Source: Natrinema ejinorense (lineage in GTDB: Archaea; Halobacteriota; Halobacteria; Halobacteriales; Natrialbaceae). Taken from it: a stretch of 64,000 nucleotides of DNA. The translations under genes and the position numbers were made by a program. The DNA is taken from positions 1,054,001 through 1,118,000 of the forward strand of contig NZ_NXNI01000001.1 in the NCBI RefSeq assembly GCF_002494345.1. The letters are read 5' to 3'. Below, piece by piece: positions 1 to 64,000 of the stretch. Numbering within the stretch: the stretch's first letter is position 1; every line of letters starts with the position of its first letter. Under the pieces are notes generated by a model. The model did not search any database. It was not told where the DNA came from and worked only from the letters and a program-made list of their open reading frames with translations.

Positions 1-1451
1 AAGCGGCCGTCGGTGATGAGCGCGACGTCTTCGGCGTGGCCCTGGCCGGCGACCGCGCTCGTGACGCCCAGCATCTCGCGCATGCCGGGCCCACCCTGTG
101 GCCCCTCGTTGCGGATGACGATCACGTCGCCGCTCTCGACGTGGCCTTCCTGGACGTACGCCATCGCGTTTTCCTCGTTCTCGAAGACGCGGACGGGTCC
201 TTCGTGGTGGAGGTCGTCGTCGCCGGTGACCTTGAGGACCGAGCCGCCCGGCGCGAGGTTGCCCGTCAGGATCCGGATCGCACCCTGCTCGTTTTTGGGC
301 TCGTCGACGGTGTAGAGGAAGTCGACGTCTAATTCCTCGATCGTTGGCGGATCGATTCGCTCGAGTTCCTCGCCGATCGTGTTCCCCGTGACCGTCAGCG
401 CGTCGCCGTGGAGCAGATCGGCCTCGTGGAGGGCGTTCAGAACGACCGGAACGCCGCCGACCTCGTGGAGGTCGTTCATCACGCGCGTACCGCCGGGCTG
501 GAGGTCGGCGATCTTCGGGGTCCGCCGACTGACCTCGTCGAACTCCTCGATGGAGAGGTCGACGCCGGCCTCGGCGGCCATCGCAAGCAGGTGGAGCACG
601 GCGTTGGTCGAGCCGCCGACGGCGACCTGCAGGGCGATGGCGTTCTCGAACGACTCCTTGCTGAGGAAATCCGACGGCTTGCGCTGTGCTTCGACGGCCT
701 CGACGGCGAGTTCGCCGGCTTCGCGGGCGACGTCGTATCGCGATTCGTCCTCGGCGGGCGGGCTGGCGCTGCCCAGCGGCGCGAAGCCGAGCGCTTCCGA
801 GATCGATGCCATCGTGTTGGCGGTGAACATGCCGCCACAGGAGCCCGCGCCGGGACAGGCGTTGCGCTCCATCTCGTCGAGTTCTTCGCCGGACATCTCG
901 CCGTCCGCGACGGCACCGACGCCCTCGAAGAGGTTCTGGACGGTGACTTCCCGACCCTCGTGCTCGCCGGGCATGATCGAACCGCCATAGAGGAAGACCG
1001 AGGGGAGGTCAGTCCGGATCGAGGCCATCATCATCCCGGGCATGTTCTTGTCACAGCCGCCGATGGTGACCAGCCCGTCCATGCGCTCGCCGAAGGAGAC
1101 GAGTTCGACGGAGTCGGCGATGAGTTCCCGGGAGATCAACGAGGCCTTCATCCCCTCGGTTCCCATCGAAATCGCGTCGGAAATCGTGATCGTCCCGAAC
1201 TCGATGGGCATCCCACCGCTCTCGTCGATCCCCTCGAGGGCCGATTCGGCGACGTCGTCGAGGTGGACGTTACACGGCGTGATGTCGGCCGCGGGATTGG
1301 GCACGCCGATCATCGGCGATCCGAAGTCCTCGTCGTCGAACCCCATTGCACGGAACATCGCGCGGTGTGGTGCCTTGTCCGGCCCCTCCGTCACTTCGCG
1401 GCTCCGCAACTGCTCGTCTTTCCCGTAGTCGAACTCGTCGTCGCTGCTCAT
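1..1451 (-). CDS. ilvD: Dihydroxy-acid dehydratase (C-terminus cut by window edge)
   Basis: IlvD dehydrates 2,3-dihydroxy-isovalerate and 2,3-dihydroxy-3-methylvalerate in cytoplasmic valine and isoleucine synthesis. About 483 residues of a roughly 570-residue family are visible, and the reading frame runs off the left edge without a stop. Iron-sulfur motifs are present: TPCNVH (Cys60), GGCDKNMPG (Cys133) and CPGAGSCGGMF (Cys199, Cys205). The ATG at 1451 is favoured because a TATA box lies about 27 bp upstream. The call is secure; only the C-terminus is missing. Confidence 0.97.
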   Translation of the reverse strand, partial: MSSDDEFDYGKDEQLRSREVTEGPDKAPHRAMFRAMGFDDEDFGSPMIGVPNPAADITPCNVHLDDVAESALEGIDESGGMPIEFGTITISDAISMGTEGMKASLISRELIADSVELVSFGERMDGLVTIGGCDKNMPGMMMASIRTDLPSVFLYGGSIMPGEHEGREVTVQNLFEGVGAVADGEMSGEELDEMERNACPGAGSCGGMFTANTMASISEALGFAPLGSASPPAEDESRYDVAREAGELAVEAVEAQRKPSDFLSKESFENAIALQVAVGGSTNAVLHLLAMAAEAGVDLSIEEFDEVSRRTPKIADLQPGGTRVMNDLHEVGGVPVVLNALHEADLLHGDALTVTGNTIGEELERIDPPTIEELDVDFLYTVDEPKNEQGAIRILTGNLAPGGSVLKVTGDDDLHHEGPVRVFENEENAMAYVQEGHVESGDVIVIRNEGPQGGPGMREMLGVTSAVAGQGHAEDVALITDGR

Positions 1452-1473
1452 GGCTCTATCTTGATTCGAAAGG

Positions 1474-1480
1474 GTATAAG
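1474..1480 (-). promoter_or_regulatory. TATA box for ilvD
   Basis: On the minus strand this reads CTTATAC, centred about 26 bp upstream of the ilvD ATG. That is the spacing expected of a haloarchaeal leaderless transcript, and it supports the chosen start. Confidence 0.6.
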
Positions 1481-1608
1481 TCACCCTTTCTCGGTCAACC
1501 CTTCGTGCAACGGCGGCCCGGCCGAACCGGTTCGGACGTTCGACCGGGAACGTCGCCCGCGACACCGTCGTGCGAGTAGATGGGCAGTGACGTACAGTCG
1601 CTACGATA

Positions 1609-2709
1609 TCAGTCGAAATACCGTGCCAACCGCTCGGCCGCTTCTCCGACACGCGGCGTCACGAGCGCGAACCGTAGCCACTCGCTTCGAGAGTCGCCGA
1701 AGGCCTCGCCTGGCATTCCGGCAACGCCGGCCTCGTCGATCAGGCGCTCGACGTTCTCGAGCGTGCCCGGATAGCCGTCGAACCGAGCCATGACGTAGAA
1801 CGACCCGCTCGGGGACGTGTACTCCGCTCCGGCCGCGTCGAGGGCGTCGGTGAAGGTTTCGACGCGATCGCGAAGCCGTTCGCGGTTGCGCTCGTAGTAG
1901 TCGGGTCCCGTCTCCCGGAGCGCTTTCAACACCGCGTACTGACCGGGCCGGGTCGTGGCGACGTTGACCAGCATGTGGCGGCTCTTGGCGTTCGCGGCGA
2001 GTCCGGGTGGGAAGATGGCGTATCCAACCCGAACGCCGGTGACCGCCATCGACTTCGAGACCGCGTTGGTGACGATCCGGTGGTCGGAATCGGTCTCGAG
2101 CGCGCTCGCGAACTCCCCGGAGAGATCGTAGTGGTCGTACACCTCGTCGCTGATCAACACGGCATCGACTTCCTCGGCGATAGCGACGAGTTCCCGCATG
2201 GTTTCGGCGGGGTAGACCGCACCCGTCGGATTGTTCGGCGTATTCACCACGATGGCAGCCGTCTCCGCACTGGCGGCCGCGCGGACATCGTCCGGATCGA
2301 GCTGTCCCGTCTCGTCCGTCGCGACGTACGACTGGGTCCCGCCGAGCATCGTCGTCTTCCCCGGATAGTAGGGATAGACGGGATCCGTCAGCAGGATCTC
2401 GTCGCCGCTGTCGCGCTCTAACGCCCGCGCCATCGCGAGGTAATTCGCCTCGCCGGCCCCGTTGGTCACGACGATCCGATCGGCATCGACGCCCCGCCGC
2501 GTTGCGATCTCCTCGCGCAACTCGAGCAAGCCCTCGCTGGGCGGGTACTGGAACCGGTCGGGCTCGAGGTCGGCGTACTCCCGGAGCCCCTCGCGGAGCG
2601 CGTCGGGCGGCTGCCAGTCGGGGTTCCCGCTGACCATGTCGATGACGTCGCGGTCCGCCGCGTCCGCGTACTCCATCACGTGGAAGAACAGCGGCGTCTC
2701 GTAATTCAT
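1609..2709 (-). CDS. Class I/II PLP-dependent aminotransferase
   Basis: A 366-residue fold-type I aminotransferase, most like archaeal aspartate/aromatic aminotransferases. It shows an ITGNP-like N-terminal motif (VSGNPDW), NTPNNPTG around the middle, an SDEVYDHY segment, the PLP-binding lysine in SKSMAVTGVRVGY, and a C-terminal RFALV segment with the carboxylate-binding arginine. The ATG at 2709 begins MNYETPLFF, a usual family N-terminus; a longer in-frame extension upstream lacks family features and was not used. The substrate cannot be set from sequence. It stands alone, 157 bp from ilvD on the same strand. Confidence 0.9.
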   Translation of the reverse strand: MNYETPLFFHVMEYADAADRDVIDMVSGNPDWQPPDALREGLREYADLEPDRFQYPPSEGLLELREEIATRRGVDADRIVVTNGAGEANYLAMARALERDSGDEILLTDPVYPYYPGKTTMLGGTQSYVATDETGQLDPDDVRAAASAETAAIVVNTPNNPTGAVYPAETMRELVAIAEEVDAVLISDEVYDHYDLSGEFASALETDSDHRIVTNAVSKSMAVTGVRVGYAIFPPGLAANAKSRHMLVNVATTRPGQYAVLKALRETGPDYYERNRERLRDRVETFTDALDAAGAEYTSPSGSFYVMARFDGYPGTLENVERLIDEAGVAGMPGEAFGDSRSEWLRFALVTPRVGEAAERLARYFD

Positions 2710-2854
2710 GGGAGCTACTGGGAAGACCGGTACCGTTTGTCTTTTCCTTTCCGCGTCGAACGGGCGGGATCGGTGTTTTGGATCGCCGGTCCGAGTGGCG
2801 ACCCGAAGTCGGCAACCCTCGCTTTCACAACGGTGCCTCCCTATCGACTCGAGT

Positions 2855-3367
2855 ATGAACGACGATATCGACCGCGACCTGCCGATGGACGTCGCCGACG
2901 CGCTGCGCGACACCGGGGAGACGTTGGCCGTCGCCGAATCCTGTACCGGCGGGCTGATCGGCGCGGCAATCACTGCCGTTCCGGGCGCGAGCGACTACTT
3001 CGATTCGGGGTTGGCGACCTACGCGTACGACGCCAAGCGCCGTCACCTCGGCGTCAATCGCGAGTCGCTCGACGAGCACGGGGCGGTCTCCGAACCCGTC
3101 GCTCGAGAGATGGCACAGGGGATCAGAGACGTCACGGACGTGACCTGGGGGGTCTCGACGACGGGGATCGCCGGGCCGACGGGCGGGAGCGAGGAGACCC
3201 CAGTCGGCACCGTCTACATCGGGATTTCCTATGGGGCACCGTGGGGGAGCGAGGAATCGTATACGACCGTCTCCCGATACGTGTTCGACGGCGACCGTGC
3301 GGCGGTCCGTGCCAAAACCGTCGACCGGGCGCTTGCGGACCTGCTCGCGGAACTCGAGGCGCGTTGA
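2855..3367 (+). CDS. CinA C-terminal domain protein (nicotinamide-nucleotide amidase-like)
   Basis: This 170-residue protein consists only of the CinA C-terminal domain, whose bacterial members (PncC) deamidate nicotinamide mononucleotide. Family motifs visible are AESCTGGLIG (residues 29-38), GLATYAYDAKRRHLGV, SEPVAREMA and TGIAGPTGG. The competence/MoCF-like N-terminal domain of full CinA is absent, as is common in archaea. The ATG at 2855 removes a non-conserved extension and sits about 30 bp after a weak AT-rich box. A diverged copy of the dispersed palindromic element begins 3 nt after its stop. Confidence 0.88.
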   Translation: MNDDIDRDLPMDVADALRDTGETLAVAESCTGGLIGAAITAVPGASDYFDSGLATYAYDAKRRHLGVNRESLDEHGAVSEPVAREMAQGIRDVTDVTWGVSTTGIAGPTGGSEETPVGTVYIGISYGAPWGSEESYTTVSRYVFDGDRAAVRAKTVDRALADLLAELEAR

Positions 3368-3370
3368 GAG

Positions 3371-3464
3371 CGGCCGCTGTGAGACGATCCGGTGTCACTG
3401 GGTCCCGGCGCACCCACAGGCGGGTCGCGGCTGGGCCGGCACTGACTGACAGGAGTCCGTACGC
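3371..3464 (+). repeat. Dispersed palindromic element, copy D (diverged)
   Basis: It shares the 3' signature GCCGGCACTGACTGACAGGA plus GTCCGTA with the other copies, and a left arm of CGGCCGCTGT that can pair, with bulges, to ACAGGAGTCCG at the right end. The centre is longer and more diverged than in the three best copies. It begins 3 nt after the stop of the CinA-domain gene and lies between two plus-strand genes. Confidence 0.6.
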
Positions 3465-3575
3465 ATCCCCGGACGGAAGCGGTCCGTGTACGGCCATCCA
3501 CTGCCGGAACCGACAGGGGCGAGTGACAGTCTCGAGAGAAAACTATTCCCCCGTCGACTTCCCAGATGCGGCTAG

Positions 3576-4061
3576 ATGAACAAGAAGGGGCACGTCCTGA
3601 ATGCCGTCCTGTTGAGCATCGGCCTGGGGTATCTTCTCGAGCCGACGGGGGATCTGGAGACGTTCAGAACGATCGTGATGATCGGCGTCCCGGTCGCACT
3701 CGGGGCGCTCTTTCCGGACGTGGACACTGCCTTCGGCAAACACCGGAAGACGCTGCACAACCTCCCGATTCTGGCCGGCTTTCTCGCCTTTCCCCACGTA
3801 TTCGGCAATCTCGAGTACGTCTGGATCGGGGTCGTGACCCACTACGTCCTCGACGTTGCGGGGAGCAAGCGCGGCATCGCGCTGTTCTATCCGGTCTGGA
3901 AGAAGGAGTTCGGCCTGCCGATCGGGGTCGCGGTCAGCAGCAAGCGCGCCGACCTGATGATGCTGATCGTCACCGTCGCGGAACTACTACTCGTCGCGCT
4001 GGTCGTCTTTCGGATTCCTCAGTGGGGCCTCGAAATGGGTCGGCAGTTACTCGGGATTTAG
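3576..4061 (+). CDS. Metal-dependent-hydrolase-like membrane protein (YdjM/DUF457-type)
   Basis: A 161-residue integral membrane protein with about four hydrophobic segments. Conserved polar groups of the YdjM-like family are visible: N-terminal KKGHVLNAV, GALFPDVD near residue 45, KHRKTLHNL, and THYVLDV in the third segment. These His and Asp residues are the presumed metal ligands. The family is often called a membrane-bound hydrolase, but substrates are unknown. The ATG at 3576 follows an AT-rich stretch by about 30 bp. The next gene is convergent. Confidence 0.72.
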   Translation: MNKKGHVLNAVLLSIGLGYLLEPTGDLETFRTIVMIGVPVALGALFPDVDTAFGKHRKTLHNLPILAGFLAFPHVFGNLEYVWIGVVTHYVLDVAGSKRGIALFYPVWKKEFGLPIGVAVSSKRADLMMLIVTVAELLLVALVVFRIPQWGLEMGRQLLGI

Positions 4062-4117
4062 AGCCGCTGGCTCGAAACCGATCGACCGGCGTCCTGACCG
4101 CTCTCGTGGCTGCCCCG

Positions 4118-5116
4118 TCACCGCCGGTTCGGCGTCCACTCCTCGCAGGCGTCCATGTCGTCCATTGCGGTCTCGTGACGCCCACAGTAGGGCACCATTC
4201 CCTCCGAGGAACGAACGTACTCGAAGTGTTTGCAGTTCCCGCAGTAGCGGTCGGCGGGTTCGCTGGGGGTTTCGGTCGACGATTCGACGATCTCCGCGTC
4301 GCGGCCGTCGCCCGTCTCGAGGGGCGAGGAGATGTCCGAAGCAGCCGACCCCCCGTCGCTGGTGGCGGTGCCGCCCGCTCGGCCGGGGGTCTTTCGGGTT
4401 CCGGCCGTGCCCGTCGCTCCCGTCGATCGCCCCGACGAGCGGGCGTCGACCGAATCCTCGTCGTAGGTGAGCGTCGCGTTCCCGGTTCCGCCGGTCCCAT
4501 CGTCGGCGTTGGTCTGTGTCTCGACGTCGCCGTCGGGCGTGCCGCCGAAGAAGCCGATGCCGCCCAGTCCGCCCGCGTCGCTCGAGTCGTCGACCGAGAG
4601 GACGGTTTTGTTGTGGCGAGTGACGTTCATCTGGAGGTTCCCGCCGGGATCGTTGCGTCGCTTGAAGGTAGCGACGGCGCTGAACAGACACCAGATCGCC
4701 GAGAGGAGCCCGAGCAGGTAGATGGCGGAGACCTCGAGCGTGAGCTGTTCGCCGCCGTATCGCCAGTGTTGGGGATAGGCGTGCCAGAAGAGGACGACCC
4801 CGAGCAGGCAGAGACTCGCGCTGATGGCGGCCGTCGCCTGGACCCGCCGGCTGGCCGGCAACACGACGAAGACGCCCACGAGGATGGTCGGCACACTGAA
4901 CCCAGCCAGAATCCCCGCGACGCGGACAGTCGCGAACCTGGGGGCCAGCTCTCCCGAGAGCTCGACCGCGAACTCGCCGAAGAGGTCGGTCGTCGCCACG
5001 AGTACGGCCACGACGGCGAGGGCCGCGCCGAGAAGCACGAGCGCCGTTCCCGTGTACAGGCGGCGACTCGTCACCCCCGGCGCGGTCCCGTCGTAAACCT
5101 CCGTCAGGCTTGTCAT
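4118..5116 (-). CDS. Haloarchaeal membrane protein with C-terminal Cys-rich zinc-ribbon-like tail
   Basis: A 332-residue protein of a haloarchaeal conserved family (DUF7139 from memory). Four transmembrane helices occupy roughly residues 20-150. A long low-complexity Gly/Thr/Asp linker of about 130 residues follows. The C-terminal 45 residues contain YCGNCKHFEY, YCGRH and a further Cys, a likely metal-binding knuckle on the cytoplasmic side. The start at 5116 (MTSLTEVYDG) was chosen over an upstream in-frame ATG giving MWWDAESL. Function is unknown; the layout suggests a membrane-tethered zinc module. Confidence 0.75.
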   Translation of the reverse strand: MTSLTEVYDGTAPGVTSRRLYTGTALVLLGAALAVVAVLVATTDLFGEFAVELSGELAPRFATVRVAGILAGFSVPTILVGVFVVLPASRRVQATAAISASLCLLGVVLFWHAYPQHWRYGGEQLTLEVSAIYLLGLLSAIWCLFSAVATFKRRNDPGGNLQMNVTRHNKTVLSVDDSSDAGGLGGIGFFGGTPDGDVETQTNADDGTGGTGNATLTYDEDSVDARSSGRSTGATGTAGTRKTPGRAGGTATSDGGSAASDISSPLETGDGRDAEIVESSTETPSEPADRYCGNCKHFEYVRSSEGMVPYCGRHETAMDDMDACEEWTPNRR

Positions 5117-5242
5117 GCGAAGGCTTTCGGCGTCCCACCACAAAACGCTACGTCAGACACATCTCGATTGTCGGAGGGGTTCTCCGTTCGAGCCGGTGAC
5201 GGAAGCGAAAGGTTGAATCGCCGTCCTCGCAAACGAGGCGCT

Positions 5243-5530
5243 ATGAGCGACGACGACGAAGACGCACCGCCGGCAGTCACGCTCGGAGAGCAGACGCCGG
5301 TCGAGGGCGCACCCCTCGCCCGCGTGAGTTCGCGGCTGACCTGGCCAAAAGAGAAGAGCGAGGTCGACCGGCTCGAGGGGAACACGGTCCTTCGAACGCC
5401 CGACGGCCCCCGCGAACTCTCGGCCGTGCTCGAGGACGTCGACGAGACGTACTTCCAGCGCCACCAGGAGTTCGAGGGACACGTCCGGGACGTGATCGGG
5501 ACGGGACCGATTCCGACCGCCGACGAGTAA
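5243..5530 (+). CDS. Small conserved haloarchaeal protein (DUF5789-like)
   Basis: A 95-residue acidic soluble protein. The central part (TWPKEKSEVDRLEG, TVLRTPDGPRELSAVLEDVDETYFQRHQEF) matches the haloarchaeal DUF5789 pattern as I recall it. The role is unknown. It starts at the ATG at 5243 and ends only 4 nt before the GTG of the next gene, so the two are probably co-transcribed. Confidence 0.7.
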   Translation: MSDDDEDAPPAVTLGEQTPVEGAPLARVSSRLTWPKEKSEVDRLEGNTVLRTPDGPRELSAVLEDVDETYFQRHQEFEGHVRDVIGTGPIPTADE

Positions 5531-5534
5531 CACC

Positions 5535-6230
5535 GTGGCCTCCGAGCCGGACCGACACACCGACGATCGGCTGCGAACCCGGTTGCGACTCTCCTGGGTC
5601 CAGAAGTCGCTGCTGGCCGGTGCGGTGTTGACGGTGCTGTGGATGCGGCTCGTCCCCATCGATCTCGACCAGCGGATCGTCCTCGACAGTATCGTACTGA
5701 TCGGGGGGCCGCTCGCGCTGGGGCTCTCGCATGGGAACCGCATCGGCTGGCGGGTCGATCGGACCGCAGTTCGGAACACGATCCTCCTCGCGGCGTTCGT
5801 GCTCCCCTTCTATTTCGTCGGCTCGACGCTGCCCACGATCCGGGCGTTCTACCCGATCTGGGAAACCTCGGCCGCGCCGGCGGCGTTCGTCCCACACGCG
5901 CTCAAACTCGTGGTGCTCGCCCTGGCCGCCGAAACCTACTACCGCGGGCTGCTCTGTGTCGGCGTCAAGGAGATCGGCATCGGTGCGGTGTTCATCAGTC
6001 CGGTCGTCTACATGCTCCACCACACCTCGAAGCCGCCGATCGAGTTCGTCCTCTCTGGCCCGACGGACGTCCTCTTCGGTGCCGTCGACTACAAATCCGA
6101 CTCCATCCTCCCGTCGGTCGTCGCCCACGGCGGCGGGCTCGTCTTGCTCGATTGGCTCGTCCTGCACGAACCGCTGTTCGAGCCGACCCTCCTCCTGCGA
6201 CTGCTCGAGTGGGTGCCAATTCCGGTCTGA
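5535..6230 (+). CDS. CPBP-family intramembrane protein (degenerate EExxxR motif)
   Basis: A 231-residue multi-pass membrane protein of the CAAX protease and bacteriocin-processing (CPBP) type. Motif 1 reads AETYYRG, so the first glutamate of EExxxR is alanine; motif 2 reads VVYMLHH; motif 3 reads VVAHGGGLVLLD. Loss of one motif-1 glutamate makes protease activity uncertain. The start is GTG at 5535, four bases after the stop of the small upstream gene, which suggests translational coupling. Confidence is good for the family and low for enzymatic activity. Confidence 0.7.
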   Translation: MASEPDRHTDDRLRTRLRLSWVQKSLLAGAVLTVLWMRLVPIDLDQRIVLDSIVLIGGPLALGLSHGNRIGWRVDRTAVRNTILLAAFVLPFYFVGSTLPTIRAFYPIWETSAAPAAFVPHALKLVVLALAAETYYRGLLCVGVKEIGIGAVFISPVVYMLHHTSKPPIEFVLSGPTDVLFGAVDYKSDSILPSVVAHGGGLVLLDWLVLHEPLFEPTLLLRLLEWVPIPV

Positions 6231-6346
6231 CGGTCGCGGCTTCGGGCAATACTGCCGTCACACAGCCGAACGTTGCGACGAGTACGACCGAAAGATCGCC
6301 GCCGGGAAACCAACGAATACTCGTGTCGGCGCGGGGTACCCGGCGT

Positions 6347-7576
6347 ATGAGCGGCACCGACGTCGAACCGGCCGACGAAGACGAGGAGACGACAGCGAGG
6401 GACAGCGACGACGGCGCGAACACTATCGAGGTGACGCCGACCGACTCGGTCGACGAGGAGCCATCGGCGCGCGAAACCATCGACGTCGAACCGTCCGGCG
6501 AGCCGATCGACGGCCCCGAGTACGTCCTCTACGGCGGGAAAGGCGGCGTCGGAAAGACGACGATGGCGGCCGCGACCGCGCTCGACAGCGCCCGCGGTGG
6601 CACCCGGACGCTGGTCGTCTCGACCGACCCGGCCCACTCGCTTTCCGATACCTTCGAAACCGACATTCCGGCCGAGCCGGCGCGGATCCGCGACGATGTC
6701 CCCCTCTACGCGGCCGAGATCGATCCCGACGCCGCACTCGAGGACGGAGCGACCCCCTTCGGGGACGCGGCTGCGGGCGATGCGGAGGGGTCCCCCTTCG
6801 CTGGGGACGAGAGCGCGGGCGGCTCCCCGTTCCCGGGTGCCGAGGGCGGCGAGGGCGGCCCCCTCGGCGGTCTGGGCGACATGCTCGGCGGCGACTCGCC
6901 GATGGATGCGCTCTTCGGCGGTGCGATGCCCGGTGCCGACGAGGCCGCCGCGATGCAACTGCTCCTCGAGTACATGGACGACGAACGTTTCGAGCGCGTG
7001 ATCGTCGACACGGCCCCCACGGGCCACACCCTTCGGCTCCTCCAGTTGCCCGAGATCATGGACACGATGATGGGGCGCTTGATGACGTTCCGCCAGCGCA
7101 TCAGCGGGATGATCGACGGCGTCAAGGGGATGTTCGGGGGGAGCGAGGGCCTCGACGACGGGAGCGATCTCGAGGATCTGGAGGAACTCCGCGAGCGTAT
7201 CGAGCGACTGCGAGCCGCACTGCGCGACCCCGCGCGGACTGATTTCCGGATCGTCATGGTGCCCGAGGAGATGAGCGTCTTCGAATCCAAACGGCTGCGC
7301 CAACAGCTCAGGGAGTTCGAGATTCCGGTCGGCACCGTCGTCGTCAACCGGGTGATGGAGCCGCTGTCGAACGTCACCGACGACGTCGATGGCGAGTTCC
7401 TCCAGCCCAACCTCGATGACTGTGAGTTCTGTCAACGTCGTTGGGACGTCCAACAATCCGCGTTAGCCGAAGCACAGGACCTCTTCCGTGGGACTGACGT
7501 ACGGCGGGTCCCGCTGTTCGCCGAGGAGGTCCGCGGGGAGGGCATGCTCGAGGTCGTGGCGGCCTGTCTCCGGTAA
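6347..7576 (+). CDS. ArsA/Get3-like (TRC40 family) ATPase
   Basis: A 409-residue deviant-Walker P-loop ATPase. The N-terminal 55 residues are acidic and disordered-looking, followed by GGKGGVGKTT (63-72), a switch STDPAHSLSD, and VDTAPTGHTLRLL. A Gly/Pro-rich insert (about residues 135-190) and an M-rich amphipathic region (EIMDTMMGRLMTFRQRISGM) may correspond to the client-binding zone. A C-terminal CEFC pair matches the zinc-binding CxxC of Get3 dimers. These features favour a tail-anchored-protein-targeting or chaperone role over arsenite pumping, and no ars genes are nearby. The ATG at 6347 has an AT-rich box about 30 bp upstream. Confidence 0.85.
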   Translation: MSGTDVEPADEDEETTARDSDDGANTIEVTPTDSVDEEPSARETIDVEPSGEPIDGPEYVLYGGKGGVGKTTMAAATALDSARGGTRTLVVSTDPAHSLSDTFETDIPAEPARIRDDVPLYAAEIDPDAALEDGATPFGDAAAGDAEGSPFAGDESAGGSPFPGAEGGEGGPLGGLGDMLGGDSPMDALFGGAMPGADEAAAMQLLLEYMDDERFERVIVDTAPTGHTLRLLQLPEIMDTMMGRLMTFRQRISGMIDGVKGMFGGSEGLDDGSDLEDLEELRERIERLRAALRDPARTDFRIVMVPEEMSVFESKRLRQQLREFEIPVGTVVVNRVMEPLSNVTDDVDGEFLQPNLDDCEFCQRRWDVQQSALAEAQDLFRGTDVRRVPLFAEEVRGEGMLEVVAACLR

Positions 7577-7608
7577 TCGTTCGCGGCTCGCTGTTCGCTT
7601 CGGGACGT

Positions 7609-9120
7609 TCAGTCGTCCGCAGGGAGCCGTCGATCGCCGAGGTCGGGACGGCGCACGTCGCGGTCGGTCTCCTCGCCGTCGATGTCGTAGGGGTACTCTC
7701 CCGTCACGCAGCCCAGACAGAGGTCGATACGTTCTTTGCCGAGGACCTCGGCGACGGCGTCGGTCGAGAGGTAGGCGAGGCTGTCGGCGGCGATCTCGTC
7801 GCGGATCTCCGCGGTCGATTTGTTCGAGGCGATCAACTCCTCGCGGGTCGCCATGTCGATCCCCATGTAACAGGGGGCGACGATCGCCGGTGCGCCGATG
7901 CGGACGTGGACTTCCTCGGCCCCACAATCCTTGAGCAACTGAACCAGTTGGGTCGAAGTCGTTCCGCGGACGATGCTGTCGTCGATGACCGTGACGGTCT
8001 TGCCCTCGATCGTGGATTTGATCGGGTTGAGTTTCAGCCGGACCGCGCGCTCGCGTTCGTCCTGGGTCGGCATGATGAACGTCCGGCCGACGTACCGGTT
8101 CTTCATCAATCCCTCGGCGAATTCGACGCCGTCGTCGTCCGCATCTCGAGGCTCGCCTTCGGCGGTCGTCTCCCCCGCCGCGTCGGCGTAGCCCGAGGCG
8201 AAGGCGCGGCCGGAGTCGGGAACCGGCATCACGACGTCGGTCTCGACGCCGCTTTCCGCCCAGAGTTTCCGGCCGAGGTTTCGACGTGCCTCGTAGACCA
8301 GCGTCTCGTCGATGACGCTGTCCGGGCGCGCGAAGTAGATGTGTTCGAAAAAGCAGTGGGCGGTGTGCTCCTCCTCGACGAGCTGATAGGAGTCGAACCC
8401 CTTGCCGTCGTCTTTGAGGACGACCAACTCGCCGGGCCGAACGTCCCGGACGAGTTCGCCGTCGAGCGTGTCGATCGCCGCCGATTCGGAGGCGAGAATG
8501 TAGCCGTCCTCGAGTTCCCCGATACAGAGCGGACGATTGCCCTGTGGATCGCGCACGCCGAGGATCGTGTCGTCGTGGCTGATCGTCAGCGAGTAGGAGC
8601 CGTGGATGCGTTGCATCGTGTGCTTGACGGCCCGGACCAGATCCTCCTCGAGGAGGTTGCGCGCGAGGTCGTGGGCGATGACCTCGGTGTCGCCGTCGCT
8701 GGTAAAGGCGTGGCCCGCGGCGGCGAGTTCGTCGCGGATCTCGTCGGCGTTGACGAGGTTGCCGTTGTGTGAGAGCCCGAGCGATCCGCTCTTAAACGAG
8801 ACGGAAAAGGGCTGTGCACAGGAGGAGTCGACCGAGCCGGCCGTCGGATAGCGGACGTGGCCCACCCCTGCCGAACCGTTGAGCACGTCGAGGTCGTCCT
8901 CCTCGAAGACGTCCCCCACGAGACCCATTTCGACGTGGCTGTGCTGTTGGAACCCATCGTGCGTGACGATCCCCGCTGACTCCTGACCGCGGTGCTGGAG
9001 TGCATAAAGCGCGTAGTACAACGGACGTGCCGCGTCTCGACCGGCCAGTGAGACGCCGACGACGCCGCACTTTTCGGTCATTCCTGTTCGCCGGGGAGTC
9101 TCGCCCCGCCCATCAGTCAT
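7609..9120 (-). CDS. purF: Amidophosphoribosyltransferase
   Basis: PurF makes 5-phosphoribosylamine from PRPP and glutamine, the first step of purine synthesis. The 503-residue frame contains the Ntn glutaminase Cys in TEKCGVVGV (Cys18), ALQHRGQESAG, SHNGNLVN, and the phosphoribosyltransferase loop VTVIDDSIVRGTTS. A C-terminal CLGC resembles Fe-S-type PurF. Two starts are possible. The ATG at 9120 is preferred because a strong TATA box is about 28 bp upstream; it predicts a 17-residue propeptide before Cys18. The ATG at 9081 would leave four residues. Confidence 0.96.
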   Translation of the reverse strand: MTDGRGETPRRTGMTEKCGVVGVSLAGRDAARPLYYALYALQHRGQESAGIVTHDGFQQHSHVEMGLVGDVFEEDDLDVLNGSAGVGHVRYPTAGSVDSSCAQPFSVSFKSGSLGLSHNGNLVNADEIRDELAAAGHAFTSDGDTEVIAHDLARNLLEEDLVRAVKHTMQRIHGSYSLTISHDDTILGVRDPQGNRPLCIGELEDGYILASESAAIDTLDGELVRDVRPGELVVLKDDGKGFDSYQLVEEEHTAHCFFEHIYFARPDSVIDETLVYEARRNLGRKLWAESGVETDVVMPVPDSGRAFASGYADAAGETTAEGEPRDADDDGVEFAEGLMKNRYVGRTFIMPTQDERERAVRLKLNPIKSTIEGKTVTVIDDSIVRGTTSTQLVQLLKDCGAEEVHVRIGAPAIVAPCYMGIDMATREELIASNKSTAEIRDEIAADSLAYLSTDAVAEVLGKERIDLCLGCVTGEYPYDIDGEETDRDVRRPDLGDRRLPADD

Positions 9121-9144
9121 GGAAGTCAGTAGGGCACCGAGCCG

Positions 9145-9152
9145 ATAAAAAT
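9145..9152 (-). promoter_or_regulatory. TATA box for purF
   Basis: The minus strand reads ATTTTTAT about 28 bp upstream of the ATG at 9120. This favours the longer PurF with a propeptide over the internal ATG at 9081. Confidence 0.65.
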
Positions 9153-9394
9153 CCCCGTGTTTGTGCGTCGAATTCCGTTCTCGACTCTCGTTAGTATCCA
9201 CGTTCGTGCATATCTGCGACGTCGTCACCCCCTCTCGGAGCGGGGTACCGTTCGGCCCGTCTTGTCGGGAATGAGAAACGAGTCGCCTTCCCGTGGCCGG
9301 TCGTCGTGTTCGAGGCCGACCACGCCAGGAATTCCATCCGACCGGTCGATCCAATGACACAGTGTTCAAGACAGTTGCTGCGAACCTATCGCGT

Positions 9395-11170
9395 ATGCGA
9401 CTCGAGGAGTACTGGGGAGTCGGCCCGAAGACGCGGGAGACGCTGGTCGACGAGTTAGGGCGGGAACGAGCGATTCGGGCGATCGAAAGCGGCGACGTCC
9501 GGGCGCTCGCCGACGCCGGGCTCGCTCGGGGTCGAGCGACCCGTATTCTGCGCCGGGCGACCGGCGGCGCGGGTATGGATCTGCTGTCGACCAGCGACGC
9601 ACGGTCGGCCTACAAGGAGTTGCTGGATCTGGCGGTCGAGCACGCCGTCACGCAACGCGCTGCCGACCGGATTCGAGTGCTTACGCCGCTCGATAGCCGG
9701 GCGGCGATGGAAGACCGGCTCGACGACGTGCTCGCGGCCCGCGACGCCTGGGTCGGCCTCACCGAGGCCGACCGCGCCGCCGTCCTCGAGGCCTACGAGC
9801 GCTACGACGAGCGCGAGGGGAGCGAGCACGCCGCCGTCGAGGCCGCGATGGCGTTGCTCCAGGCCGGTGTCGACTCCGGCCCCTTCGCCGCGATCGCGGA
9901 CCTCGAGCGCGAGCGGCTCGCGGACGCCGCCGACGCGCTGGCGGCGCTGGACGGCGGCAGGGTCCGAGCGGGTGCGGACGACGAACTCGATCGCCTCAGA
10001 GACGCGCTGGGTGCCGTCGAGGACATGGACGCCAACGCGCTCGCGGTGATCGAGGACCTGCGCTCGGCGGGCGTCCACGATGCCGAGGAGTTCCGGCAGT
10101 CCTTCGAGGATCACCTGTTGACCGAGACGGACGTGACGATCGATCGAGTTCGAGACGCGATGCCCACCGACGCGACGGACGCGACCGACTTCGTCGGCGG
10201 GGCCCTGCGGACGCTCCGCAGCGACCTGACCAGCGCGGTCGATGAGCGCGAACAGGCCGTCGCGACCGACCTCGAGGAAACGCTCGAGACGGCCCGCGAC
10301 GCGATCGATCGCGCCGTCGAAACCGTCGACGACATCGCCCTGCACCTCTCGCTGGCTCGCTTCGCGCTCGAGTACGACTGTACCCGTCCCGTGTTCGTCG
10401 ACGGGGACGCGGCGGCCGTCTCCGTCGTCGACGCACGGAACCTCGCGCTCGCCGCGCACGACGACGAGTCGGTCCAGCCCGTCACCTACGCACTCGGCGA
10501 CCACGGCGTGACCGACGTCCCCGACGGCGTCGACTCGGTCCCCGGCGAGGAGCGCGTTGCCGTCCTGACGGGCGCGAACAGCGGCGGGAAGACGACGCTG
10601 CTCGAGACGCTGTGTCAGGTCGTGTTGCTGGCGACGATGGGGCTGCCGGTCCCCGCAGATCGGGCTGAAGTCACGCCCGTCGATTCGCTGGTCTTCCACC
10701 GGCGACACGCGAGCTTCAACGCCGGCGTCCTCGAGTCTACCCTGCGCTCGATCGTCCCGCCGCTTTCGACCGGCGGACGGACGCTGATGCTGGTCGACGA
10801 GTTCGAGGCGATCACGGAACCGGGCAGCGCGGCGGACCTGTTACACGGCCTCGTCACGCTCTCGGTCGATCGGGAGGCACTCGGCGTGTTCGTTACCCAC
10901 CTCGCGGACGACCTGGAGCCGCTCCCGCCGGAGGCGCGGGTCGACGGCATCTTCGCCGAGGGGCTGAATCCCGACCTCGAGTTGCTCGTCGACTACCAGC
11001 CCCGGTTCGATACCGTCGGCCGCTCGACGCCGGAGTTCATCGTCTCTCGGCTCGTCGCCAACGCCAGCGACCGGACCGAGCGGGACGGGTTCGAGACCCT
11101 GGCCGAGGCGGTCGGCAACGAGGTCGTCCAGCGGACGCTCGCGGACGCTCGGTGGACGAACGGCGAGTGA
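9395..11170 (+). CDS. MutS-like ATPase with N-terminal helical/HhH-like region
   Basis: A 591-residue protein whose C-terminal part is a MutS-family ATPase: Walker A GANSGGKTTLLE (about 392-403), Walker B LMLVDEFEA (about 465), and a following TEPGSAADLL segment. The mismatch-recognition domain of MutS1 is absent. The N-terminus (YWGVGPKTRETLVDELG) resembles a helix-hairpin-helix, followed by a long charged helical region that could be the clamp/lever arm. It therefore resembles archaeal MutS-type paralogues of undefined role rather than the canonical mismatch sensor. The ATG at 9395 lies about 30 bp after an AT-rich box. Confidence 0.8.
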   Translation: MRLEEYWGVGPKTRETLVDELGRERAIRAIESGDVRALADAGLARGRATRILRRATGGAGMDLLSTSDARSAYKELLDLAVEHAVTQRAADRIRVLTPLDSRAAMEDRLDDVLAARDAWVGLTEADRAAVLEAYERYDEREGSEHAAVEAAMALLQAGVDSGPFAAIADLERERLADAADALAALDGGRVRAGADDELDRLRDALGAVEDMDANALAVIEDLRSAGVHDAEEFRQSFEDHLLTETDVTIDRVRDAMPTDATDATDFVGGALRTLRSDLTSAVDEREQAVATDLEETLETARDAIDRAVETVDDIALHLSLARFALEYDCTRPVFVDGDAAAVSVVDARNLALAAHDDESVQPVTYALGDHGVTDVPDGVDSVPGEERVAVLTGANSGGKTTLLETLCQVVLLATMGLPVPADRAEVTPVDSLVFHRRHASFNAGVLESTLRSIVPPLSTGGRTLMLVDEFEAITEPGSAADLLHGLVTLSVDREALGVFVTHLADDLEPLPPEARVDGIFAEGLNPDLELLVDYQPRFDTVGRSTPEFIVSRLVANASDRTERDGFETLAEAVGNEVVQRTLADARWTNGE

Positions 11171-11191
11171 ACCCGGTACTCGACCCAGCCC

Positions 11192-11785
11192 TCACTCGTC
11201 GGACTCGCCGCTCCGTTCCGTCCGACCCTCCCGATCCCAGTGCTCCGCCTCGAGCCACCGATCCACCGTGGGCGTGTACGTCGATTCCCCGTCATCGAGC
11301 GACTCACCGTAGGTATAGGGGATGCCGTCGCGCTCCTCGCAGATGCGTGCCTCGAGATACGCCTGTGCGGCCCGCCGCGAGAGCGCTCCCATCTCGATGA
11401 TGTCCCCCAGCGCGGTCTTGGTCGCGCGAAACCAGCGCCTGACCGTCCCTTCTGCCTCGGAGTCGAGGGCGACGATCGCGCCGCGACCACCGTCGCGGCC
11501 GTCACCCCACTCGAGCCAGCAGACGCGGTAGGCGTCGACGTCGTAGTCCCGTGACGGAGTGACGAGGTACAGCGCCTCGTAAACGCAGGGGTCGAGATAC
11601 GCCGTCAGGATGCGGGCCCGGCTGATCGAGTCGGCGATCAGCGTCCCCTCGATCGCGCCGTCGGCCAGCGGCGTCGTGGCGGTAATCTCGTCGGCGAACG
11701 CGAACGTCTCGCCGCCCCAGTGGCTGTATCGCAGGTCGTAGAGCCGATCTGGTCGCCGGTACGCCACGAGCGCCCTATGGCCCAT
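11192..11785 (-). CDS. Conserved haloarchaeal protein (DUF6735-like)
   Basis: A 197-residue soluble protein beginning MGHRALVAYRRPDRLYDLRYSHWGG, which I recall as the N-terminal signature of a haloarchaeal family of unknown function (DUF6735). It is rich in aromatic residues and has a single Cys in CWLEWG. It is convergent with the MutS-like gene, with stops about 20 bp apart. No function can be assigned. Confidence 0.7.
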   Translation of the reverse strand: MGHRALVAYRRPDRLYDLRYSHWGGETFAFADEITATTPLADGAIEGTLIADSISRARILTAYLDPCVYEALYLVTPSRDYDVDAYRVCWLEWGDGRDGGRGAIVALDSEAEGTVRRWFRATKTALGDIIEMGALSRRAAQAYLEARICEERDGIPYTYGESLDDGESTYTPTVDRWLEAEHWDREGRTERSGESDE

Positions 11786-11936
11786 GGTCCACCCGATCGA
11801 AACCGCATGGCTCGGGCCGCTCGAGACGCGAGTGAGATACCGTATCGCGGGTCACGAGGGGTCTGGTCGGCTCTCCGTACTTGAACCTCCGGACTGGCTC
11901 GGACGCTCGGAACATCCGTTCAGTATCGGCCGGCGG

Positions 11937-13427
11937 TCAACACGTTCTGGCGATCCGCTTTTCTGGGCTCGGCTCACCGACCGGGCCGTCCCCGTTGACC
12001 GGCTGTTCGACGCGATAGATGGTCACCGATTTGACGTCGTCGGGAGCCCGGTCACAGAAGTACGCCGCCGTCGACTCGAGGACGGGTTGGCCCGCTCCCT
12101 CCCCCTTCGTCCCGTACCGCTTCCAGAGGGTCGACGGATACCGATCGAGGGCGTCCGGCGGACGGTCGAACGTGACTGCTCGACCGGTGACCAGATCGGT
12201 CGACGGGCCGGACTCGCGGTCAGCTTCCACGACGTACCAGCCGTAGGACGACGGCGGGTCGGGTGCGAAAAACGCCCAACTCGCGCTTGCCAGCCTGCCC
12301 TCTTCACCCGCGTCGGTATCGACGATTCCTGCTGCGACTACTTGCCAGCTCACGACGACGAGGAAGCCGCCCACGAGCAGGACGGCTACAGCGAGTCGTC
12401 CCCCGCGCCGAATCCGAGGCGAAATCCCAATCGGAGACGACACCGTCGCGACGGACCGGAGACGTCGCTCGAGGCCGGTTCCCGAAACGAGGCTGTCGGC
12501 GTGCTCCCAGATCGCTGGCGGGAGAAACACCAGCAAAACGGAACACATGACGAACGGGAAGGCACCGAGTTGCATCGTCGCCGCCATGCTGAGGTGCGCG
12601 CCGAGGAACGCCAGCACGGTCGCGATTCGGAGCCAGCCGGTGGCGGCCACGAGCAGTACCGACGCCGATAGGACGGCGATCCAGAGCCAGTTGATCGCGA
12701 ACAGGGCGAGGGGAGACGTCGCGACCGTCGGGCCGAGATAGGCGACGAACTCCTGAAGCTGGAAGATCCGCTGGACCGCCACCCCGGCCATCCAGGCGTC
12801 GCTCCGGAACTTGAGAATCGCGTTGATCGCGTAGATGACGACGATATGGAGGAGGAGTACCGCGGTCCCGGCCGAAACCACGCGTGGCGGACTGCGGGGG
12901 TCCGGCGCGGCCGAGGGGGCTTCGGGCCGACGGACGCGAACTGTCCACCGGCCGGAAAGCGGGAGGGCGGCCGCGAGGACGAGCAGCGAAAGCAGGATCG
13001 TATCGCCGCCGTTGACCAGATACGGGTTGCGCGCGTACAGCGACGCGAGCAACACTGCCGTGAGGATCGCCGCGAGCCGATGTCGGTAGCCGACGAGCAG
13101 GCAGGCGGCGACGACGGCAGTGGTCGCAAGGAGGATCGCTTGCAGCCAGATCGATCCCGAGAGGGCGTGAAGCGACCACGTCTCGAGCGTGGGCGAGATT
13201 TCCGCGAGGGCCGACCGCGGGAGGACGCCGTCGTCCGTGTAAAACGTGGCCAGCCCCGGTGCCCGGAGGAGGAACAGATCGAGGAGGACGACGAGCCCCA
13301 GTCCGATCCGGAACGCGGCTAACGCCCGTGGATCGATCCCGAGACGCGAGCGGACGAGGGCCCGAAACGCTGCGAGCGTCGTTCCGTCACTACCAGTCGT
13401 CGTCCGTTCGGATCGGGCGGCAGTCAT
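11937..13427 (-). CDS. HTTM domain (vitamin K-dependent carboxylase-like) membrane protein
   Basis: A 496-residue polytopic membrane protein. The conserved start of the HTTM (horizontally transferred transmembrane) domain is seen at DPRALAAFRIGLGLVVLLDL, followed by FYTDDGVLPR, an NAILKF segment typical of these proteins, and about ten hydrophobic helices. The C-terminal 110 residues form a soluble domain (WAFFAPDPPSSYGWY). HTTM proteins are homologues of gamma-glutamyl carboxylase, but haloarchaeal members have no proven reaction. A minus-strand TTATAC box lies about 45 bp upstream of the ATG, implying a short leader. Confidence 0.82.
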   Translation of the reverse strand: MTAARSERTTTGSDGTTLAAFRALVRSRLGIDPRALAAFRIGLGLVVLLDLFLLRAPGLATFYTDDGVLPRSALAEISPTLETWSLHALSGSIWLQAILLATTAVVAACLLVGYRHRLAAILTAVLLASLYARNPYLVNGGDTILLSLLVLAAALPLSGRWTVRVRRPEAPSAAPDPRSPPRVVSAGTAVLLLHIVVIYAINAILKFRSDAWMAGVAVQRIFQLQEFVAYLGPTVATSPLALFAINWLWIAVLSASVLLVAATGWLRIATVLAFLGAHLSMAATMQLGAFPFVMCSVLLVFLPPAIWEHADSLVSGTGLERRLRSVATVSSPIGISPRIRRGGRLAVAVLLVGGFLVVVSWQVVAAGIVDTDAGEEGRLASASWAFFAPDPPSSYGWYVVEADRESGPSTDLVTGRAVTFDRPPDALDRYPSTLWKRYGTKGEGAGQPVLESTAAYFCDRAPDDVKSVTIYRVEQPVNGDGPVGEPSPEKRIARTC

Positions 13428-13624
13428 AGCGGGACCACTGGAGTCGACCCCGGATTGTCAGTCGGTGTATAAGTATTTTCTCGTTACTCTCGCGATGGAA
13501 TCTCCCTGGGGGACGACCGACGGCCGACAATCTACTGTGGCTGTCGTGGCTCTCCGTTTCGACGCGACGACGGCGCTTGTGAACGGGGACAACACCGAAA
13601 CCCTACCACGCCGTATAGCGGGAC

Positions 13625-14284
13625 ATGACAACGCAGACGGCGTACGATGCGGTCATCTTCGACAACGACGGCGTCCTGACGACGCCGACGGAACGAGACG
13701 TGCTGATCGACGCGATGCACGATGCTTTCGAAACCGTCGGCGTCACCGATCCGGCTGCTGATCACGTCGACACGCTCCTCAGCCCGGACCTGCCCTCCCT
13801 CCGTCGGCTCGCGGCCGACCACGGCGTCGAGCCCGACGAACTCTGGACGGCCCGCGAGGAGGCCGCGATCGCGGCCCAGCTCGCGGAGCTCCGGCGCGGC
13901 GAGAAACGCCACTACGACGACGTTACGACCCTCGAGTCGCTGTCGGTCCCGACGGGGATCGTCAGCAACAATCAACACGAGACGATCGGCAACATCCTCG
14001 AGCACTGCGACCTCGCGGGGTTCGACGTCTGGTATGGCCGCGAGCCGACGCTCGAGGGAATCGAGCGCAAGAAGCCGACGCCGTACTACCTCGAACGGGC
14101 GTGTACGGATCTGGGGGCCGAGAACCCGCTGTACGTGGGCGACAGCAGGGTCGACGTGGCCGCGGCCGATGCGGCCGGCATCGACGCCGCGTTCATCCGG
14201 CGCGAGCATCGCACTGGCTACGAACTCTCGCGGGAGCCGGCCCACGAACTCGAGTCGCTCGCGGCCGTGTGCGATCTGGTCTAA
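13625..14284 (+). CDS. HAD-superfamily hydrolase (phosphatase-like)
   Basis: A 219-residue HAD hydrolase with all four motifs: motif I FDNDGVLT with nucleophile Asp13 and Asp15, motif II VSNN, motif III lysines in ERKKPTPYYLE, and motif IV YVGDSRVDVAAADAAG. A helical cap between motifs I and II identifies subfamily I (phosphoglycolate-phosphatase-like). The actual substrate is not predictable. It is divergent from the HTTM gene across about 200 bp. Confidence 0.87.
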   Translation: MTTQTAYDAVIFDNDGVLTTPTERDVLIDAMHDAFETVGVTDPAADHVDTLLSPDLPSLRRLAADHGVEPDELWTAREEAAIAAQLAELRRGEKRHYDDVTTLESLSVPTGIVSNNQHETIGNILEHCDLAGFDVWYGREPTLEGIERKKPTPYYLERACTDLGAENPLYVGDSRVDVAAADAAGIDAAFIRREHRTGYELSREPAHELESLAAVCDLV

Positions 14285-14313
14285 CGGGGCCGAATCGCCG
14301 AGATCGGCGACGG

Positions 14314-14793
14314 TTACGCTGGCGCGCTCGCCAGGCGTTCGGCCCGGGCGGCGATCGCCTCGTTCATCCGGACGAACGCACGCTCGACGCGAGCCTCGTC
14401 GAACGCGAACGGCACGAACGCGCCCCGAACCGTCTCCCGCTGGAGCAATCGGGTGCGCCGACCGTCGTCGGAGCGCGCGTCCGACGCGGCGCGCTCACCG
14501 TCGATCGGGTCGAGGTGGAACTCGTGGTACCGATCGAACGCGAACGGGACCGCGAGTCGGTCGAGCCAGGCGAGTCGTCGAGTGGGTTCGACAGTGATCG
14601 CTATCGGGCCGTCGAGCAACCGGCCGAAGTCGGCCGAATCCGCCCCGCGCCGAGGGGTCGTCGCATCGATCTCGACCCCCGTGATGGTTCCCTCGATGGG
14701 ATCCCACTCGGGGTAGGTGTCGAACGAGAGGAGGGCCTCCCAGACGACCGCTGGCGGAGCGTCGATTTCGACGAACACCTCGACCTGTTTCAT
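14314..14793 (-). CDS. SRPBCC/polyketide-cyclase-like lipid-binding protein
   Basis: A 159-residue single-domain START/SRPBCC protein. The opening MKQVEVFVEIDAPPAVVWEALLSFDTYPEWDP is the classic first strand and helix of this fold, and the long C-terminal helix (RVERAFVRMNEAIAARAERL) closes the cavity. The ligand is unknown. The start at 14793 was chosen because upstream in-frame sequence has no family similarity. It lies downstream of, and in line with, the Dps-like gene. Confidence 0.8.
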   Translation of the reverse strand: MKQVEVFVEIDAPPAVVWEALLSFDTYPEWDPIEGTITGVEIDATTPRRGADSADFGRLLDGPIAITVEPTRRLAWLDRLAVPFAFDRYHEFHLDPIDGERAASDARSDDGRRTRLLQRETVRGAFVPFAFDEARVERAFVRMNEAIAARAERLASAPA

Positions 14794-14906
14794 GTGAGCG
14801 AGTACCACTCGAAGACGGATGGCTGTGCCGGTCGTCGACCGCGAACCGAGGGACGATTCGCCGGGGCTCGGCCCCGATTCTCGATCGATTCGGACCGCCG
14901 GGGTGC

Positions 14907-15566
14907 TCACGCGCTGTCGTTGAACCGCCGGTTCGTCGAGAGCGGTGCATCGCCGGGCTCGCCCCGGACGAAGTGGCCGGCCGGGTTGATTTCGCCGTCC
15001 CGCTCCATCGAGAGGAGTTCGACGAACCACGCCTCGTGTTCGATCTCCTCTTGCAGGATTCGCTGGGCCATGTCGTAGGTTCGCGGGTCGACGCCGTGGG
15101 TCATGTCACAGATCTCCGACCACGTCCGAATGGCGCAGCGTTCGGCCTCGAGCAGTACCTCGAGGATGTTCTCGGCGCTGAGCGAATCGGTGTCGAAGCT
15201 CCCGTCGCCGGCCATCGGGACCGGTACCGCGGCGTCGGGACAGGACGCCCGATCGGCGAAGTCCCGAATGTCGTTGGGGAGGGCACCGCCGAGTTCGTAC
15301 ACTCGGGGCGCGACCAGTTCGAAGTGCGCCCGGTCCTCGAGGCGGGCGTCCTCGGCGATTTCCTTGTAATCCTCGTGTCCGGCGAGGTGCATTCGGAGGT
15401 TCGTATAGTAGTAGTACGTCGTGAATTCGGCACCGATCGCGTCGATCAGTTTCTCGCGCAGTTCCTCGGGTTCGAGTCCTCGTTCGCGAAGGACGGCCAT
15501 GCCGACGCGCTCGCTCGTGTCCCCTGCATCGACGTCGCCTGCCGCGTGTGGTTTCTCGTCGGACAT
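14907..15566 (-). CDS. Dps-like ferritin (DPSL/thioferritin type)
   Basis: A 219-residue ferritin-like protein expected to oxidise iron or peroxide in the cytoplasm and form a cage. Likely di-iron ligands are Glu47 in [10 protein letters not shown], the LEDRAHFE group (Glu77, His81) and EEIEHEAW (Glu173/174, His177). Cys144 and Cys153 flank the active-site helix ([12 protein letters not shown]), resembling the cysteine pair that defines archaeal Dps-like 'thioferritins'; Cys109 is extra. Canonical Dps binds iron between subunits and lacks this intrasubunit ligand set. The adjacent SRPBCC gene may be co-transcribed. Confidence 0.85.
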
Positions 15567-15675
15567 TCACCGCTTCACTCCCATAACTCGAGGCATCAAT
15601 CTTTGCTTGCAACTGCTACCGTTCCCGATCGATGTAACCGCAATATCCTTACTCGTCACCCCCTGAAGGACGTGT

Positions 15676-16956
15676 ATGAACGGTTCGGACCGCGGGCTGT
15701 CGCGTCGTGCGTTCGTCCGCAGCGCCGTCGCCATCGGTGGTGCGAGCGCACTCGCTGCCTGCCTCCAGCGCGAAGAGACCGAGGACGTCCCACAGGCAAC
15801 GCGCGCTCTCGAGGAGCTTCCCGACCGCCAACACGCCTGGAACGACTTCCTCGCGACTGACGACCACGGCAACGTCGAACCGCCCGAGCACCACCTCCTG
15901 CTCGGTCTCGAGTACGTCGGGGACGGCCCGGCAGCCGCCGAGAGCGAACGCGAGCGACTCGAGGCCGCGTTCCGAACCCTCGAACGCGCGTACGAGCGTG
16001 GAAACGACGGGTTGGCGTTTACCATCGGCTACGGGCCGACGTACTTCGACCGGTTCGACGAGGAGCTTCCGGAGAGCGTCGACCTCCCCGCCCCCGAGGC
16101 GCTCGCCCCGATCGAGGACCCCCAGCTCGACGAGTACGACGCCTTGCTCCACCTCGCCAGCGACCACGGCCACGTCACGCTGAGCGTCGAAGAGGCCCTG
16201 AAAGGCGAACTCGACGAGCTCAATGGCATCACGGTCGAGGACACGTTCGACGGCGTCTTCGACGTCGCAGAGCGACGAACGGGGTTCATCGGCCCCGGCC
16301 TCCCGGCGGAGCGCCAGTCGGGCGTCAGCGGCATTCCGGACAGCGAGCCCGTCCCGGAGGACGCCCCGATGTTCATGGGGTTCAAATCCGGATTCAGGAA
16401 GACGCAGGCGAGCGAAGATCGGGTAACGATCCGGGACGGCCCCTTCGCGGGCGGGACGACGATCCACCTCTCGAAGATCCAGTTGCACCTCCACCAGTGG
16501 TACGAACAGGACAGCCGCGACCAGCGCGTCGCCAAGATGTTCTCGCCGACCCACGCCGAGGACGGCCTCGTCGAGGGTGTCGGCGACAATCTCGGCGACT
16601 CGAGCCGGGTCGCCGAGGTCGGCGGGAGCGCAGCCGACGACGCGCGAAACGAGGGAACGGTCGGTCACGCGCAAAAGGCCGCTCGCGCCCGCGAGGACGG
16701 CGAACCGATCATCCTGCGGCGGGATTTCGACTCGACCGACGACGACCAGGCGGCCGTCCACTTCCTCTCCCTGCAGCGCTCGATCGCAGACTTCGTCACG
16801 ACGCGACGGAAGATGACTGGCACCGACCTGACGGAGGGATCGGTCAGCTCGCGGACGAACAACGGAATCCTCCAGTATCTCACCGTCCGGAGCCGGGCGA
16901 ACTACCTCGTTCCCCCGCGGGGACGTCGGGCCCTGCCCGACCCAAACCCGGACTAA
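15676..16956 (+). CDS. Tat-exported DyP-peroxidase-like lipoprotein
   Basis: A 426-residue protein with a twin-arginine signal (SRRAFVRS, Arg10-Arg11) followed by LAAC (Cys29), so it is probably a Tat-exported lipoprotein. The body resembles the dimeric alpha/beta-barrel (DyP) superfamily: a GFIGPG segment stands where DyP has GFxDG, and GTVGHAQKAAR supplies a candidate proximal haem histidine. The distal Asp of classical DyP is not obvious, so peroxidase activity is uncertain. A TATA-like CCTTACTC is about 27 bp upstream of the ATG. Confidence 0.7.
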   Translation: MNGSDRGLSRRAFVRSAVAIGGASALAACLQREETEDVPQATRALEELPDRQHAWNDFLATDDHGNVEPPEHHLLLGLEYVGDGPAAAESERERLEAAFRTLERAYERGNDGLAFTIGYGPTYFDRFDEELPESVDLPAPEALAPIEDPQLDEYDALLHLASDHGHVTLSVEEALKGELDELNGITVEDTFDGVFDVAERRTGFIGPGLPAERQSGVSGIPDSEPVPEDAPMFMGFKSGFRKTQASEDRVTIRDGPFAGGTTIHLSKIQLHLHQWYEQDSRDQRVAKMFSPTHAEDGLVEGVGDNLGDSSRVAEVGGSAADDARNEGTVGHAQKAARAREDGEPIILRRDFDSTDDDQAAVHFLSLQRSIADFVTTRRKMTGTDLTEGSVSSRTNNGILQYLTVRSRANYLVPPRGRRALPDPNPD

Positions 16957-17101
16957 CGATTCGGCTCGATACCAGCTCGTCGGATTGGGCTTCGTTCGTC
17001 ACTCACTCGCGGTCCGTGACGTGTCGCTCGACGTTCATTTTGGGACGATCTCACTTTCGTGACCGATGGCTATTCGGCCGGCATACACCACCGGGACGGT
17101 C

Positions 17102-17107
17102 TTTATC
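17102..17107 (+). promoter_or_regulatory. TATA box for the Tat-cupredoxin gene
   Basis: TTTATC is centred about 27 bp before the ATG at 17131, which fixes that start and implies a leaderless mRNA. Confidence 0.6.
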
Positions 17108-17130
17108 CGCATTCTCGGTGTCCGTCGCGT

Positions 17131-18546
17131 ATGGCGTCATCACGACGGCGGTTCCTCGAATTGGGGGCGGCTGTATCGATCGGCGGCGTCGCGAGCGCAT
17201 ACGGCGTCGGCGCGACCGAAGACCATCGTGGAAACGGCGACGGATCCGAGGGCGACGACGGTGACGAGCCCGCAGTGACGGCAACCGTGCGGCAAGCACC
17301 GGAGAACGCGTTTTACTGGGTGCTTCCCGGCGAGCGTCGATTGAGCCCGATGGTGTTCGGGACCGAAGAAAACCCGCGAAACGGGACCGACCTGCTCGCG
17401 GAACGGATCGAGCAGGCCGAGCAGCTCCCCTCGCCCCTCGGGGAGGCCGTTTCGCAGCTGCTGGAAGACCTTCCGTTCCTCGTCGCTGCACCGGACGAGG
17501 CTCGCGAACCGATCGAGGACGCGGACGAGGATTCGATCGCCCAGCAACGACTGACCGAGCCCACGCTGTACAGCGACGAGGCCGACGTGACGAGCGGCTC
17601 CTTCGAGATCACCTACGAGGACCGACAACCGTATGACCTTCCGGGAGCGCCCGGAGAGACGTCGGATACGATCGACCTCGACGCACAGTTCACCGACCCG
17701 GCGGGCAACGAGTACGAAATCGAACACGACCACGTCATCCAACCGCCGATCCCCGGGTACGAGACCGGCGGCGGCGTGGTGATGGACCGCACGCTCCACG
17801 GTATCACGGGGACTGGCTCGCCGCTGTTTCCGAACGTGTACACCTACGCTGCCTCCTGGGGCGTCGGAAACCTCCACGTCAACGGCGAGTTGGCGACCGA
17901 GGAGGGGTTCCGCGTCGTCCACTTCATGACGACCCAGACGGTGCGCGACGAACGCTACCGGATGGTCCTTGACGAGGAACTGCCACTCGAGCCGGGGAAC
18001 ACCATCGCGGGGCAGATCCACCACACCCACGGTGTGGTCCTGCCGATCAGGCCGACGCCCGACGGCCCGGTGTACGATCCGGTCCCGACCGCGTTCGAGC
18101 TTCCAAACGGCGACACGCAACCGTTCATCCACGCGATGTGGGAACAAGACGAGATCGTCGAGGGGCCGTTTGCGGACTGGGAGTTCCCCGGAGCTGACGG
18201 CGGGGAGACCGAGGAGAACGGCGAGGCCGACGCGGAAGCCGACATCCGACTCGTCGGCGAAACGTCGGGATGGCAAGGGGTTGCTCCCGACGAAATCTCG
18301 GGGACGGAAAATCCGACCCTGACGCTCGAGGAGGGAGCCGAGTACGTCCTCGTCTGGGAGAACGGCGACGGCCTGCAGCACAACGTCGCCATCGAAGACG
18401 AGAGCGGCGAGGAGCTGCTCGCCTCGGATTTCATGAGCGAGGAAGGCACGACGCAGTCGGTCACGTTCACGGCGTCGGCCGAGATGGCCGAATACTACTG
18501 TCAGGTCCATCCCGAGTCGATGCGTGGCTCGATCGACGTGCAGTGA
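17131..18546 (+). CDS. Tat-exported protein with C-terminal blue-copper (halocyanin-like) domain
   Basis: A 471-residue exported protein. A Tat signal (SSRRRFLELG) is followed by a roughly 350-residue domain I do not recognise, containing HDHVIQPPIPGYETGGG, HFMTTQ and a GQIHHTHGVV histidine cluster. An acidic Gly/Glu linker (about 355-370) leads to a C-terminal cupredoxin of about 95 residues. Type 1 copper ligands are visible as LQHNVAI and YYCQVHPESM (His, Cys, His, Met). It could be an extracytoplasmic electron carrier fused to a redox or binding domain. It follows the DyP-like gene on the same strand but has its own promoter. Confidence 0.82.
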   Translation: MASSRRRFLELGAAVSIGGVASAYGVGATEDHRGNGDGSEGDDGDEPAVTATVRQAPENAFYWVLPGERRLSPMVFGTEENPRNGTDLLAERIEQAEQLPSPLGEAVSQLLEDLPFLVAAPDEAREPIEDADEDSIAQQRLTEPTLYSDEADVTSGSFEITYEDRQPYDLPGAPGETSDTIDLDAQFTDPAGNEYEIEHDHVIQPPIPGYETGGGVVMDRTLHGITGTGSPLFPNVYTYAASWGVGNLHVNGELATEEGFRVVHFMTTQTVRDERYRMVLDEELPLEPGNTIAGQIHHTHGVVLPIRPTPDGPVYDPVPTAFELPNGDTQPFIHAMWEQDEIVEGPFADWEFPGADGGETEENGEADAEADIRLVGETSGWQGVAPDEISGTENPTLTLEEGAEYVLVWENGDGLQHNVAIEDESGEELLASDFMSEEGTTQSVTFTASAEMAEYYCQVHPESMRGSIDVQ

Positions 18547-18600
18547 TCGCGGGCGCGGCCCACTCGAGAGCCTCGACTGACCCCCGTTCGGGTGCCTCGG

Positions 18601-19035
18601 TCAGGCGTTCGGGACGTGCGTCCGATTCCCGTTGGCCGCCAGTTCGTCGAACAGCGCCGCGGCGTCGTCGGCCAGCGGATACGCGTCGTGATAGGGATCG
18701 ATCTCGCGGTCAGTTTCCGAGACGGACCACACCGCGTCCGCGAACCGCTCGTAGGTCTCGTCGACGATGTCCTGGACGAGAACCGGCATCCCGGCACGCT
18801 CACAGAGCTCGGTCGCCGCGGCCCGACCCGCCCAGACCGTCTCGGCGTCGATGTCGACGAAAAAGAGCGCGAACGGTGTCTCGCCGAACTGAGCCTCGAG
18901 GAACGCCTGTGCGGCCGGATCGTCCCACGGAACGACGCCGACGGACTCGAGCCGGCGCATCGCGGTCGAGGCGGCCGAGCAGAACGGACAGTCGCCGTCG
19001 TAGAGCAGGATGCCCGTGAACTGGGTCGCCGACAT
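18601..19035 (-). CDS. DCC-family thiol-disulfide oxidoreductase-like protein
   Basis: A 144-residue protein of the DUF393/DCC family, thioredoxin-fold proteins with an N-terminal CxxC. The motif is LLYDGDCPFCSAA (Cys16, Cys19). The conserved Asp/Tyr pattern FFVDIDAETVWAGRAA follows, and the C-terminal part is helical. The start at 19035 discards an Arg-rich upstream stretch without similarity. It lies 77 bp downstream of the ferredoxin gene on the same strand, so a shared redox role is plausible but unproved. Confidence 0.82.
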   Translation of the reverse strand: MSATQFTGILLYDGDCPFCSAASTAMRRLESVGVVPWDDPAAQAFLEAQFGETPFALFFVDIDAETVWAGRAAATELCERAGMPVLVQDIVDETYERFADAVWSVSETDREIDPYHDAYPLADDAAALFDELAANGNRTHVPNA

Positions 19036-19112
19036 ATCGACTCGGTCGGTCACGGGACCGGAAAACGTTCGGACGGCAGTTGCCGGGACCGTCACCGCGA
19101 AGCGCTCCGTCC

Positions 19113-19487
19113 CTAGCCGAGTTTCGACCGCCCCGGCGGCCTGTCGTGGTCGGCGCGATGCTGGAGCAGTTCGCCGTACCGTTCGACTTCGATGACGCAA
19201 TCGGCGCGGGGACGCGCGACGCAGGTGAGGACGAAGTTCGCCGCCTCGTCTTCCGGGTAGTACCGCTTGGCCCGACTGTGATCGACCTCACCGGAGAGGA
19301 GTGTCGCGCCGCAGGTGATACACCACCCCTGCTGGCAGTCCGCCGAGAGCCAGATATCCGCCGCGCGGGCCGCCGAGAGGATCGACTGGTCGGCGCGGAC
19401 TTCGATCGTCCGGGACTCGCCGGCGAGGGCCAGCTCGGCGTCGTCGGGCACGCGAAGTTCGACGTCCCACGTGGTGGACTCCGTCAC
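19113..19487 (-). CDS. Plant-type [2Fe-2S] ferredoxin
   Basis: A 124-residue cytoplasmic ferredoxin. The cluster ligands are Cys51, Cys56, Cys59 and Cys89 in the C-x4-C-x2-C...C pattern (ADCQQGWCITCG and VLTCVA). It lacks the long acidic N-terminal insertion of the abundant haloarchaeal ferredoxin, so it is a minor paralogue. The 3' neighbour is the DCC thiol protein. It is divergently transcribed from the MDR dehydrogenase across 152 bp, and its electron partner is unknown. Confidence 0.9.
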   Translation of the reverse strand: MTESTTWDVELRVPDDAELALAGESRTIEVRADQSILSAARAADIWLSADCQQGWCITCGATLLSGEVDHSRAKRYYPEDEAANFVLTCVARPRADCVIEVERYGELLQHRADHDRPPGRSKLG

Positions 19488-19639
19488 GGGTAAACGTCGT
19501 GCTCGCCGCGAAAAAGGACTGGGCCGGACGGTCGCAAGTCCCGCACCCCGACCGGTACCGATGCACGCGGACCGGAACGTCGAAGCGTCCCACTACCGGC
19601 TACCCTAGGGTCTTTGCCCTCGAGGCCGACGCAACACCA

Positions 19640-20653
19640 ATGCGAGCCGCAGCCTTCACCGACCTGATCGGCCCCGAGGGAGTGAGTACGATCGACCGGC
19701 CCGACCCCGAGCCCGGCCCCGGCGAGGCGCTGGTCGACGTGACGGCCTGTGCGATCAACCGCCACGACCTCTGGATCCTCGAGGGGGACTCGGCGATGGT
19801 CGACGCCGACGACTTGCCCTTCGTCACGGGGCTGGACGTGGCCGGCGTCGTGAGCGAGGTCGGTGCGGACGTTCGGGGCATCGCGCCCGGCGACAGGGTC
19901 GTCCTCTGTCCGAACGAGACCTGTGGCTCCTGTCGGTTCTGTCGGGAGGGGCCGGAGAACATGTGTAAGCGATTCGCACTGTTTCACGGCGGCCTCGCGG
20001 AGACCGCCTGCGTGCGGGGCGACCGGCTCGTTCCGCTGCCCGACGACATCGACGCGACGACCGCCGCCGCGATCCCGACGGCGTACATGACCGCGTTCCA
20101 CATGCTCCGGCGGGCCGAGGTCGGGCCCGGCGATCTGGTCTTCGTCCCCGGCGCGACCGGCGGCGTCGGCGTCGCGACGGTCCAACTCGCATCCGTCTTC
20201 GGTGCCGAGACCATCGGCACGTCTTCTTCGGCGACGAAACTCGAGCGCGTCCGCGACCTCGGCCTCGATCACGGCATCGAATCGGCGGGAATCGACGAGA
20301 TCCGAGACGCCGTCGAGGCGATCGGCATGCCGGACGCGGTGATCAACCATCTCGGCGGCGAGTTCACCCGACTCGGCCAGTCGGTACTGCGCCGTGGTGG
20401 CACGATGGCGATCTGTGGCCGCACGGCCGGCAACGAGTCGACGATCGACGTCACGAACCTCTTCCTGGGCCACAAGCGCGTCGTCGGCTCCACGATGGGT
20501 ACCCAGGACGACCTCCGGCGGCTCGTCGAACTCACCGCCGACGGCGAGTTAGCACCCGAAATCGACCGGACGTACGCGCTCGCAGACACCGACGAAGCCT
20601 TCGCGGCGATGCAAGAACGCGAGAGCGTCGGCAAGATCGTCGTCGAACCGTAG
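19640..20653 (+). CDS. Zinc-binding MDR alcohol dehydrogenase/quinone reductase-like
   Basis: A 337-residue medium-chain dehydrogenase/reductase. Structural zinc ligands are Cys95, Cys98, Cys101 and Cys109 (CGSCRFCREGPENMC). The catalytic region reads CAINRHD and the usual GHE is GLD, so the catalytic zinc site is only partly recognisable. The NAD(P) site is GATGGVGVATVQLA, the zeta-crystallin/quinone-reductase style of Rossmann loop. The substrate is unknown. A fragment of the dispersed repeat starts about 3 nt after its stop codon. Confidence 0.85.
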   Translation: MRAAAFTDLIGPEGVSTIDRPDPEPGPGEALVDVTACAINRHDLWILEGDSAMVDADDLPFVTGLDVAGVVSEVGADVRGIAPGDRVVLCPNETCGSCRFCREGPENMCKRFALFHGGLAETACVRGDRLVPLPDDIDATTAAAIPTAYMTAFHMLRRAEVGPGDLVFVPGATGGVGVATVQLASVFGAETIGTSSSATKLERVRDLGLDHGIESAGIDEIRDAVEAIGMPDAVINHLGGEFTRLGQSVLRRGGTMAICGRTAGNESTIDVTNLFLGHKRVVGSTMGTQDDLRRLVELTADGELAPEIDRTYALADTDEAFAAMQERESVGKIVVEP

Positions 20654-20656
20654 GGT

Positions 20657-20680
20657 GCGGCTGCGCCGGCACTGACCGAC
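20657..20680 (+). repeat. Dispersed palindromic element, fragment E
   Basis: This 24-bp segment matches copy D (3427-3450) at 22 of 24 positions and contains the shared CCGGCACTGAC signature. Only this part is recognisable. It starts about 3 nt after a TAG stop, the same placement as the other copies. Confidence 0.45.
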
Positions 20681-20741
20681 TCGCGACGAGGCAGGGAGAC
20701 GCTGCCCCGACCTATTTCTGCCCAGCTGCCGTCGAATCGGT

Positions 20742-21545
20742 ATGACACGGATCGCGATCACCGGCGCGGCGGGCAACGTCGGTCGGGAGGCCATCGACGC
20801 GTTTCCCGACGACCACGAACTCACGCTCTTTTCCCACCACGCGACCCCGGATCTCGAGACGGAGCTTCTCGAGATCACCGACCGCGAGGCGTTCGCGGAC
20901 GCCCTCGAGGGCCAGGACGTCCTCATCCACCTCGCGGCCAATCCCTCGCCGCGAGCGGAGTGGAACGAGGTGCGAGGGCCGAACGTCGACGGCGTCTACA
21001 ACGCCCTCGAGGCCGCGGCGGAGAACGACCTCGAGCGCGTGATCTTCGCGAGTTCGAACCACGCGGTCAACATGAAAAACACCGTCTCGGGGATTCGGCC
21101 GGAGTCGACGGTCGGCAGCCCCGAGATCGTTCGTCCCGAGGATCCGACGGACCCCGACACCTACTACGGCGTCACGAAGGTCTTCGGCGAGGCGATGGGG
21201 TCGTACTACGCGAAGCGACACGGGTTCGAGGTCGTGAACCTGCGGATCGGCTGGCTGCTCACCCGCGAGGAACTCCGTCGGGAATGTCGGAACCGCGACG
21301 GTGCCGGCGAGCGCTACGCCCGCGCGATGTGGCTCAGTCCCGGCGACTGCCGACGGCTGCTCAACGCGGCCGCGACGGCGACGCTCGAGGGATCGCCCCT
21401 GGTCGCACACGGCATCTCGGACAACGCCGAACGGTTCCTCTCGCTCGCCGAAACCATGCGCGACCTCGGGTATCGACCACAAGACGACGCCGAAGCCGTC
21501 CTGCGCGACGAGTCGGACGGTCGGGACGGCCTCGAGACGGCTTGA
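20742..21545 (+). CDS. NAD-dependent extended SDR (Azf/uronate dehydrogenase-like)
   Basis: A 267-residue short-chain dehydrogenase. The NAD-binding loop is TGAAGNVG (7-14), the HLAANPSP segment follows, the catalytic Ser lies in FASSNHAV (102-109), and the YxxxK pair is Tyr142/Lys146 in YYGVTKVFGE. SSNHAV, RAMWLSPGDC and HGISDNAE recall haloarchaeal NAD+-glucose-6-phosphate dehydrogenase (Azf) and bacterial uronate dehydrogenase. Which sugar it uses cannot be told from sequence. A weak TATA-like box lies about 28 bp upstream of the ATG. Confidence 0.83.
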   Translation: MTRIAITGAAGNVGREAIDAFPDDHELTLFSHHATPDLETELLEITDREAFADALEGQDVLIHLAANPSPRAEWNEVRGPNVDGVYNALEAAAENDLERVIFASSNHAVNMKNTVSGIRPESTVGSPEIVRPEDPTDPDTYYGVTKVFGEAMGSYYAKRHGFEVVNLRIGWLLTREELRRECRNRDGAGERYARAMWLSPGDCRRLLNAAATATLEGSPLVAHGISDNAERFLSLAETMRDLGYRPQDDAEAVLRDESDGRDGLETA

Positions 21546-21767
21546 CCAGCGATCCGTCGACCGCGATCGACCAGCAGTCCGAATTCGGTGTCTCGGAACC
21601 GAACGATACGTTCACAATCGAGGAACACTACGATCTGTGAGGTCTCGTCGTCTCTTCTCCGCGGTAGGACGGTATTGATCGAACGGAACCGAGAGAGGGG
21701 TGTCCTCGGTTCTGCGACCACCAGCGGGATCGAAAGACGGAATACCGACACGTTCGTACCCACACAC

Positions 21768-22106
21768 ATGTCAGTCAAGGTGTCCGAGTCGACGGGCTAC
21801 GGGCCGAACACGCAGATGTCCCTGTTCGGTTATATCATGGCCGCGATACTCGCGGTCGTCTTGCTCCCGTTGCTTCCCGTCATCGCCGTCGCGTGGGTTC
21901 TTTGGAAGGTGTTCGTCGCGGACGAAGAAATCGAACACAGCTTCGAGGACTGGCGTCGCGAATCCGGTCGGAGTCGATCTGATCGTCTCGAATCAGCCGA
22001 GACCGAGGCTGCCGAAGCTGCAGCGGCAGACGCCGGAGAGCCCGACGCCGAAGGCGTCGACGCTGCCGGTGGAACCGAGGCGGACCAGACGACGGCGGAA
22101 TCGTAA
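21768..22106 (+). CDS. Small single-pass membrane protein with acidic Ala/Glu tail
   Basis: A 112-residue protein. Residues 15-45 form one strong transmembrane segment (MSLFGYIMAAILAVVLLPLLPVIAVAWVLWKVF, split here by description only), followed by a charged EEIEHSFEDWRRE stretch and a low-complexity Ala/Glu/Asp tail, probably cytoplasmic. It belongs to a haloarchaeal family of unknown function (DUF7535 from memory). It is convergent with the GST-like gene, with 15 bp between them. Confidence 0.65.
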   Translation: MSVKVSESTGYGPNTQMSLFGYIMAAILAVVLLPLLPVIAVAWVLWKVFVADEEIEHSFEDWRRESGRSRSDRLESAETEAAEAAAADAGEPDAEGVDAAGGTEADQTTAES

Positions 22107-22121
22107 GGCCCCTTTGCTCGG

Positions 22122-23195
22122 CTAGTCGTCGGCACTGGTCGCCCGAACGAGGTCCGACGGCGGGCCGCCGGGGAGTTCGTCGCGGTCGTGGGCGGCCTCG
22201 AAGTCCAGCTCGGGCCCGCGGGCGACGATCCGGTGTGGGTTCACGTCGGGGTGGGTCGTGTAGTAGTGTTCCTTGATGTGATCCATGTTCACCGTCCGGG
22301 CGACGCCGGTTTCACGGGTCCTTTCGGTCCCCGTTCGCTCGTCCGGCGTCCCCTCCCGGCGGTCGGCGACGCCCGTCTGATACAGATCCCGTAGGTACGG
22401 CCAGAGGTTGTCGTACTCGCGGACGTACTGGACGTTACACATGAAGTGGGTGTGATAGACGTTGTCGAATCGAACGAGCGTCGTGAACATCGCGATATCC
22501 GCTTCGGTCAGCCGGTCGTCGGCGAGGTAGCGCTGGTCGGCCAGCACCTCGTCCCAGCGGTCGAGCGCCGAAAAGAGGTCGTCGACGGCTTCGTCGTAGG
22601 GCCCCTGCTTCGTGGCGAAGCCGGCGCGGTAGACGCCGTTGTTGATCGGCTCGTAAATTTCGTCGATGATCCGGTCGACGTCCTCCTGATACCCCTCGGG
22701 GTAGAGGTCCACGTCCCGCGAGGCGACGCTCCCGAATTCGGTGTCGAGCATCCGCATGATCTCCGCGGACTCGTTGTTCACGATGGTCTCCTCGTGTTTG
22801 TCCCAGAGGACGGGTACCGTCACGCGGCAGGTGGCGTCGGGATCCGCCGCCACGTACAGCTCCCGCAGGAAATCGGCGTCGCGGACGTGATCGCGCGTAC
22901 AGCCGTCTTTCTCCGGCGTGAACTGCCAGCCGTCCTCGCCGCGGTAGGGATCGACGATCGAGACGGAGATCGCGTCCTCGAGTCCCAGCAGCGCCCGCGT
23001 CACGAGCGTCCGGTGGGCCCAGGGGCACGCGTACGAGACGTAGAGGTGGTATCGTCCCGCCTCCGGCTGGAACCGAGCGTCGGGATCGTCCCGGATCTCG
23101 TCCCGGAAGGGGGTCGTCTGCCGCTCGAACGAGCCGTCGTCGTCAGTCGACTCGTGGGCGTCGGTGCGCCACTCGCCGTCGACGAGCATGTTCAT
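22122..23195 (-). CDS. Glutathionyl-hydroquinone reductase-like GST (ECM4/YqjG family)
   Basis: A 357-residue xi-class GST-like protein. The catalytic Cys57 is in YACPWAHRT, followed by the VDPYRGEDGW region, VPVLWDKHEETIVNNESAEI (thioredoxin-fold cis-Pro), and a helical C-terminal domain with RYLADDRLTEADIAMF. Bacterial and yeast members reduce glutathionyl-hydroquinones. Haloarchaea use gamma-glutamylcysteine instead of glutathione, so the real thiol is probably that (established physiology; its use here is inference). The Na+/Ca2+ exchanger gene lies 89 bp upstream on the same strand. Confidence 0.9.
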   Translation of the reverse strand: MNMLVDGEWRTDAHESTDDDGSFERQTTPFRDEIRDDPDARFQPEAGRYHLYVSYACPWAHRTLVTRALLGLEDAISVSIVDPYRGEDGWQFTPEKDGCTRDHVRDADFLRELYVAADPDATCRVTVPVLWDKHEETIVNNESAEIMRMLDTEFGSVASRDVDLYPEGYQEDVDRIIDEIYEPINNGVYRAGFATKQGPYDEAVDDLFSALDRWDEVLADQRYLADDRLTEADIAMFTTLVRFDNVYHTHFMCNVQYVREYDNLWPYLRDLYQTGVADRREGTPDERTGTERTRETGVARTVNMDHIKEHYYTTHPDVNPHRIVARGPELDFEAAHDRDELPGGPPSDLVRATSADD

Positions 23196-23284
23196 ACAGT
23201 GACCAACGGTTGGCGGCTACAAATGATCTCGCTAACACTCGTGTCACCGCCTCCGAAACTGGGACGACCGATCACGCCCTCTTG

Positions 23285-24280
23285 TCAAGCGGCTATACTG
23301 ACGACCCAGTAGCTCACACCGAGTGCGACGAGGACGACTCCCTCGAGGCGAGTGAGCGTCCGGCCCGTCGCGAGTACCACCGTGGCCAAGACGGTCACCA
23401 CGGCGAGCCACGCCAGCCCGAGGAAGACGGCCGGGTCGACTGTCAGCGGGCGGGCTACCGCCGCGATTCCCAGGACACCGAGGGCATTGAAGACGTTCGA
23501 CCCGATGACGTTGCCCGCAGCGATGCTGACGTTATCTCCGCGAGCAGCCACGACCGAGGTCACGAGTTCCGGCAGCGAGGTCCCGGTGGCGACGATCGTC
23601 GCGCCGACGACCCATTCCGAGACCCCGACCGCCAGGGCCAATCCGACCGCCGCCTCGACCAGCGCACGCCCGCCGACGATCACGAGGACGAGGCCGAACA
23701 GAATGCGGACGATCTCCCGGCCGAGACCCACCTTCGGGCCGTCGTCTCCGTCGGACCCGACGGGAGCGGCCGTCGCCACGTCGGCCCCCTCGAGTGGCTC
23801 GGTCCCCACGACGTCCGTGTCACCGCGGTTCCGGACCGCAACCCCGAGGGCCCCGAGATACACACTCAGTAACACGAGGAGGATGCCTCCGTCGGGCCGC
23901 GTGACGATGCCGTCTGCGAGGACGACGGTCGCGACGACGGTCGAGGCCGCCATCGCGAGCGCATCCCGACGGAGCAGCGTTTCGGAGACCCGAAACGGCG
24001 AGAGAACGGCCACGACCCCGAGACACACGGCGAGATTGAATAGATTCGATCCGACGACGTTTCCGACCGAGATATCGCCCTGGCCTTCGAGCGCTGCACC
24101 GGTCGAGACGACGATCTCCGGCGCGGAAGTCCCGAAAGCGACCACCGTGAGTCCGACGACGAGCGCCGAGACCCCCGCCGCACTGGCGAGTCTCGAGGCA
24201 CCGGTCACGAGCAGGCGGGCACCGATCCACAGACCGAAAACGGCGGTGACGAGTAAGACGACGTCTCCAACGAGGACCAT
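23285..24280 (-). CDS. Na+/Ca2+ antiporter (CaCA family, YrbG-like)
   Basis: A 331-residue, roughly ten-helix membrane exchanger made of two inverted repeats. Each repeat carries the CaCA alpha motif: VVAFGTSAPEIVVS in the first and IVATGTSLPELVTS in the second, with GNVVGSNLFN and GNVIGSNVFN downstream. The central cytoplasmic loop (about residues 145-190) is short and acidic. It probably exports Ca2+ in exchange for Na+. It is divergent from the DNA methyltransferase, and the shared intergenic region is 118 bp. Confidence 0.92.
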   Translation of the reverse strand: MVLVGDVVLLVTAVFGLWIGARLLVTGASRLASAAGVSALVVGLTVVAFGTSAPEIVVSTGAALEGQGDISVGNVVGSNLFNLAVCLGVVAVLSPFRVSETLLRRDALAMAASTVVATVVLADGIVTRPDGGILLVLLSVYLGALGVAVRNRGDTDVVGTEPLEGADVATAAPVGSDGDDGPKVGLGREIVRILFGLVLVIVGGRALVEAAVGLALAVGVSEWVVGATIVATGTSLPELVTSVVAARGDNVSIAAGNVIGSNVFNALGVLGIAAVARPLTVDPAVFLGLAWLAVVTVLATVVLATGRTLTRLEGVVLVALGVSYWVVSIAA

Positions 24281-24369
24281 CGTGGCGAACCCTTTCGGAC
24301 GGCTCCCACAAAAGACCCGGGCAGGTGCGTCACCGGTCGACGCGGCCCGTTCGAAGGGATGCGCAAGCG

Positions 24370-24375
24370 TTTAAA
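24370..24375 (+). promoter_or_regulatory. TATA box for the DNA methyltransferase gene
   Basis: TTTAAA is centred about 27 bp before the ATG at 24399. This selects that ATG over an in-frame GTG at 24384. Confidence 0.65.
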
Positions 24376-24398
24376 CGGTTCGCGTGAGGACTCGAGGT

Positions 24399-25460
24399 AT
24401 GGCAGACGACGGGGATCGACACCGCCAGAGCCGCCTGTTCACGGACGACGACGGCGCCTTCGACGCCGACCGTGCACGGGAGGAGTCCCTGCCGGTCGAG
24501 GACGGCGAGGTGATCGATACCGACGACCTGGCCGACCACCAGCGTTACGTGGAGGGACGCGGGATCTACGACGAGCGCAACCGGGTGAACGACCTCACGG
24601 GCAAGGAGTGGAAGTACGCCACGAAGTCCGTGATCGCGGAGGGGTACCCGCCCGCCGTCCAGCACGATCTGCGCAGCGAACACGGCGGCCAGAAACCGCC
24701 GCGACTCTGTGCGGACCTGATCGGCCGGTTCAGCAAAGCCGGCGACACCGTCCTCGATCCCTTCGCAGGCGTCGGCGGGACCCTGCTCGGCGCGAGTTTC
24801 TGCGAACACGACGGCACCGGTCTCCGGGAGGCGATCGGCTTCGAGCGCACCGAGCGCTGGATCGAGATCTACCGGGAGGTTCTCGCGGCGGAAAACGAAG
24901 AGCGCCGTGCACGCGGCGAGCCACCGCTCGCCGAACAGGACATCCGACACGGCGACTGTGTCGATCTGATCGACGACGTGCCTGACGAATCCGTCGACCT
25001 CCTGTTGACCGACGTTCCCTACTGGGACATGGACGAACGCGAGCAGACGCGCAACGAGCGGGCGACTCGAGAGAGCAAACTGGGGTCGTTCGACGGCGGG
25101 ACGACCGACGAGGCTGCCGTCGATGCGGCCGAGGGGACCGACGATCGTCGGACGAAAGCCGACTGGCTGGCCGGTATGGCGACCACGTTCGGCCGGTTTA
25201 CGGACGCCGTCGCACCGGACGGCCACGTCGTCGTCTTCATCGGCGACATGTACCGCGACCAGTCCTACGAGTTCCTCTCGGCGGATCTCGCGCGGGCGAT
25301 CGAGTCGACTGCACCGCTGACGCTCGCGGCGAACCTGATCTGGTACGATCCGACGAAGGACCTGCACGTCTACGGCTACCCCTTCTCTTTCGTCCCTTCG
25401 ATGGTCCACCAGAACGTCCTCGTCTTCCGACCCGAGGCGGCGTCCGAAACGGAAAACTGA
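24399..25460 (+). CDS. Orphan site-specific DNA methyltransferase (N4/N6 type)
   Basis: A 353-residue SAM-dependent amino-methyltransferase. A motif X-like PPRLCADLIGRF precedes motif I DPFAGVGGT (120-128). The catalytic motif IV is DVPYWD (205-210), a variant of DPPY with Pro replaced by Val. The order X-I-IV is the gamma-like arrangement. No restriction endonuclease or other RM gene is adjacent, so it is an orphan. Size and lineage make the haloarchaeal CTAG methylase (Zim) a reasonable candidate, but I cannot confirm specificity. An RNA methyltransferase is a less likely alternative. Confidence 0.78.
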   Translation: MADDGDRHRQSRLFTDDDGAFDADRAREESLPVEDGEVIDTDDLADHQRYVEGRGIYDERNRVNDLTGKEWKYATKSVIAEGYPPAVQHDLRSEHGGQKPPRLCADLIGRFSKAGDTVLDPFAGVGGTLLGASFCEHDGTGLREAIGFERTERWIEIYREVLAAENEERRARGEPPLAEQDIRHGDCVDLIDDVPDESVDLLLTDVPYWDMDEREQTRNERATRESKLGSFDGGTTDEAAVDAAEGTDDRRTKADWLAGMATTFGRFTDAVAPDGHVVVFIGDMYRDQSYEFLSADLARAIESTAPLTLAANLIWYDPTKDLHVYGYPFSFVPSMVHQNVLVFRPEAASETEN

Positions 25461-25539
25461 ACGGCGAGGGGGGTGCGTCCGACTTCCGTCGGGCGGTCGT
25501 CTGACGCGGTTTTATTTGGTACCGGGACGACGAAACGAA

Positions 25540-25587
25540 CAGGCGCGTGGCGGTTTCCTTCCCCCCCATCCCGCCGCTGCGCGCCTG
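25540..25587 (+). other. Strong hairpin between convergent genes (terminator or small RNA candidate)
   Basis: The arm at 25540-25553 pairs with 25574-25587 through 14 consecutive pairs, two of them G-T wobbles, around a 20-nt pyrimidine-rich loop. A pyrimidine tract follows. A TTTTATTT box sits about 25 bp upstream. The element lies between the convergent methyltransferase and TrkA-like genes. Confidence 0.45.
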
Positions 25588-25670
25588 CTCCCGTTCCTCT
25601 CCCCTCCCCTTTCGAATCGACGACCGGTCCGCCGAGGAGTGTACTGTTGGCGGACGGAACCCGTTCGTCC

Positions 25671-26333
25671 TCAGGCGTTCGCGGGCAACAACGCCGACCG
25701 AACCGCGTCCGACCGATCGGTTTCGGTGATGACCGCGACCTCGTCACCGACCTCGAGTTCGGTACCCGGGAGCGGAATCGTCAGCGGTTCGCGTGCGCGA
25801 CCGTGGGCGTAGATCCGTGCAGTCTCGGGGAGGTCGAGTTCGCTCATTCGTTTCCCGACCGCCGGCGACCCCGCCTGAATCTCGAGGACGGTCAACTGGA
25901 GGTTCGCGGCGAGGTCGGCGACGACGTTGAAATCGCCGCCAAGGAGGGCTGTCTTCGCACCCGCAGCGCCCAGCCGCTCGGGGTAAATGATCTCGTCGAC
26001 CTCCTCGGCGTACTTCTCGTAGATGTCCTCGCGGTAGTCCTCGTCGATCCGCAGGACGGTGCGACAGCCGTGGTGAGTCCCGACCATACAGGCCGCGAAG
26101 TTGGCGTTGAGATCCGGCGTGAACGCGCCGATCGCGTCGGCGGTTTCGATCCCGGCGTCGACGAGTACGTCCTCGTCCGATCCGTCACCACGGACCGTCT
26201 CGAGCCCGTCGTTGCTGGCACGGTCGATGCGGTCGACGTCGTTGTCGACGATGACGACCTCGTGGCCCTCCTCGGCGAGAATCGTTGCCGTCCGCGAGCC
26301 GACCCGGCCATAACCCACGATGACGAACCTCAT
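25671..26333 (-). CDS. TrkA-family K+ transport regulatory protein (RCK_N + RCK_C)
   Basis: A 220-residue cytoplasmic RCK protein. The N-terminal Rossmann domain shows GYGRVG (7-12), the acidic end of strand 2 VIVDND that binds NAD adenosine, and GDGSDEDVL. An RCK_C (TrkA_C) domain occupies about residues 140-215 (PAVGKRMSELDLP, GDEVAVITE). It gates a TrkH-type or similar channel encoded elsewhere; no channel gene is adjacent. A TATTTG box on the minus strand lies about 28 bp upstream of the ATG. Confidence 0.9.
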   Translation of the reverse strand: MRFVIVGYGRVGSRTATILAEEGHEVVIVDNDVDRIDRASNDGLETVRGDGSDEDVLVDAGIETADAIGAFTPDLNANFAACMVGTHHGCRTVLRIDEDYREDIYEKYAEEVDEIIYPERLGAAGAKTALLGGDFNVVADLAANLQLTVLEIQAGSPAVGKRMSELDLPETARIYAHGRAREPLTIPLPGTELEVGDEVAVITETDRSDAVRSALLPANA

Positions 26334-26358
26334 GCTACCGTGGTACGCGCTCCGAGGT

Positions 26359-26364
26359 CAAATA
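26359..26364 (-). promoter_or_regulatory. TATA box for the TrkA-like gene
   Basis: The minus strand reads TATTTG, centred about 28 bp upstream of the ATG at 26333. The divergent purine-permease promoter is about 150 bp further on. Confidence 0.5.
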
Positions 26365-26513
26365 CGTTGGTCCGTCTCGCTACTATGTGTCGTTCAGTCG
26401 GATGACCGAGTCGAGCGACTGGGCAGGCAGTTGATCGGTCTCACTTCCGATTCCGCTTCGCCACCGAATATACACATACTTGCATATACTGCTCGCCGAT
26501 CGGGACAAGAACG

Positions 26514-26519
26514 TTTAAC
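26514..26519 (+). promoter_or_regulatory. TATA box for the NCS2 permease, with upstream ATATAC repeats
   Basis: TTTAAC lies about 34 bp before the ATG at 26551. Two copies of ATATAC (26468-26473 and 26484-26489) lie 25-46 bp further upstream and could be part of a regulator site. The role of the repeats is inference. Confidence 0.5.
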
Positions 26520-26550
26520 TAACCGGTGTGGTTATGCTCGGACATCCAAT

Positions 26551-27957
26551 ATGGGGGCACTCGAGAATTACTTCGGACTCGCTGAACACGACTCCGACGT
26601 CGGTACCGAGACCATCGCGGGAGTGACGACCTTCCTCGCGATGTCGTATATCATCCTGGTCAATCCGTTCATCCTGGCGGACGCGATCGAGATTCCCGGC
26701 TACTCCTACTTGCAGGTCGTCCAGATGATCGCTATCGGGACGATCATCGCGTCGGCGGTCGCCATCTTCGTGATGGCGTTCTACGCGAACAGACCGTTCG
26801 GACTCGCCCCCGGCATGGGGTTGAACGTCTTCTTCGCGTACACGGTCGTTATCGGGATGGGGATCCCGTGGGAGACGGCCCTCGCAGCCGTGTTCGTCGA
26901 GGGGATCGTTTTCATCGTCATCACGGCAGTCGGCGCTCGAGAGTACGTCATCAGGCTGTTCCCGGAGCCGGTGAAGTTCTCCGTCGGCGCGGGGATCGGG
27001 ATCTTCCTGCTGTTCATCGGACTGCAAGAGATGGGCGTCGTGGTTCCGGACGAAGCGACCGCCGTCGCGCTCGGTGACATCGCGACGAACCCGGCGGCTC
27101 TGCTCGGCCTGTTCGGTCTCTTCCTGACGTTCGTACTCTGGGCGCGTGACATCACCGGCTCGATCATCCTCGGTATCTTCGGTACGTCCGTCGCCGGCTG
27201 GCTTACGTACTTCACGGGGCTGGCCAGCCCGACGTCGGTTCTGCCGACGGCACTGCTGAGCGAGGAGGGACAGCTATCGTTTGCGGTCGTAACCTCCCCG
27301 CAGTACGACATCTCTCCGCTGCTGTTCGCCTTCGTCGACGGGCTCCGAGACATCGATCCGTTCACGTTCACGCTGGTCGTCTTCACGTTCTTCTTCGTGG
27401 ACTTCTTCGACACCGCCGGGACGCTCATCGGCGTCTCGCAATTCGGCGGCTTCCTCGACGAAGACGGCAACCTTCCCGACATCGACAAACCGCTGATGGC
27501 CGACGCGATCGGGACGACCGTCGGCGCGATGGTCGGGACGTCGACCGTGACGACGTACGTCGAATCCTCGACCGGCGTCGAAGAAGGGGGCCGGACGGGG
27601 TTGACGGCGCTCGTCGTCGGAATCCTGTTCCTCGCCACGCTCGTGCTTATTCCGCTGATCGCGATGATTCCCGCGTACGCGTCGTTCATCGCGCTCGTCG
27701 TCGTCGGGATCATCATGTTACAGGGCGTCCTCGACATCGACTGGGACGATCCGGCGTGGGCCGTCTCCGCGGGGCTGACGATCACGATCATGCCGCTGAC
27801 CTACTCGATCGCCAACGGCCTCGCGGCCGGTATCATCGCGTTCCCGATCCTCAAGGCTGCGATGGGTGAACTCGACGACGTCCGCCTCGGTCAGTGGCTC
27901 ATGGCCGCCGTCCTCGTGGGTTACTTCTACGTCCACACGAGCGGCATCGTCGGCTAG
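26551..27957 (+). CDS. NCS2-family purine permease (AzgA/PbuG-like)
   Basis: A 468-residue nucleobase:cation symporter with about 13-14 hydrophobic segments. Signatures of the AzgA-like subfamily are seen: the ETIAGVTTFLAMSYIILVNP opening, FGLAPGMGLNVFFAYTVV, FFFVDFFDTAGTLIGVS, and GTSTVTTYVESSTGVEEGGRTGL. Members of this subfamily move adenine, guanine, hypoxanthine or xanthine rather than uracil. The start at 26551 gives the family's usual short cytoplasmic N-terminus and is preferred over a longer frame that begins far upstream. Confidence 0.92.
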   Translation: MGALENYFGLAEHDSDVGTETIAGVTTFLAMSYIILVNPFILADAIEIPGYSYLQVVQMIAIGTIIASAVAIFVMAFYANRPFGLAPGMGLNVFFAYTVVIGMGIPWETALAAVFVEGIVFIVITAVGAREYVIRLFPEPVKFSVGAGIGIFLLFIGLQEMGVVVPDEATAVALGDIATNPAALLGLFGLFLTFVLWARDITGSIILGIFGTSVAGWLTYFTGLASPTSVLPTALLSEEGQLSFAVVTSPQYDISPLLFAFVDGLRDIDPFTFTLVVFTFFFVDFFDTAGTLIGVSQFGGFLDEDGNLPDIDKPLMADAIGTTVGAMVGTSTVTTYVESSTGVEEGGRTGLTALVVGILFLATLVLIPLIAMIPAYASFIALVVVGIIMLQGVLDIDWDDPAWAVSAGLTITIMPLTYSIANGLAAGIIAFPILKAAMGELDDVRLGQWLMAAVLVGYFYVHTSGIVG

Positions 27958-28066
27958 TTGCAGGTCACGCGTCCGATTCCAGACCGTTGTATGGTTTCCC
28001 TACCGATCCCGGAGACCGCCGCTACCCACGCGTTCATACGGCTCGAGGCCCCTACTTTCGTTCACC

Positions 28067-28312
28067 ATGGCAGATATCACGCTGTACGAACTCCCCGGCT
28101 GCCCGTACTGTGCGAAGGTCCGATCGAAGCTCGACGACCTCGAACTCGAGTACGACGTCATCGAGGTGCCTCGCTCCCACGGCGACCGCACCGAGGTCGA
28201 GAACGTCAGCGGCCAGACCGGCGTCCCGGTCATCAACGACGAGGCAAACGGCGTCGAGGGCATGAACGAGAGCGACGACATCGTCGAGTATCTCGAGGAG
28301 ACGTACGCCTGA
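28067..28312 (+). CDS. Glutaredoxin-like protein
   Basis: An 81-residue dithiol glutaredoxin with active-site CPYC (12-15), TGVPVI providing the cis-Pro, and a C-terminal NESDDIVEYLEE helix resembling the N-terminal domain of GSTs. It reduces protein or low-molecular-weight disulfides, with gamma-glutamylcysteine the likely thiol in haloarchaea. The ATG at 28067 lies about 30 bp after TTCATACG. Copy A of the dispersed palindrome begins 1 nt after its TGA. Confidence 0.92.
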   Translation: MADITLYELPGCPYCAKVRSKLDDLELEYDVIEVPRSHGDRTEVENVSGQTGVPVINDEANGVEGMNESDDIVEYLEETYA

Positions 28313-28313
28313 G

Positions 28314-28393
28314 CCGGTTTGCTGTCCCGATTTCCGGTGGAACCGCAGGGCGGTCGCGGTCCCACCGGCACTGACGGACAGGAGACCGTATGA
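28314..28393 (+). repeat. Dispersed palindromic element, copy A
   Basis: An outer stem pairs CGGTTTGCTGTCC with GGACAGGAGACCG (12 of 13 positions). An internal loop (CGAT / CACTGAC) follows, then an inner stem of about 12 bp around GCAGGGC. About 35 consecutive bases at the right end are identical to copy B at 45.6 kb. It lies between the convergent glutaredoxin and COG1395 regulator genes, 1 nt after the glutaredoxin stop. Confidence 0.85.
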
Positions 28394-28472
28394 GACGGAG
28401 AGTTCCGACGCCGTCGCCCACCGCGCGTCTACAGTAGCCGCCGAAACGATACGGAGAATTCAGTGAACGCGA

Positions 28473-29438
28473 TCAGGCCGCCTCTTCGTGTTCGGAGCGC
28501 TCCCGGATGACGTCCCGAAGCTCGTCGGCGTTCCGGAGCTTCGCGAGTTCGTCGCGCTCGACCAGCGCGGTACCGTCGACGGAGTCCTGTTTCGCCCGAT
28601 CGACGACGTAGACGGATCGCGTGCGCGTGACCTGCCCGATCGAACTCATGATTCGGGCGCGTTTCTCCGCCGCCTTGGTAAACTTCGAGTGGCCGGTGAG
28701 GACGATGTCGCTGTCGTCTTCGTCCTCGCTGACGGCCGTAAACGGCGATCGGGCCGTCGGATGAACGCTGTACCCGGCCCGCGTGAGGACGGCAACTACC
28801 TGTTCGTCGTCCGGATCCGCCTCGGGGTCGTCCGGCGTCGCCTCGCTCTCGTGAACGTCCTCGGCCCCCTCGAGGACGTCGACGGGGCTCGTCAGGGGAG
28901 CCTCGAACAGCTCCTCGAGGTCCATCGCGACCTCGACGGAGGCGTTCATGCCGTCTTCGTACTTCGAAACGGTTCGTCGGGAGACGCCGAGTTCGCTGGC
29001 GAGTTGGCCGAGACTCCAGTCGCGGTCCTCGCGTTCGTCGGCCAGCAGGTCACCGTCGATGTTGACGTAGAGGCCGCCGGGTGCGGCGTAGATCAGCGGC
29101 GGGACCTCCTCGATGAACAGGTTGTACGCCGTATCGGGGCTGAAAACGGGGACGCCGTGACGGAAGTAGACGACGTCGGGTTTGAGATCCTCGTCGCGAC
29201 TGCGCAGGCCGATGACCAGCGGCGTCGCACCCAGATAGGTCCCCAGCCGGCGCATCTCGTGGCCCGTCGCCTCGTTGAACGCGTCGATGTTCGCGAGGAT
29301 CTTGACGAGGATGAGGTCCTCGCCGCGGCGCGCGGCGATATCGAAGCTCTTCGGTCGGATCGCACACCGAGCGCTTACCGCGAATCCCGCGTCCTCTAAC
29401 ATCGCGGTCACGTTGCCGACAAGTGCGGAGCGGGACAT
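28473..29438 (-). CDS. COG1395-type HTH transcriptional regulator
   Basis: A 321-residue archaeal regulator. The N-terminal part ([24 protein letters not shown], then [18 protein letters not shown]) resembles a restriction-nuclease-like fold without obvious catalytic residues. An XRE-type helix-turn-helix sits at about 125-165 ([25 protein letters not shown]), followed by a C-terminal region of unknown role with [29 protein letters not shown]. Targets are unknown. A TATA box 26 bp upstream of the ATG at 29438 confirms the start; a long upstream extension was rejected. Confidence 0.85.
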
Positions 29439-29460
29439 ACGGGGTTGTAAGCGATTCCTC

Positions 29461-29467
29461 CTATAAG
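29461..29467 (-). promoter_or_regulatory. TATA box for the COG1395 regulator
   Basis: CTTATAG on the minus strand, about 26 bp upstream of the ATG at 29438; leaderless arrangement. Confidence 0.6.
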
Positions 29468-29653
29468 ACGTTTTCCCCAGGGTATCCGTGTGCCGTGTCG
29501 CGATTGGCCGCCGTACCGGAGGTATACTTATATACGGGTTTCCCCGGCTCGGCGATGCCCTGATGCCGCGAGCGATACCACCAGGATCGTACACCTCGCT
29601 GCTGTATCGACGGGCCGGCCCTCGAGTACGTGGCACCCGTCCGGTCGAGCACC

Positions 29654-29851
29654 CTACTGGCTGGCGTAGCGCAGAACCCACATCGAGAGCGGGAGGCTCG
29701 CTGCGACCAACCCGTATACCCCGCCCATGAGCGGTTCGACATCGAGCGACGGAGCCAGAAGGTAGCCCGTCGTAAACCCGAGCGGATCGAGAACGAGCGC
29801 GAGTATCACGATCTGTTGTTGGAACGGTTTGGACTGTAACCACCGGAACAT
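29654..29851 (-). CDS. Small two-helix membrane protein
   Basis: A 65-residue protein starting [13 protein letters not shown], then two hydrophobic helices (about 14-35 and 41-60) with an LDVEPL turn and a short RYASQ end. It looks real because its composition is hydrophobic and it has a promoter-like region with repeats upstream. I do not recognise a family or function. It stands alone between the COG1395 regulator and TiaS. Confidence 0.55.
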
Positions 29852-29870
29852 ACTGTGAGAGGTGCATAGA

Positions 29871-29907
29871 GTATCAGTTTGAAATGGTTTCTGAATTTCA
29901 GTATCAT
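29871..29907 (-). promoter_or_regulatory. Operator-like repeats upstream of the small membrane protein
   Basis: GTATCA occurs twice (29871 and 29901, 30 bp apart). Between them are TGAAAT and ATTTCA in inverted order, the latter inside CTGAATTTCAG, an 11-bp dyad. The sites cover the position expected for the TATA box of the gene starting at 29851. AT content is higher than in the flanks. Confidence 0.35.
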
Positions 29908-30022
29908 ACGGGGGAGGATCCGAACGGAGGCGTGATCGAACGCCACGATCCCACTGCTCGGTGACCGCGAGAGAGCGGCCGCTCCCGAAAGGGGTTACCC
30001 GTTCCCCCGCCAAGCACCGTCG

Positions 30023-31330
30023 ATGACCGTCGTCGGCCTCGACGATACCGACTCGCGCGAACGCGGGATGTGTACGACGTACGTCGCCGCGCAGATCGCC
30101 GAGCAACTGCGTCGAAGCGAGTGGTCGGTCCAGCGAATCCTCCTCGTGCGACTCAACCCCGCCATCGAGTACAAGACGCGGGGGAACGCCGCGCTGGCGA
30201 TCCACACCGACTGCGATCCCGACCGCGCGTTCGCGATCGCCCGCGACCGACTCGAGGAACTGGCCGAAACCGGGGACGAGCGGACGAATCCGGGGCTCGT
30301 CGTCGCGGACCACGCCGCCGAGGAGGGCGCGATTCCCCGCGACGTCGGGCGATTCGCGCTGGCGGCGATCCGCGACCGTCTCGAGCCCGCCGACGCCGGA
30401 GCCCTCGCCGAACGCTGTGGCTACCGGTCGTGGCACGCCGGCAACGGCCGCGGTCGGATCGGCGCGCTGGCCGCCATCGGTGCCTGGGCAGCCCTCGCGG
30501 AGTGGACCCACGAGTACATCTCCTATCGCGAGCCCGACCGCTGGGGGACGCCCCGCGAGGTCGATCCCGAGAGCGTCTTCGAGGCGGCGGAGTGGGGCTA
30601 CCCCGAGGTCTGGGATACGGTCGACCGCGGCGAGGACGAACCCGTCTGCGTCCCTCACACGCCCGGTCCGATCCTGCATGGAATCCGCGGCGACGATCCG
30701 GACGCGGTCCGGTCGGTCGCCGAGCGTATCGAGAGCGAACCCGTCGCCGCGACCCAGTCGTTCGTGACGAATCAGGGGACGGACGTCCACCTCCGAAACG
30801 GTTCGATCGGCGACCTCGACGACGGGCGCGCCTATCGGCTCGAGGGCCGGGTCGCGAGCGAGCCCGAAACGCGCCGTGGCGGTCACGTCTTCGTCGACCT
30901 CGCGGCCCCGACTGCGACCGAAGACGAATCCCGAGCGGGAGCGAGCGAGGGGTTGCCCTGTGTCGCCTTCGAGCCGACCAAACGATTCCGGGATCGGGTG
31001 CGACGCCTCCGCGTCGGCGACCACGTGTCCGTCTGCGGCGAGGTGAGCGACGGGACGCTAAAGCTCGAGAAGTTCGCCGTCCGCGGTCTCGTCCGGACCG
31101 AGCGGGTCACGCCGACCTGTCCCGATTGCGGGCGAACGATGGACAGCGCCGGTCGGAACCAGGGCTATCGGTGTCGATCGTGTGGGACCGGGACTGCGGG
31201 GAAAGCTAAGCGGCCCCTCGAGCGCGACCTCGAGCGCGGCTGGTACGAGGTTCCCCCGTGTGCCCGCCGACACATCGCGAAGCCGCTCGTCCGCGGTGGG
31301 TTCGACGCGCCGACACACCCCGAGTGGTAA
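30023..31330 (+). CDS. tiaS: tRNA(Ile2) 2-agmatinylcytidine synthetase
   Basis: TiaS attaches agmatine to C34 of tRNA(Ile2) so that it reads AUA codons. The 435-residue protein opens with GLDDTDSRERGMCTTY, carries RNPAIEYKTRGNAALA-like kinase-type residues (LVRLNPAIEYKTRGNAAL), an ISYREPDRWGTPREVD segment, an OB-fold near 270-350, and a C-terminal zinc ribbon (CPDCG and CRSCG). This is the full archaeal domain set. The ATG at 30023 gives the family's exact N-terminus. Confidence 0.95.
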   Translation: MTVVGLDDTDSRERGMCTTYVAAQIAEQLRRSEWSVQRILLVRLNPAIEYKTRGNAALAIHTDCDPDRAFAIARDRLEELAETGDERTNPGLVVADHAAEEGAIPRDVGRFALAAIRDRLEPADAGALAERCGYRSWHAGNGRGRIGALAAIGAWAALAEWTHEYISYREPDRWGTPREVDPESVFEAAEWGYPEVWDTVDRGEDEPVCVPHTPGPILHGIRGDDPDAVRSVAERIESEPVAATQSFVTNQGTDVHLRNGSIGDLDDGRAYRLEGRVASEPETRRGGHVFVDLAAPTATEDESRAGASEGLPCVAFEPTKRFRDRVRRLRVGDHVSVCGEVSDGTLKLEKFAVRGLVRTERVTPTCPDCGRTMDSAGRNQGYRCRSCGTGTAGKAKRPLERDLERGWYEVPPCARRHIAKPLVRGGFDAPTHPEW

Positions 31331-31340
31331 GGGACCGGAC

Positions 31341-32969
31341 TCAGTCCGTTCCGAAAACCGTCACCGTCCGGCTGTCGCTCGCGTGGGGTGACCGGACCAC
31401 GACCGGGAAGCTGTCGTCGGTCGAGACGGGATAGGTTTCGTACCCCAGGGAAACGGTACCCGTCTCACCCGGCGCGAGGCGCACACTCGTGGAATCGACG
31501 ACCTCGGGCGTGTGGCCGACGACGAGTTCGATTTCGTGCGTACCGGTCGCGGTGCCCGTGTTCTCGAGGGCGGCGGTTACCGAGAGCCACTCACCACCGG
31601 AGACCGGCGCGTTCGTCCCGGTAATCGACACGGCGACCGTCGCGTTCCCCTGCTCACCGTCGTCTCGCCCGTAAACGAGCACCGACTGGACGGCGCTGTC
31701 GTCGCCCGTCCGCACGCGGACGGGGAACTCGTCGTCGTTCCTGACGGGATAGGTCTCGTAGCCCAGCGAGACCGTCTCCGTCTCGCCCGCGGCGACGACC
31801 ACGTCCGCCGTATCGACCGTCGTCGGATCGTGGCCGACGACGAACTCGACCTCGCGACTTGCCGGTCCGTCACCCGTGTTCGCGAGCGTCGCCGTCGCCT
31901 CGAGGCGCTCCCCGCCCGTCACCGGCGCGTTCGTCTCGAGACCGGTCACCTCGAGGTGACCCTGCGAACCGGTATCGTCGGTTCCGATGACGGTGACGTC
32001 GGTCTCCGAGGTGGCGTGGGCGGTCTCGACGCGGACCGGGAACGTCTGCGTGTTGCGGACGGTGGCCGTCGTGAACTCGAGGCGGACGGACTCGCGCTGT
32101 CCCGTGAAGACGTCGACCGTCTCGCTGTCGACGTGGGTGGGATCGTGGCCGACGATCAGATCGGTCTCGACGTCGACGAACGCGTGATACGTGGAACTCC
32201 CCTGGGGCTCGATTTCGGCCTCGACGACGAGATCGTCGCCGGCACGAACCGGTGCGTTCGTGTCGGTGATCGCGACGTCGTGAAACGCCGTGACCGACGG
32301 GCCGTCGGCTCGAGCGGCCGAGAGCCGCCCGTCACGGCAGGCGACCCACGCCATCATCGGATACTCGCCGATGAACCAGATGGCGTTCCCCCCGGTCGTC
32401 TCGTACGTGACCGTCGCCGTCGCCCCCGACAGATCGGCGCGGTCGACGTAGGTAGCGTTGCGCCCTTCCTGCCAGAAGAGCCGGCGGAGCGTCCCCCCGT
32501 CGTCGGCGGCGACTGCAGTCACTTCGATCTCGTCGTGGACGGTCACCGTGGCGTCCGGCCCCGGGTCGCACGTCACGTCGATACTCGGTGCCGCCGGCGC
32601 GTTCTCGGTGACCTCGACCGTCCAGGAGAGGGTCGTCCCGTCGACGACGAGGCTCACGTCGTACGTTCCGACCTCGTCGAACCGACCGTAGGCGGCCGGA
32701 TGCCCCGTGATGTCCGTGTAACTATAGAACGGGGCGTTGGGCGCGACGTCGTGGCCATCGGCGCCGTCCACTCGCCAGTCGGTTGCCGACGGCTCCACCG
32801 GCGGGGTCGCCGCGGCCTCGAACAGAATATCGTCGCCGGGTCGGACCGCCGTCGCGCGCTCCGTCGGACACACGCGCTCGAGGGAACCCGTCTGGGCGCC
32901 ACCCACCCCTGCGGTTGCGAAGGCCCCCGCAGTACTTCCAACCGCCGTAACGTATTCTCGCCGTCGCAT
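31341..32969 (-). CDS. Tat-exported surface protein with CARDB-like repeats
   Basis: A 542-residue protein with a short Tat-type leader (MRRREYVTAVGSTAGAF). A PKD/Ig-like domain (ATDWRVDGADGH, YGRFDEVGTYDVSLVVDG) and a second beta domain are followed by three tandem CARDB-like repeats at about 230-540. Each begins TNAPV-x-GG or similar and includes a VVGHxPxxVD segment; the last two share SLGYETYP. There is no C-terminal membrane anchor, so it is likely secreted or surface-associated. The ligand is unknown. It is convergent with tiaS. Confidence 0.78.
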   Translation of the reverse strand: MRRREYVTAVGSTAGAFATAGVGGAQTGSLERVCPTERATAVRPGDDILFEAAATPPVEPSATDWRVDGADGHDVAPNAPFYSYTDITGHPAAYGRFDEVGTYDVSLVVDGTTLSWTVEVTENAPAAPSIDVTCDPGPDATVTVHDEIEVTAVAADDGGTLRRLFWQEGRNATYVDRADLSGATATVTYETTGGNAIWFIGEYPMMAWVACRDGRLSAARADGPSVTAFHDVAITDTNAPVRAGDDLVVEAEIEPQGSSTYHAFVDVETDLIVGHDPTHVDSETVDVFTGQRESVRLEFTTATVRNTQTFPVRVETAHATSETDVTVIGTDDTGSQGHLEVTGLETNAPVTGGERLEATATLANTGDGPASREVEFVVGHDPTTVDTADVVVAAGETETVSLGYETYPVRNDDEFPVRVRTGDDSAVQSVLVYGRDDGEQGNATVAVSITGTNAPVSGGEWLSVTAALENTGTATGTHEIELVVGHTPEVVDSTSVRLAPGETGTVSLGYETYPVSTDDSFPVVVRSPHASDSRTVTVFGTD

Positions 32970-33183
32970 GTGGTATCATACGTCCTACAGGACGGTATAG
33001 CTAATACAACGTTAGTGAGACGAACACGTCGGAGGGAACGAGTGTCCGTTCGACAGCAGGAGAGCGACGCGGAGTCAGGAGCGACGGCGACGGGGCAGTT
33101 GGGTCGGTTGGGGTCGTCGCGCCGTGTTCGTTCAGCCCGTGTCTCGAAAGGGTTTTTCGGCACGACCGGTTGTGTACGGACAA

Positions 33184-34296
33184 ATGGGGCTCGAGGATGA
33201 AATCGAGGCAATCGAGGAGGAAATCGCCAATACGCCCTACAACAAGTCGACGGAGGCCCACATCGGCCGGCTGAAGTCCAAGCTCGCGGAGAAAAAGGAG
33301 AAACTCGAGAACCAGCAGTCCGGCTCCGGCGGTGGCGGCGGCTACTCCGTCGAGAAACACGGCGACGCGACCGTCGCCCTGGTCGGGTTCCCGAGCGTCG
33401 GCAAGTCCTCCCTGTTGAACTCGCTGACCAACGCCGAGAGCGAGACCGGCTCGTACGAGTTCACGACCCTAGACGTCAATCCGGGCATGCTGAACCACCG
33501 CGGTGCGAACATCCAGTTGCTGGACGTGCCGGGACTGATCGAGGGCGCGGCGGCGGGCAAAGGCGGCGGCCAGCAGGTGCTCGCAGTCGTTCGGAACGCC
33601 GACTTGATCATCTTCATGCTCTCGGTGTTCGAAATCGAGCAGTACGATCGGCTCCAGGAAGAGCTCTACGACATCAACATCCGCGTCGACCAGGAGCCCC
33701 CGAAGGTCACGGTCCGACCGAAGATCAAAGACGGAATCAAGATCACCTCGAGTACCGACCAGGATCTCGACGAGAAGACGATCAAGGACGTCCTCCGCGA
33801 GCACGGCTACGTCAACGCCGATCTGAACCTCCAGGAGAACCTCTCCATCGACCGGCTTGTCGACGGACTGATGGAAAACCGGGAGTACATCCCCTCGATC
33901 ACCTGCGTCAACAAGGTCGACCTGATCGATCCCGACTACAAGGAGACCGTCGACGAGCAGTTGCGCCAGCGCGATCTCGACCCCGAGGAAGTCACCTTCA
34001 TCAGCGCCGAAGAGGAGAAAGGGCTCGACGTGCTCAAAGATCGGATCTGGGAGCGACTGGGCCTCATCCGCGTCTATATGGACAAACCCGGTCGCGGCAT
34101 CGACTGGGAGGAACCGCTCGTCGTCGAGCAGGGGACCACCGTCGGCGAGGCCATCGAGAAACTCGGTGGGGAGATGGAAGAGCGATTCCGCTTCGCGCGG
34201 GTGACCGGACCCAGTGCCGCCCACGACCAACAGCAGGTCGGGAAGGATCACGTCCTCGAGGACGAGGACGTGTTGAAACTGATTCTGCGTCGGTAG
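33184..34296 (+). CDS. Drg/Obg-like GTPase with TGS domain
   Basis: A 370-residue translation-factor-class GTPase of the archaeal DRG type. An N-terminal helical region (IEEEIANTPYNKSTEAHIGRLKSKLAEKK) precedes G1 GFPSVGKSS (68-76), G2 in YEFTTLDVNPG, G3 DVPGLIEGAA, and G4 NKVD. A DRG-specific insert sits within the G domain, and the C-terminal TGS domain covers about 290-370. Eukaryotic DRGs associate with ribosomes; the archaeal role is inferred to be similar. A GGTTTTTCGG stretch about 30 bp upstream may be the promoter. Confidence 0.93.
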   Translation: MGLEDEIEAIEEEIANTPYNKSTEAHIGRLKSKLAEKKEKLENQQSGSGGGGGYSVEKHGDATVALVGFPSVGKSSLLNSLTNAESETGSYEFTTLDVNPGMLNHRGANIQLLDVPGLIEGAAAGKGGGQQVLAVVRNADLIIFMLSVFEIEQYDRLQEELYDINIRVDQEPPKVTVRPKIKDGIKITSSTDQDLDEKTIKDVLREHGYVNADLNLQENLSIDRLVDGLMENREYIPSITCVNKVDLIDPDYKETVDEQLRQRDLDPEEVTFISAEEEKGLDVLKDRIWERLGLIRVYMDKPGRGIDWEEPLVVEQGTTVGEAIEKLGGEMEERFRFARVTGPSAAHDQQQVGKDHVLEDEDVLKLILRR

Positions 34297-34474
34297 CCGA
34301 TCCGGTCCCGTCGCCAATACGTATCGTCTCGACACGCGTTCTGGAAATGTTTCATAGGGGCCCCCATTCGAAATGATATGAATTTATAGAATTTTGAGGG
34401 TTTGAAACAGTCCTTTCCACACACACCAACCATATCTGGCATTTTATTTACCATTAACTCCATCGAAACGGTGA

Positions 34475-34483
34475 AAAATATAC
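34475..34483 (+). promoter_or_regulatory. TATA box for the NhaC-family gene
   Basis: AAAATATAC lies about 27 bp before the ATG at 34507. This rules out a longer frame starting at a TTG near 34402. The 100 bp upstream are markedly AT-rich for this genome. Confidence 0.7.
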
Positions 34484-34506
34484 GACTGCCCGAAGACTAT
34501 GTAGGT

Positions 34507-36222
34507 ATGGCTGATTTCGGCGCACTCTCGCTCGCCCCGCCGCTGCTCGCGATCGTCCTCGCGATCTGGACGCGGCGGCCGATCCTCTCGCTGTTCCTGG
34601 GGATCTGGTCGGGCGGCGTTATCGCAACCGGGAGTATCGGCATCGGACAAACGTTCGACTGGATCGCCGAGTCGATGGCGGACATGTTTCACGCACAGAT
34701 CCTGATCTTCACCCTGTTGCTGGGATCGGGCGTCGCACTCATCTGGCGACTCGGCGGTGCGACCGCCGTCGGAAACTGGGCGACCAGCCGCCTCGAGACT
34801 CCGCGCAACGCCGGAGCGGCGACGTGGATACTGGGAATGCTCCTGTTTTTCGACGATTACGCCAACACGGCGATCGTCGGCAGTACGATGCGCGAGATTT
34901 CCGATCGGATGCGCATCTCCCGGGAAAAGCTCTCCTACATCGTCGACTCGACGGCCGCGCCCGTGGCGACGATCGGCCTCTCGAGTTGGGTCGCCTTCCA
35001 GCTGTCGATGATCGACGAGGGATACACCGCCCTCGTCGAGAGCGAGGAGTACGCCCTCGCCGCGGCCGACACGCCGGGGGCGTTCCAGACGTTCGTTAGT
35101 TCGATTCCGTTCAATACGTATTCGCTATTGGCGATCGTGATGGTGGGCATCATCGTCCTCTCACAGCGTGACTACGGGGAGATGCTCGACGCCGAACACC
35201 GATCCTGGCGGACGGGGAAGGTAAACCGCGACGAGGCCCAGCCCCTCCAGGAGGTCGAGAAGGATCTGGGTACGCCGATCGAGGAGCGGCCGATGCTCCG
35301 GACGTTCTTCGCACCGATCGTCGTGCTGATCGCGGTCACGCTCTCCGGGGCGTTCTGGACCGGCTATCAGACGTGGGTCTCGGACCAGGCCGAGGCGGGT
35401 GCACCGACGTCGCTCGAGACGGCCGTCGGCAACGACGGCCTCGTGCAGGTACTGGTCGACGTCGTCGGTGCCGGCGACTTCGCGGCCGCGCTCGTCTGGG
35501 GGTCGTTCGCGATGGTCGCGACCCTGATCCTCTTCGGACTGGCCTACGACCTCTTCGATCTCGGTGACGGCGTCGAGACGGTGCTCGACGGGTTCGCCCT
35601 CATGCTGACCGCGGTGACGATTTTGGTCCTCGCATGGTCGATTAGTGCGGTCGCCGAGGAACTCGGCACGGGCAGCTACGTCGCCGGCATCGCGGAAGGG
35701 GTCGTCTCACCGGCCATCCTCCCGATCGTCGTGTTGCTCGTGTCCGCGTTCGTCGCGTTCACCATGGGGTCGTCGTGGGCGACGATGGGTATCGTCACGC
35801 CGATCTCGATCCGCGTCGCCTACGAACTCACCGGCACGTTCGAACTCATGCCGGTGATGGTCGGCGCGGTGTTCTCGGGTGCGATCTTCGGGGACCACTC
35901 GTCGCCGATCTCCGACACCTCGGTCCTCTCGGCGACGTTCACCGGTGCAGACCTCATCGATCACATCCGCACGCAGCTCTACTACGCCGGCACCGTCCTG
36001 TTCGTCGTGATCGTCTGTTACGCGCTCTATGGCTTCTTGGGCGTCTCACCCGTACTCTTCCTGCCGCTGGGAGTCGTCTTGCTGGTCGGACTCGTGTACG
36101 GACTGTCGGCGTTGGATGCCCAGCGTAAGGGCCTCGTTCCCAGGGCGTCCTCGGTCGATGTCGACCGCACGGATCGAACGCCGGACGCCGAACCCGGATC
36201 CGCCCCGGAAGACCTCGACTAG
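34507..36222 (+). CDS. NhaC-family Na+/H+ antiporter
   Basis: A 571-residue membrane transporter with about 12 helices, Pfam Na_H_antiporter type. Landmarks are LIWRLGGATAVGNWA, FFDDYANTAIVGSTMREISDRMRISREKLSYIVDSTAAPVA, FTMGSSWATMGIVTPI, and the C-terminal GAIFGDHSSPISDTSVLSATFTGADLIDHI. The last two groups carry the conserved Asp, His and Ser of this family. It probably expels Na+ in a high-salt cytoplasm. The C-terminal 30 residues are polar. The gene stands alone. Confidence 0.92.
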   Translation: MADFGALSLAPPLLAIVLAIWTRRPILSLFLGIWSGGVIATGSIGIGQTFDWIAESMADMFHAQILIFTLLLGSGVALIWRLGGATAVGNWATSRLETPRNAGAATWILGMLLFFDDYANTAIVGSTMREISDRMRISREKLSYIVDSTAAPVATIGLSSWVAFQLSMIDEGYTALVESEEYALAAADTPGAFQTFVSSIPFNTYSLLAIVMVGIIVLSQRDYGEMLDAEHRSWRTGKVNRDEAQPLQEVEKDLGTPIEERPMLRTFFAPIVVLIAVTLSGAFWTGYQTWVSDQAEAGAPTSLETAVGNDGLVQVLVDVVGAGDFAAALVWGSFAMVATLILFGLAYDLFDLGDGVETVLDGFALMLTAVTILVLAWSISAVAEELGTGSYVAGIAEGVVSPAILPIVVLLVSAFVAFTMGSSWATMGIVTPISIRVAYELTGTFELMPVMVGAVFSGAIFGDHSSPISDTSVLSATFTGADLIDHIRTQLYYAGTVLFVVIVCYALYGFLGVSPVLFLPLGVVLLVGLVYGLSALDAQRKGLVPRASSVDVDRTDRTPDAEPGSAPEDLD

Positions 36223-36237
36223 GTCACCACCTCCGCC

Positions 36238-36245
36238 ATATTTTT
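36238..36245 (+). promoter_or_regulatory. TATA box for the double VOC protein
   Basis: ATATTTTT about 28 bp before the ATG at 36271. The T-run also lies right after the NhaC stop and could double as that gene's terminator. Confidence 0.5.
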
Positions 36246-36270
36246 GCCGGCTGCAGGCCAGTGATCGTCT

Positions 36271-37059
36271 ATGGACGGAACGCTCGACCACACCATGATC
36301 CGCGTCGCCGACCTCGAGGAATCGCTCGACTGGTACCAGACCCACCTCGAGTACGAGGAGAAGGATCGCTACGAGGGCGACGGCTTCACGATCGTCTATC
36401 TCGGGCCCGAGGAGATGCACGAGGACGGCGCGATGCTCGAGATCACCCACAACGAGGGCGAGGAGCCCGAGGTGGGCGACGCCTGGGGCCACATCGCAGT
36501 ACGGGTCCCCGAGGGCGAACTCGAGGAGTACTACCAGCAACTGATGGACGAGGGCGTCGCGGACTACCGCGATCCCGAATCCTGTGGCGGTCGCTACGCG
36601 TTCGTGAAAGACCCCGACGGCCACGAGATCGAGATCGTCCAGCGCGAGGAGGGTGCGCTCTGGTCGCTCGATCACACGATGATCCGCGTCGAGGACGCCG
36701 ACGAGGCGCTTGGCTTCTGGACCCGCAAGTTCGAGTACGACGAAACCCGCCGCTGGGAATCCGACACGTTCGCGAACTACTTCGTCGAGCCACGGGACGC
36801 GGCCGACGAGTCGATGGCCGTCGAACTCACCTACAACTACGACGGTCGCACGTACGACATGGGCGACGCCTGGGGGCACCTCTGTGTCCGCCTCGACGAC
36901 CTCCACGAGGACTGGGAGCAGCTCATGGAACGCGACGCCGCCGACTACCGCGACCCCGAGAGCTGCGACGACATGTACGCCTTCACGAAAGACCAGGACG
37001 GCCACGAGATCGAACTCCTCGAGCGCGACCTCGAGGCCGACTCGCTGTTCCCCTTCTAA
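36271..37059 (+). CDS. Two-domain glyoxalase (VOC family)
   Basis: A 262-residue protein made of two homologous VOC domains (about 1-125 and 130-262), each opening with LDHTMIRV. Candidate metal ligands in each half are the first His, a Glu in AMLEITHN or AVELTYN, the His of GDAWGH, and the terminal Glu in GHEIEIV or GHEIELL. This is the arrangement of a tandem glyoxalase I, probably acting on a hemithioacetal of methylglyoxal. Its stop overlaps the stop of the convergent UspA gene by 3-4 bases. Confidence 0.88.
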   Translation: MDGTLDHTMIRVADLEESLDWYQTHLEYEEKDRYEGDGFTIVYLGPEEMHEDGAMLEITHNEGEEPEVGDAWGHIAVRVPEGELEEYYQQLMDEGVADYRDPESCGGRYAFVKDPDGHEIEIVQREEGALWSLDHTMIRVEDADEALGFWTRKFEYDETRRWESDTFANYFVEPRDAADESMAVELTYNYDGRTYDMGDAWGHLCVRLDDLHEDWEQLMERDAADYRDPESCDDMYAFTKDQDGHEIELLERDLEADSLFPF

Positions 37060-37445
37060 TCGGAGAGATCGGGGATCGGAACGACGACGACCGGCCGGCT
37101 CGCAGCCGCGAGGAGCCCTTGCGCGGTTGAACCGAGTTCGCGCGTCGCCTCGGGATCGCCGCTGTGGGCCCCGACGACGATCTCGTCGACCTCGTGCTCG
37201 GCCGCCGCCTCGCGGAGCGTCTCGGCGGGGGGTCCCGATCGAAGCGCCGTCTCGACCTCGCCGACGGTGGCGAGCCGAACGGGAGCGACGTTCAGCGCTT
37301 CCTGGCCGTCCCGACGGGCCGACGGATCGCCGGCCGGCGCGACGGCGATCACGGTAACGGTATCCTCGGCGGTCGCCCGACCGTCGAGATAGTCACAGGC
37401 CGCTGCCGTCGTGTGGACGGAATCCGTTCCGACGAGATAATGCAT
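37056..37445 (-). CDS. UspA-family universal stress protein
   Basis: A 129-residue UspA-like protein. The first strand is HYLVGTDSV, the middle carries DTVTVIAVAP, and the ATP-binding-type C-terminal region reads EIVVGAHSGDPEATRELGSTAQGLLAAASRPVVVVP, close to the G-x2-G-x9-G-S pattern but not complete. The function is presumed nucleotide-dependent stress signalling. Its stop codon overlaps that of the convergent double VOC gene. Confidence 0.85.
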   Translation of the reverse strand: MHYLVGTDSVHTTAAACDYLDGRATAEDTVTVIAVAPAGDPSARRDGQEALNVAPVRLATVGEVETALRSGPPAETLREAAAEHEVDEIVVGAHSGDPEATRELGSTAQGLLAAASRPVVVVPIPDLSD

Positions 37446-37838
37446 AACGGCTCCTACGGCGGTCCTCGCAAAGAACCTGCGGACGTTCCCGGCCGATATT
37501 TTCGGATTTTCCGACCGAGAAAACGCGGTTCCGGTACTAATACGGCAGCATCGAAAAGGGAGCGTGGGGGACGAGAGAGGCCATCCCCGCACGCCTTGGC
37601 GGTCCCCCGCGGTTCCGCATCCGATCATCCGGGGTTGCGACACCCGCCCCACGCGTCCCCGTTATCTCCCCCCTCGTGCGGGGACGTGCTGCGTCACTCG
37701 GCTTCGTTCGGTGCCGGTACACGCAGCGTTCTCTCCGATCGCTTCGGCCCGACACGGTCGCCAGGTATCGGTCGACGATGGCTGAAATCCTCGTTCTGGG
37801 CTGTCGTTTCAGCGACCCCCGTCCGACGGCGTCACCGG
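37446..37838. other. Gene-free interval with three consecutive hairpins
   Basis: There is no convincing gene in these 393 bp. The left part holds the UspA promoter region (a CGATATTTTCGG-like AT patch at 37492-37505). The right part contains three inverted repeats in a row: 37654-37661 with 37679-37686 (8 bp perfect, extendable), 37688-37694 with 37721-37727 (7 bp), and 37781-37787 with 37807-37813 (7 bp). It could be a structured RNA or simply the result of high GC. Confidence 0.4.
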
Positions 37839-38150
37839 TCAATGGCGGCCGTACAGCGAATAGGTAATCGAAACCAGCCCCAACAGTCGACTCACGTTCT
37901 CGAGCAGTGCGATGACGATTTGCTCCGGATCGACGACCGTCGTGATGACGACGTTGATCAGGAACGGGAACAGCGTCAACAGGAGGAGTCCGACGGCGAG
38001 ATAGAACATCGACGTGGCGTCGTTGCGGCGGTAGCCACGGTAGGCCTGATACGCGATGATCGTCCCGAAAAGGGCAACGAGGAAGAGACTCGCGACGGTC
38101 AGCAACTCGAGGAGTGTCGCTTCGTCGATCCGAACGACGCTCCGGCTCAT
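37839..38150 (-). CDS. Small three-helix membrane protein coupled to a winged-helix regulator
   Basis: A 103-residue membrane protein with three hydrophobic segments (about 15-38, 50-75, 83-100) of the haloarchaeal DUF7521 type (from memory). The ATG at 38150 overlaps the TGA of the regulator gene in an ATGA arrangement, so the pair is translationally coupled; a GTG 15 bp further upstream is less likely. In haloarchaea such small membrane proteins commonly accompany ArsR-like regulators; the function is unknown. Confidence 0.75.
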   Translation of the reverse strand: MSRSVVRIDEATLLELLTVASLFLVALFGTIIAYQAYRGYRRNDATSMFYLAVGLLLLTLFPFLINVVITTVVDPEQIVIALLENVSRLLGLVSITYSLYGRH

Positions 38151-38518
38151 CGCATCCCCTCCCACATGCGAGTGAACTTGTCGGCGACGTCTTCCTCACG
38201 ATAGGACAACTCGAGTGAGAACGACCCATCCTCCAGTGACAGTTCGAGCCGGTCGAGGTTCGCACTGTAGACGCTGTAGTGGTTCCCGTCCGGTGCGAGT
38301 TCCGTTTCTTCGGTGACGAGGTGACACTCCTCGAGACGGTCGAGTCGCCGGTAGATCGTCGGCAGGGAGGCGTCACACCGTTCGCTCAGTGTACTGGCAG
38401 ACATGGGTTCGACGCTCGTGTGGGTGAGGATATCCCGTGCGTAGTCGTCGTCGAGGACCGAAAGCAGGGTCGACAGGTCAGTTTCCTCACTCACTGGTCT
38501 ACTCCTTCGTTCCGGCAT
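38147..38518 (-). CDS. ArsR-like winged-helix transcriptional regulator
   Basis: A 123-residue regulator with a winged helix at residues 15-75. The recognition region reads MSASTLSERCDASLPTIYRRLDRLEECHLV, followed by a wing (TEETELAPDGNHYSVY). The C-terminal part (SLELSYREEDVADKFTRMWEGM) is a haloarchaeal extension of this group. It is the first gene of a two-gene operon with a small membrane protein. A 17-bp perfect palindrome covers its own promoter, which suggests autoregulation. Confidence 0.85.
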   Translation of the reverse strand: MPERRSRPVSEETDLSTLLSVLDDDYARDILTHTSVEPMSASTLSERCDASLPTIYRRLDRLEECHLVTEETELAPDGNHYSVYSANLDRLELSLEDGSFSLELSYREEDVADKFTRMWEGMR

Positions 38519-38539
38519 CGCTATGAAAAGCGGTCCGGT

Positions 38540-38556
38540 TTTTCTGGACCAGAAAA
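38540..38556. promoter_or_regulatory. Perfect 17-bp palindrome over the regulator's promoter
   Basis: TTTTCTGG-A-CCAGAAAA is a perfect dyad with 8-bp arms. It lies 22-38 bp upstream of the winged-helix gene's ATG, just where its TATA box should be, so a dimer bound here would block transcription. It is also about 120 bp upstream of the Orc gene start. Confidence 0.6.
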
Positions 38557-38614
38557 CGCTGCGCTCGCGACTCGACGGGCACCACCCGGTGGGGAGGCTC
38601 TCAGCCGGGCCGGT

Positions 38615-38632
38615 GTTTCGGAAGTTTCGGAA
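38615..38632 (+). repeat. Tandem 9-bp direct repeat upstream of the Orc gene
   Basis: GTTTCGGAA is repeated twice in perfect tandem, ending about 15 bp before the TTTAAG box of the Orc1/Cdc6 gene. It could bind an activator or Orc itself. It does not match the haloarchaeal origin-recognition-box consensus as I remember it. Confidence 0.45.
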
Positions 38633-38646
38633 CCACCCCGGCGTCG

Positions 38647-38652
38647 TTTAAG
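38647..38652 (+). promoter_or_regulatory. TATA box for the Orc1/Cdc6 gene
   Basis: TTTAAG is centred about 27 bp before the GTG at 38677, supporting a GTG-initiated leaderless transcript. Confidence 0.6.
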
Positions 38653-38676
38653 GCGATCGAGACCGAACCGGACGGT

Positions 38677-39702
38677 GTGATCGTCGACGGCCGCGTCCTG
38701 CGCGATGATTTCGTGCCCAGCGAGGTGGTCCATCGCCACGACGAGGTAACCCTCCTCTCGGAAGCCCTCGAGCCGCTGCTGTCCGACGGGCGGCCCGATC
38801 CCGCCTTCCTGTTCGGCCCGACGGGCGTCGGCAAGACCTGCATCGCTCGCTACACGCTCGCCCAGTTGCGCGAGCAGGAGCCGACCGTCCGGTTGTCGTA
38901 CGTCAACTGTTGGCAGGAGTATACCCGGTTTCGCGTCCTCTATCGGATTCTCGAAGCGATCGACCGGGCGGTCGATGTCCACCGCTCGACGCCGAAAGAC
39001 GAACTGTTCGAGCGACTCTCGCGGGCCGACGACGGGTCACTCGTCGTCGTTCTCGACGAGGTCGACCAGCTAGAGGAGACCGGCGTGCTGTACGACCTCC
39101 ACCGGCTCCCCCACGTCTCGCTCGTGTTGATCGCCAACCGCGAGGTGGAGCTGTTCGCGAGCTTCGACGATCGGGTTCGCTCGCGGCTCCACGCCGGCAC
39201 CCGGGTCCGATTCGACCGCTACGGCACCGACACGCTCGCGGCGATCCTCGCCGAGCGGACGGACAAAGCCCTCGAGCCGGGCGCTGTGAGCGACTCGCAG
39301 TTGCGAACGATCGCCGACGCGGCCTCGGGCGACGCCCGCGTCGGCATCGGGATCCTCCGGTCGGCGGCCCGGCGCGCGGAGCGACAGGGAGTGGAATCGA
39401 TCACCGACGAGATCCTCGAGGCGGCGATCCCGGACGCCCGGTCGGCGATCCGCCGGAAGACGATCGAGGGGTTGATCGAACACCAGCGAGTGCTGTACGA
39501 CGTGATCGCCGAGGCCGGCGAGATCGAACCGGGAGAACTCTACGCGGCGTACGAACGACGGGTCGACGAGCCGAAGACGAACCGGACGCTGCGCAACTAC
39601 CTGACGAAGATGGTTCACTACGACCTGATCGAGGCCGTCGGCAAGCGGCGGGGCAGAACCTATCGGCTCGTCGACGACGGCGAGCCGGACGGGGATCGGT
39701 GA
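38677..39702 (+). CDS. Orc1/Cdc6-family replication initiator
   Basis: A 341-residue AAA+ protein. After FVPSEVVHRHDEVTLL (the usual N-terminal element), Walker A is GPTGVGKT (47-54), Walker B LVVVLDEVDQL (about 124-134), sensor 1 LVLIANRE, and sensor 2 GDARVGIGILRSAARRAE. The C-terminal winged helix is at about 260-335 (YDVIAEAGEIEPGELYAAYERR). It is shorter than main-origin Orc1 proteins (about 400-560 residues). No origin-recognition-box repeats are seen nearby, so it is probably an accessory paralogue. The start is GTG. Confidence 0.92.
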   Translation: MIVDGRVLRDDFVPSEVVHRHDEVTLLSEALEPLLSDGRPDPAFLFGPTGVGKTCIARYTLAQLREQEPTVRLSYVNCWQEYTRFRVLYRILEAIDRAVDVHRSTPKDELFERLSRADDGSLVVVLDEVDQLEETGVLYDLHRLPHVSLVLIANREVELFASFDDRVRSRLHAGTRVRFDRYGTDTLAAILAERTDKALEPGAVSDSQLRTIADAASGDARVGIGILRSAARRAERQGVESITDEILEAAIPDARSAIRRKTIEGLIEHQRVLYDVIAEAGEIEPGELYAAYERRVDEPKTNRTLRNYLTKMVHYDLIEAVGKRRGRTYRLVDDGEPDGDR

Positions 39703-39769
39703 CCGATCGGGACCGTTCCAGCACACCGTCTGCCGAAAGAGGGGTTAGCAGGCCGCTCCTACTGGACGC

Positions 39770-40633
39770 ATGAGCCGATCTCCGACGCTCCCGGCTGGGA
39801 CCCGTCTCGGTCGGACTGCGCTTCGCGTCGCCGACACCGGGCCGATGATCGAGTTCTACCGCGACGTCGTCGGCCTCAGCGTCGCCACCCGAACCGAGAT
39901 CGGGGCGACGCTCGGCGTCGATGGGACGCCGTTGCTCGTTCTGGAAGCCGCTCCGGACACCGAGCCACGCGGCGATCGGGAAGCCGGACTCTACCACAAC
40001 GCCTTCAGACTCCCCTCGCGGCCGGCGCTTGGGGCCGCCCTCGAGCGGATTCGCGACTGCTGGACGCTCGAGGGAGCCTCCGACCACGGCGTCAGCGAGG
40101 CCCTCTACTGTACCGATCCCGAGGGAAACGGCGTCGAACTATATCGCGACCGGCCCCGAGACGCGTGGCCGCGCGCCGACGACGGAACGCTCCGGGCGAC
40201 CGGCGGCCCGCTGGATCTCGCCGCCCTCGCGGCCGCGGCCGACGATGCCACGACGGGGAACGGGTCGCAACTGGCACCCGACGGAACGACCGTCGGCCAC
40301 GTCCACCTCGAGGTATCCTCGCTCGAAGCGGCCCGCTCCTTTTACGCGGAGACGGTGGGGTTCGACGTCTCCATGTCCTACGCGCCGGGATCGCTCTTTT
40401 TCGCGACGGGGGGCTACCACCACCACGTCGGCGTGAACCGCTGGAACGAGCGATCCACGCCGACGGACGGACTGGGGCTGGGGTGGTTCGAACTGCTCGT
40501 TCCGGATGCCGAGGCGGTCGATGCGATCCGGGAGCGGGCGGCCGACGAGGCTACCGTGATCGCGGAGTTCGAGGGCGGCATCGAACTCGAAGATTCGGAC
40601 GGGATCGCGGTTCGGGTCCGGCCCACGGCGTAG
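39770..40633 (+). CDS. Two-domain VOC family (ring-cleaving dioxygenase-like) protein
   Basis: A 287-residue protein with two VOC domains resembling CatE-type extradiol dioxygenases. The opening TRLGRTALRVADTGPMIEFYRDVVGLSV and the second half TVGHVHLEVSSLEAARSFYAETVGF are typical. Candidate metal ligands in the second half are His of GHVHLEV, the YHHHVGVN cluster and a late Glu. Catechol substrates are unproven and no aromatic degradation genes are adjacent. It lies 67 bp after the Orc gene. Confidence 0.82.
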   Translation: MSRSPTLPAGTRLGRTALRVADTGPMIEFYRDVVGLSVATRTEIGATLGVDGTPLLVLEAAPDTEPRGDREAGLYHNAFRLPSRPALGAALERIRDCWTLEGASDHGVSEALYCTDPEGNGVELYRDRPRDAWPRADDGTLRATGGPLDLAALAAAADDATTGNGSQLAPDGTTVGHVHLEVSSLEAARSFYAETVGFDVSMSYAPGSLFFATGGYHHHVGVNRWNERSTPTDGLGLGWFELLVPDAEAVDAIRERAADEATVIAEFEGGIELEDSDGIAVRVRPTA

Positions 40634-40752
40634 CGACGCGGTCGACTTTCGGAAGCGGAAACGGAAATCCAAACCGCGCTCGAGCGACCCGATAGCCGAC
40701 GGTTTCGATGGTCGAGCCCCCATCGGAACTGTTGGAACGCGGGCTCCGTCGC

Positions 40753-40758
40753 TTATGC
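40753..40758 (+). promoter_or_regulatory. TATA box for the RadA-like/PolB2 operon
   Basis: TTATGC lies about 27 bp before the ATG at 40782. An in-frame ATG at 40755 lies inside this box, so 40782 is the better start. Confidence 0.5.
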
Positions 40759-40781
40759 ATTGCTCGCTCGAGGACTCGTGT

Positions 40782-41486
40782 ATGCATCAGTTCGACCTCG
40801 AGCCCGGAACGACGCTGCTGAACGTTCCCTCGCCGCGATCGGAGATCGTCCACCGGCTGGTCTGTGAGCGACTGGCCGCGGACGCTGCCGGCGGGTCGGC
40901 CTACTGGATCGACGCGCGCTCGGCCGCATCGGCCCACGCGCTGTACGACTGCGCCTCGAGCCCTCGCGTCCTCGAGAACCTGCAGGTTGCGCGGGCGTTT
41001 ACGGCGTACCAACACCATTCGCTGGTGCGCGACATCGCCAGACGGGCGGAGCCGGGAACGGCGCTGCTCGTCGCACCCAACGTCGCCGCCCCCTACCGGG
41101 ACGACGACCTCGCGGCGTGGGAGCGCGAGCCGTTGCTGGCTGCGACCCTCGAGATCCTCTCGGAGCTGGGTGCGGTACTCGATTGTCCGGTCCTCGTGAC
41201 GAGCGCCGACAGCGGTGGCGAGGACGGCAGCGCCGACGACGCGACCGCTGCTTCCGGACCGGTCGCCGAGTACGCCGACACCACGGTCGACTGCGTTCGC
41301 ACGCGCGAGGGACTCCGGCTCGAGCGTGTGGACGAAGGGGAAGCGACGGGCGCGACGGCGGGGTACTGGCACGGCACCCAGTGGCAGACGACGATCCCCT
41401 ACTGGGTCGAGCTCTGTGGGGCCGTCGACGCGTTCGATCCCGTCGTCGCCGCCCACGATCGCGGGCTGCTCGAGGTGAGCGGCTGA
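40782..41486 (+). CDS. Degenerate RadA/RecA-fold paralogue, first gene of the PolB2 cassette
   Basis: A 234-residue protein that keeps the RadA-like core but not its ATPase residues. LENLQVARAFTAYQHHSLV (64-82) closely matches the RadA/Rad51 'ARAFNxDHQ' segment. The following LLVAPNVAAPYRDDDL sits where Walker B and its 'LIVDSLTxxFR' continuation would be, but the Asp is Ala. The Walker A position (LNVPSPRS, 13-20) has no GKT. CPVLVTSA aligns with the 'VVVTNQ' strand. Its stop overlaps the start of the next gene (TGATG). It is probably a non-catalytic partner of the polymerase. Confidence 0.7.
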   Translation: MHQFDLEPGTTLLNVPSPRSEIVHRLVCERLAADAAGGSAYWIDARSAASAHALYDCASSPRVLENLQVARAFTAYQHHSLVRDIARRAEPGTALLVAPNVAAPYRDDDLAAWEREPLLAATLEILSELGAVLDCPVLVTSADSGGEDGSADDATAASGPVAEYADTTVDCVRTREGLRLERVDEGEATGATAGYWHGTQWQTTIPYWVELCGAVDAFDPVVAAHDRGLLEVSG

Positions 41487-41833
41487 TGGGGCGAACGAAC
41501 CCGACCTACCGCGACGCGATCGGACGAATAGAGTCCGACTGGAGGCCGATGCGCCGGGCGCTGCGCCGGGAGTACCAGTCGGACTTCGATCGGCTGTTCG
41601 ATCGCGCTCGCGACTTCGCCGACGCGGCGGGCTACGCCAACCCGCCGGCACCCGAACGGGCGTTCCTGCTGTCGTTGCTGCTCACTCACGAGGTCGAACT
41701 GCGGCGATTGCGGACGGAACTCGCCGCACGCGAGAACGCGGCGAGCGGGGGCCGCGTCGAGGACGCCGTGAGCCCTGACGACGCGACTGTGAGTCCAGTG
41801 AGCCAGCCCGACGCGACCGAGGACGACGAATGA
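41486..41833 (+). CDS. Small helical protein, middle gene of the PolB2 cassette
   Basis: A 115-residue basic-then-acidic protein. Residues 1-80 are predicted helical (RIESDWRPMRRALRREYQSDFDRLFDRARDFADAAGYAN), and the last 35 residues are a disordered acidic Ser/Asp tail. I recognise no family. Its ATG overlaps the preceding stop and its TGA overlaps the polymerase ATG (ATGA), so all three genes are translationally coupled. It may bridge the RadA-like protein and the polymerase. Confidence 0.72.
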   Translation: MGRTNPTYRDAIGRIESDWRPMRRALRREYQSDFDRLFDRARDFADAAGYANPPAPERAFLLSLLLTHEVELRRLRTELAARENAASGGRVEDAVSPDDATVSPVSQPDATEDDE

Positions 41834-44061
41834 GTCCCTACACGTTCGAATTCGAGGGCGGCGACGTTCGCGAGTGGACGCTGACCGAGGCGGGTGCCGA
41901 GCCGACGACCGTCGCGGACTACACCCCGTCGCTGTTCGTCGGGGGCCCCGACGCCGCGCTCGCGGACCTGAACGATCGCCTCTCCAGTGACCCAAAGGTC
42001 GTCGCGACGGAGCGCGAGCGGTGGGCGACGAGCCTCCACGACGCTCACGCCGGGAAGCGGCGTCACGTCCTGCGCGTCACCCTCGAGCGGGTCGCCGAAA
42101 TTCGGCCGCTGGCCCGCGAAATCCGCGGCGTCTACGAGCGCGAGACCCACGCGCCCGGAACGTTCCGGCTGTTCGACGTCGACCTCGAGCCGGGGTTTCG
42201 GTACTGCCTCGATCGGGACCTCGATCCGACGCCGGCCCGCGACCTGCGGACGCTCCGACTCGCGCTCGACGACGCTGCGCTGGCCGACGGCGACGTTTCG
42301 GCGCTCGAACTCGCGGACGACCGCGTCGACGGCGGCGAACGACGAACGCTCCGGACGCTCCGGCGACGCCTCGAGCGACGGAATCCCGACGCACTCGTCG
42401 TGAGCAACGCGGAGCTGATACCGCTGCTCGAGCGCCGAGCCGAGGTGCTGGGGGTCGATGGCGTTTCCCTCGGGCGGCGTCCGGGGTGGACACGGCTGGC
42501 GAGCGAAAACACGTACGCGAGCTACGGGCGAGTCGGACACTCGCCGGCGCGGTACCAGGTCCCGGGGCGAGCGATCGTCGACGCCTCGAACAGCTTCCTC
42601 TGGCACCAGTCGGGACTGGCGGGGATTCGATACATGGTCGAGCGGACCGGTCGCCCGCTACAGGAGGCGGCGTGGGGGAGCATCGGAACGCTGTTGACCG
42701 CGAGACAGATCCGGCTGGCCCGCCGCGAGAAGGGCGTACTCGCCCCGTGGAACGCGTGGGAACCCGAACGGTTCACCGACGTCGAGACGTTACACGCGGC
42801 CGATCGCGGCGGGTTCACCTTCGCTCCCGAGGTCGGCTTCCACGAAACCGTCCACGAGATCGACTTCGCGTCGCTGTACCCGCGGATCATCCGCGAGCAC
42901 AACGTGAGTCCCGAGACGGTCGACTGTAACTGCGGGGACGACGCACGCGCCGACGGCGTCGACAGCCATCGCGTCCCCGAACTCGGCTACGAGATCTGCG
43001 AGACCGACGGCTTTCTCCCCGCCGTTCTCGACCCGCTCATCGCGGATCGGGCCGAGATCAAGGGACGGCTCGCGGAGGGTCCCGACGAGGCGACGGCCGC
43101 CCGGCTCCGCGCCGAATCGGGTGCGATCAAGTGGGTCCTCGTCGCCTGCTTTGGCTACCAGGGCTATCGCAACGCCAAGTTCGGCCGGATCGAGTGCCAC
43201 GAGGCGATCAACGCCTACGCCCGCGAGATCGCACTCGAGGCGAAGCGGCGACTCGAGGACGCGGACTGGCGGATCGTCCACGGCATCGTCGACAGCCTCT
43301 GGGTGACGCCCCGAGTCGACGCGCCGGAGCCCCTCGCGGACGTGATCGGCGAGGTGTCCGCGCAAGTCGGGATTCCCCTCGAGCACGACGGAAGCTACGA
43401 GTGGGTGTGTTTCGTGCCGCTGCGCGACTCCATCAGGGGTGCCGGCGCTGGCGGGGCTTCGACGGACGGTACCGCGACAGCGGGCGGACCCAACCCGGCA
43501 CGCGGGACCACAACGGCGGGCGCACTCACGAAGTACTTCGGCAAGCGGACGAGCGGCGAGTACACGTATCGGGGACTCGAAGTGCGCCAGCGGAGCGCGC
43601 CCGCGTTCGTCGCGGAGAGTCAACGGGCGTTCGTCGAGACGTTCGATCGCGAACGCGACCCCGAGGCAGTCTGTGACAGCCTCGGCCGACGGCTGAGCGA
43701 ACTTCGCGAGGGGACGGTCGATCCGATCGATCTCGCCGTCACGAAACGGGTCTCGAAATCACTCGGGGACTACAGCCAGCGGACCCACACCGTGGCGGCG
43801 CTCCAGCGATACGAGCGCCGCGGGATCGACCGCCACCCCGGACAATCGGTCGAGTACGTCGTCGTCGACGACGACGCGCGTGGCTCCGAGCGGGTCAGAC
43901 TCGCGCTCGAGGAGCCACGGACGTACGACGCGGACTACTACGCGACGCTGCTCGTCCGCGCCTGTGAGAGCGTTCTCTCGCCCCTGGGCTGGGATCGCGT
44001 TCGAATCCGACGTTCGTTGCGGGACGGGACCGCGGTTCGACTGTCGACGTTTACCGGCTGA
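41830..44061 (+). CDS. Family B DNA polymerase, PolB2 type
   Basis: A 743-residue family B polymerase, smaller than replicative PolB. Motif A EIDFASLYPRII keeps its catalytic Asp345. Motif B is IKWVLVACFGYQGY (Lys434 kept; the usual Asn-Ser and Tyr replaced). Motif C is HGIVDSLW: the first Asp of DTD is Ile but the second, catalytic one (Asp488) is kept. A Cys cluster (DCNCGDD, YEICET) follows motif A. The N-terminal exonuclease motifs are not convincingly intact. The pattern suggests a specialised, perhaps translesion, polymerase without proofreading. The C-terminus carries DYSQRTHTVAALQRYERRG. Confidence 0.88.
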   Translation: MSPYTFEFEGGDVREWTLTEAGAEPTTVADYTPSLFVGGPDAALADLNDRLSSDPKVVATERERWATSLHDAHAGKRRHVLRVTLERVAEIRPLAREIRGVYERETHAPGTFRLFDVDLEPGFRYCLDRDLDPTPARDLRTLRLALDDAALADGDVSALELADDRVDGGERRTLRTLRRRLERRNPDALVVSNAELIPLLERRAEVLGVDGVSLGRRPGWTRLASENTYASYGRVGHSPARYQVPGRAIVDASNSFLWHQSGLAGIRYMVERTGRPLQEAAWGSIGTLLTARQIRLARREKGVLAPWNAWEPERFTDVETLHAADRGGFTFAPEVGFHETVHEIDFASLYPRIIREHNVSPETVDCNCGDDARADGVDSHRVPELGYEICETDGFLPAVLDPLIADRAEIKGRLAEGPDEATAARLRAESGAIKWVLVACFGYQGYRNAKFGRIECHEAINAYAREIALEAKRRLEDADWRIVHGIVDSLWVTPRVDAPEPLADVIGEVSAQVGIPLEHDGSYEWVCFVPLRDSIRGAGAGGASTDGTATAGGPNPARGTTTAGALTKYFGKRTSGEYTYRGLEVRQRSAPAFVAESQRAFVETFDRERDPEAVCDSLGRRLSELREGTVDPIDLAVTKRVSKSLGDYSQRTHTVAALQRYERRGIDRHPGQSVEYVVVDDDARGSERVRLALEEPRTYDADYYATLLVRACESVLSPLGWDRVRIRRSLRDGTAVRLSTFTG

Positions 44062-44108
44062 GTGCCGTCCTGACCGCGTTCCCTCACCGTGGTCGATGCT
44101 CGAAACGG

Positions 44109-44447
44109 TCAATTCGATCGCAGTTCGTCGGAAACCGCATCGTAGACGGCATCGATGCTCACGGCGAGCGTGTACACCGGTCGTCCCTTCCCGGTCGGTG
44201 ACGTTTCCGTCGGGTCGACCTCGTCGACCAGGCCGACGTCCTCGAGTCGGTACAGCGACCGGATGACGTCCGCTTCCGAGAGCGTGCCGACGGGTTCGGT
44301 GTCGATCTCGGAGAGCTGTTGCCGGCAGTGCTGTCGAAGCTCGTGTGTCTGGATCGGCGTCTCGTCTTCGCGGGCGAGGTCGGCGACGCTCAACAGGACG
44401 AGCTGATTTGTCAGTGAAATTGATTCGAACGGAGAATCGTCGCTCAT
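44109..44447 (-). CDS. Winged-helix DNA-binding protein
   Basis: A 112-residue protein with a winged helix (QLVLLSVADLAREDETPIQTHELRQHC, SEADVIRSLYRLEDVGLVDEV, and a GKGRPVYTL wing). The layout recalls the C-terminal DNA-binding domain of Orc1/Cdc6 proteins, though the AAA+ part is absent. It is convergent with polB2, 47 bp apart. The regulatory target is unknown. The start at 44447 (MSDDSPFES) was chosen over an upstream in-frame codon. Confidence 0.72.
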   Translation of the reverse strand: MSDDSPFESISLTNQLVLLSVADLAREDETPIQTHELRQHCRQQLSEIDTEPVGTLSEADVIRSLYRLEDVGLVDEVDPTETSPTGKGRPVYTLAVSIDAVYDAVSDELRSN

Positions 44448-44637
44448 ACCGTTTCCTTGAACGTGAACGGTGGTAACAGTTTCTCTCCAACCCACAAACG
44501 GACGCCGTCATCGAGGAGTGTCCGTCACGCTGCCACACTGCTCGGCGTCGCTGACCGACACCGAAGCGCAGCCCCACTACTCGGATCCTGCGATCGGTTC
44601 GAGCGGGAAGGGAGACCGGAACGGGGGAGCGTCGACG

Positions 44638-45477
44638 CTACGCGTTCTCTTCGTCCTGTAGCTCCGCGAGTTCGGCCTCGACATCCTCCTGGTCCTGGTT
44701 TTCGAGCTCCGTGAGTTCCTCGTCGTCGACCTCGGCCGCGGCATCGGCCTCGGTCTCGGAGTCCGCCGTCGACGTCTCCTCCCCGCCGACGTCGGATTTG
44801 AGCGTCTCGAGTTCGGCTTCGACGCCGCTGTCGGTCGAGAGCTGCTCGAGTTCGCGGTCGATGTTGTCCTTGTCGGACATGACGTCCTCGAACGCGCCCG
44901 ATTCGTGGAGTTCGTCCATTGCGGCGGCGCGGGCCTCCATATCTTCGGTCTGTTCTTCGGCGCGCTCGATGGCCCGGCCCACGTCCTCGAACTCCTCGCC
45001 GGTAGCCGTCATGGCCTCCGAAACCGTGGAGCTGGCTTTTGCGGCCTCGTGGCGTGCTTTCATCGTCTCCTTTTTCGTCCGGAACTCCTCGATGCGGCTC
45101 TGGAGTTCGTTCTTCTGTTCGATCAGCCGGTCCTGTTGGCCCTGCAGGTCCGAAATCTGGCGTTCCAGATCCTCGATCTGGTTCATTTTCGTCTTCTTCT
45201 TCTCCAAGGCACGTCGCGCCAGGTCTTCTCGGTCCTGCTCGACCGCGGTGCGGGCCTGCTCGTTGTGTTTCTCGACGTTCTCCTCGAGGCGGCGTTTCTG
45301 CATCTCGAGGCGCTTTTTCTGCGTCGTGAGATCGGCGATGCCGCGTTTGACCTGCTGGAGCTGGTCGCGCATCTGTTCGTAGGAGTAGTCCAGCGTTTCG
45401 GTCGGATCTTCCGCCCGGTTGAGCACCGAGTTGAGCTTCGATCGAATGACGTAGGAGGCCCGAGAGAGGATGCCCAT
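44638..45477 (-). CDS. pspA: PspA/IM30 family protein
   Basis: A 279-residue coiled-coil protein of the ESCRT-III-related PspA/Vipp1 superfamily. It opens MGILSRASYVIRSKLNSVLNRAEDPTETLDYSYEQM, the canonical helix. A long coiled coil follows (about 40-190), and the acidic C-terminal 70 residues are a haloarchaeal extension. It maintains membrane integrity under envelope stress and acts at the cytoplasmic face. A TATA box 28 bp upstream fixes the ATG at 45477. Copy B of the dispersed element sits about 110 bp upstream. Confidence 0.93.
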   Translation of the reverse strand: MGILSRASYVIRSKLNSVLNRAEDPTETLDYSYEQMRDQLQQVKRGIADLTTQKKRLEMQKRRLEENVEKHNEQARTAVEQDREDLARRALEKKKTKMNQIEDLERQISDLQGQQDRLIEQKNELQSRIEEFRTKKETMKARHEAAKASSTVSEAMTATGEEFEDVGRAIERAEEQTEDMEARAAAMDELHESGAFEDVMSDKDNIDRELEQLSTDSGVEAELETLKSDVGGEETSTADSETEADAAAEVDDEELTELENQDQEDVEAELAELQDEENA

Positions 45478-45502
45478 ATTCGCTACGTATCGCTCCCCGG
45501 CC

Positions 45503-45509
45503 TTAAAAA
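45503..45509 (-). promoter_or_regulatory. TATA box for pspA
   Basis: The minus strand reads TTTTTAA about 28 bp upstream of the pspA ATG. Confidence 0.65.
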
Positions 45510-45587
45510 CATCACTTCGGCAACAGTCGATTCCGATTCCACGTCCGTAGAGTCCGGGAACCGAGACGACTCGTCTCCGCCGCTCAG

Positions 45588-45668
45588 ACGGTTTGCTGTC
45601 CCGATGTCCCGGTGTGACCGCAGGGCAGACCCGGTCCCACCGGCACTGACGGACAGGAGACCGTATCA
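45588..45668 (+). repeat. Dispersed palindromic element, copy B
   Basis: The outer stem is ACGGTTTGCTGTCC with GGACAGGAGACCGT. The inner stem is CCGGTGTGACCG with CGGTCCCACCGG, with one mismatch. The central loop is GCAGGGCAGAC. It ends inside the TGA stop codon of the minus-strand regulator gene (45666) and is upstream of pspA. Confidence 0.88.
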
Positions 45669-46211
45669 GAGGAGCATGACGACGTTGCCGGTGCCCCGTC
45701 GTTTCCGTTCGACGAGCCCTTTGCTCTCGAGCGTATCGAGCGTTCTGCTCACGGTCGCTTTCGACAGGTCGGTCTCGTCGACGATGTCGCGCTGGGCCCG
45801 AACGCCGTCGGCGTCGAGAACGGTCTCGTAGATGACGCGTTCGGTGTCCGCCAGCTCGTCGGTCGTTTCCTCCCACTCCCGTCGACGCGCCTCGAGCAGG
45901 TCGTCGCTCCGCTGGAGCGTCGAACGACCGTCGGTCGTGGCGCGTGACTGCCCCGGCTCGGGGGCCGAACTCGATCGGTGCTGGAGCAACAGGACCGCCG
46001 CGCTCGCGCCGCAGAGACACGCGGCGACGGCGACGACGCCGATTTCTCGATAGGTGAAGTAGCTGCCGACCGCGGTCACGTCAGCACCAGCACCGCTGGC
46101 CGCGACCACGATCCGGGGCGGGTTCAGTATCTGTCCGGCGAGGACGACCGTCGACGCGACGAGGACGGTCGCCGTGACGAGCCGAGTATCCTGGAGGACT
46201 CGGAGGACCAT
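45666..46211 (-). CDS. Membrane-anchored winged-helix regulator
   Basis: A 181-residue protein with two N-terminal transmembrane helices (about 10-32 and 54-76) and a C-terminal MarR/IclR-like winged helix (TERVIYETVLDADGVRAQRDIVDETDLSKATVSRTLDTLESKGLVERKRRGTGN), i.e. the haloarchaeal DUF7343 type (from memory). Membrane anchoring suggests it senses an envelope signal. It is flanked on both sides by copies of the dispersed palindromic element (B and C). Its neighbours are pspA and a pair of divergent envelope proteins, which suggests an envelope-stress role by inference. Confidence 0.82.
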   Translation of the reverse strand: MVLRVLQDTRLVTATVLVASTVVLAGQILNPPRIVVAASGAGADVTAVGSYFTYREIGVVAVAACLCGASAAVLLLQHRSSSAPEPGQSRATTDGRSTLQRSDDLLEARRREWEETTDELADTERVIYETVLDADGVRAQRDIVDETDLSKATVSRTLDTLESKGLVERKRRGTGNVVMLL

Positions 46212-46235
46212 GGCTCAACCACGTTCGTTCCACCC

Positions 46236-46243
46236 CTAAGTAT
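46236..46243 (-). promoter_or_regulatory. TATA box for the membrane-anchored regulator
   Basis: The minus strand reads TACTTAGG about 28 bp upstream of the ATG at 46211. Confidence 0.45.
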
Positions 46244-46359
46244 CATCGATTTGTCGTCGTGGGTGCCGTTGAGCCGTTCTGTGTCCGGATACGGGCGGTT
46301 CTCGAGACGGCCGAGTCTGACGCACCGGCACGGACGGGCACGTCGCAGCCGCCGATTCA

Positions 46360-46442
46360 TACGGTCTCCTGGACCGATGGACCGGTGTCACCGCAAGGCA
46401 GTTCGTGGTTACACCGTCACTGACGGACAGCAGTCCGTCTCA
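46360..46442 (+). repeat. Dispersed palindromic element, copy C
   Basis: The outer arms are ACGGTCTCCTGGACC and GGACAGCAGTCCGT. The inner stem is CGGTGTCACC with GGTTACACCG, around GCAAGGCAG. It keeps the CACTGACGGACAG strand of copies A and B while changing stem pairs in a compensatory way. It ends inside the stop codon of the minus-strand gene at 46440. Confidence 0.82.
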
Positions 46443-47105
46443 TCCCGCGACGAACTCCAGACGGAGCAGTCGTTCGACGGTTTCGGACTCGAGATCGATC
46501 ACGGTCCGGTATTCCACGGGTTCGCCCACGGGTTCGACGATCACGAGTGCGCGATCCTCACGGATCGCCGACGTGTTCTGCGAGCGCATGATCACTCGGT
46601 CGGGGCCCTTCGAGTGCGTCTCGAAGGCGGGTTCGTCGACGGACCCGGTCCGTATTCGGGCCCCGTCGTCGCGGTCGATTCCGGCTAGTTCGGCCCGTTC
46701 TCGAGGGAGCGTTCCCGCACTGATCGGGACCACAGTGACCGTCGCACCGCCGGTCGTCTCGAGCCGATCGGCGATCGTCGCGTTGGTCAGCGCGGTTCGT
46801 TTCGCGAGTTCCCGGTGGTCCTCGCTCAATCGCGGCGGGTCGCGGGCCTCCGTCGTAACGGCGAACCCGCCAGTCTCGTGGGTGATCTCGATCCGCTCGA
46901 GGTCGCTCACGTCGTCGATGATCGTCGTTTCCGTCCCGTCCCCCGCCGCGAACGTCAGCGAGCCGTCGTCGATCGCGAACTCACCGGCGGACTCGCTCGT
47001 CAGCACCGATGTGGCTCCGGCGACGCTGGCGAACGCGGCGACGCTGATCCCGAGGACGACGAGCGACAGGACGAACGCGACTCGAGGTGGATCGACGGCG
47101 GTCAT
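46440..47105 (-). CDS. Secreted or membrane-anchored protein of unknown function
   Basis: A 221-residue protein with one N-terminal hydrophobic segment (VAFVLSLVVLGISVAAFASVAGA) acting as signal or anchor. The rest is a beta-rich extracytoplasmic domain (DDGSLTFAAGDGTETTIIDDVSDLERIEI, ATVTVVPISAG). I recognise no family. The start at 47105 is set by a TATA-like GTATTCATAC about 30 bp upstream. It is divergent from the duplicated-domain protein at 47344, across a region with an AAACGCGTTT palindrome array. Confidence 0.65.
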   Translation of the reverse strand: MTAVDPPRVAFVLSLVVLGISVAAFASVAGATSVLTSESAGEFAIDDGSLTFAAGDGTETTIIDDVSDLERIEITHETGGFAVTTEARDPPRLSEDHRELAKRTALTNATIADRLETTGGATVTVVPISAGTLPRERAELAGIDRDDGARIRTGSVDEPAFETHSKGPDRVIMRSQNTSAIREDRALVIVEPVGEPVEYRTVIDLESETVERLLRLEFVAG

Positions 47106-47130
47106 CGTTCCGTTGCCCTCGCAGCCCACC

Positions 47131-47140
47131 GTATGAATAC
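47131..47140 (-). promoter_or_regulatory. Promoter box for the 46440 gene
   Basis: The minus strand reads GTATTCATAC, centred about 30 bp upstream of the ATG at 47105 and about 30 bp from the nearest AAACGCGTTT palindrome. Confidence 0.45.
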
Positions 47141-47167
47141 TGCGATTCGTCGCCGTTCGAAACGGAT

Positions 47168-47211
47168 GAAACGCGTTTGGAACGGCTCCGAAACGCGTTT
47201 CGAACGCGTTT
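47168..47211. promoter_or_regulatory. Array of three AAACGCGTTT palindromes (operator candidate)
   Basis: GAAACGCGTTT occurs at 47168-47178 and 47190-47200, and GAACGCGTTTC at 47202-47211. CGAAACGCGTTTCG at 47189-47202 is a perfect 14-bp palindrome. The first two are 22 bp apart, two helical turns. The array is in the shared upstream region of two divergent envelope-protein genes. Confidence 0.65.
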
Positions 47212-47343
47212 CACGCCCGTTTCCAACGGGGTTTGAAAGGGGCTTTCTGCTAACGGTCGAGTGGAGCGATCGGGGCGACCGGTGCCGAGACCCTCTCGGT
47301 GCCGATGGCGTCGTCCGGATCGCCGTCCACGAACGTGGTCCCC

Positions 47344-48867
47344 ATGAAACAAGACTACAAGTACGCGATCTACGTGCTCGCACTCGCGGCGACCGTGACC
47401 CTCGCGACGGGTCTGCTCGTCGTTGCGGGCGACACGGGCACGAACGATTCAAGAGACGAACAGCTCGACGATACCAACGTCGAACTAGTCGGCGACCTCG
47501 ACGCGCTGACCGACGGCGAGGCGGACCGACTCCCACACCTCGTCTGGGAGGACGAGGCCGTGCGCAGCTACTTCGACGACCCCGACGGCCTGGAGTTCGA
47601 GGTCACCGAACCGACGACGTACGACGAGGACGACGACGAGTTCGTCCCCGCCGACGACACGGTTCGGGTTCAGGTCTCACCCGTCGACGAACGCCTTCCC
47701 TACGCGTTCGTGACGGTCGATCTGGACGAAGATACGGCCGCCCTCGAGCATGGCTTCCACTCGGTCGACGACGTCGACGTCGAATTCGGTGAGGGCAAGC
47801 ATCGATTGACCGACGACGAGCGCGATCGGGTCGCGCAGATCCTGCTGGACGATCCCGACATCGAGTGGGAGATCAAGACGCTGCTCGAGGAGCCGGAGAC
47901 GGTCGACGCTGCCGTCGTCGACCGCGAGGGCGGCCGGGTGAGCGTCGCGCTCACTGCGTCCGACGGACAGTCGTCGACGGTCCACGCCGACGTCGATCTC
48001 GCGTCCGAATCCGTCGAGAACCGGTCCGTTTCCGGCGCACTGACGGTAAACGAGAGCGACAGCGGGTCCGTTGCCGTCGACGTCGAAACCGACGGGAACG
48101 GAACCTACGTCCTCACCGGGAACGCGAGCGAAACGATTTCGGCCGACGCCACGATCAGCGAGTCGGTGGCCGGAACCGCGGTCGAAGTCACCACTCCGAA
48201 CGAGACGGAAACGAGCGTCGAACTCGACGACGTCACCGTTTCCCTGGTCGAGCACCGCGAGTCGCTTTCGGAACACGACCCCGAGGAGTTCGCGGAACTC
48301 GTCTGGGCGAGCGAGGACGTTCGGCGGTACTTCGACGACCCCGAACGGATCGAGATGACCGTGACACAGGATCGAGAACTCGACGAGGAAACCGGCGAGT
48401 TCACTCCCGCCGACACGGTGATCGTCCGCGTCACGCCGACGGACGACCGACTCCCCAACGCGGTCGCGGTGGTCGATCCAGCGGCGGAGACGGTGACGGT
48501 GAAACGCGGTCTCCCGGCGCTCGAGCCCGTCGGCCTCGAGTTCACCGACGAAACCGGCCTGGTGACCGATGCCGACCGCGACCTGATCGAGGACATCGTC
48601 CGTGCCGACGACGCCGCGAGCTACACCATCCAGAGTCAGTTCGACGATCCCGACGAACTGGACGCGACCGTCACGGCCGCGACCGGCGACGGGCCGGAGA
48701 CGGTGACCGTGGAACTGGCTCCCCCAGGAGTCGAGACGGCGTCGGTCTCAGTGACCGTCGACCTCGAGAACCGGACGGTTACGCGATCGTTCGTCGTGAT
48801 CGAGGGGCTCGATAGCGAGGCGATCGATATCGAGGACAGCGACTACGAGGTCGAGAACGCCGAGTAA
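47344..48867 (+). CDS. Membrane-anchored protein with an internally duplicated domain
   Basis: A 507-residue acidic protein. An N-terminal anchor (YAIYVLALAATVTLATGLLVVAG) is followed by two homologous halves. Each contains LVW-x-DEAVRSYFDDP or LVWASEDVRRYFDDP, an FxPADTVxVxVxPxDxRLP-x-AVDL segment, and a repeated (E/D)-x-L-DAxVxxxxG segment near the end. The second copy is at about residues 315-465. The linker between them is beta-rich and Thr/Ser-rich. The function is unknown. It is divergent from the 46440 gene. Confidence 0.68.
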   Translation: MKQDYKYAIYVLALAATVTLATGLLVVAGDTGTNDSRDEQLDDTNVELVGDLDALTDGEADRLPHLVWEDEAVRSYFDDPDGLEFEVTEPTTYDEDDDEFVPADDTVRVQVSPVDERLPYAFVTVDLDEDTAALEHGFHSVDDVDVEFGEGKHRLTDDERDRVAQILLDDPDIEWEIKTLLEEPETVDAAVVDREGGRVSVALTASDGQSSTVHADVDLASESVENRSVSGALTVNESDSGSVAVDVETDGNGTYVLTGNASETISADATISESVAGTAVEVTTPNETETSVELDDVTVSLVEHRESLSEHDPEEFAELVWASEDVRRYFDDPERIEMTVTQDRELDEETGEFTPADTVIVRVTPTDDRLPNAVAVVDPAAETVTVKRGLPALEPVGLEFTDETGLVTDADRDLIEDIVRADDAASYTIQSQFDDPDELDATVTAATGDGPETVTVELAPPGVETASVSVTVDLENRTVTRSFVVIEGLDSEAIDIEDSDYEVENAE

Positions 48868-49015
48868 CCCGTTCGAATCCGCGACGCTCTCCACACGCTT
48901 CGTCGTCCCCATCCCCGCTGACGCATCGCCCTCCGTCATTTTTGACCTACCCTCGTCGTTCGTCTCGCTCCCTGCAGGGGCGGACCTTGATTACCGACCG
49001 GCGGAAACGTCCACC

Positions 49016-49633
49016 ATGGACGTGCTGATCCCCGCCGAACGCGACGTTCGCGGGACACTCGAGGAACCGGCCGACGAACCGCGGGCGATCGTCGTCGCCT
49101 GTCCGCCCCATCCACAGCAGGGCGGTTCGCGAAGCGACCAGCGCCTCGTCGCGGCCGCGGAGGCCCTTTGCGAGTCCGGAATCGCCTGTCTCCGCTTCGA
49201 TTACGGCCCGTGGGACGAGGGCGACGGCGAACGACGGGACGTTCGCAACGCCATCGAGTGGGCTCGCGAGCGGGACGACGCGTCGACCGATAGTCGTCCG
49301 GTCGGCGTCTTCGGCTACAGTTTCGGCGCGTCACTGGCGCTGCTCGCGGCCGCGGACACCGACCCCGACGCGGTCGCCGTCCTCGCACCGACGGCGCGAC
49401 TCGACGCCGATCTGGACGCCCACGAGGCACTCGAGCGGATCGAATCGCCGGTCCACGTCCTGTACGGCGAGCGCGACGGGACCGTCGACTGGGAACCGAT
49501 CGTCGAACGGGCGCGGGACCGGGGCGACGAGACCACTGCGCTGGCGGGCGATCACTTCTTCCTAGGGGCCCGCGACGAGATCGCGACCACCGTCGGGACC
49601 TTCTTCGAGCGGACGCTGCTCGAGACGACGTGA
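49016..49633 (+). CDS. Alpha/beta hydrolase (dienelactone hydrolase-like)
   Basis: A 205-residue alpha/beta hydrolase without a lid domain. The nucleophile elbow is GYSFGAS (Ser102), the oxyanion strand is IVVACPPHPQQGG, the acid is in YGERDGTVDW and the His in AGDHFFLG. HPxxGG resembles the bacterial YpfH/AB-hydrolase 'serine hydrolase' group. The substrate is unknown. The ATG at 49016 lies about 27 bp after TTGATTACC. Confidence 0.85.
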   Translation: MDVLIPAERDVRGTLEEPADEPRAIVVACPPHPQQGGSRSDQRLVAAAEALCESGIACLRFDYGPWDEGDGERRDVRNAIEWARERDDASTDSRPVGVFGYSFGASLALLAAADTDPDAVAVLAPTARLDADLDAHEALERIESPVHVLYGERDGTVDWEPIVERARDRGDETTALAGDHFFLGARDEIATTVGTFFERTLLETT

Positions 49634-50044
49634 GCGACGCCGGGGGTGAAATCGACCGCCGGCTCGAACACCGTCGTTCGTCGGCCGGTGCGAGAAGCGG
49701 GTGAGATCGATCAGCGCCCCCATTCGGCACGCCGATGTACGATTGGTTTTGATAGTAAACCCGTCATGTATCACTACATACATCGGGGAACCCCGGAACC
49801 ATTCGATCTAACTGACACTAATACGAATCGAGCTATCGGGAGAGGGCGGCCGTCTTTCCCGGTATCAGTCGTCACTCTCGCGATAGCCGAATTCCGTCGT
49901 CAGCGTTTATCATTCAGCTATGCTGTTACGATAAACCGTACATATTAGATAATATAATTATGTCCATATTAGGTTTTTCAGGCACTTTTATGCCGTCCGA
50001 TAAGGTACGGGCGGTCGTGATTGTGGTTATCACATGACACAGCC
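49634..50044. other. AT-rich regulatory interval upstream of the Mo-hydroxylase operon
   Basis: There is no supported gene in these 411 bp; open frames here start at GTG or lack composition support. The interval becomes strikingly AT-rich at about 49740-50000. It contains an 8-bp inverted repeat (CCGATGTA 49732-49739 with TACATCGG 49779-49786), a small ATGTA-TCAC-TACAT dyad inside it (49766-49779), and two direct CATATTAG copies (49941-49948, 49965-49972). Possible TATA boxes are CTTTTATG (49985) and GATAAGG (49999). It probably holds operator and promoter sites. Confidence 0.5.
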
Positions 50045-50971
50045 ATGAAACCCACCGCATTCCACTATCAACGGCCCGAAACGATCGACGACGCCGTCGA
50101 CGTCCTCGCGAGTGAGGGCGAGGAGGCGACGGTTCTCGCGGGGGGACAGAGCCTCATCCCGCGGATGAACTACCGTACCGCCAAGCCGGACGTCGTCGTC
50201 GATCTGAACCACGTCGCCGACCTCGAGTACGTTCACAGCGAGGGGGACGAACTCGTGATCGGTGCGATGACCCGTCAGTCGGCCGTCCGCGACCACTCGG
50301 ACGTAACGGAACACTGTCCGCTCCTCGCCGACGCGCTCCAGTACGTCGGCCACAAGCCGACTCGGCATCGGGGAACGATCGGCGGCAACCTCGCGAACGC
50401 CGATCCGCGATCCGAACTGCCGGCCGTCGTCACCGCTCTTGAGGGATCGCTCGTCGTCCGAAACGGGGACGGGGAGCGCGTGATCGACGCCGCGGACTTC
50501 TTCCACGGGGGGATGGACACGGCGCTCGAGTCCGACGAGCTGCTGACCGAACTCCGCGTCCCGGTGCAGGAAGACGGCGTCGGCTACGGCTTCCAGGAGG
50601 AGGCGATCGTCGACTCGGACTGGCCGATCGCCGGCGTCGCAGCGACGCTCGAGGTTGCCGACGGCGAGTGCCGGAGCGTCCGGTTGGCCTACGCCGGCGT
50701 CGACGCCAGCCCGACGCGTATCGAGGACGCGGAAGCGGCGATCGAGGGCGAACCGGTCGGCCCCGATAGCTTCGAGGCGGCGGCATCGGCGGCTCGAGAG
50801 AACGTTTCAGTTACCGAACAGGAAACCGCGGAGTCGGCGGAACTGCGCGTCAACCAGGTCGGCGAATCCGATCACCCGAGCGCGACGGTTCACGCCGACC
50901 CCGGGTACAAGCGGGAGCTCGTGGGTGCGCTCACCTACCGAGCCCTCGAACAGGCACACGACCGAGTCTGA
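50045..50971 (+). CDS. Mo-hydroxylase FAD subunit (CoxM-like)
   Basis: A 308-residue FAD-binding subunit of the xanthine oxidase family. FAD contacts are seen at VLAGGQSLIPRMNYR (about 36-50) and GTIGGNLANADPRSELP (about 112-128), and the C-terminal CO_deh_flav_C domain follows about residue 175. It passes electrons from the [2Fe-2S] subunit to an acceptor. It is the first gene of a three-gene operon M-S-L; the next ATG comes 16 bp after its stop. The ATG at 50045 is chosen over a TTG at 50021. Confidence 0.92.
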   Translation: MKPTAFHYQRPETIDDAVDVLASEGEEATVLAGGQSLIPRMNYRTAKPDVVVDLNHVADLEYVHSEGDELVIGAMTRQSAVRDHSDVTEHCPLLADALQYVGHKPTRHRGTIGGNLANADPRSELPAVVTALEGSLVVRNGDGERVIDAADFFHGGMDTALESDELLTELRVPVQEDGVGYGFQEEAIVDSDWPIAGVAATLEVADGECRSVRLAYAGVDASPTRIEDAEAAIEGEPVGPDSFEAAASAARENVSVTEQETAESAELRVNQVGESDHPSATVHADPGYKRELVGALTYRALEQAHDRV

Positions 50972-50987
50972 GATCATCCACTACACG

Positions 50988-51530
50988 ATGCCATCCACGA
51001 CATCCGATACCATCGAACCGGAATCGATTACGATCACGATCAACGGAGAGGAGTACGAACGCGAGGTCGAACCGCGGCGGCTGCTGAGCGATTTCATCAG
51101 GCAGGACATCGGTTTAACCGGCACCCACGTCGGCTGCGAACACGGTGCCTGTGGAACGTGTAACGTACTGATGGACGGAGAGACCGTCCGTTCCTGTCTG
51201 ACGTTCGCAGTACAGGCCGACGGCGCCGAGATCGAGACCGTCGAGAGCCTCGGGACCGTCGACGACATGCATCCGATACAGGAGGCGTTCCACGAGAACC
51301 ACGGCCTCCAGTGTGGCTTCTGTACGCCCGGAATGTTGCTCTCGACGAAGGAACTCCTCGAGGAGAACCCCGATCCGGATCGGGAGTCGATCAAGGAAGC
51401 ACTGGGCGCCAACGTCTGCCGCTGTACGGGCTACGCGCCGATCATCGAGTCGGTCGAAGCGGCGGCCGAGCGGATCCAGGCACCGGCCGAAGCGGAGGGA
51501 GAAGAGCTGTCTACCGCGGGTGATGACTGA
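50988..51530 (+). CDS. Mo-hydroxylase [2Fe-2S] subunit (CoxS-like)
   Basis: A 180-residue iron-sulfur subunit with two [2Fe-2S] clusters. The plant-type ferredoxin domain has CEHGACGTCNVL...C, and the helical domain has CGFCTPG and CRCTGY, the pattern shared by all Mo-hydroxylase small subunits. The N-terminus has a 20-residue acidic extension. Its TGA overlaps the ATG of the large subunit (TGATG) at 51530, so expression is coupled. Confidence 0.95.
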   Translation: MPSTTSDTIEPESITITINGEEYEREVEPRRLLSDFIRQDIGLTGTHVGCEHGACGTCNVLMDGETVRSCLTFAVQADGAEIETVESLGTVDDMHPIQEAFHENHGLQCGFCTPGMLLSTKELLEENPDPDRESIKEALGANVCRCTGYAPIIESVEAAAERIQAPAEAEGEELSTAGDD

Positions 51531-54013
51531 TGAGTAAATCCGACCGCACGCCGGACGACGTCGCCGAGAAACGGAACAAACCGCCAGCGGGAGAAACGGA
51601 GGACGGCGAGTTCGAGGTCATCGGAAAGAACATCGACCGCGTCGAAAACCCACGACTGCTGACCGGTCGCGGCGAGTACATCGACGACGTGCAACTCGCC
51701 AATATGGGCCATGCAGCGGTCCTCCGCAGCCCCCACGCCCACGCACGAATCGTGGACATCGACACGAGCGAGGCCGAGCAACTGGACGGCGTCGATCTCG
51801 TCCTCACCGGCGAGGAAGCCGCCGAGAAGACCGGACCGCTCCCGACGTTCTCGAGCCCGCCCGTCGAACAGTACTGCATCGCCAAAGACCGCGTCCGTCA
51901 CGTCGGCGAGGCCGTCGTCGCCGTCGTCGCCGACGACCGCTACGTCGCGGAGGACGCCCTCGAGCGGATCGACGTCGAGTACGAGCAACTCCCGGCCGTC
52001 ACCGACGCCCGGGAGGCCCTCGAGTCGGAGGGTGACGAGGTGCTCCATCCCGACCGCGAGGACGGCTACGACTCGAACGTCTACCTGCAGAACACGTTCA
52101 CTGCGGGCGATCCCGACGACGAGTTCGACGACGCCGACGTCGTCGTCAGCCGGGAGCTCAGATGGCCCCGTTCGGGCGGTCAGCCCATGGAAACCGTCGG
52201 TGCCGTCGCCGAGTACGACGAGGGGACTGGCAAGTTCACCATCCACGCCAACACCTCCATGTACAACTACATGGGATGGCTGATCGCCACGACGCTCGGG
52301 GTTTCGACGAACAAGATCAACATCGTCCCCAAGATCGCCGGCGGGAGTTTCGGGAGCAAGCTGTTCGCCCACAAGGTGTCGACGCTCGCCGCGACCCTGG
52401 CCCGCGAGGCCGGGCGACCGGTGAAGTTCATCGAGGATCGGGTCGACAACATCACGAGCTGTGACAACCACGGCAGCGATCGGTACTACCGACCCGCGGA
52501 ACTCGCACTGGACGACGACGGCACCATGCGTGCGCTCCGCATCGACGTGCTCGACGACTACGGCGCGTACTTCCAGTTCGAGGTCGGCCACCACGGGAAC
52601 GCCATGGCACAGGTGACCGGCCCCTACACCATCGAGAGTCTCGACTACAGCGTAACCGCCGTCGCGACCAACAAATCCCAGCAAGGCGCCTACCGAGGGT
52701 TCGGTTCGGAAGTCCAGAACTTCGTCCTCGAGCGGCTCATCGACGCGGCGGCGGACGAACTCGAGATGGACCCCGTGGAACTCCGACGCGAGAACTTCAT
52801 CCAGCCCGAGGAGTTCCCCTACAAGATCCCAAGCGGGAACATGTACGACAGCGGCGACTACGAGGCCGTCCTCGAGGAGACGCTCGAGTTAGCGAACTAC
52901 GAAGGGTGGCGCGAGAAACAGGCCGAGGCCCGCGAGGACGGACGCCACATCGGGATCGGCGTCGTGACCTGCCAGGAGCGCAGCGTCTTCAGTTCGACCG
53001 AGTTCTGGTTCTGGAACGACGATCCCGACTTCCCGATCACCAGTTCGCCCGAGAGCGCGTCGGTCAAGGTCGACGAGACCGGCCAGGCGATCGTCACGCT
53101 CCACTCGCCGTTCTGGGGGAACAGCCCGGAGACCGTCGCGACGCAGATCGTCGCCGAGGAACTCGCGATGGACCCCGAAAACATCGAGGTGAACTACGCC
53201 GATACCGACTCGGGGCTCAAGGGAACCGGACCGGGCGGCAGCCGGTACACGGTGATGGTCTCCGGTGCTCTCGAGGGCGCGACCAGCCAGATCCAGGAGA
53301 AGATGTTCACCATCGCCGCGGACATGCTCGAGGCGGCCCAGGAGGATCTGGAACTCGAGGACGGCGAGATCCGCGTCCGGGGTGCACCCGACAAGAGCGT
53401 CGGCATCCCCGAGATCGCGATGCAGGCACACGCCTTCGAACTCGACATGCCCGACGGCGTCGGGAGCGGGCTGGCCGCCGACCACACCTACGATCACCCC
53501 TACACGACGATGCCCGACGAGGACCGCGAGGATATGGGGGTGTTCTACCCGATCATGGGCCACATGTGTCACATCCCGGTCATCGAGGTCGACGTCGAAA
53601 CCGGCAAGATCGAATTCCTCGATTACACCGCCGTTCACGACTGTGGCACCGTCGTGAACCCGGAGACCCTCAAGGGGCACATCACCGGCGGGACGGCCCA
53701 GGGGATCGGGACGGCGCTCTACGAGGAATACCAGTACCAGCCCGACGGACAGCTCCCGACGGACAACTACCACGACTACCCCCTCCCGACCTTCCACGAC
53801 GTCCCCGACGACTACACCGTCGGCCACGTTGAGACGCCGTCGCCGTGGACCGAGTACGGGATCAAAGGCGGCGGCGAGGGCGGCCGGATGGGCGCGCCGC
53901 CGGCGATCGCGGCCGCGATCGAGGACGCCCTCGAGCCCTACGACGTGTCGATCGACGAACTGCCGGTCACGCCAAAGCGCGTTCGGGAACTGATCCGAAC
54001 CGACGAGGAGTGA
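51530..54013 (+). CDS. Mo-hydroxylase molybdopterin subunit, CoxL homologue of unknown substrate
   Basis: An 827-residue molybdopterin subunit of the xanthine oxidase family. Cofactor contacts are visible in GGSFGSK, GTGPGGSRY and the C-terminal GIKGGGEGG with the catalytic Glu (about 783). The active-site loop reads AYRGFG (387-392). Form I CO dehydrogenase has AYRCSFR with the Cu-binding Cys and form II has AYRGAGR, so this is not form I CODH and does not match form II. The N-terminal 28 residues are acidic and variable. No CoxD/E/F/G maturation genes adjoin. It hydroxylates an unidentified substrate. Confidence 0.88.
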   Translation: MSKSDRTPDDVAEKRNKPPAGETEDGEFEVIGKNIDRVENPRLLTGRGEYIDDVQLANMGHAAVLRSPHAHARIVDIDTSEAEQLDGVDLVLTGEEAAEKTGPLPTFSSPPVEQYCIAKDRVRHVGEAVVAVVADDRYVAEDALERIDVEYEQLPAVTDAREALESEGDEVLHPDREDGYDSNVYLQNTFTAGDPDDEFDDADVVVSRELRWPRSGGQPMETVGAVAEYDEGTGKFTIHANTSMYNYMGWLIATTLGVSTNKINIVPKIAGGSFGSKLFAHKVSTLAATLAREAGRPVKFIEDRVDNITSCDNHGSDRYYRPAELALDDDGTMRALRIDVLDDYGAYFQFEVGHHGNAMAQVTGPYTIESLDYSVTAVATNKSQQGAYRGFGSEVQNFVLERLIDAAADELEMDPVELRRENFIQPEEFPYKIPSGNMYDSGDYEAVLEETLELANYEGWREKQAEAREDGRHIGIGVVTCQERSVFSSTEFWFWNDDPDFPITSSPESASVKVDETGQAIVTLHSPFWGNSPETVATQIVAEELAMDPENIEVNYADTDSGLKGTGPGGSRYTVMVSGALEGATSQIQEKMFTIAADMLEAAQEDLELEDGEIRVRGAPDKSVGIPEIAMQAHAFELDMPDGVGSGLAADHTYDHPYTTMPDEDREDMGVFYPIMGHMCHIPVIEVDVETGKIEFLDYTAVHDCGTVVNPETLKGHITGGTAQGIGTALYEEYQYQPDGQLPTDNYHDYPLPTFHDVPDDYTVGHVETPSPWTEYGIKGGGEGGRMGAPPAIAAAIEDALEPYDVSIDELPVTPKRVRELIRTDEE

Positions 54014-54056
54014 CCCGCCGGCCGGTTTTTCCCGTCGTCCCCGTTCGTCGCCGCGG

Positions 54057-55910
54057 TCAGTCCCGGCCGTGACGGGTCAGACACGTCGGGAGCCCGATCA
54101 GTTCCACGGGTTCGGAGTTGTCCGGCGAGTAGACGACCATCTGCCCTTTCTCCATGTAGGGGACTTTCGACTCGAGGTTGCTCGGAATGTTGACGCTCTT
54201 GATGGCGTCCTCGTCGCCGAGGTTGAGCACGACGGTGGTGTTGATCTGTTTGAAGACGGCGTCGTGGATATCCTGTGGATCCTGCGTGATGAGGAAAAGG
54301 CCGAGGCGCTCTTTCCGGCCCTGTTTGGCGGCCTCGGTGAACTTCGTGATCACCTTCCCGGCCTGGACCGAGTCGGCGTCGGTCAGGAAGTTGTGGGCCT
54401 CGTCCATGCCCAGCACGAGCGGCGTCTCCTTGATCCGATCGTATTCCGGATCGTTCGAGAGCTTCTGGTCGATAACGAGCGAGGAGACCGCGAGCACGAT
54501 GGCCTCGGTCGCCCGACTGTCGTTGATGTGGTAGGTCGGCACCACGGTCAACCCGCCGGGGCGGACGAAGTCGTGGACGAGGTCGGTGATCGGGCGCGCG
54601 TCCTGATCGAAGACGTGGTCGAAACCGAGCACCCGCCGGCGAACGGCGTCGAAGGTTGCCTCGTGAACTCGGCCGGACTCGTCGAGTTCCTCGCGCAGGG
54701 CAGGGTCGTCGAGGAACGTCGTGAACTCCTCGTACGTCCCTCCCGAACCGTACTGCTTCCGGAACCGCGGCAGGAGAACGGTCGTGAGCGCGCCGTACTG
54801 GTTGTCGTTCAGCCCGCTGCCGGCGACTAGCCACGGGTTGTCGTGGACCATCGAGAACGGGATCGTGAACTCGATCTGTTCCGCGCGATGGTGCCCCGCG
54901 GCGTACGACGCCGACCCCACTTTCGGGATGAAGGCGGTCGTGTCCTCGTGGCCGCCGTACGCGATGCCCTCGCGCTCCAGCCGGCGCGCGAACTCCCCGT
55001 CCAGGTCGGGGTTGTCGTCGTGCATCTGGGCGTACTCGTCCTGGGGATCGAACTGGACGACGGCGGGGCTGACCTCGCGGCCGTCGTCCATCGGATACGT
55101 CCGATCGTCGGCGAGATACTGGCGCAGGATGTTCTTCGCACCGTGGGTCTTCCCCGACCCAGTCCCGCCGGCGATCAGCGAGTGACGGAAGACGAGCGGA
55201 TCGCCCGCGTCGTAATCGTCTTTCAGCCGGTAATCGATGGTCGGCGGGGTGGCCGCCGTCCGCACCTTCTCGCCGCCGACCGAGAGATGCCCCAGGAAGA
55301 CCCCGTCGTCGGGCATCTTCAACCCGGTTTTGATCTCCTCGGTGTCGTCGGCCTGTCGGATCACCGTCTGTGGTTTCGGCACGCGGTCGGTCATCCGTCG
55401 TTTCAGTTCTCCATCGTCGTCGTAGAGGACTGCGACCGGCTCGAGTTCGGCGACGAACTTGTAGTCGGACTCGTCGATCTCGTCCGTTCGCATCGCCCGC
55501 CGGGCGTGGATCTCCGTCGCGTCGTCGGCGTGGTACTGCTGGGCGTACTCGAGGCCGACGATCCGACAGAACAGCGTCTCGCCGTCGGGATAGGGCGCGA
55601 GCAGGTAGCTCCCGATGCGGATCGACGAGCGGTTGCCCCGCGTGACGTACGCCCGGAGGGTCGTGTCGTCGCCGTCCTCGGCGACGCGCAGGCCCTGCGA
55701 GACGCAGATCGTTCCGATGCCGACGTCCTCGCCGCTCGGTTCGACGGTCGTCGTTTCGAACTCGTCCGTTCCCCCCTCGGTCGTCGACCTCGTACTCGCC
55801 GGTCCAGTGGGTCCCGAAGACGACGGCGACGAGTCGGTTGCGTCGGCCGACGCGCCGTCTTCGGAGCCGGCGTCGGCGTCGAAATCGCCGAAGTCTCCCA
55901 GATCGCTCAT
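54057..55910 (-). CDS. HerA-like DUF87-type ATPase
   Basis: A 617-residue FtsK/HerA-superfamily ATPase. An acidic disordered N-terminus (about 60 residues) precedes a HAS-barrel (YVTRGNRSSIRIGSYLLAPY). The RecA-like core has Walker A IAGGTGSGKTHG (about 250) and Walker B LGMDEAHNF, with a late LITQDPQDIHDAVFKQINTTVVLNLGDEDAI sensor region typical of HerA. Classic HerA works with NurA and Mre11-Rad50 in end resection, but none of these is adjacent; haloarchaea carry HerA paralogues. A GTAAAA/TTTTAC box lies about 26 bp upstream. Confidence 0.88.
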   Translation of the reverse strand: MSDLGDFGDFDADAGSEDGASADATDSSPSSSGPTGPASTRSTTEGGTDEFETTTVEPSGEDVGIGTICVSQGLRVAEDGDDTTLRAYVTRGNRSSIRIGSYLLAPYPDGETLFCRIVGLEYAQQYHADDATEIHARRAMRTDEIDESDYKFVAELEPVAVLYDDDGELKRRMTDRVPKPQTVIRQADDTEEIKTGLKMPDDGVFLGHLSVGGEKVRTAATPPTIDYRLKDDYDAGDPLVFRHSLIAGGTGSGKTHGAKNILRQYLADDRTYPMDDGREVSPAVVQFDPQDEYAQMHDDNPDLDGEFARRLEREGIAYGGHEDTTAFIPKVGSASYAAGHHRAEQIEFTIPFSMVHDNPWLVAGSGLNDNQYGALTTVLLPRFRKQYGSGGTYEEFTTFLDDPALREELDESGRVHEATFDAVRRRVLGFDHVFDQDARPITDLVHDFVRPGGLTVVPTYHINDSRATEAIVLAVSSLVIDQKLSNDPEYDRIKETPLVLGMDEAHNFLTDADSVQAGKVITKFTEAAKQGRKERLGLFLITQDPQDIHDAVFKQINTTVVLNLGDEDAIKSVNIPSNLESKVPYMEKGQMVVYSPDNSEPVELIGLPTCLTRHGRD

Positions 55911-55932
55911 ACCAACCCCATCCGGCCCATCC

Positions 55933-55938
55933 GTAAAA
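55933..55938 (-). promoter_or_regulatory. TATA box for the HerA-like gene
   Basis: The minus strand reads TTTTAC, about 26 bp upstream of the ATG at 55910. Confidence 0.5.
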
Positions 55939-55966
55939 CGCGTTTCCCTCCGGATGGACGGACTGT

Positions 55967-56767
55967 TTATCCTCGTGGACCGTCACGAACGGCTGCCAAC
56001 AGGAGCACCGCGAGGCCGACGACGGCAACGGTAATGCCGATCGTAACGCCGGAAACCGGATCGCTGCCGTCGGTTTCGCTCGGTTCCTCGTCGGGACCGT
56101 TCGGATCGGTCCCCGCGCTCGACGCCTCGGGCTCGCGATCGATTTCGTCGGCGTCGGGGTGGTCGAACGGCTCGAGTGGCTCGTCGCCGCCGTCGATCGC
56201 GACCGTCGCGGATTCGTCGACGACCGCGATCGGCCAGTCCCCGGTGACATCGACGGCGCTCTCGTCGAGGGAGACGGTCGTCGTTCCGGCCGGCGCGTCG
56301 TCCGCGACCCGGAGCGTCACCGTCGCGATCCGCCCGTCCCCGGTCGTCCCGCCGGCGGCCGGCTCGCGGCGCTGTTCGAGAATCGCCGTCCCCTGCTCGT
56401 GGGCGATGGTCTCCGACGTCTCGACCTCGGTCTCGGCCCCCTCGAGCCACGGCCCCCGATCGACGTCGGTGACCTCGAGGTAGTCGGGGTGGTACTGGGC
56501 GATCACTGTCACTGCCTCGACGCCTTCGCCACCGTGACCGCCCCGGCTCCGAAGGGTCACGTCGAGTTCGATCGTCTCGCCAGGGGTGGCATCGACGGTC
56601 GTCCGATCGGGCGAGAGGATCGCGACCTGATCGATCGCGACGGCCGTCCCTGCGATGCTCACCGAGGCGGCACACAGAACGGCAATGCTGGTGATGACGA
56701 CAGCAGCGGACACGGTACCCGACGTGCGGTCGAACGAGGAGTCATCGTCGTCGTGGCCACCAGTCAT
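55967..56767 (-). CDS. Secreted cohesin-like domain protein with C-terminal anchor
   Basis: A 266-residue protein with an N-terminal signal (SAAVVITSIAVLCAASVSIAGTAVA), a cohesin-like/carbohydrate-binding beta-sandwich (about 45-180; ILSPDRTTVDATPGETIELDVTLRSRGG, VIAQYHPDYLEVTDVDRG, RIATVTLRV), an acidic Pro/Glu linker and a C-terminal helix (TIGITVAVVGLAVLLLAAV). Surface anchoring is likely. The start at 56767 was preferred to a longer frame. TTATAC at 56803-56808 may be its promoter, with a short leader. Confidence 0.72.
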   Translation of the reverse strand: MTGGHDDDDSSFDRTSGTVSAAVVITSIAVLCAASVSIAGTAVAIDQVAILSPDRTTVDATPGETIELDVTLRSRGGHGGEGVEAVTVIAQYHPDYLEVTDVDRGPWLEGAETEVETSETIAHEQGTAILEQRREPAAGGTTGDGRIATVTLRVADDAPAGTTTVSLDESAVDVTGDWPIAVVDESATVAIDGGDEPLEPFDHPDADEIDREPEASSAGTDPNGPDEEPSETDGSDPVSGVTIGITVAVVGLAVLLLAAVRDGPRG

Positions 56768-57007
56768 GATTCGGCACGGCCGGCCGTATGCTCGGAACGC
56801 TCTTATACTGTGGGCCCTCGCCGCTCGAGGGAACGCCAGGAACGGCGACGGACGCGAACTGGCGGTCGGACGATACGGGTGGTCCGGGGAACGCGGGTCG
56901 CTTTCGAGTGGGCGGGAGTCGGCACGGTCGACGGCTACTCTAGTCGGCGCTGAACCGATTGACACGCTGATCGCAACGCTGCCGTGCGATCAGGTGCGCA
57001 ATGACGG

Positions 57008-57640
57008 TCAATTGTTACTATCGCTGACGAAGATCTCGGTCTCGTACTGCGTGATCAGTCGCGAGTCGTGATCGTAGCTGATGACACCGATATCAGCTAT
57101 CGCGGGCAGATGGGAGTGAGAGAGCGCGATCTTCGCGCGCTCGGGGCGGTCGAACGGCTCGCTATCGGGGCCGCTCAGCTGAGCGGCGAGTGCATCGACC
57201 GAGAGCGGCGGATCACGTCCGTCGAGGACGGAGAGCAGCCGCATCCGGACGGGATCGACGAGCGTCTCGAGCAGTGTCGTGGCGTTCTCGCGCTCACAGA
57301 ACTCAAGGAGGACGGAGAGATCGGCGGGGCGAACCGGCGGGTCGTCGACGAGCCCGATACCGTCGTCGTCCCAGTCGACGATATCGAACTCCTCGAGTCG
57401 CGGGAGGTGGTTGTGAACGAGGCTAACCCGGACCTCGTGTCGTGTACTCGCGGGCGTTCCGGTCGGCCGTTCGGCCAGTTCCGTCGCCAGTTCCGAGAGC
57501 GACGGTCGCGTTTGCCGACAGCCGAGCACCTCGAGGAGACGAAGCCGAACGGGATGACGGAGGATGTCGTAACACTCCGCCGGGACGTTTTCGAGTGAAC
57601 CGATCGTGCCGTCGCCGCCGAGGCGAGCGTCCGAACTCAT
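57008..57640 (-). CDS. Regulator with two DUF7344-like winged-helix domains
   Basis: A 210-residue protein made of two similar winged-helix halves. The first (CYDILRHPVRLRLLEVLGCRQTRPSLSELATELAE) and second (TLLETLVDPVRMRLLSVLDGRDPPLSVDALAAQL) share the 'PVRxRLLxVLxxR' start and an HNHLPRLEEFDIVDW / HSHLPAIADIGVISY end. This duplication is characteristic of haloarchaeal regulators of DUF7344 type (from memory). The target is unknown. The ATG at 57640 is supported by a box 28 bp upstream. Confidence 0.8.
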   Translation of the reverse strand: MSSDARLGGDGTIGSLENVPAECYDILRHPVRLRLLEVLGCRQTRPSLSELATELAERPTGTPASTRHEVRVSLVHNHLPRLEEFDIVDWDDDGIGLVDDPPVRPADLSVLLEFCERENATTLLETLVDPVRMRLLSVLDGRDPPLSVDALAAQLSGPDSEPFDRPERAKIALSHSHLPAIADIGVISYDHDSRLITQYETEIFVSDSNN

Positions 57641-58015
57641 TACCCACACCAATCTTTGCAACGGTCATAAGGGCAGTTCCAAAACGATTTGGGCGCAACA
57701 TTGCCGTTGGTATTCCCCGGCAGCTGAACACGCTCTGTAAGGGATATTGTGGTTGCACGTGAACGTTGTTAGGTCTCAGTTCGAGGAGGCACTCCCCCGG
57801 TTCGTTCCGGCTCGAGAGCTCCGGGAAGTCGAATCGTGTGACACTGCCCCGGGACTCCGTCGTGAGACGGTCCGAATCGGAATGGGGGTCGTGGTCGGTG
57901 GTTCGCCACTACCGACGGCTGAGCCCCGCGGTGGAAATTATTGGCCAACGCTATCGTGAGTCGTGTAGCGACCGATGCCACGACGTTTTTGCGTCCGCGA
58001 GGCGTAGACTGAGAT
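57641..58015. other. Divergent intergenic interval without a supported gene
   Basis: These 375 bp separate the double winged-helix regulator from a small plus-strand gene. The left end holds the regulator's promoter and the right end (CGTTTTTGCG near 57984) a possible promoter for the gene at 58016. An open frame at 57747-57959 has no recognisable protein features. I see no RNA gene. Confidence 0.4.
57666..57672 (-). promoter_or_regulatory. TATA box for the double winged-helix regulator
   Basis: The minus strand reads CCTTATG, about 28 bp upstream of the ATG at 57640. Confidence 0.45.
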
Positions 58016-58357
58016 ATGCTTATGGTACGCGGTCGTGCAGGCGGGACGGAGCTCACCGGGACGCTGTACGAACGGGGTGAACGCGCACCCTCGTTCAGCG
58101 GCGCACCCGACGAAGACGCCGCGTACGTCTGGGTCTGCGACGAGTTCTATGAGGTCGATAGCGGCGGCACGACACAGCACGTCGACGGCCGGGACGTCAA
58201 TCTCGCGTTCGAGTCGCCGATGCCGCGGGGGTTCGATACCCGCGAACAGGCCCTCGAGGGGGCCAAAGAACACGTCCGAACGCAGTTCGCCCGGATCGGC
58301 GTCGATCCGGACGACGTCTCACTCGAGGTCGAGAAAACCGACGCCGAATCCGCGTAG
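58016..58357 (+). CDS. Conserved small haloarchaeal protein (DUF7113-like)
   Basis: A 113-residue soluble protein with RGRAGGTELTGTLYERGERAPSF, YVWVCDEFYEVDSGG and EQALEGAKEHVRTQFARIGV, which I recall as a haloarchaeal DUF7113-like family. The function is unknown. The ATG at 58016 is used; an ATG two codons later is also possible. The downstream gene is convergent. Confidence 0.65.
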   Translation: MLMVRGRAGGTELTGTLYERGERAPSFSGAPDEDAAYVWVCDEFYEVDSGGTTQHVDGRDVNLAFESPMPRGFDTREQALEGAKEHVRTQFARIGVDPDDVSLEVEKTDAESA

Positions 58358-58454
58358 CCGGAGTCCGATCGACGACAGGACGGGATCCGGTTCGCGCTCG
58401 GATCCCGTCCGCTGATCGGGCCCGTGACACGCCCCGCTGGAACGTCCGGGCTGG

Positions 58455-58988
58455 TCAGTATTCGGGGGCTTCTTCGGGTTCCCCATCACGGGCGTTGACG
58501 ACGCGAGCGAACGTGAACAGCCCATCCGAAAGGCGGTTGAGGTACTGGACCGCGTCCTCGTTGATCTGTTCCTCCGCGGCGAGCGCGACCGCCCGTCGTT
58601 CGGCGCGCCGACAGACCGTCCGGGCGTGGTGGAGCGCCGCCCCGTGATCGCTGCCGGTCGGCAGAATGAACGAGGTCAACGGCTCGAGTTCCGCGTCGTA
58701 CTCGTCGATCCAGTCCTCCATCGTCTCGATATGCTCGGCGCGGATCGCAGGGTCGTCCTCGTCGGGGTCCGGATTCGCGAAGTCCGCCTGCACGACGTGG
58801 AGGTGGTTCTGAACGGCCGACAGTCGCTCGTTGATGTCGTCGTGGTTGGTCGGCCGAATCGTCCCGATCAGCGCGTTGAGTTCGTCGACGGTTCCATACG
58901 CTTCGATACGGGGGCTCGCCTTCGAGACGCGAGTCATGTCCCGCAGATCCGTCTCGCCGTCGTCACCGCGGCCGGTGTAAATCGACAT
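58455..58988 (-). CDS. Cob(I)alamin adenosyltransferase, PduO type
   Basis: A 177-residue PduO-type ATP:corrinoid adenosyltransferase, which transfers the adenosyl group of ATP to cob(I)alamin. The N-terminal ATP loop is YTGRGDDGETDL, the conserved YGTVDELNALIG follows, and helix 4 has RTVCRRAERR. The C-terminal segment YLNRLSDGLFTFARVVN matches the family's end. Length is standard. No other cobalamin genes are adjacent, so it is probably a scavenging or B12-recycling enzyme. Confidence 0.95.
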   Translation of the reverse strand: MSIYTGRGDDGETDLRDMTRVSKASPRIEAYGTVDELNALIGTIRPTNHDDINERLSAVQNHLHVVQADFANPDPDEDDPAIRAEHIETMEDWIDEYDAELEPLTSFILPTGSDHGAALHHARTVCRRAERRAVALAAEEQINEDAVQYLNRLSDGLFTFARVVNARDGEPEEAPEY

Positions 58989-59093
58989 GCCTGGTCCGAC
59001 GCACGGATTCTACTTAAGTACCTGTCACCGGACCCGGAGGAATCCGTCGTCGTCTATCCCGACACGTTTCCGCGTCTCGCGGGAATCAGTACG

Positions 59094-59100
59094 TTAAAAT
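59094..59100 (+). promoter_or_regulatory. TATA box for the small zinc-finger gene
   Basis: TTAAAAT about 27 bp before the ATG at 59124. This supports the short coding frame as a real gene. Confidence 0.6.
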
Positions 59101-59123
59101 CGCTCCGATCACTACCGCCACGC

Positions 59124-59300
59124 ATGGCTCTAGAACTCGTCCACGAGTGTCCCAACTGTGGCGGCGAGAAGACGTTCTACCGTGCTGCCAGCACGACGCT
59201 CCACCTCGGCGAGAAGGTCAAGTGGCACTGCCCGGACTGTGACTACGGCTTCGTCCGGATCGGCGACAACGGTACCGCCGTCGACTCGAGTACGGCATAG
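59124..59300 (+). CDS. Small two-CxxC zinc-ribbon protein
   Basis: A 58-residue protein with CPNCGGEKTF and WHCPDCDYGF, i.e. two CPxC knuckles 26 residues apart that would bind one zinc. It is typical of the many small haloarchaeal zinc-finger proteins. A TATA box at leaderless distance supports the ATG at 59124; a longer frame starting upstream overlaps the adenosyltransferase antisense and was rejected. The function is unknown. Confidence 0.8.
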   Translation: MALELVHECPNCGGEKTFYRAASTTLHLGEKVKWHCPDCDYGFVRIGDNGTAVDSSTA

Positions 59301-59421
59301 GCCGTCGATTTCGCTTCGTGTCGGTCGGCGCGGACTCCGATTCGTCCACTGCCCCATCTCGATCCCACCGATACTGCTGGCATTTCAGTAACACTATTGC
59401 GGACGGAGACGAGAGCCCAGC

Positions 59422-59796
59422 ATGGGAGCGGACAGACACTGGTTCAGCGTCGAACTGACGGCGACTGGCGATCCGGACGCGGTCGTAACGGCCGTCGAGA
59501 ACGGCACCGATCGGGTGGACTATCGGGCGACTCACAACGGCGTCCTGGCGTTTTTCGGTATCGAGTACATCACCGAGGACGTCATCGACAGTCTGGAGTC
59601 GGTCATCGACCACGTCGATCGCGTCGCGCTCGTCCACGGCTACGACACGGCCGGTGCCGTGAGTGCCAGCTACTACGAACGAAAGCGACGGCAACTCGTC
59701 GAACGCGAACGGCTCGACCGCGAGACGGCCATGTCGCTGCAGGAAGGGTTTTTCGACTACTTCGCTGCGAAGTACGGGATCCATGCCGTCGTCTGA
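59422..59796 (+). CDS. Conserved protein of unknown function, overlapping the HEAT gene
   Basis: A 124-residue acidic soluble protein (HWFSVELTATGDPDAVVTAVENG, FFGIEYITEDVIDSLESVIDHVDRVALVHGYDTAG) ending in a helical ERLDRETAMSLQEGFFDYFAAKYG. I recognise no domain. Its last 14 bases overlap the start of the HEAT-repeat gene, so the two are coupled and may act together. Confidence 0.7.
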   Translation: MGADRHWFSVELTATGDPDAVVTAVENGTDRVDYRATHNGVLAFFGIEYITEDVIDSLESVIDHVDRVALVHGYDTAGAVSASYYERKRRQLVERERLDRETAMSLQEGFFDYFAAKYGIHAVV

Positions 59797-61147
59797 CGAC
59801 GACGAACCGTCGCCCGAGACGCTGGTCGATCGCCTCGAGGCCGACGACCCCGCGACGCGCCGCGAGGCGGCGAGTGCGCTCGCTCGACGGTTCCTCGAAG
59901 AGGGGCGATTCTACGCGGCTGAGAACCTTTTCGACGGCGAGACGCTCGAGGGGATCACGGCTGGCCTCGACGACCCGGATCCGGAAGTCCGGGCACACCT
60001 CGCCATCGTCGCTCGCCGAATCCTCGGAATCCGGACCTTCAGCGAGGAGGGGGTCTACTGCGGTGACGACGGGACGCTACTGGATCGGTATCTGGCACTG
60101 GCGGACGACGAGGACTGGCGCGTTCGCCAGAACGTCGTCCACGTCGGGATGTTCGAGGAGGTTCTGAAAGCGGCCGTCGCGGACGAACCGAGGCCAACGG
60201 ACCTGCAATCGCGACTGTCATCGGTCCTCGTCGACCGGCTGGACGACCCCGTCGCCGTGATCAGGAAACGGGCGGGCGAGTTGCTCGTCGGCGACGGCGG
60301 CTTCGGCTACGCCGTCCGCGGCTACGACGAGGACGCCTATGACCACGGCGCAGCGGTGTTTCTCCGTCATCCCGACCCCGCTGGGGCCGTCCCGGTGCTG
60401 ATCGAGGCGCTCTCGGACCCGGTCGACGGCGTCACGGGACGGGCTTCGAGAGGGCGCAGCCCCAGACACACCGCAGGAACCGTCCTCGCGTCGCTGGGAA
60501 CCGAACGGCCGGATCTGCTCGAGCCCCACCGCGATCGCCTCATCGACGCGCTCGACAGTCCGGACGAGCGCGTTCGGTTGGCTGTCACCGCCGCGCTCGC
60601 TCCGTCGCTGGACCGCTGGGACGACGCCGTCGAACCGGTCGAGGACGCGCTACTGGCGCTGATACGGGACGGATCCGACCAGCAGTGCCGGCGCGGGACG
60701 GAGATCGTCGTCGATACGATCGAGGGGATCGGCCGCGAGGCGCTAGATCGGCCGGCCGAGTTGGTGGCGGCGACCCTCGACAACACGGCACGGATCCTCA
60801 ACCGAGAGTCTCCCGAGGGAACGGACTACTGGATGCGCTCGACGGCCGCCACGGCGTTCTCTCGAGCGCTCGGCTGCGCCTCGGAGTCACGGGGTCGATC
60901 GGCGCTCGAGACCGTGCAGTTGGGGGTCACTGCGTATCCGGCCAAGACGCAGTCGGTCGTGCCGGGCGTACTCGCGTTCGTTCGCGAGTGTGAGGCGACC
61001 GAGAGCGCGGTCGAGATACTCGCGGCCGTCGCGGACGACGCCCCCGACGCGGTCCGAGAGGCAGGGCAAGCGTACGACGGTCCCGACGAGTTCCCCGAAT
61101 CGGTCACCGCCGTTCTCGAAGGCGTCGATACCTGGTCGTCGGAGTGA
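59783..61147 (+). CDS. HEAT-repeat-like protein
   Basis: A 454-residue protein composed largely of alpha-helical repeats with HEAT features: LVDRLEADDPATRREAASALARRFL near the start, LVDRLDDPVAVIRKRAGELL at about 150, LIEALSDPVDGVTGRAS, and LIDALDSPDERVRLAVTAALA at about 250. HEAT arrays are protein-interaction scaffolds. It overlaps the preceding small gene by 14 bp. It does not resemble a phycobilin lyase because those catalytic residues cannot be identified. The function is unknown. Confidence 0.75.
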   Translation: MPSSDDDEPSPETLVDRLEADDPATRREAASALARRFLEEGRFYAAENLFDGETLEGITAGLDDPDPEVRAHLAIVARRILGIRTFSEEGVYCGDDGTLLDRYLALADDEDWRVRQNVVHVGMFEEVLKAAVADEPRPTDLQSRLSSVLVDRLDDPVAVIRKRAGELLVGDGGFGYAVRGYDEDAYDHGAAVFLRHPDPAGAVPVLIEALSDPVDGVTGRASRGRSPRHTAGTVLASLGTERPDLLEPHRDRLIDALDSPDERVRLAVTAALAPSLDRWDDAVEPVEDALLALIRDGSDQQCRRGTEIVVDTIEGIGREALDRPAELVAATLDNTARILNRESPEGTDYWMRSTAATAFSRALGCASESRGRSALETVQLGVTAYPAKTQSVVPGVLAFVRECEATESAVEILAAVADDAPDAVREAGQAYDGPDEFPESVTAVLEGVDTWSSE

Positions 61148-61163
61148 AGATAGCAGTTCGGCG

Positions 61164-62687
61164 TTACGAGTCGTCCCCGAGGGCCTGCCACGACAGCCGC
61201 GGGGTTCGTGCGGCGCTCGTCTGGTCGATCCGGCGGGCGGTCGTCCGTTCCGGGGCGGCCGCGAGCGTGTCGTCGTCCTCGTCGGCGACCGCGTTGAACG
61301 CGGCCGCGAGACGATCCAAGGTGGCCTTGCTCTCGACCTCGGTCGGTTCGGTCATCAGCGCCTCGGGGACGATCTCGGGCCACTTGGTCGTCGGCGGGTG
61401 GACGCCGTAGTCGAGCATTCGCTTCGCGACGTCGGCCGCGTCCTGTTCGCCGGCGCTGGCGACGAACTCGTGGTGGAACGGGCCGTAAGGGACGTCGTAC
61501 TCGAGCCGCTGGGCGAGGTAGTTCGCGTTGAGTACCGCGGAGGCGCTCGCGTCCGCGAGCCCCTCGTCGCCGAGGCGAGCGATGTAGGCGAAGGCTTTGA
61601 CGAGCACCAGCCAGTTGCCGTCGAAGCCGTGAACCTTGCCGATGGTGTGTTCGGGATCGAACCGTTCGTAGATCGGCTCACCGGTCGTCGACCGCTCGTC
61701 TCGCTCGCGGATGCGGGGTGCGGGCAAGAACGGTGCGAGGTCGGAGACGACGCCGACCGGCCCGGCACCCGGCCCGCCGCCGCCGTGGGGCGTCGCGAAC
61801 GTCTTGTGGACGTTGTAGTGCATCACGTCGAAGCCCATGTCGCCGGGCCGAGCGCGGCCGAGCAGGGCGTTCAGGTTCGCCCCGTCGTAGTAGAGCAACC
61901 CGCCGACGCCGTGGACCATGTCCGCGATCTCTTCGATATCGCGCTCGAACAAGCCGAGCGTGTTCGGGTTGGTCAGCATGAGCGCCGCGGTGTCCTCGGA
62001 GAGGGCGGCCTCGAGCGCCTCGAGGTCGACCCGCCCCTCGTCGTCGCTGGGAAGGGAGACGACGTCGTAGCCGCCGAGGGCGGCGCTGGCGAAGTTCGTC
62101 CCGTGGGCGCTCTCGGGAACGATGACCTCGTCTCGATGGCCCTCCCCGTTGTGTTCGTGGTAGGCCGCGGCGACCCGAATCCCGACGAACTCGCCCGCTG
62201 CGCCGGCGGGTGGCTGTAGCGTCACCGCGTCCATTCCGCCGATGCGACCGAGGTAGTCCTGCAGGCGAGCGAGGAGCTCGAGGGTTCCCTGAACGGACCC
62301 CTCGGACCGATCGGGGTGGACGGCAGCCGACGGCAACGCGGCCACGTCTTCGGTGAACTTCGGGTTGTACTTCATCGTACACGATCCCAGCGGGTAGGGA
62401 CCGCTGTCGATCCCGTAGATCATCTGGGAGAGGCGCGTGTAGTGGCGGGCCAGTTCCGGCTCGGAGAGTTCGGGGAGTTCGAGGGAATCGCGGGTGAGAT
62501 CGTCGGGAAGGGGCGAGGTGCCCCCGCCGTCGGTGCCGGGAGCATCGTCGCCGCCGATCTCGACTCGCGTCCGGTCTTTCTCCGAGAGCAGCGGCTCGTA
62601 CTCGCCGTTCTCGACGTATCGCGCCTGATCGTACCGCGACTGTGCGGCGTCATCGTCGCCGGGAGCGTCGGATCGGTCGCCGGTCAT
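61164..62687 (-). CDS. gcvPB: Glycine dehydrogenase (decarboxylating) subunit 2
   Basis: A 507-residue PLP subunit of the archaeal two-subunit P protein of the glycine cleavage system. It contains [13 protein letters not shown], GxNPNTLG-like [11 protein letters not shown], and the PLP lysine in [22 protein letters not shown]. The N-terminal 60 residues are an acidic haloarchaeal extension. The subunit releases CO2 from glycine and passes the methylamine to the lipoyl H protein. Its ATG overlaps the TGA of gcvPA (ATGA), so the subunits are made together. Confidence 0.97.
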
Positions 62688-64000
62688 CGTACCACCTCCT
62701 CGAGAGCCGCGGCGAAGCGATCGATCCGCTCGTCGGAGACGCCGGCGATACAGACCTGTATCTCGTGGTCGCCGACGACGTGGACCGCGAAACCGAACTC
62801 CACGAGGTCGTCCGCGACGGCTCGAGCGGGCTGGTCGACGTGGGCGACGAACTCCCGGAGATGGTACCGGTCGTGAACCGGCGCTTTGACGCCGACGATG
62901 TCGTCGAGACGTGCCGCGAGCGCCCGCGCTCGCCGGACGTCCCGTTCCGCGAGGTCGACCATCCCGCTCGGTCCGAGCGCGGCGGCGTGCATGGCGGTCC
63001 GAAGCGCCACCCAGGCCTGGTTCGTACAGATGTTACTCGTCGCGCGTTCCCGGCGAATGTGCTGTTCGCGGGTCTGCAAGGTGAGCGTGAACGCCCGGCG
63101 GTCGGTCGCGTCCTCGCTCGCCCCGACCAGCCGACCGGGGACCTGCCGGAGGAACTCCTCCCGGGTCGCGAACAGCCCCAGTCCCATCCCGTAGCTCGTC
63201 GGGAGTCCGAGGACGCTCGCGTCGCCGACGACGACGTCCGCACCGACGTCGGCGGGTCGCTCGAGCAGGGCGAGTGCGATCGGATCCGAACCCAGCGTAA
63301 AGAGGGCGTCGTTGGCCGCGGCGAGTTCGCCAACCGCCGTGAGGTTCTCCTCGATCGTTCCCCGAACCGTCGGGCTCTCGGCGTAGAGCATGACGACGTC
63401 CTCGTCGACGATCTCCTCGAGCCCCGACAGATCGGCGGTGCCGTCGTCGACCGGATACGCGTCGACCGTGAGGGCCGTGCCGGCGACGTAGTTCTCGAGG
63501 GTGCTTCGGCGCTCTTCTCGCAGGAGTTCGGGGACGAGCACGCGGTAGCCCGTGGTGTCGCGAACCCGCTCGGCAAGCGTCGCCGCCTCGCCGAGTGCGG
63601 TCGCGGCGTCGTACATCGAGCAGTTCGCGACCCCGAGACCGGTTAGTTCGACCAGCAGCGACTGATACTCGAACAGGGCCTGCAGGAACCCCTGGGAGAT
63701 CTCGGGTTGATACTGCGTGTAGGACGTGAGAAACTCCGAGCGATCCGCGAGGTGGTCGACCAGCGACGGGACGTAGTAGCCGTAGTGGCCGCGTCCGAGC
63801 AGTTCCGTCAGGTCGTCGTTGCGACTCAGAATCGACCGCACCAGCCGGCGCGTCTCCCGTTCCGTCCGCGAGTCGATATCGAAGTCTCCATCGAACTCGA
63901 TCGTGGCCGGGATATCGAAGAGTTCCTCGACGGCCGCCGCGTCGACCGCCTCGAGCATCGCCGAGCGGTCCTCCTCCGTGTGGGGAGCGTACGGACTCCC
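62684..64000 (-). CDS. gcvPA: Glycine dehydrogenase (decarboxylating) subunit 1 (N-terminus cut by window edge)
   Basis: The partner subunit of the two-part glycine decarboxylase. The reading frame continues past the right edge: upstream of the internal Met at 63958 the residues [14 protein letters not shown] match the family's conserved N-terminus, so only a few residues are missing. Motifs include [46 protein letters not shown], and [20 protein letters not shown]. It is coupled to gcvPB by an ATGA overlap. gcvH and gcvT would be expected just beyond the window. Confidence 0.96.

Follow-up and report, generated by a model that had tools for sequence, protein, structure and literature searches.

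The locus at 40782–44061 of the window, by which we mean the whole 64,000-nucleotide stretch of Natrinema ejinorense DNA analysed here, very probably encodes a PolB2 mutasome. The set is a member of an already described group and consists of three overlapping genes, iRadA, PPB2, and PolB2. We observed the gene content, the predicted fold of iRadA, the lost catalytic motifs, the co-occurrence of the families, and a promoter element shared by the operon and the orc1/cdc6 gene upstream, with a strong preference for these genes. The element, GGAA-N4/5-GGAA-N15-TTAT in the operon promoter and at the same spacing before orc1/cdc6, looks new, as we found no description of such promoter elements in the literature searched. 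On balance, we favor a reading in which the mutasome is damage-inducible and is controlled by the Orc1/Cdc6 paralogue through this element.

All three genes lie on the forward strand. The initial annotation had described a start-to-stop overlap of a RadA-fold protein without Walker A and the Walker B Asp, a small helical protein, and a PolB2-type polymerase, and each of these assignments is borne out. iRadA (40782..41486; 234 amino acids) is a Rad51-core protein that lacks both Walker motifs and the N-terminal domain of RadA. Its stop codon and the start codon of PPB2 (arCOG07300; 41486..41833; 115 amino acids) share TGATG with a 1-nt overlap, and the PPB2 stop and the start of PolB2 (41830..44061; 743 amino acids) share ATGA with a 4-nt overlap. 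We assign the iRadA start to the ATG at 40782 and not to 40755 as given by the ORF caller, because both the family alignment, in which M1 is conserved, and the promoter spacing fit the former. The orc1/cdc6 paralogue (38677..39702, forward strand) starts with GTG and encodes 341 amino acids with AAA and Cdc6 lid domains (TIGR02928, E 2.4e-58, above the cut-off).

The AlphaFold model of iRadA (pLDDT 86) resembles DMC1, RAD51, and RadA, with Foldseek E values of about 1e-10 and VIA-align Z scores of 18–20 across 181–202 residues. The alignment of the model with DMC1 (Z about 20) begins at residue 106. The iRadA family profile retrieves RadA chains at 2.6e-13. An hhalign comparison of the profile with RadA of the same genome gave a probability of 56% and an E value of 1e-4 with a single-sequence template (0.1% for the Orc control), and the question of a RecA fold is settled by the fold and profile searches beyond this weak match. 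The Walker A motif GxxxxGK[ST] is found in 0 of the 43 family members, and the position of the Walker B Asp is occupied by Pro in 39 and by Thr in the other 4. iRadA thus lacks the intact Walker A and B motifs that define a RadA/Rad51 recombinase. These results confirm iRadA as a RecA-family protein with a predicted Rad51 core fold, which appears to be catalytically dead.

PPB2 gave no significant match in Pfam and NCBIfam. Its N-terminal arm, MGRTNPTYRD, should be noted. Among 72 PPB2 sequences gathered with a core-only profile, in whose detection the GRT motif played no part, 69 have the GRT arm. Arg3 and Arg9 are invariant in 32 aligned sequences, though those 32 were selected by the GRT motif. 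PolB2 matches DNA_pol_B (E 1.7e-24) and scores above the cut-off of the NCBIfam subfamily "type B DNA-directed DNA polymerase". Motif C reads [HY]GIVDS in 80/80 family sequences, including HGIVDS in the window; motif A keeps its Asp (D345) and motif C its second one (D488), whereas the first Asp of motif C is replaced. The exonuclease is decayed: the Exo I D-x-E columns are mixed (P, S, D, E, T), and the Exo II columns are also unconserved. A clamp-binding motif in iRadA or PolB2 belongs to some members of the published mutasome only; its canonical form, QxxLxxFF, was not seen in the sampled family tails, but 45 of 55 PolB2 tails end in [LIMV]xx[FYW], against 2.7 expected by position.

The initial annotation had proposed the co-occurrence of the three families as a check, and the families do occur together. 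Two of the outcomes it named as refuting, a missing RecA fold and a lack of co-occurrence, are thus contradicted by the results. Across 117 haloarchaeal genomes, PolB2 and iRadA are both present in 59 and both absent in 55, with PolB2 alone in 1 and iRadA alone in 2 (Fisher p 9e-30, uncorrected for phylogeny). The complete set is found in 59 of the 60 PolB2-bearing genomes, and for 75 of 81 full-length PolB2 copies, both partners are encoded on the same strand no more than 12 kb upstream.

The same annotation had likened the cassette to bacterial ImuA-ImuB-DnaE2, in which a RecA-family protein is combined with a specialized polymerase for damage mutagenesis, the polymerase parts being of the C- and Y-families and under LexA control. 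The logic of pairing a RecA-family protein with a specialized polymerase holds, but the cassette has no homologous polymerase parts. Its sole polymerase is of the B-family, and neither DnaE2 (C-family) nor ImuB (Y-family) is found in it, so that the comparison is an analogy only. The label "archaeal counterpart" is also too narrow, because the set occurs in bacteria as well. The supposition that the association of PolB2 with a RecA-family protein had been noted in comparative genomics is correct, since the operon, haloarchaea included, was described by Makarova 2014 (PMC4104785). Timinskas et al. 2025 named the set "PolB2 mutasome", modeled a PolB2-iRadA-PPB2(3) heteropentamer, and compared it with Escherichia coli Pol V (UmuC-UmuD'2-RecA); ImuA and ImuB are never named in their main text (PMC11791011). 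The parts and the functional logic of the mutasome reading stand, but the mutasome comparison itself precedes the annotation in that publication. According to that publication (PMC11791011), Pol V likewise combines a polymerase, a small oligomeric arm protein, and a RecA-family subunit. The polymerase of Pol V is of the Y-family, and its RecA is catalytically active.

The window set agrees with the published mutasome (PolB2/Dpo2, PPB2/arCOG07300, and iRadA) in families, gene order, lost catalytic motifs, MGRT arm, and neighboring orc1/cdc6. Two differences should be noted. Haloarchaeal motif C is IVD, whereas that of Sulfolobus PolB2 is IID. In the D(K/R) loop, the one in contact with PPB2, D251 is invariant across the window family, but the next residue varies (A, E, R, K, and others). 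In Sulfolobus, PolB2 makes damage-induced mutations (Feng 2020, Dpo2 genetics), and in the literature searched, both damage induction and damage-induced mutagenesis have been demonstrated in S. islandicus only (PMC7390963, PMC8764526). Deletion of polB2 is possible in Halobacterium (PMC1906834) and, according to unpublished work cited in PMC7776575, also in Haloferax. A known archaeal mutasome is confirmed in a genetically tractable group, in which we found no report of a mutagenesis role in the literature.

The tandem GGAA element before iRadA, GGAACTGTTGGAACGCGGGCTCCGTCGCTTAT with a TATA-like CTTAT, is located at 40725..40756, and that before orc1/cdc6, GGAAGTTTCGGAACCACCCCGGCGTCGTTTAA, at 38620..38651, about 25 nt upstream of the GTG start (both forward strand). 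TTAT lies 29 nt ahead of the iRadA ATG, suggesting a leaderless transcript. These two occurrences compare with 0.015 expected per block-shuffled window strand, and the GGAACTGTTGGAACGCGGGCTCCGTCGCTTAT element before iRadA is the only exact occurrence in the 4.48 Mb genome (0 for the control). The strict element at a near-fixed distance is common to 35 of 61 loci. A blind pattern search of the 117 genomes gave 63 matches against 10 for the mirror control, and 42 of the 63 are immediately upstream of orc (22), iRadA (18), or PolB2 (2). In two genomes (G017 and G006), PolB2 and iRadA lie 7–9 kb apart, and PolB2 carries a separate copy of the element. Genomes of one genus (g13) without PolB2 still carry the element upstream of orc, which points to autoregulation. 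The relaxed pattern gave 7 matches in total in the N. ejinorense genome against 3 for the control; the remaining matches, near the control rate, do not precede any evident repair gene, arguing against a damage regulon beyond the window locus in this genome. For the pattern ACTTTCACTTTCA, the reversed control is identical to the pattern itself and hence uninformative. The element yields a concrete regulon, orc plus iRadA-PPB2-PolB2, together with a candidate regulator.

Both GGAA half-sites resemble the ORB of Halobacteriaceae, TT[TC]CACC[GCT]GAAAC (PMC4164010), though the likeness is confined to a short half-site. Sulfolobus Orc1-2 recognizes ANTTTC in the promoters of damage genes (PMC9738581). 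As in that regulon (DDRE), an Orc1/Cdc6 paralogue is tied to damage genes and has the element in its own promoter too. The window differs in its tandem GGAA, the fixed TATA spacing, and the linkage of orc to the operon, with Orc as the putative binder.

The following mechanism can be proposed. PolB2 would be a B-family polymerase deficient in exonuclease activity that continues extension beyond lesions, and iRadA, a RadA core minus its ATPase motifs, would dock on PolB2 as an adjacent subunit does in a RadA filament. One MGRT arm of a PPB2 trimer would be inserted between PolB2 and iRadA, beside the DNA. The complex may form in N. ejinorense and be produced on demand, in a damage-inducible manner. 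The linked Orc1/Cdc6 paralogue would serve as a transcription factor rather than a replication initiator, binding the tandem ORB-like half-sites just upstream of BRE/TATA at its own gene and at the operon. From the Sulfolobus work (genetics and biochemistry) or published models we carry over, by analogy, the activity of the polymerase, induction by damage, mutagenesis, the architecture of the complex, and the control of damage genes by an Orc paralogue. We infer Orc as the binder of the element, the direction of the regulation, and a response to damage; the Orc1/Cdc6 of the window is a candidate regulator of itself and the operon.

We consider the chances evenly balanced that the paralogue regulates the operon. 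For 42 of the 81 PolB2 copies, an orc of the window kind is encoded on the same strand no further than 15 kb away; the 39 copies without one count against Orc control, as do two genomes with such an orc but no PolB2, namely G071 and the conspecific G024, which has lost precisely the iRadA-PPB2-PolB2 operon and retained orc. Another factor, such as a winged-helix regulator or a specific TFB, might bind the element, leaving the mutasome intact and Orc a mere regulon member. The element abuts BRE/TATA at a fixed spacing, as expected for any activator, HTH regulators adjoin some plasmid copies, and Orc is a candidate binder only. However, the commonest gene behind the element is orc, even in PolB2-less genomes, and the ORB-like half-site and the Sulfolobus use of an Orc paralogue also make this alternative the less likely one. 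Makarova 2014 proposed, from the arORC2 neighbor, that the genes are linked through a joint role in initiating replication or choosing the origin, PolB2 being regulatory and largely inactive (PMC4104785). This seems improbable, as the window PolB2 retains D345 and D488, Sulfolobus PolB2 is an active, damage-induced lesion-bypass extender (PMC7390963, PMC8764526), and the operon is lost from the conspecific genome and missing from many relatives.

The operon might instead be carried mainly by mobile replicons, as a mutagenesis module comparable to the mobile rumAB/mucAB, with a minor role in the host. Many PolB2 copies are borne on plasmids, the presence of the operon is patchy even inside one species, and a group about 45–46% identical to the window copy is spread over many genera and contains inserts between PPB2 and PolB2 that hold transposase genes of the IS605 and IS1595 types. 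On the other hand, the window copy resides on a 3.99 Mb contig, evidently the chromosome, its arrangement matches that in related genera of its family, and its control element is conserved, making this explanation unlikely here, though slightly less so than the replication role. The insert genes (transposases, HTH) in the wide PPB2-PolB2 gaps of plasmid copies were excluded from the system.

Orc control of the mutasome may extend to a LexA-free SOS-like switch, which we put forward tentatively, as somewhat short of an even chance. The sequence TTTCACTTTCA is the published UV-B motif of Halobacterium radA1 (Boubriak et al. 2008). The window operon uses the GGAA element in place of TTTCACTTTCA, whereas TTTCACTTTCA-type sequences are found upstream of a subset of haloarchaeal PolB2 operons, of the linked orc of two loci (L010 and L011), and of radA in the N. 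ejinorense genome. In such a switch, an Orc1/Cdc6 paralogue related to replication initiators would read tandem ORB-like half-sites, of which the GGAA element and TTTCACTTTCA would be two forms. Through them it would control the mutasome as well as its own gene, while radA would come under the related UV motif. The logic of Sulfolobus Orc1-2 would then be common to two distant archaeal branches. What controls the haloarchaeal UV response, for which a motif has been available since 2008, can now be addressed with a single binding assay and a single gene deletion.

PolB2, iRadA, and PPB2 are each single-copy in the N. ejinorense genome, with no second copy of any; a PolB2 fragment of 31 residues with a stop lies at C1:1327531. 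The gene between orc and iRadA (39770..40633, forward strand) encodes a glyoxalase/VOC-family protein (PF00903, E 5e-16). It is present at only 1 of 80 related loci (L001) and is probably an unrelated passenger.

The three overlapping genes occupy the positions first assigned to them on the forward strand: iRadA (40782-41486) shares one base with PPB2 (41486-41833), which shares four with PolB2 (41830-44061), the third gene of the operon. This is a known system, correctly observed, to which the window adds another member; the operon, including haloarchaeal members and the orc neighbor, was published in 2014 (PMC4104785). The PolB2 of Sulfolobus islandicus is active, damage-induced, and the sole source of targeted mutagenesis (PMC7390963, PMC8764526). 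In Halobacterium NRC-1, polB2 is dispensable and was seen to be linked to a gene of the Orc5 clade (PMC1906834). The mutasome idea of the initial annotation had likewise been published for PolB2, with the names "PolB2 mutasome," iRadA, and PPB2 and a heteropentamer model, though compared with Pol V and not with ImuA-ImuB-DnaE2 (PMC11791011). The part of the locus that merits follow-up is a regulatory promoter element. A search of PMC11791011 turned up nothing on promoters, and one of the wider literature gave no published description of the element, most subscription papers being outside its scope.

Alignment of the regions before iRadA gave a conserved block of two GGAA in an 8-9 bp register, followed after 15 bp by CTTAT, whose TT lies 28-32 nt (mostly 29) before the start codon, a spacing that matches a leaderless haloarchaeal transcript. 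The strict element occurs in 35/61 loci at an almost constant distance from the iRadA start. The only exact match in the 4.48 Mb source genome is the iRadA promoter (control, 0), and two of seven relaxed matches (control, three) are in the window, before orc and iRadA. Across the 117 genomes, the exact pattern matched 63 times versus 10 for the mirror control. Reading the gene downstream of each match gave orc for 22, iRadA for 18, and PolB2 for 2, or 42/63 together, all within ~50 nt of the called start except at one locus (L119, 130 nt). The 2 PolB2 matches belong to G017 and G006, where PolB2 lies 7-9 kb from iRadA with its own element. Genus g9, whose genomes are small and incomplete, accounts for eight of the other 21 matches. 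Relatives in genus g13 that have no full-length PolB2 keep the element before orc. In a congener without the operon (G079), one match precedes the apparent last orc codons, read by eye, and then the glyoxalase gene; here orc was apparently lost, leaving a remnant. Many orc promoters (L034, L037, L032, L015, L112-L115) carry an extra inverted TTCCG abutting the TATA-like box, a possible autorepression site, and none was seen before iRadA.

Seven operons without the GGAA element (L012, L017, L023, L048, L053, L068, and L072) have a CTTTCAC-type sequence, in most of them as a tandem repeat near TTTCACTTTCA. In whole genomes, exact ACTTTCACTTTCA stands directly before iRadA in G022, G027, G056, G058, and G072. 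This motif was described for UV-B-induced Halobacterium promoters, including that of radA1 (PMC2556686), and its presence ties PolB2 operons to a known haloarchaeal UV motif. The radA promoter of the source organism also has it (G000:C1:3456284-3456296; L087, upstream of 2550, minus strand). At L010 and L011 the UV-type motif lies in the promoter of the polB2-linked orc, while iRadA of L011 has the GGAA type, an arrangement that suggests a regulatory cascade in some species. ACTTTCACTTTCA also precedes a non-radA gene of ~482-486 codons in several genera (L160, L162, L167, L169, L170, L187, and L188), likely a further member of the UV-motif regulon.

On the simplest reading, the linked Orc1/Cdc6 paralogue (38677-39702) would be a transcription regulator acting at the tandem half-sites that precede orc itself and the iRadA-PPB2-PolB2 operon. 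The haloarchaeal ORB is TT[TC]CACC[GCT]GAAAC[GA][AC] (PMC4164010); TTTCAC is similar to the left half of this sequence, and GGAAAC to the right half. Sulfolobus has an Orc paralogue, Orc1-2, that acts via ANTTTC to control damage genes along with its own gene (PMC9738581). An orc of this kind lies within 15 kb of 42/81 PolB2 copies, on the same strand in every case; the linkage is strong, not universal.

The RadA-type fold and degenerate ATPase site proposed for the first gene are borne out. The predicted iRadA structure (pLDDT 86) aligns over 181-202 residues (Z 18-20) with DMC1, RAD51, and RadA, the match beginning at the ATPase core. Single-sequence searches give a weak Rad51 signal (Pfam 1.4e-4, slightly short of the cut-off; RAD51 chains 0.002), and a profile of 43 haloarchaeal relatives recovers RadA structures at 2.6e-13. 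A canonical P-loop was found in none of the 43 members compared, and the Walker B Asp is replaced by Pro (39/43) or Thr (4/43). ARAFTAYQHH in the window iRadA is the counterpart of AKAFNSNHQM in RadA of the same genome.

PPB2 is a small protein beginning MGRTNPTYRD. Its relatives were first collected via the GRT motif, which is circular; in a recount with a core-only profile, 69/72 have the arm. PolB2 retains the Asp of motif A as well as the second Asp of motif C, which reads HGIVDS or YGIVDS in 80/80 copies compared; the exonuclease motifs are unconserved in the family alignment. Its model (pLDDT 90) matches archaeal B-family polymerases. The C-terminus reads [LIMV]xx[FYW] in 45/55 relatives versus 2.7 expected by position (window stretch, 44030-44061) and may be a weak PCNA-binding tail without Gln. 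A 31-residue PolB2 fragment with a stop (74% identity; G000:C1:1327531-1327623) is possibly the remnant of a second copy.

Co-occurrence of the families holds among the 117 haloarchaeal genomes: full-length PolB2 is in 60, iRadA in 61, PPB2 in 62, and all three in 59. For 75/81 full-length PolB2 copies, both partners are encoded in the 12 kb upstream, in the same orientation. In G090 and G108, PolB2 adjoins a PPB2 match without the N-terminal arm and iRadA-PPB2 pairs are at other sites, which is a split mutasome; these exceptions fit the duplicated PPB2, with MGRT in only one copy, and the extra iRadA-PPB2 pairs published for haloarchaea (PMC11791011, PMC4104785). At 11 loci (L040, L046, L055, L056, L059, L062, L063, L067, L069, L071, and L079, several on plasmids), ~0.7-4.4 kb separates PPB2 or iRadA from PolB2; in those inserts that were tested, transposase genes of the IS605 or IS1595 type are present together with HTH regulators.

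A natural deletion was found in G024, a genome of the same species ~95% identical at this region (L190, G024:C1:1-9000). Exactly 40846-44090 is missing, with 40845 and 44091 joined; the promoter, the first iRadA codons, and orc (98% identical) are kept. The deletion is bordered by the near-identical CGTTCCCTCGCC and CGTTCCCTCACC, 12-bp near-repeats between which the loss apparently occurred. The operon is thus not essential in nature, just as in the laboratory deletions.
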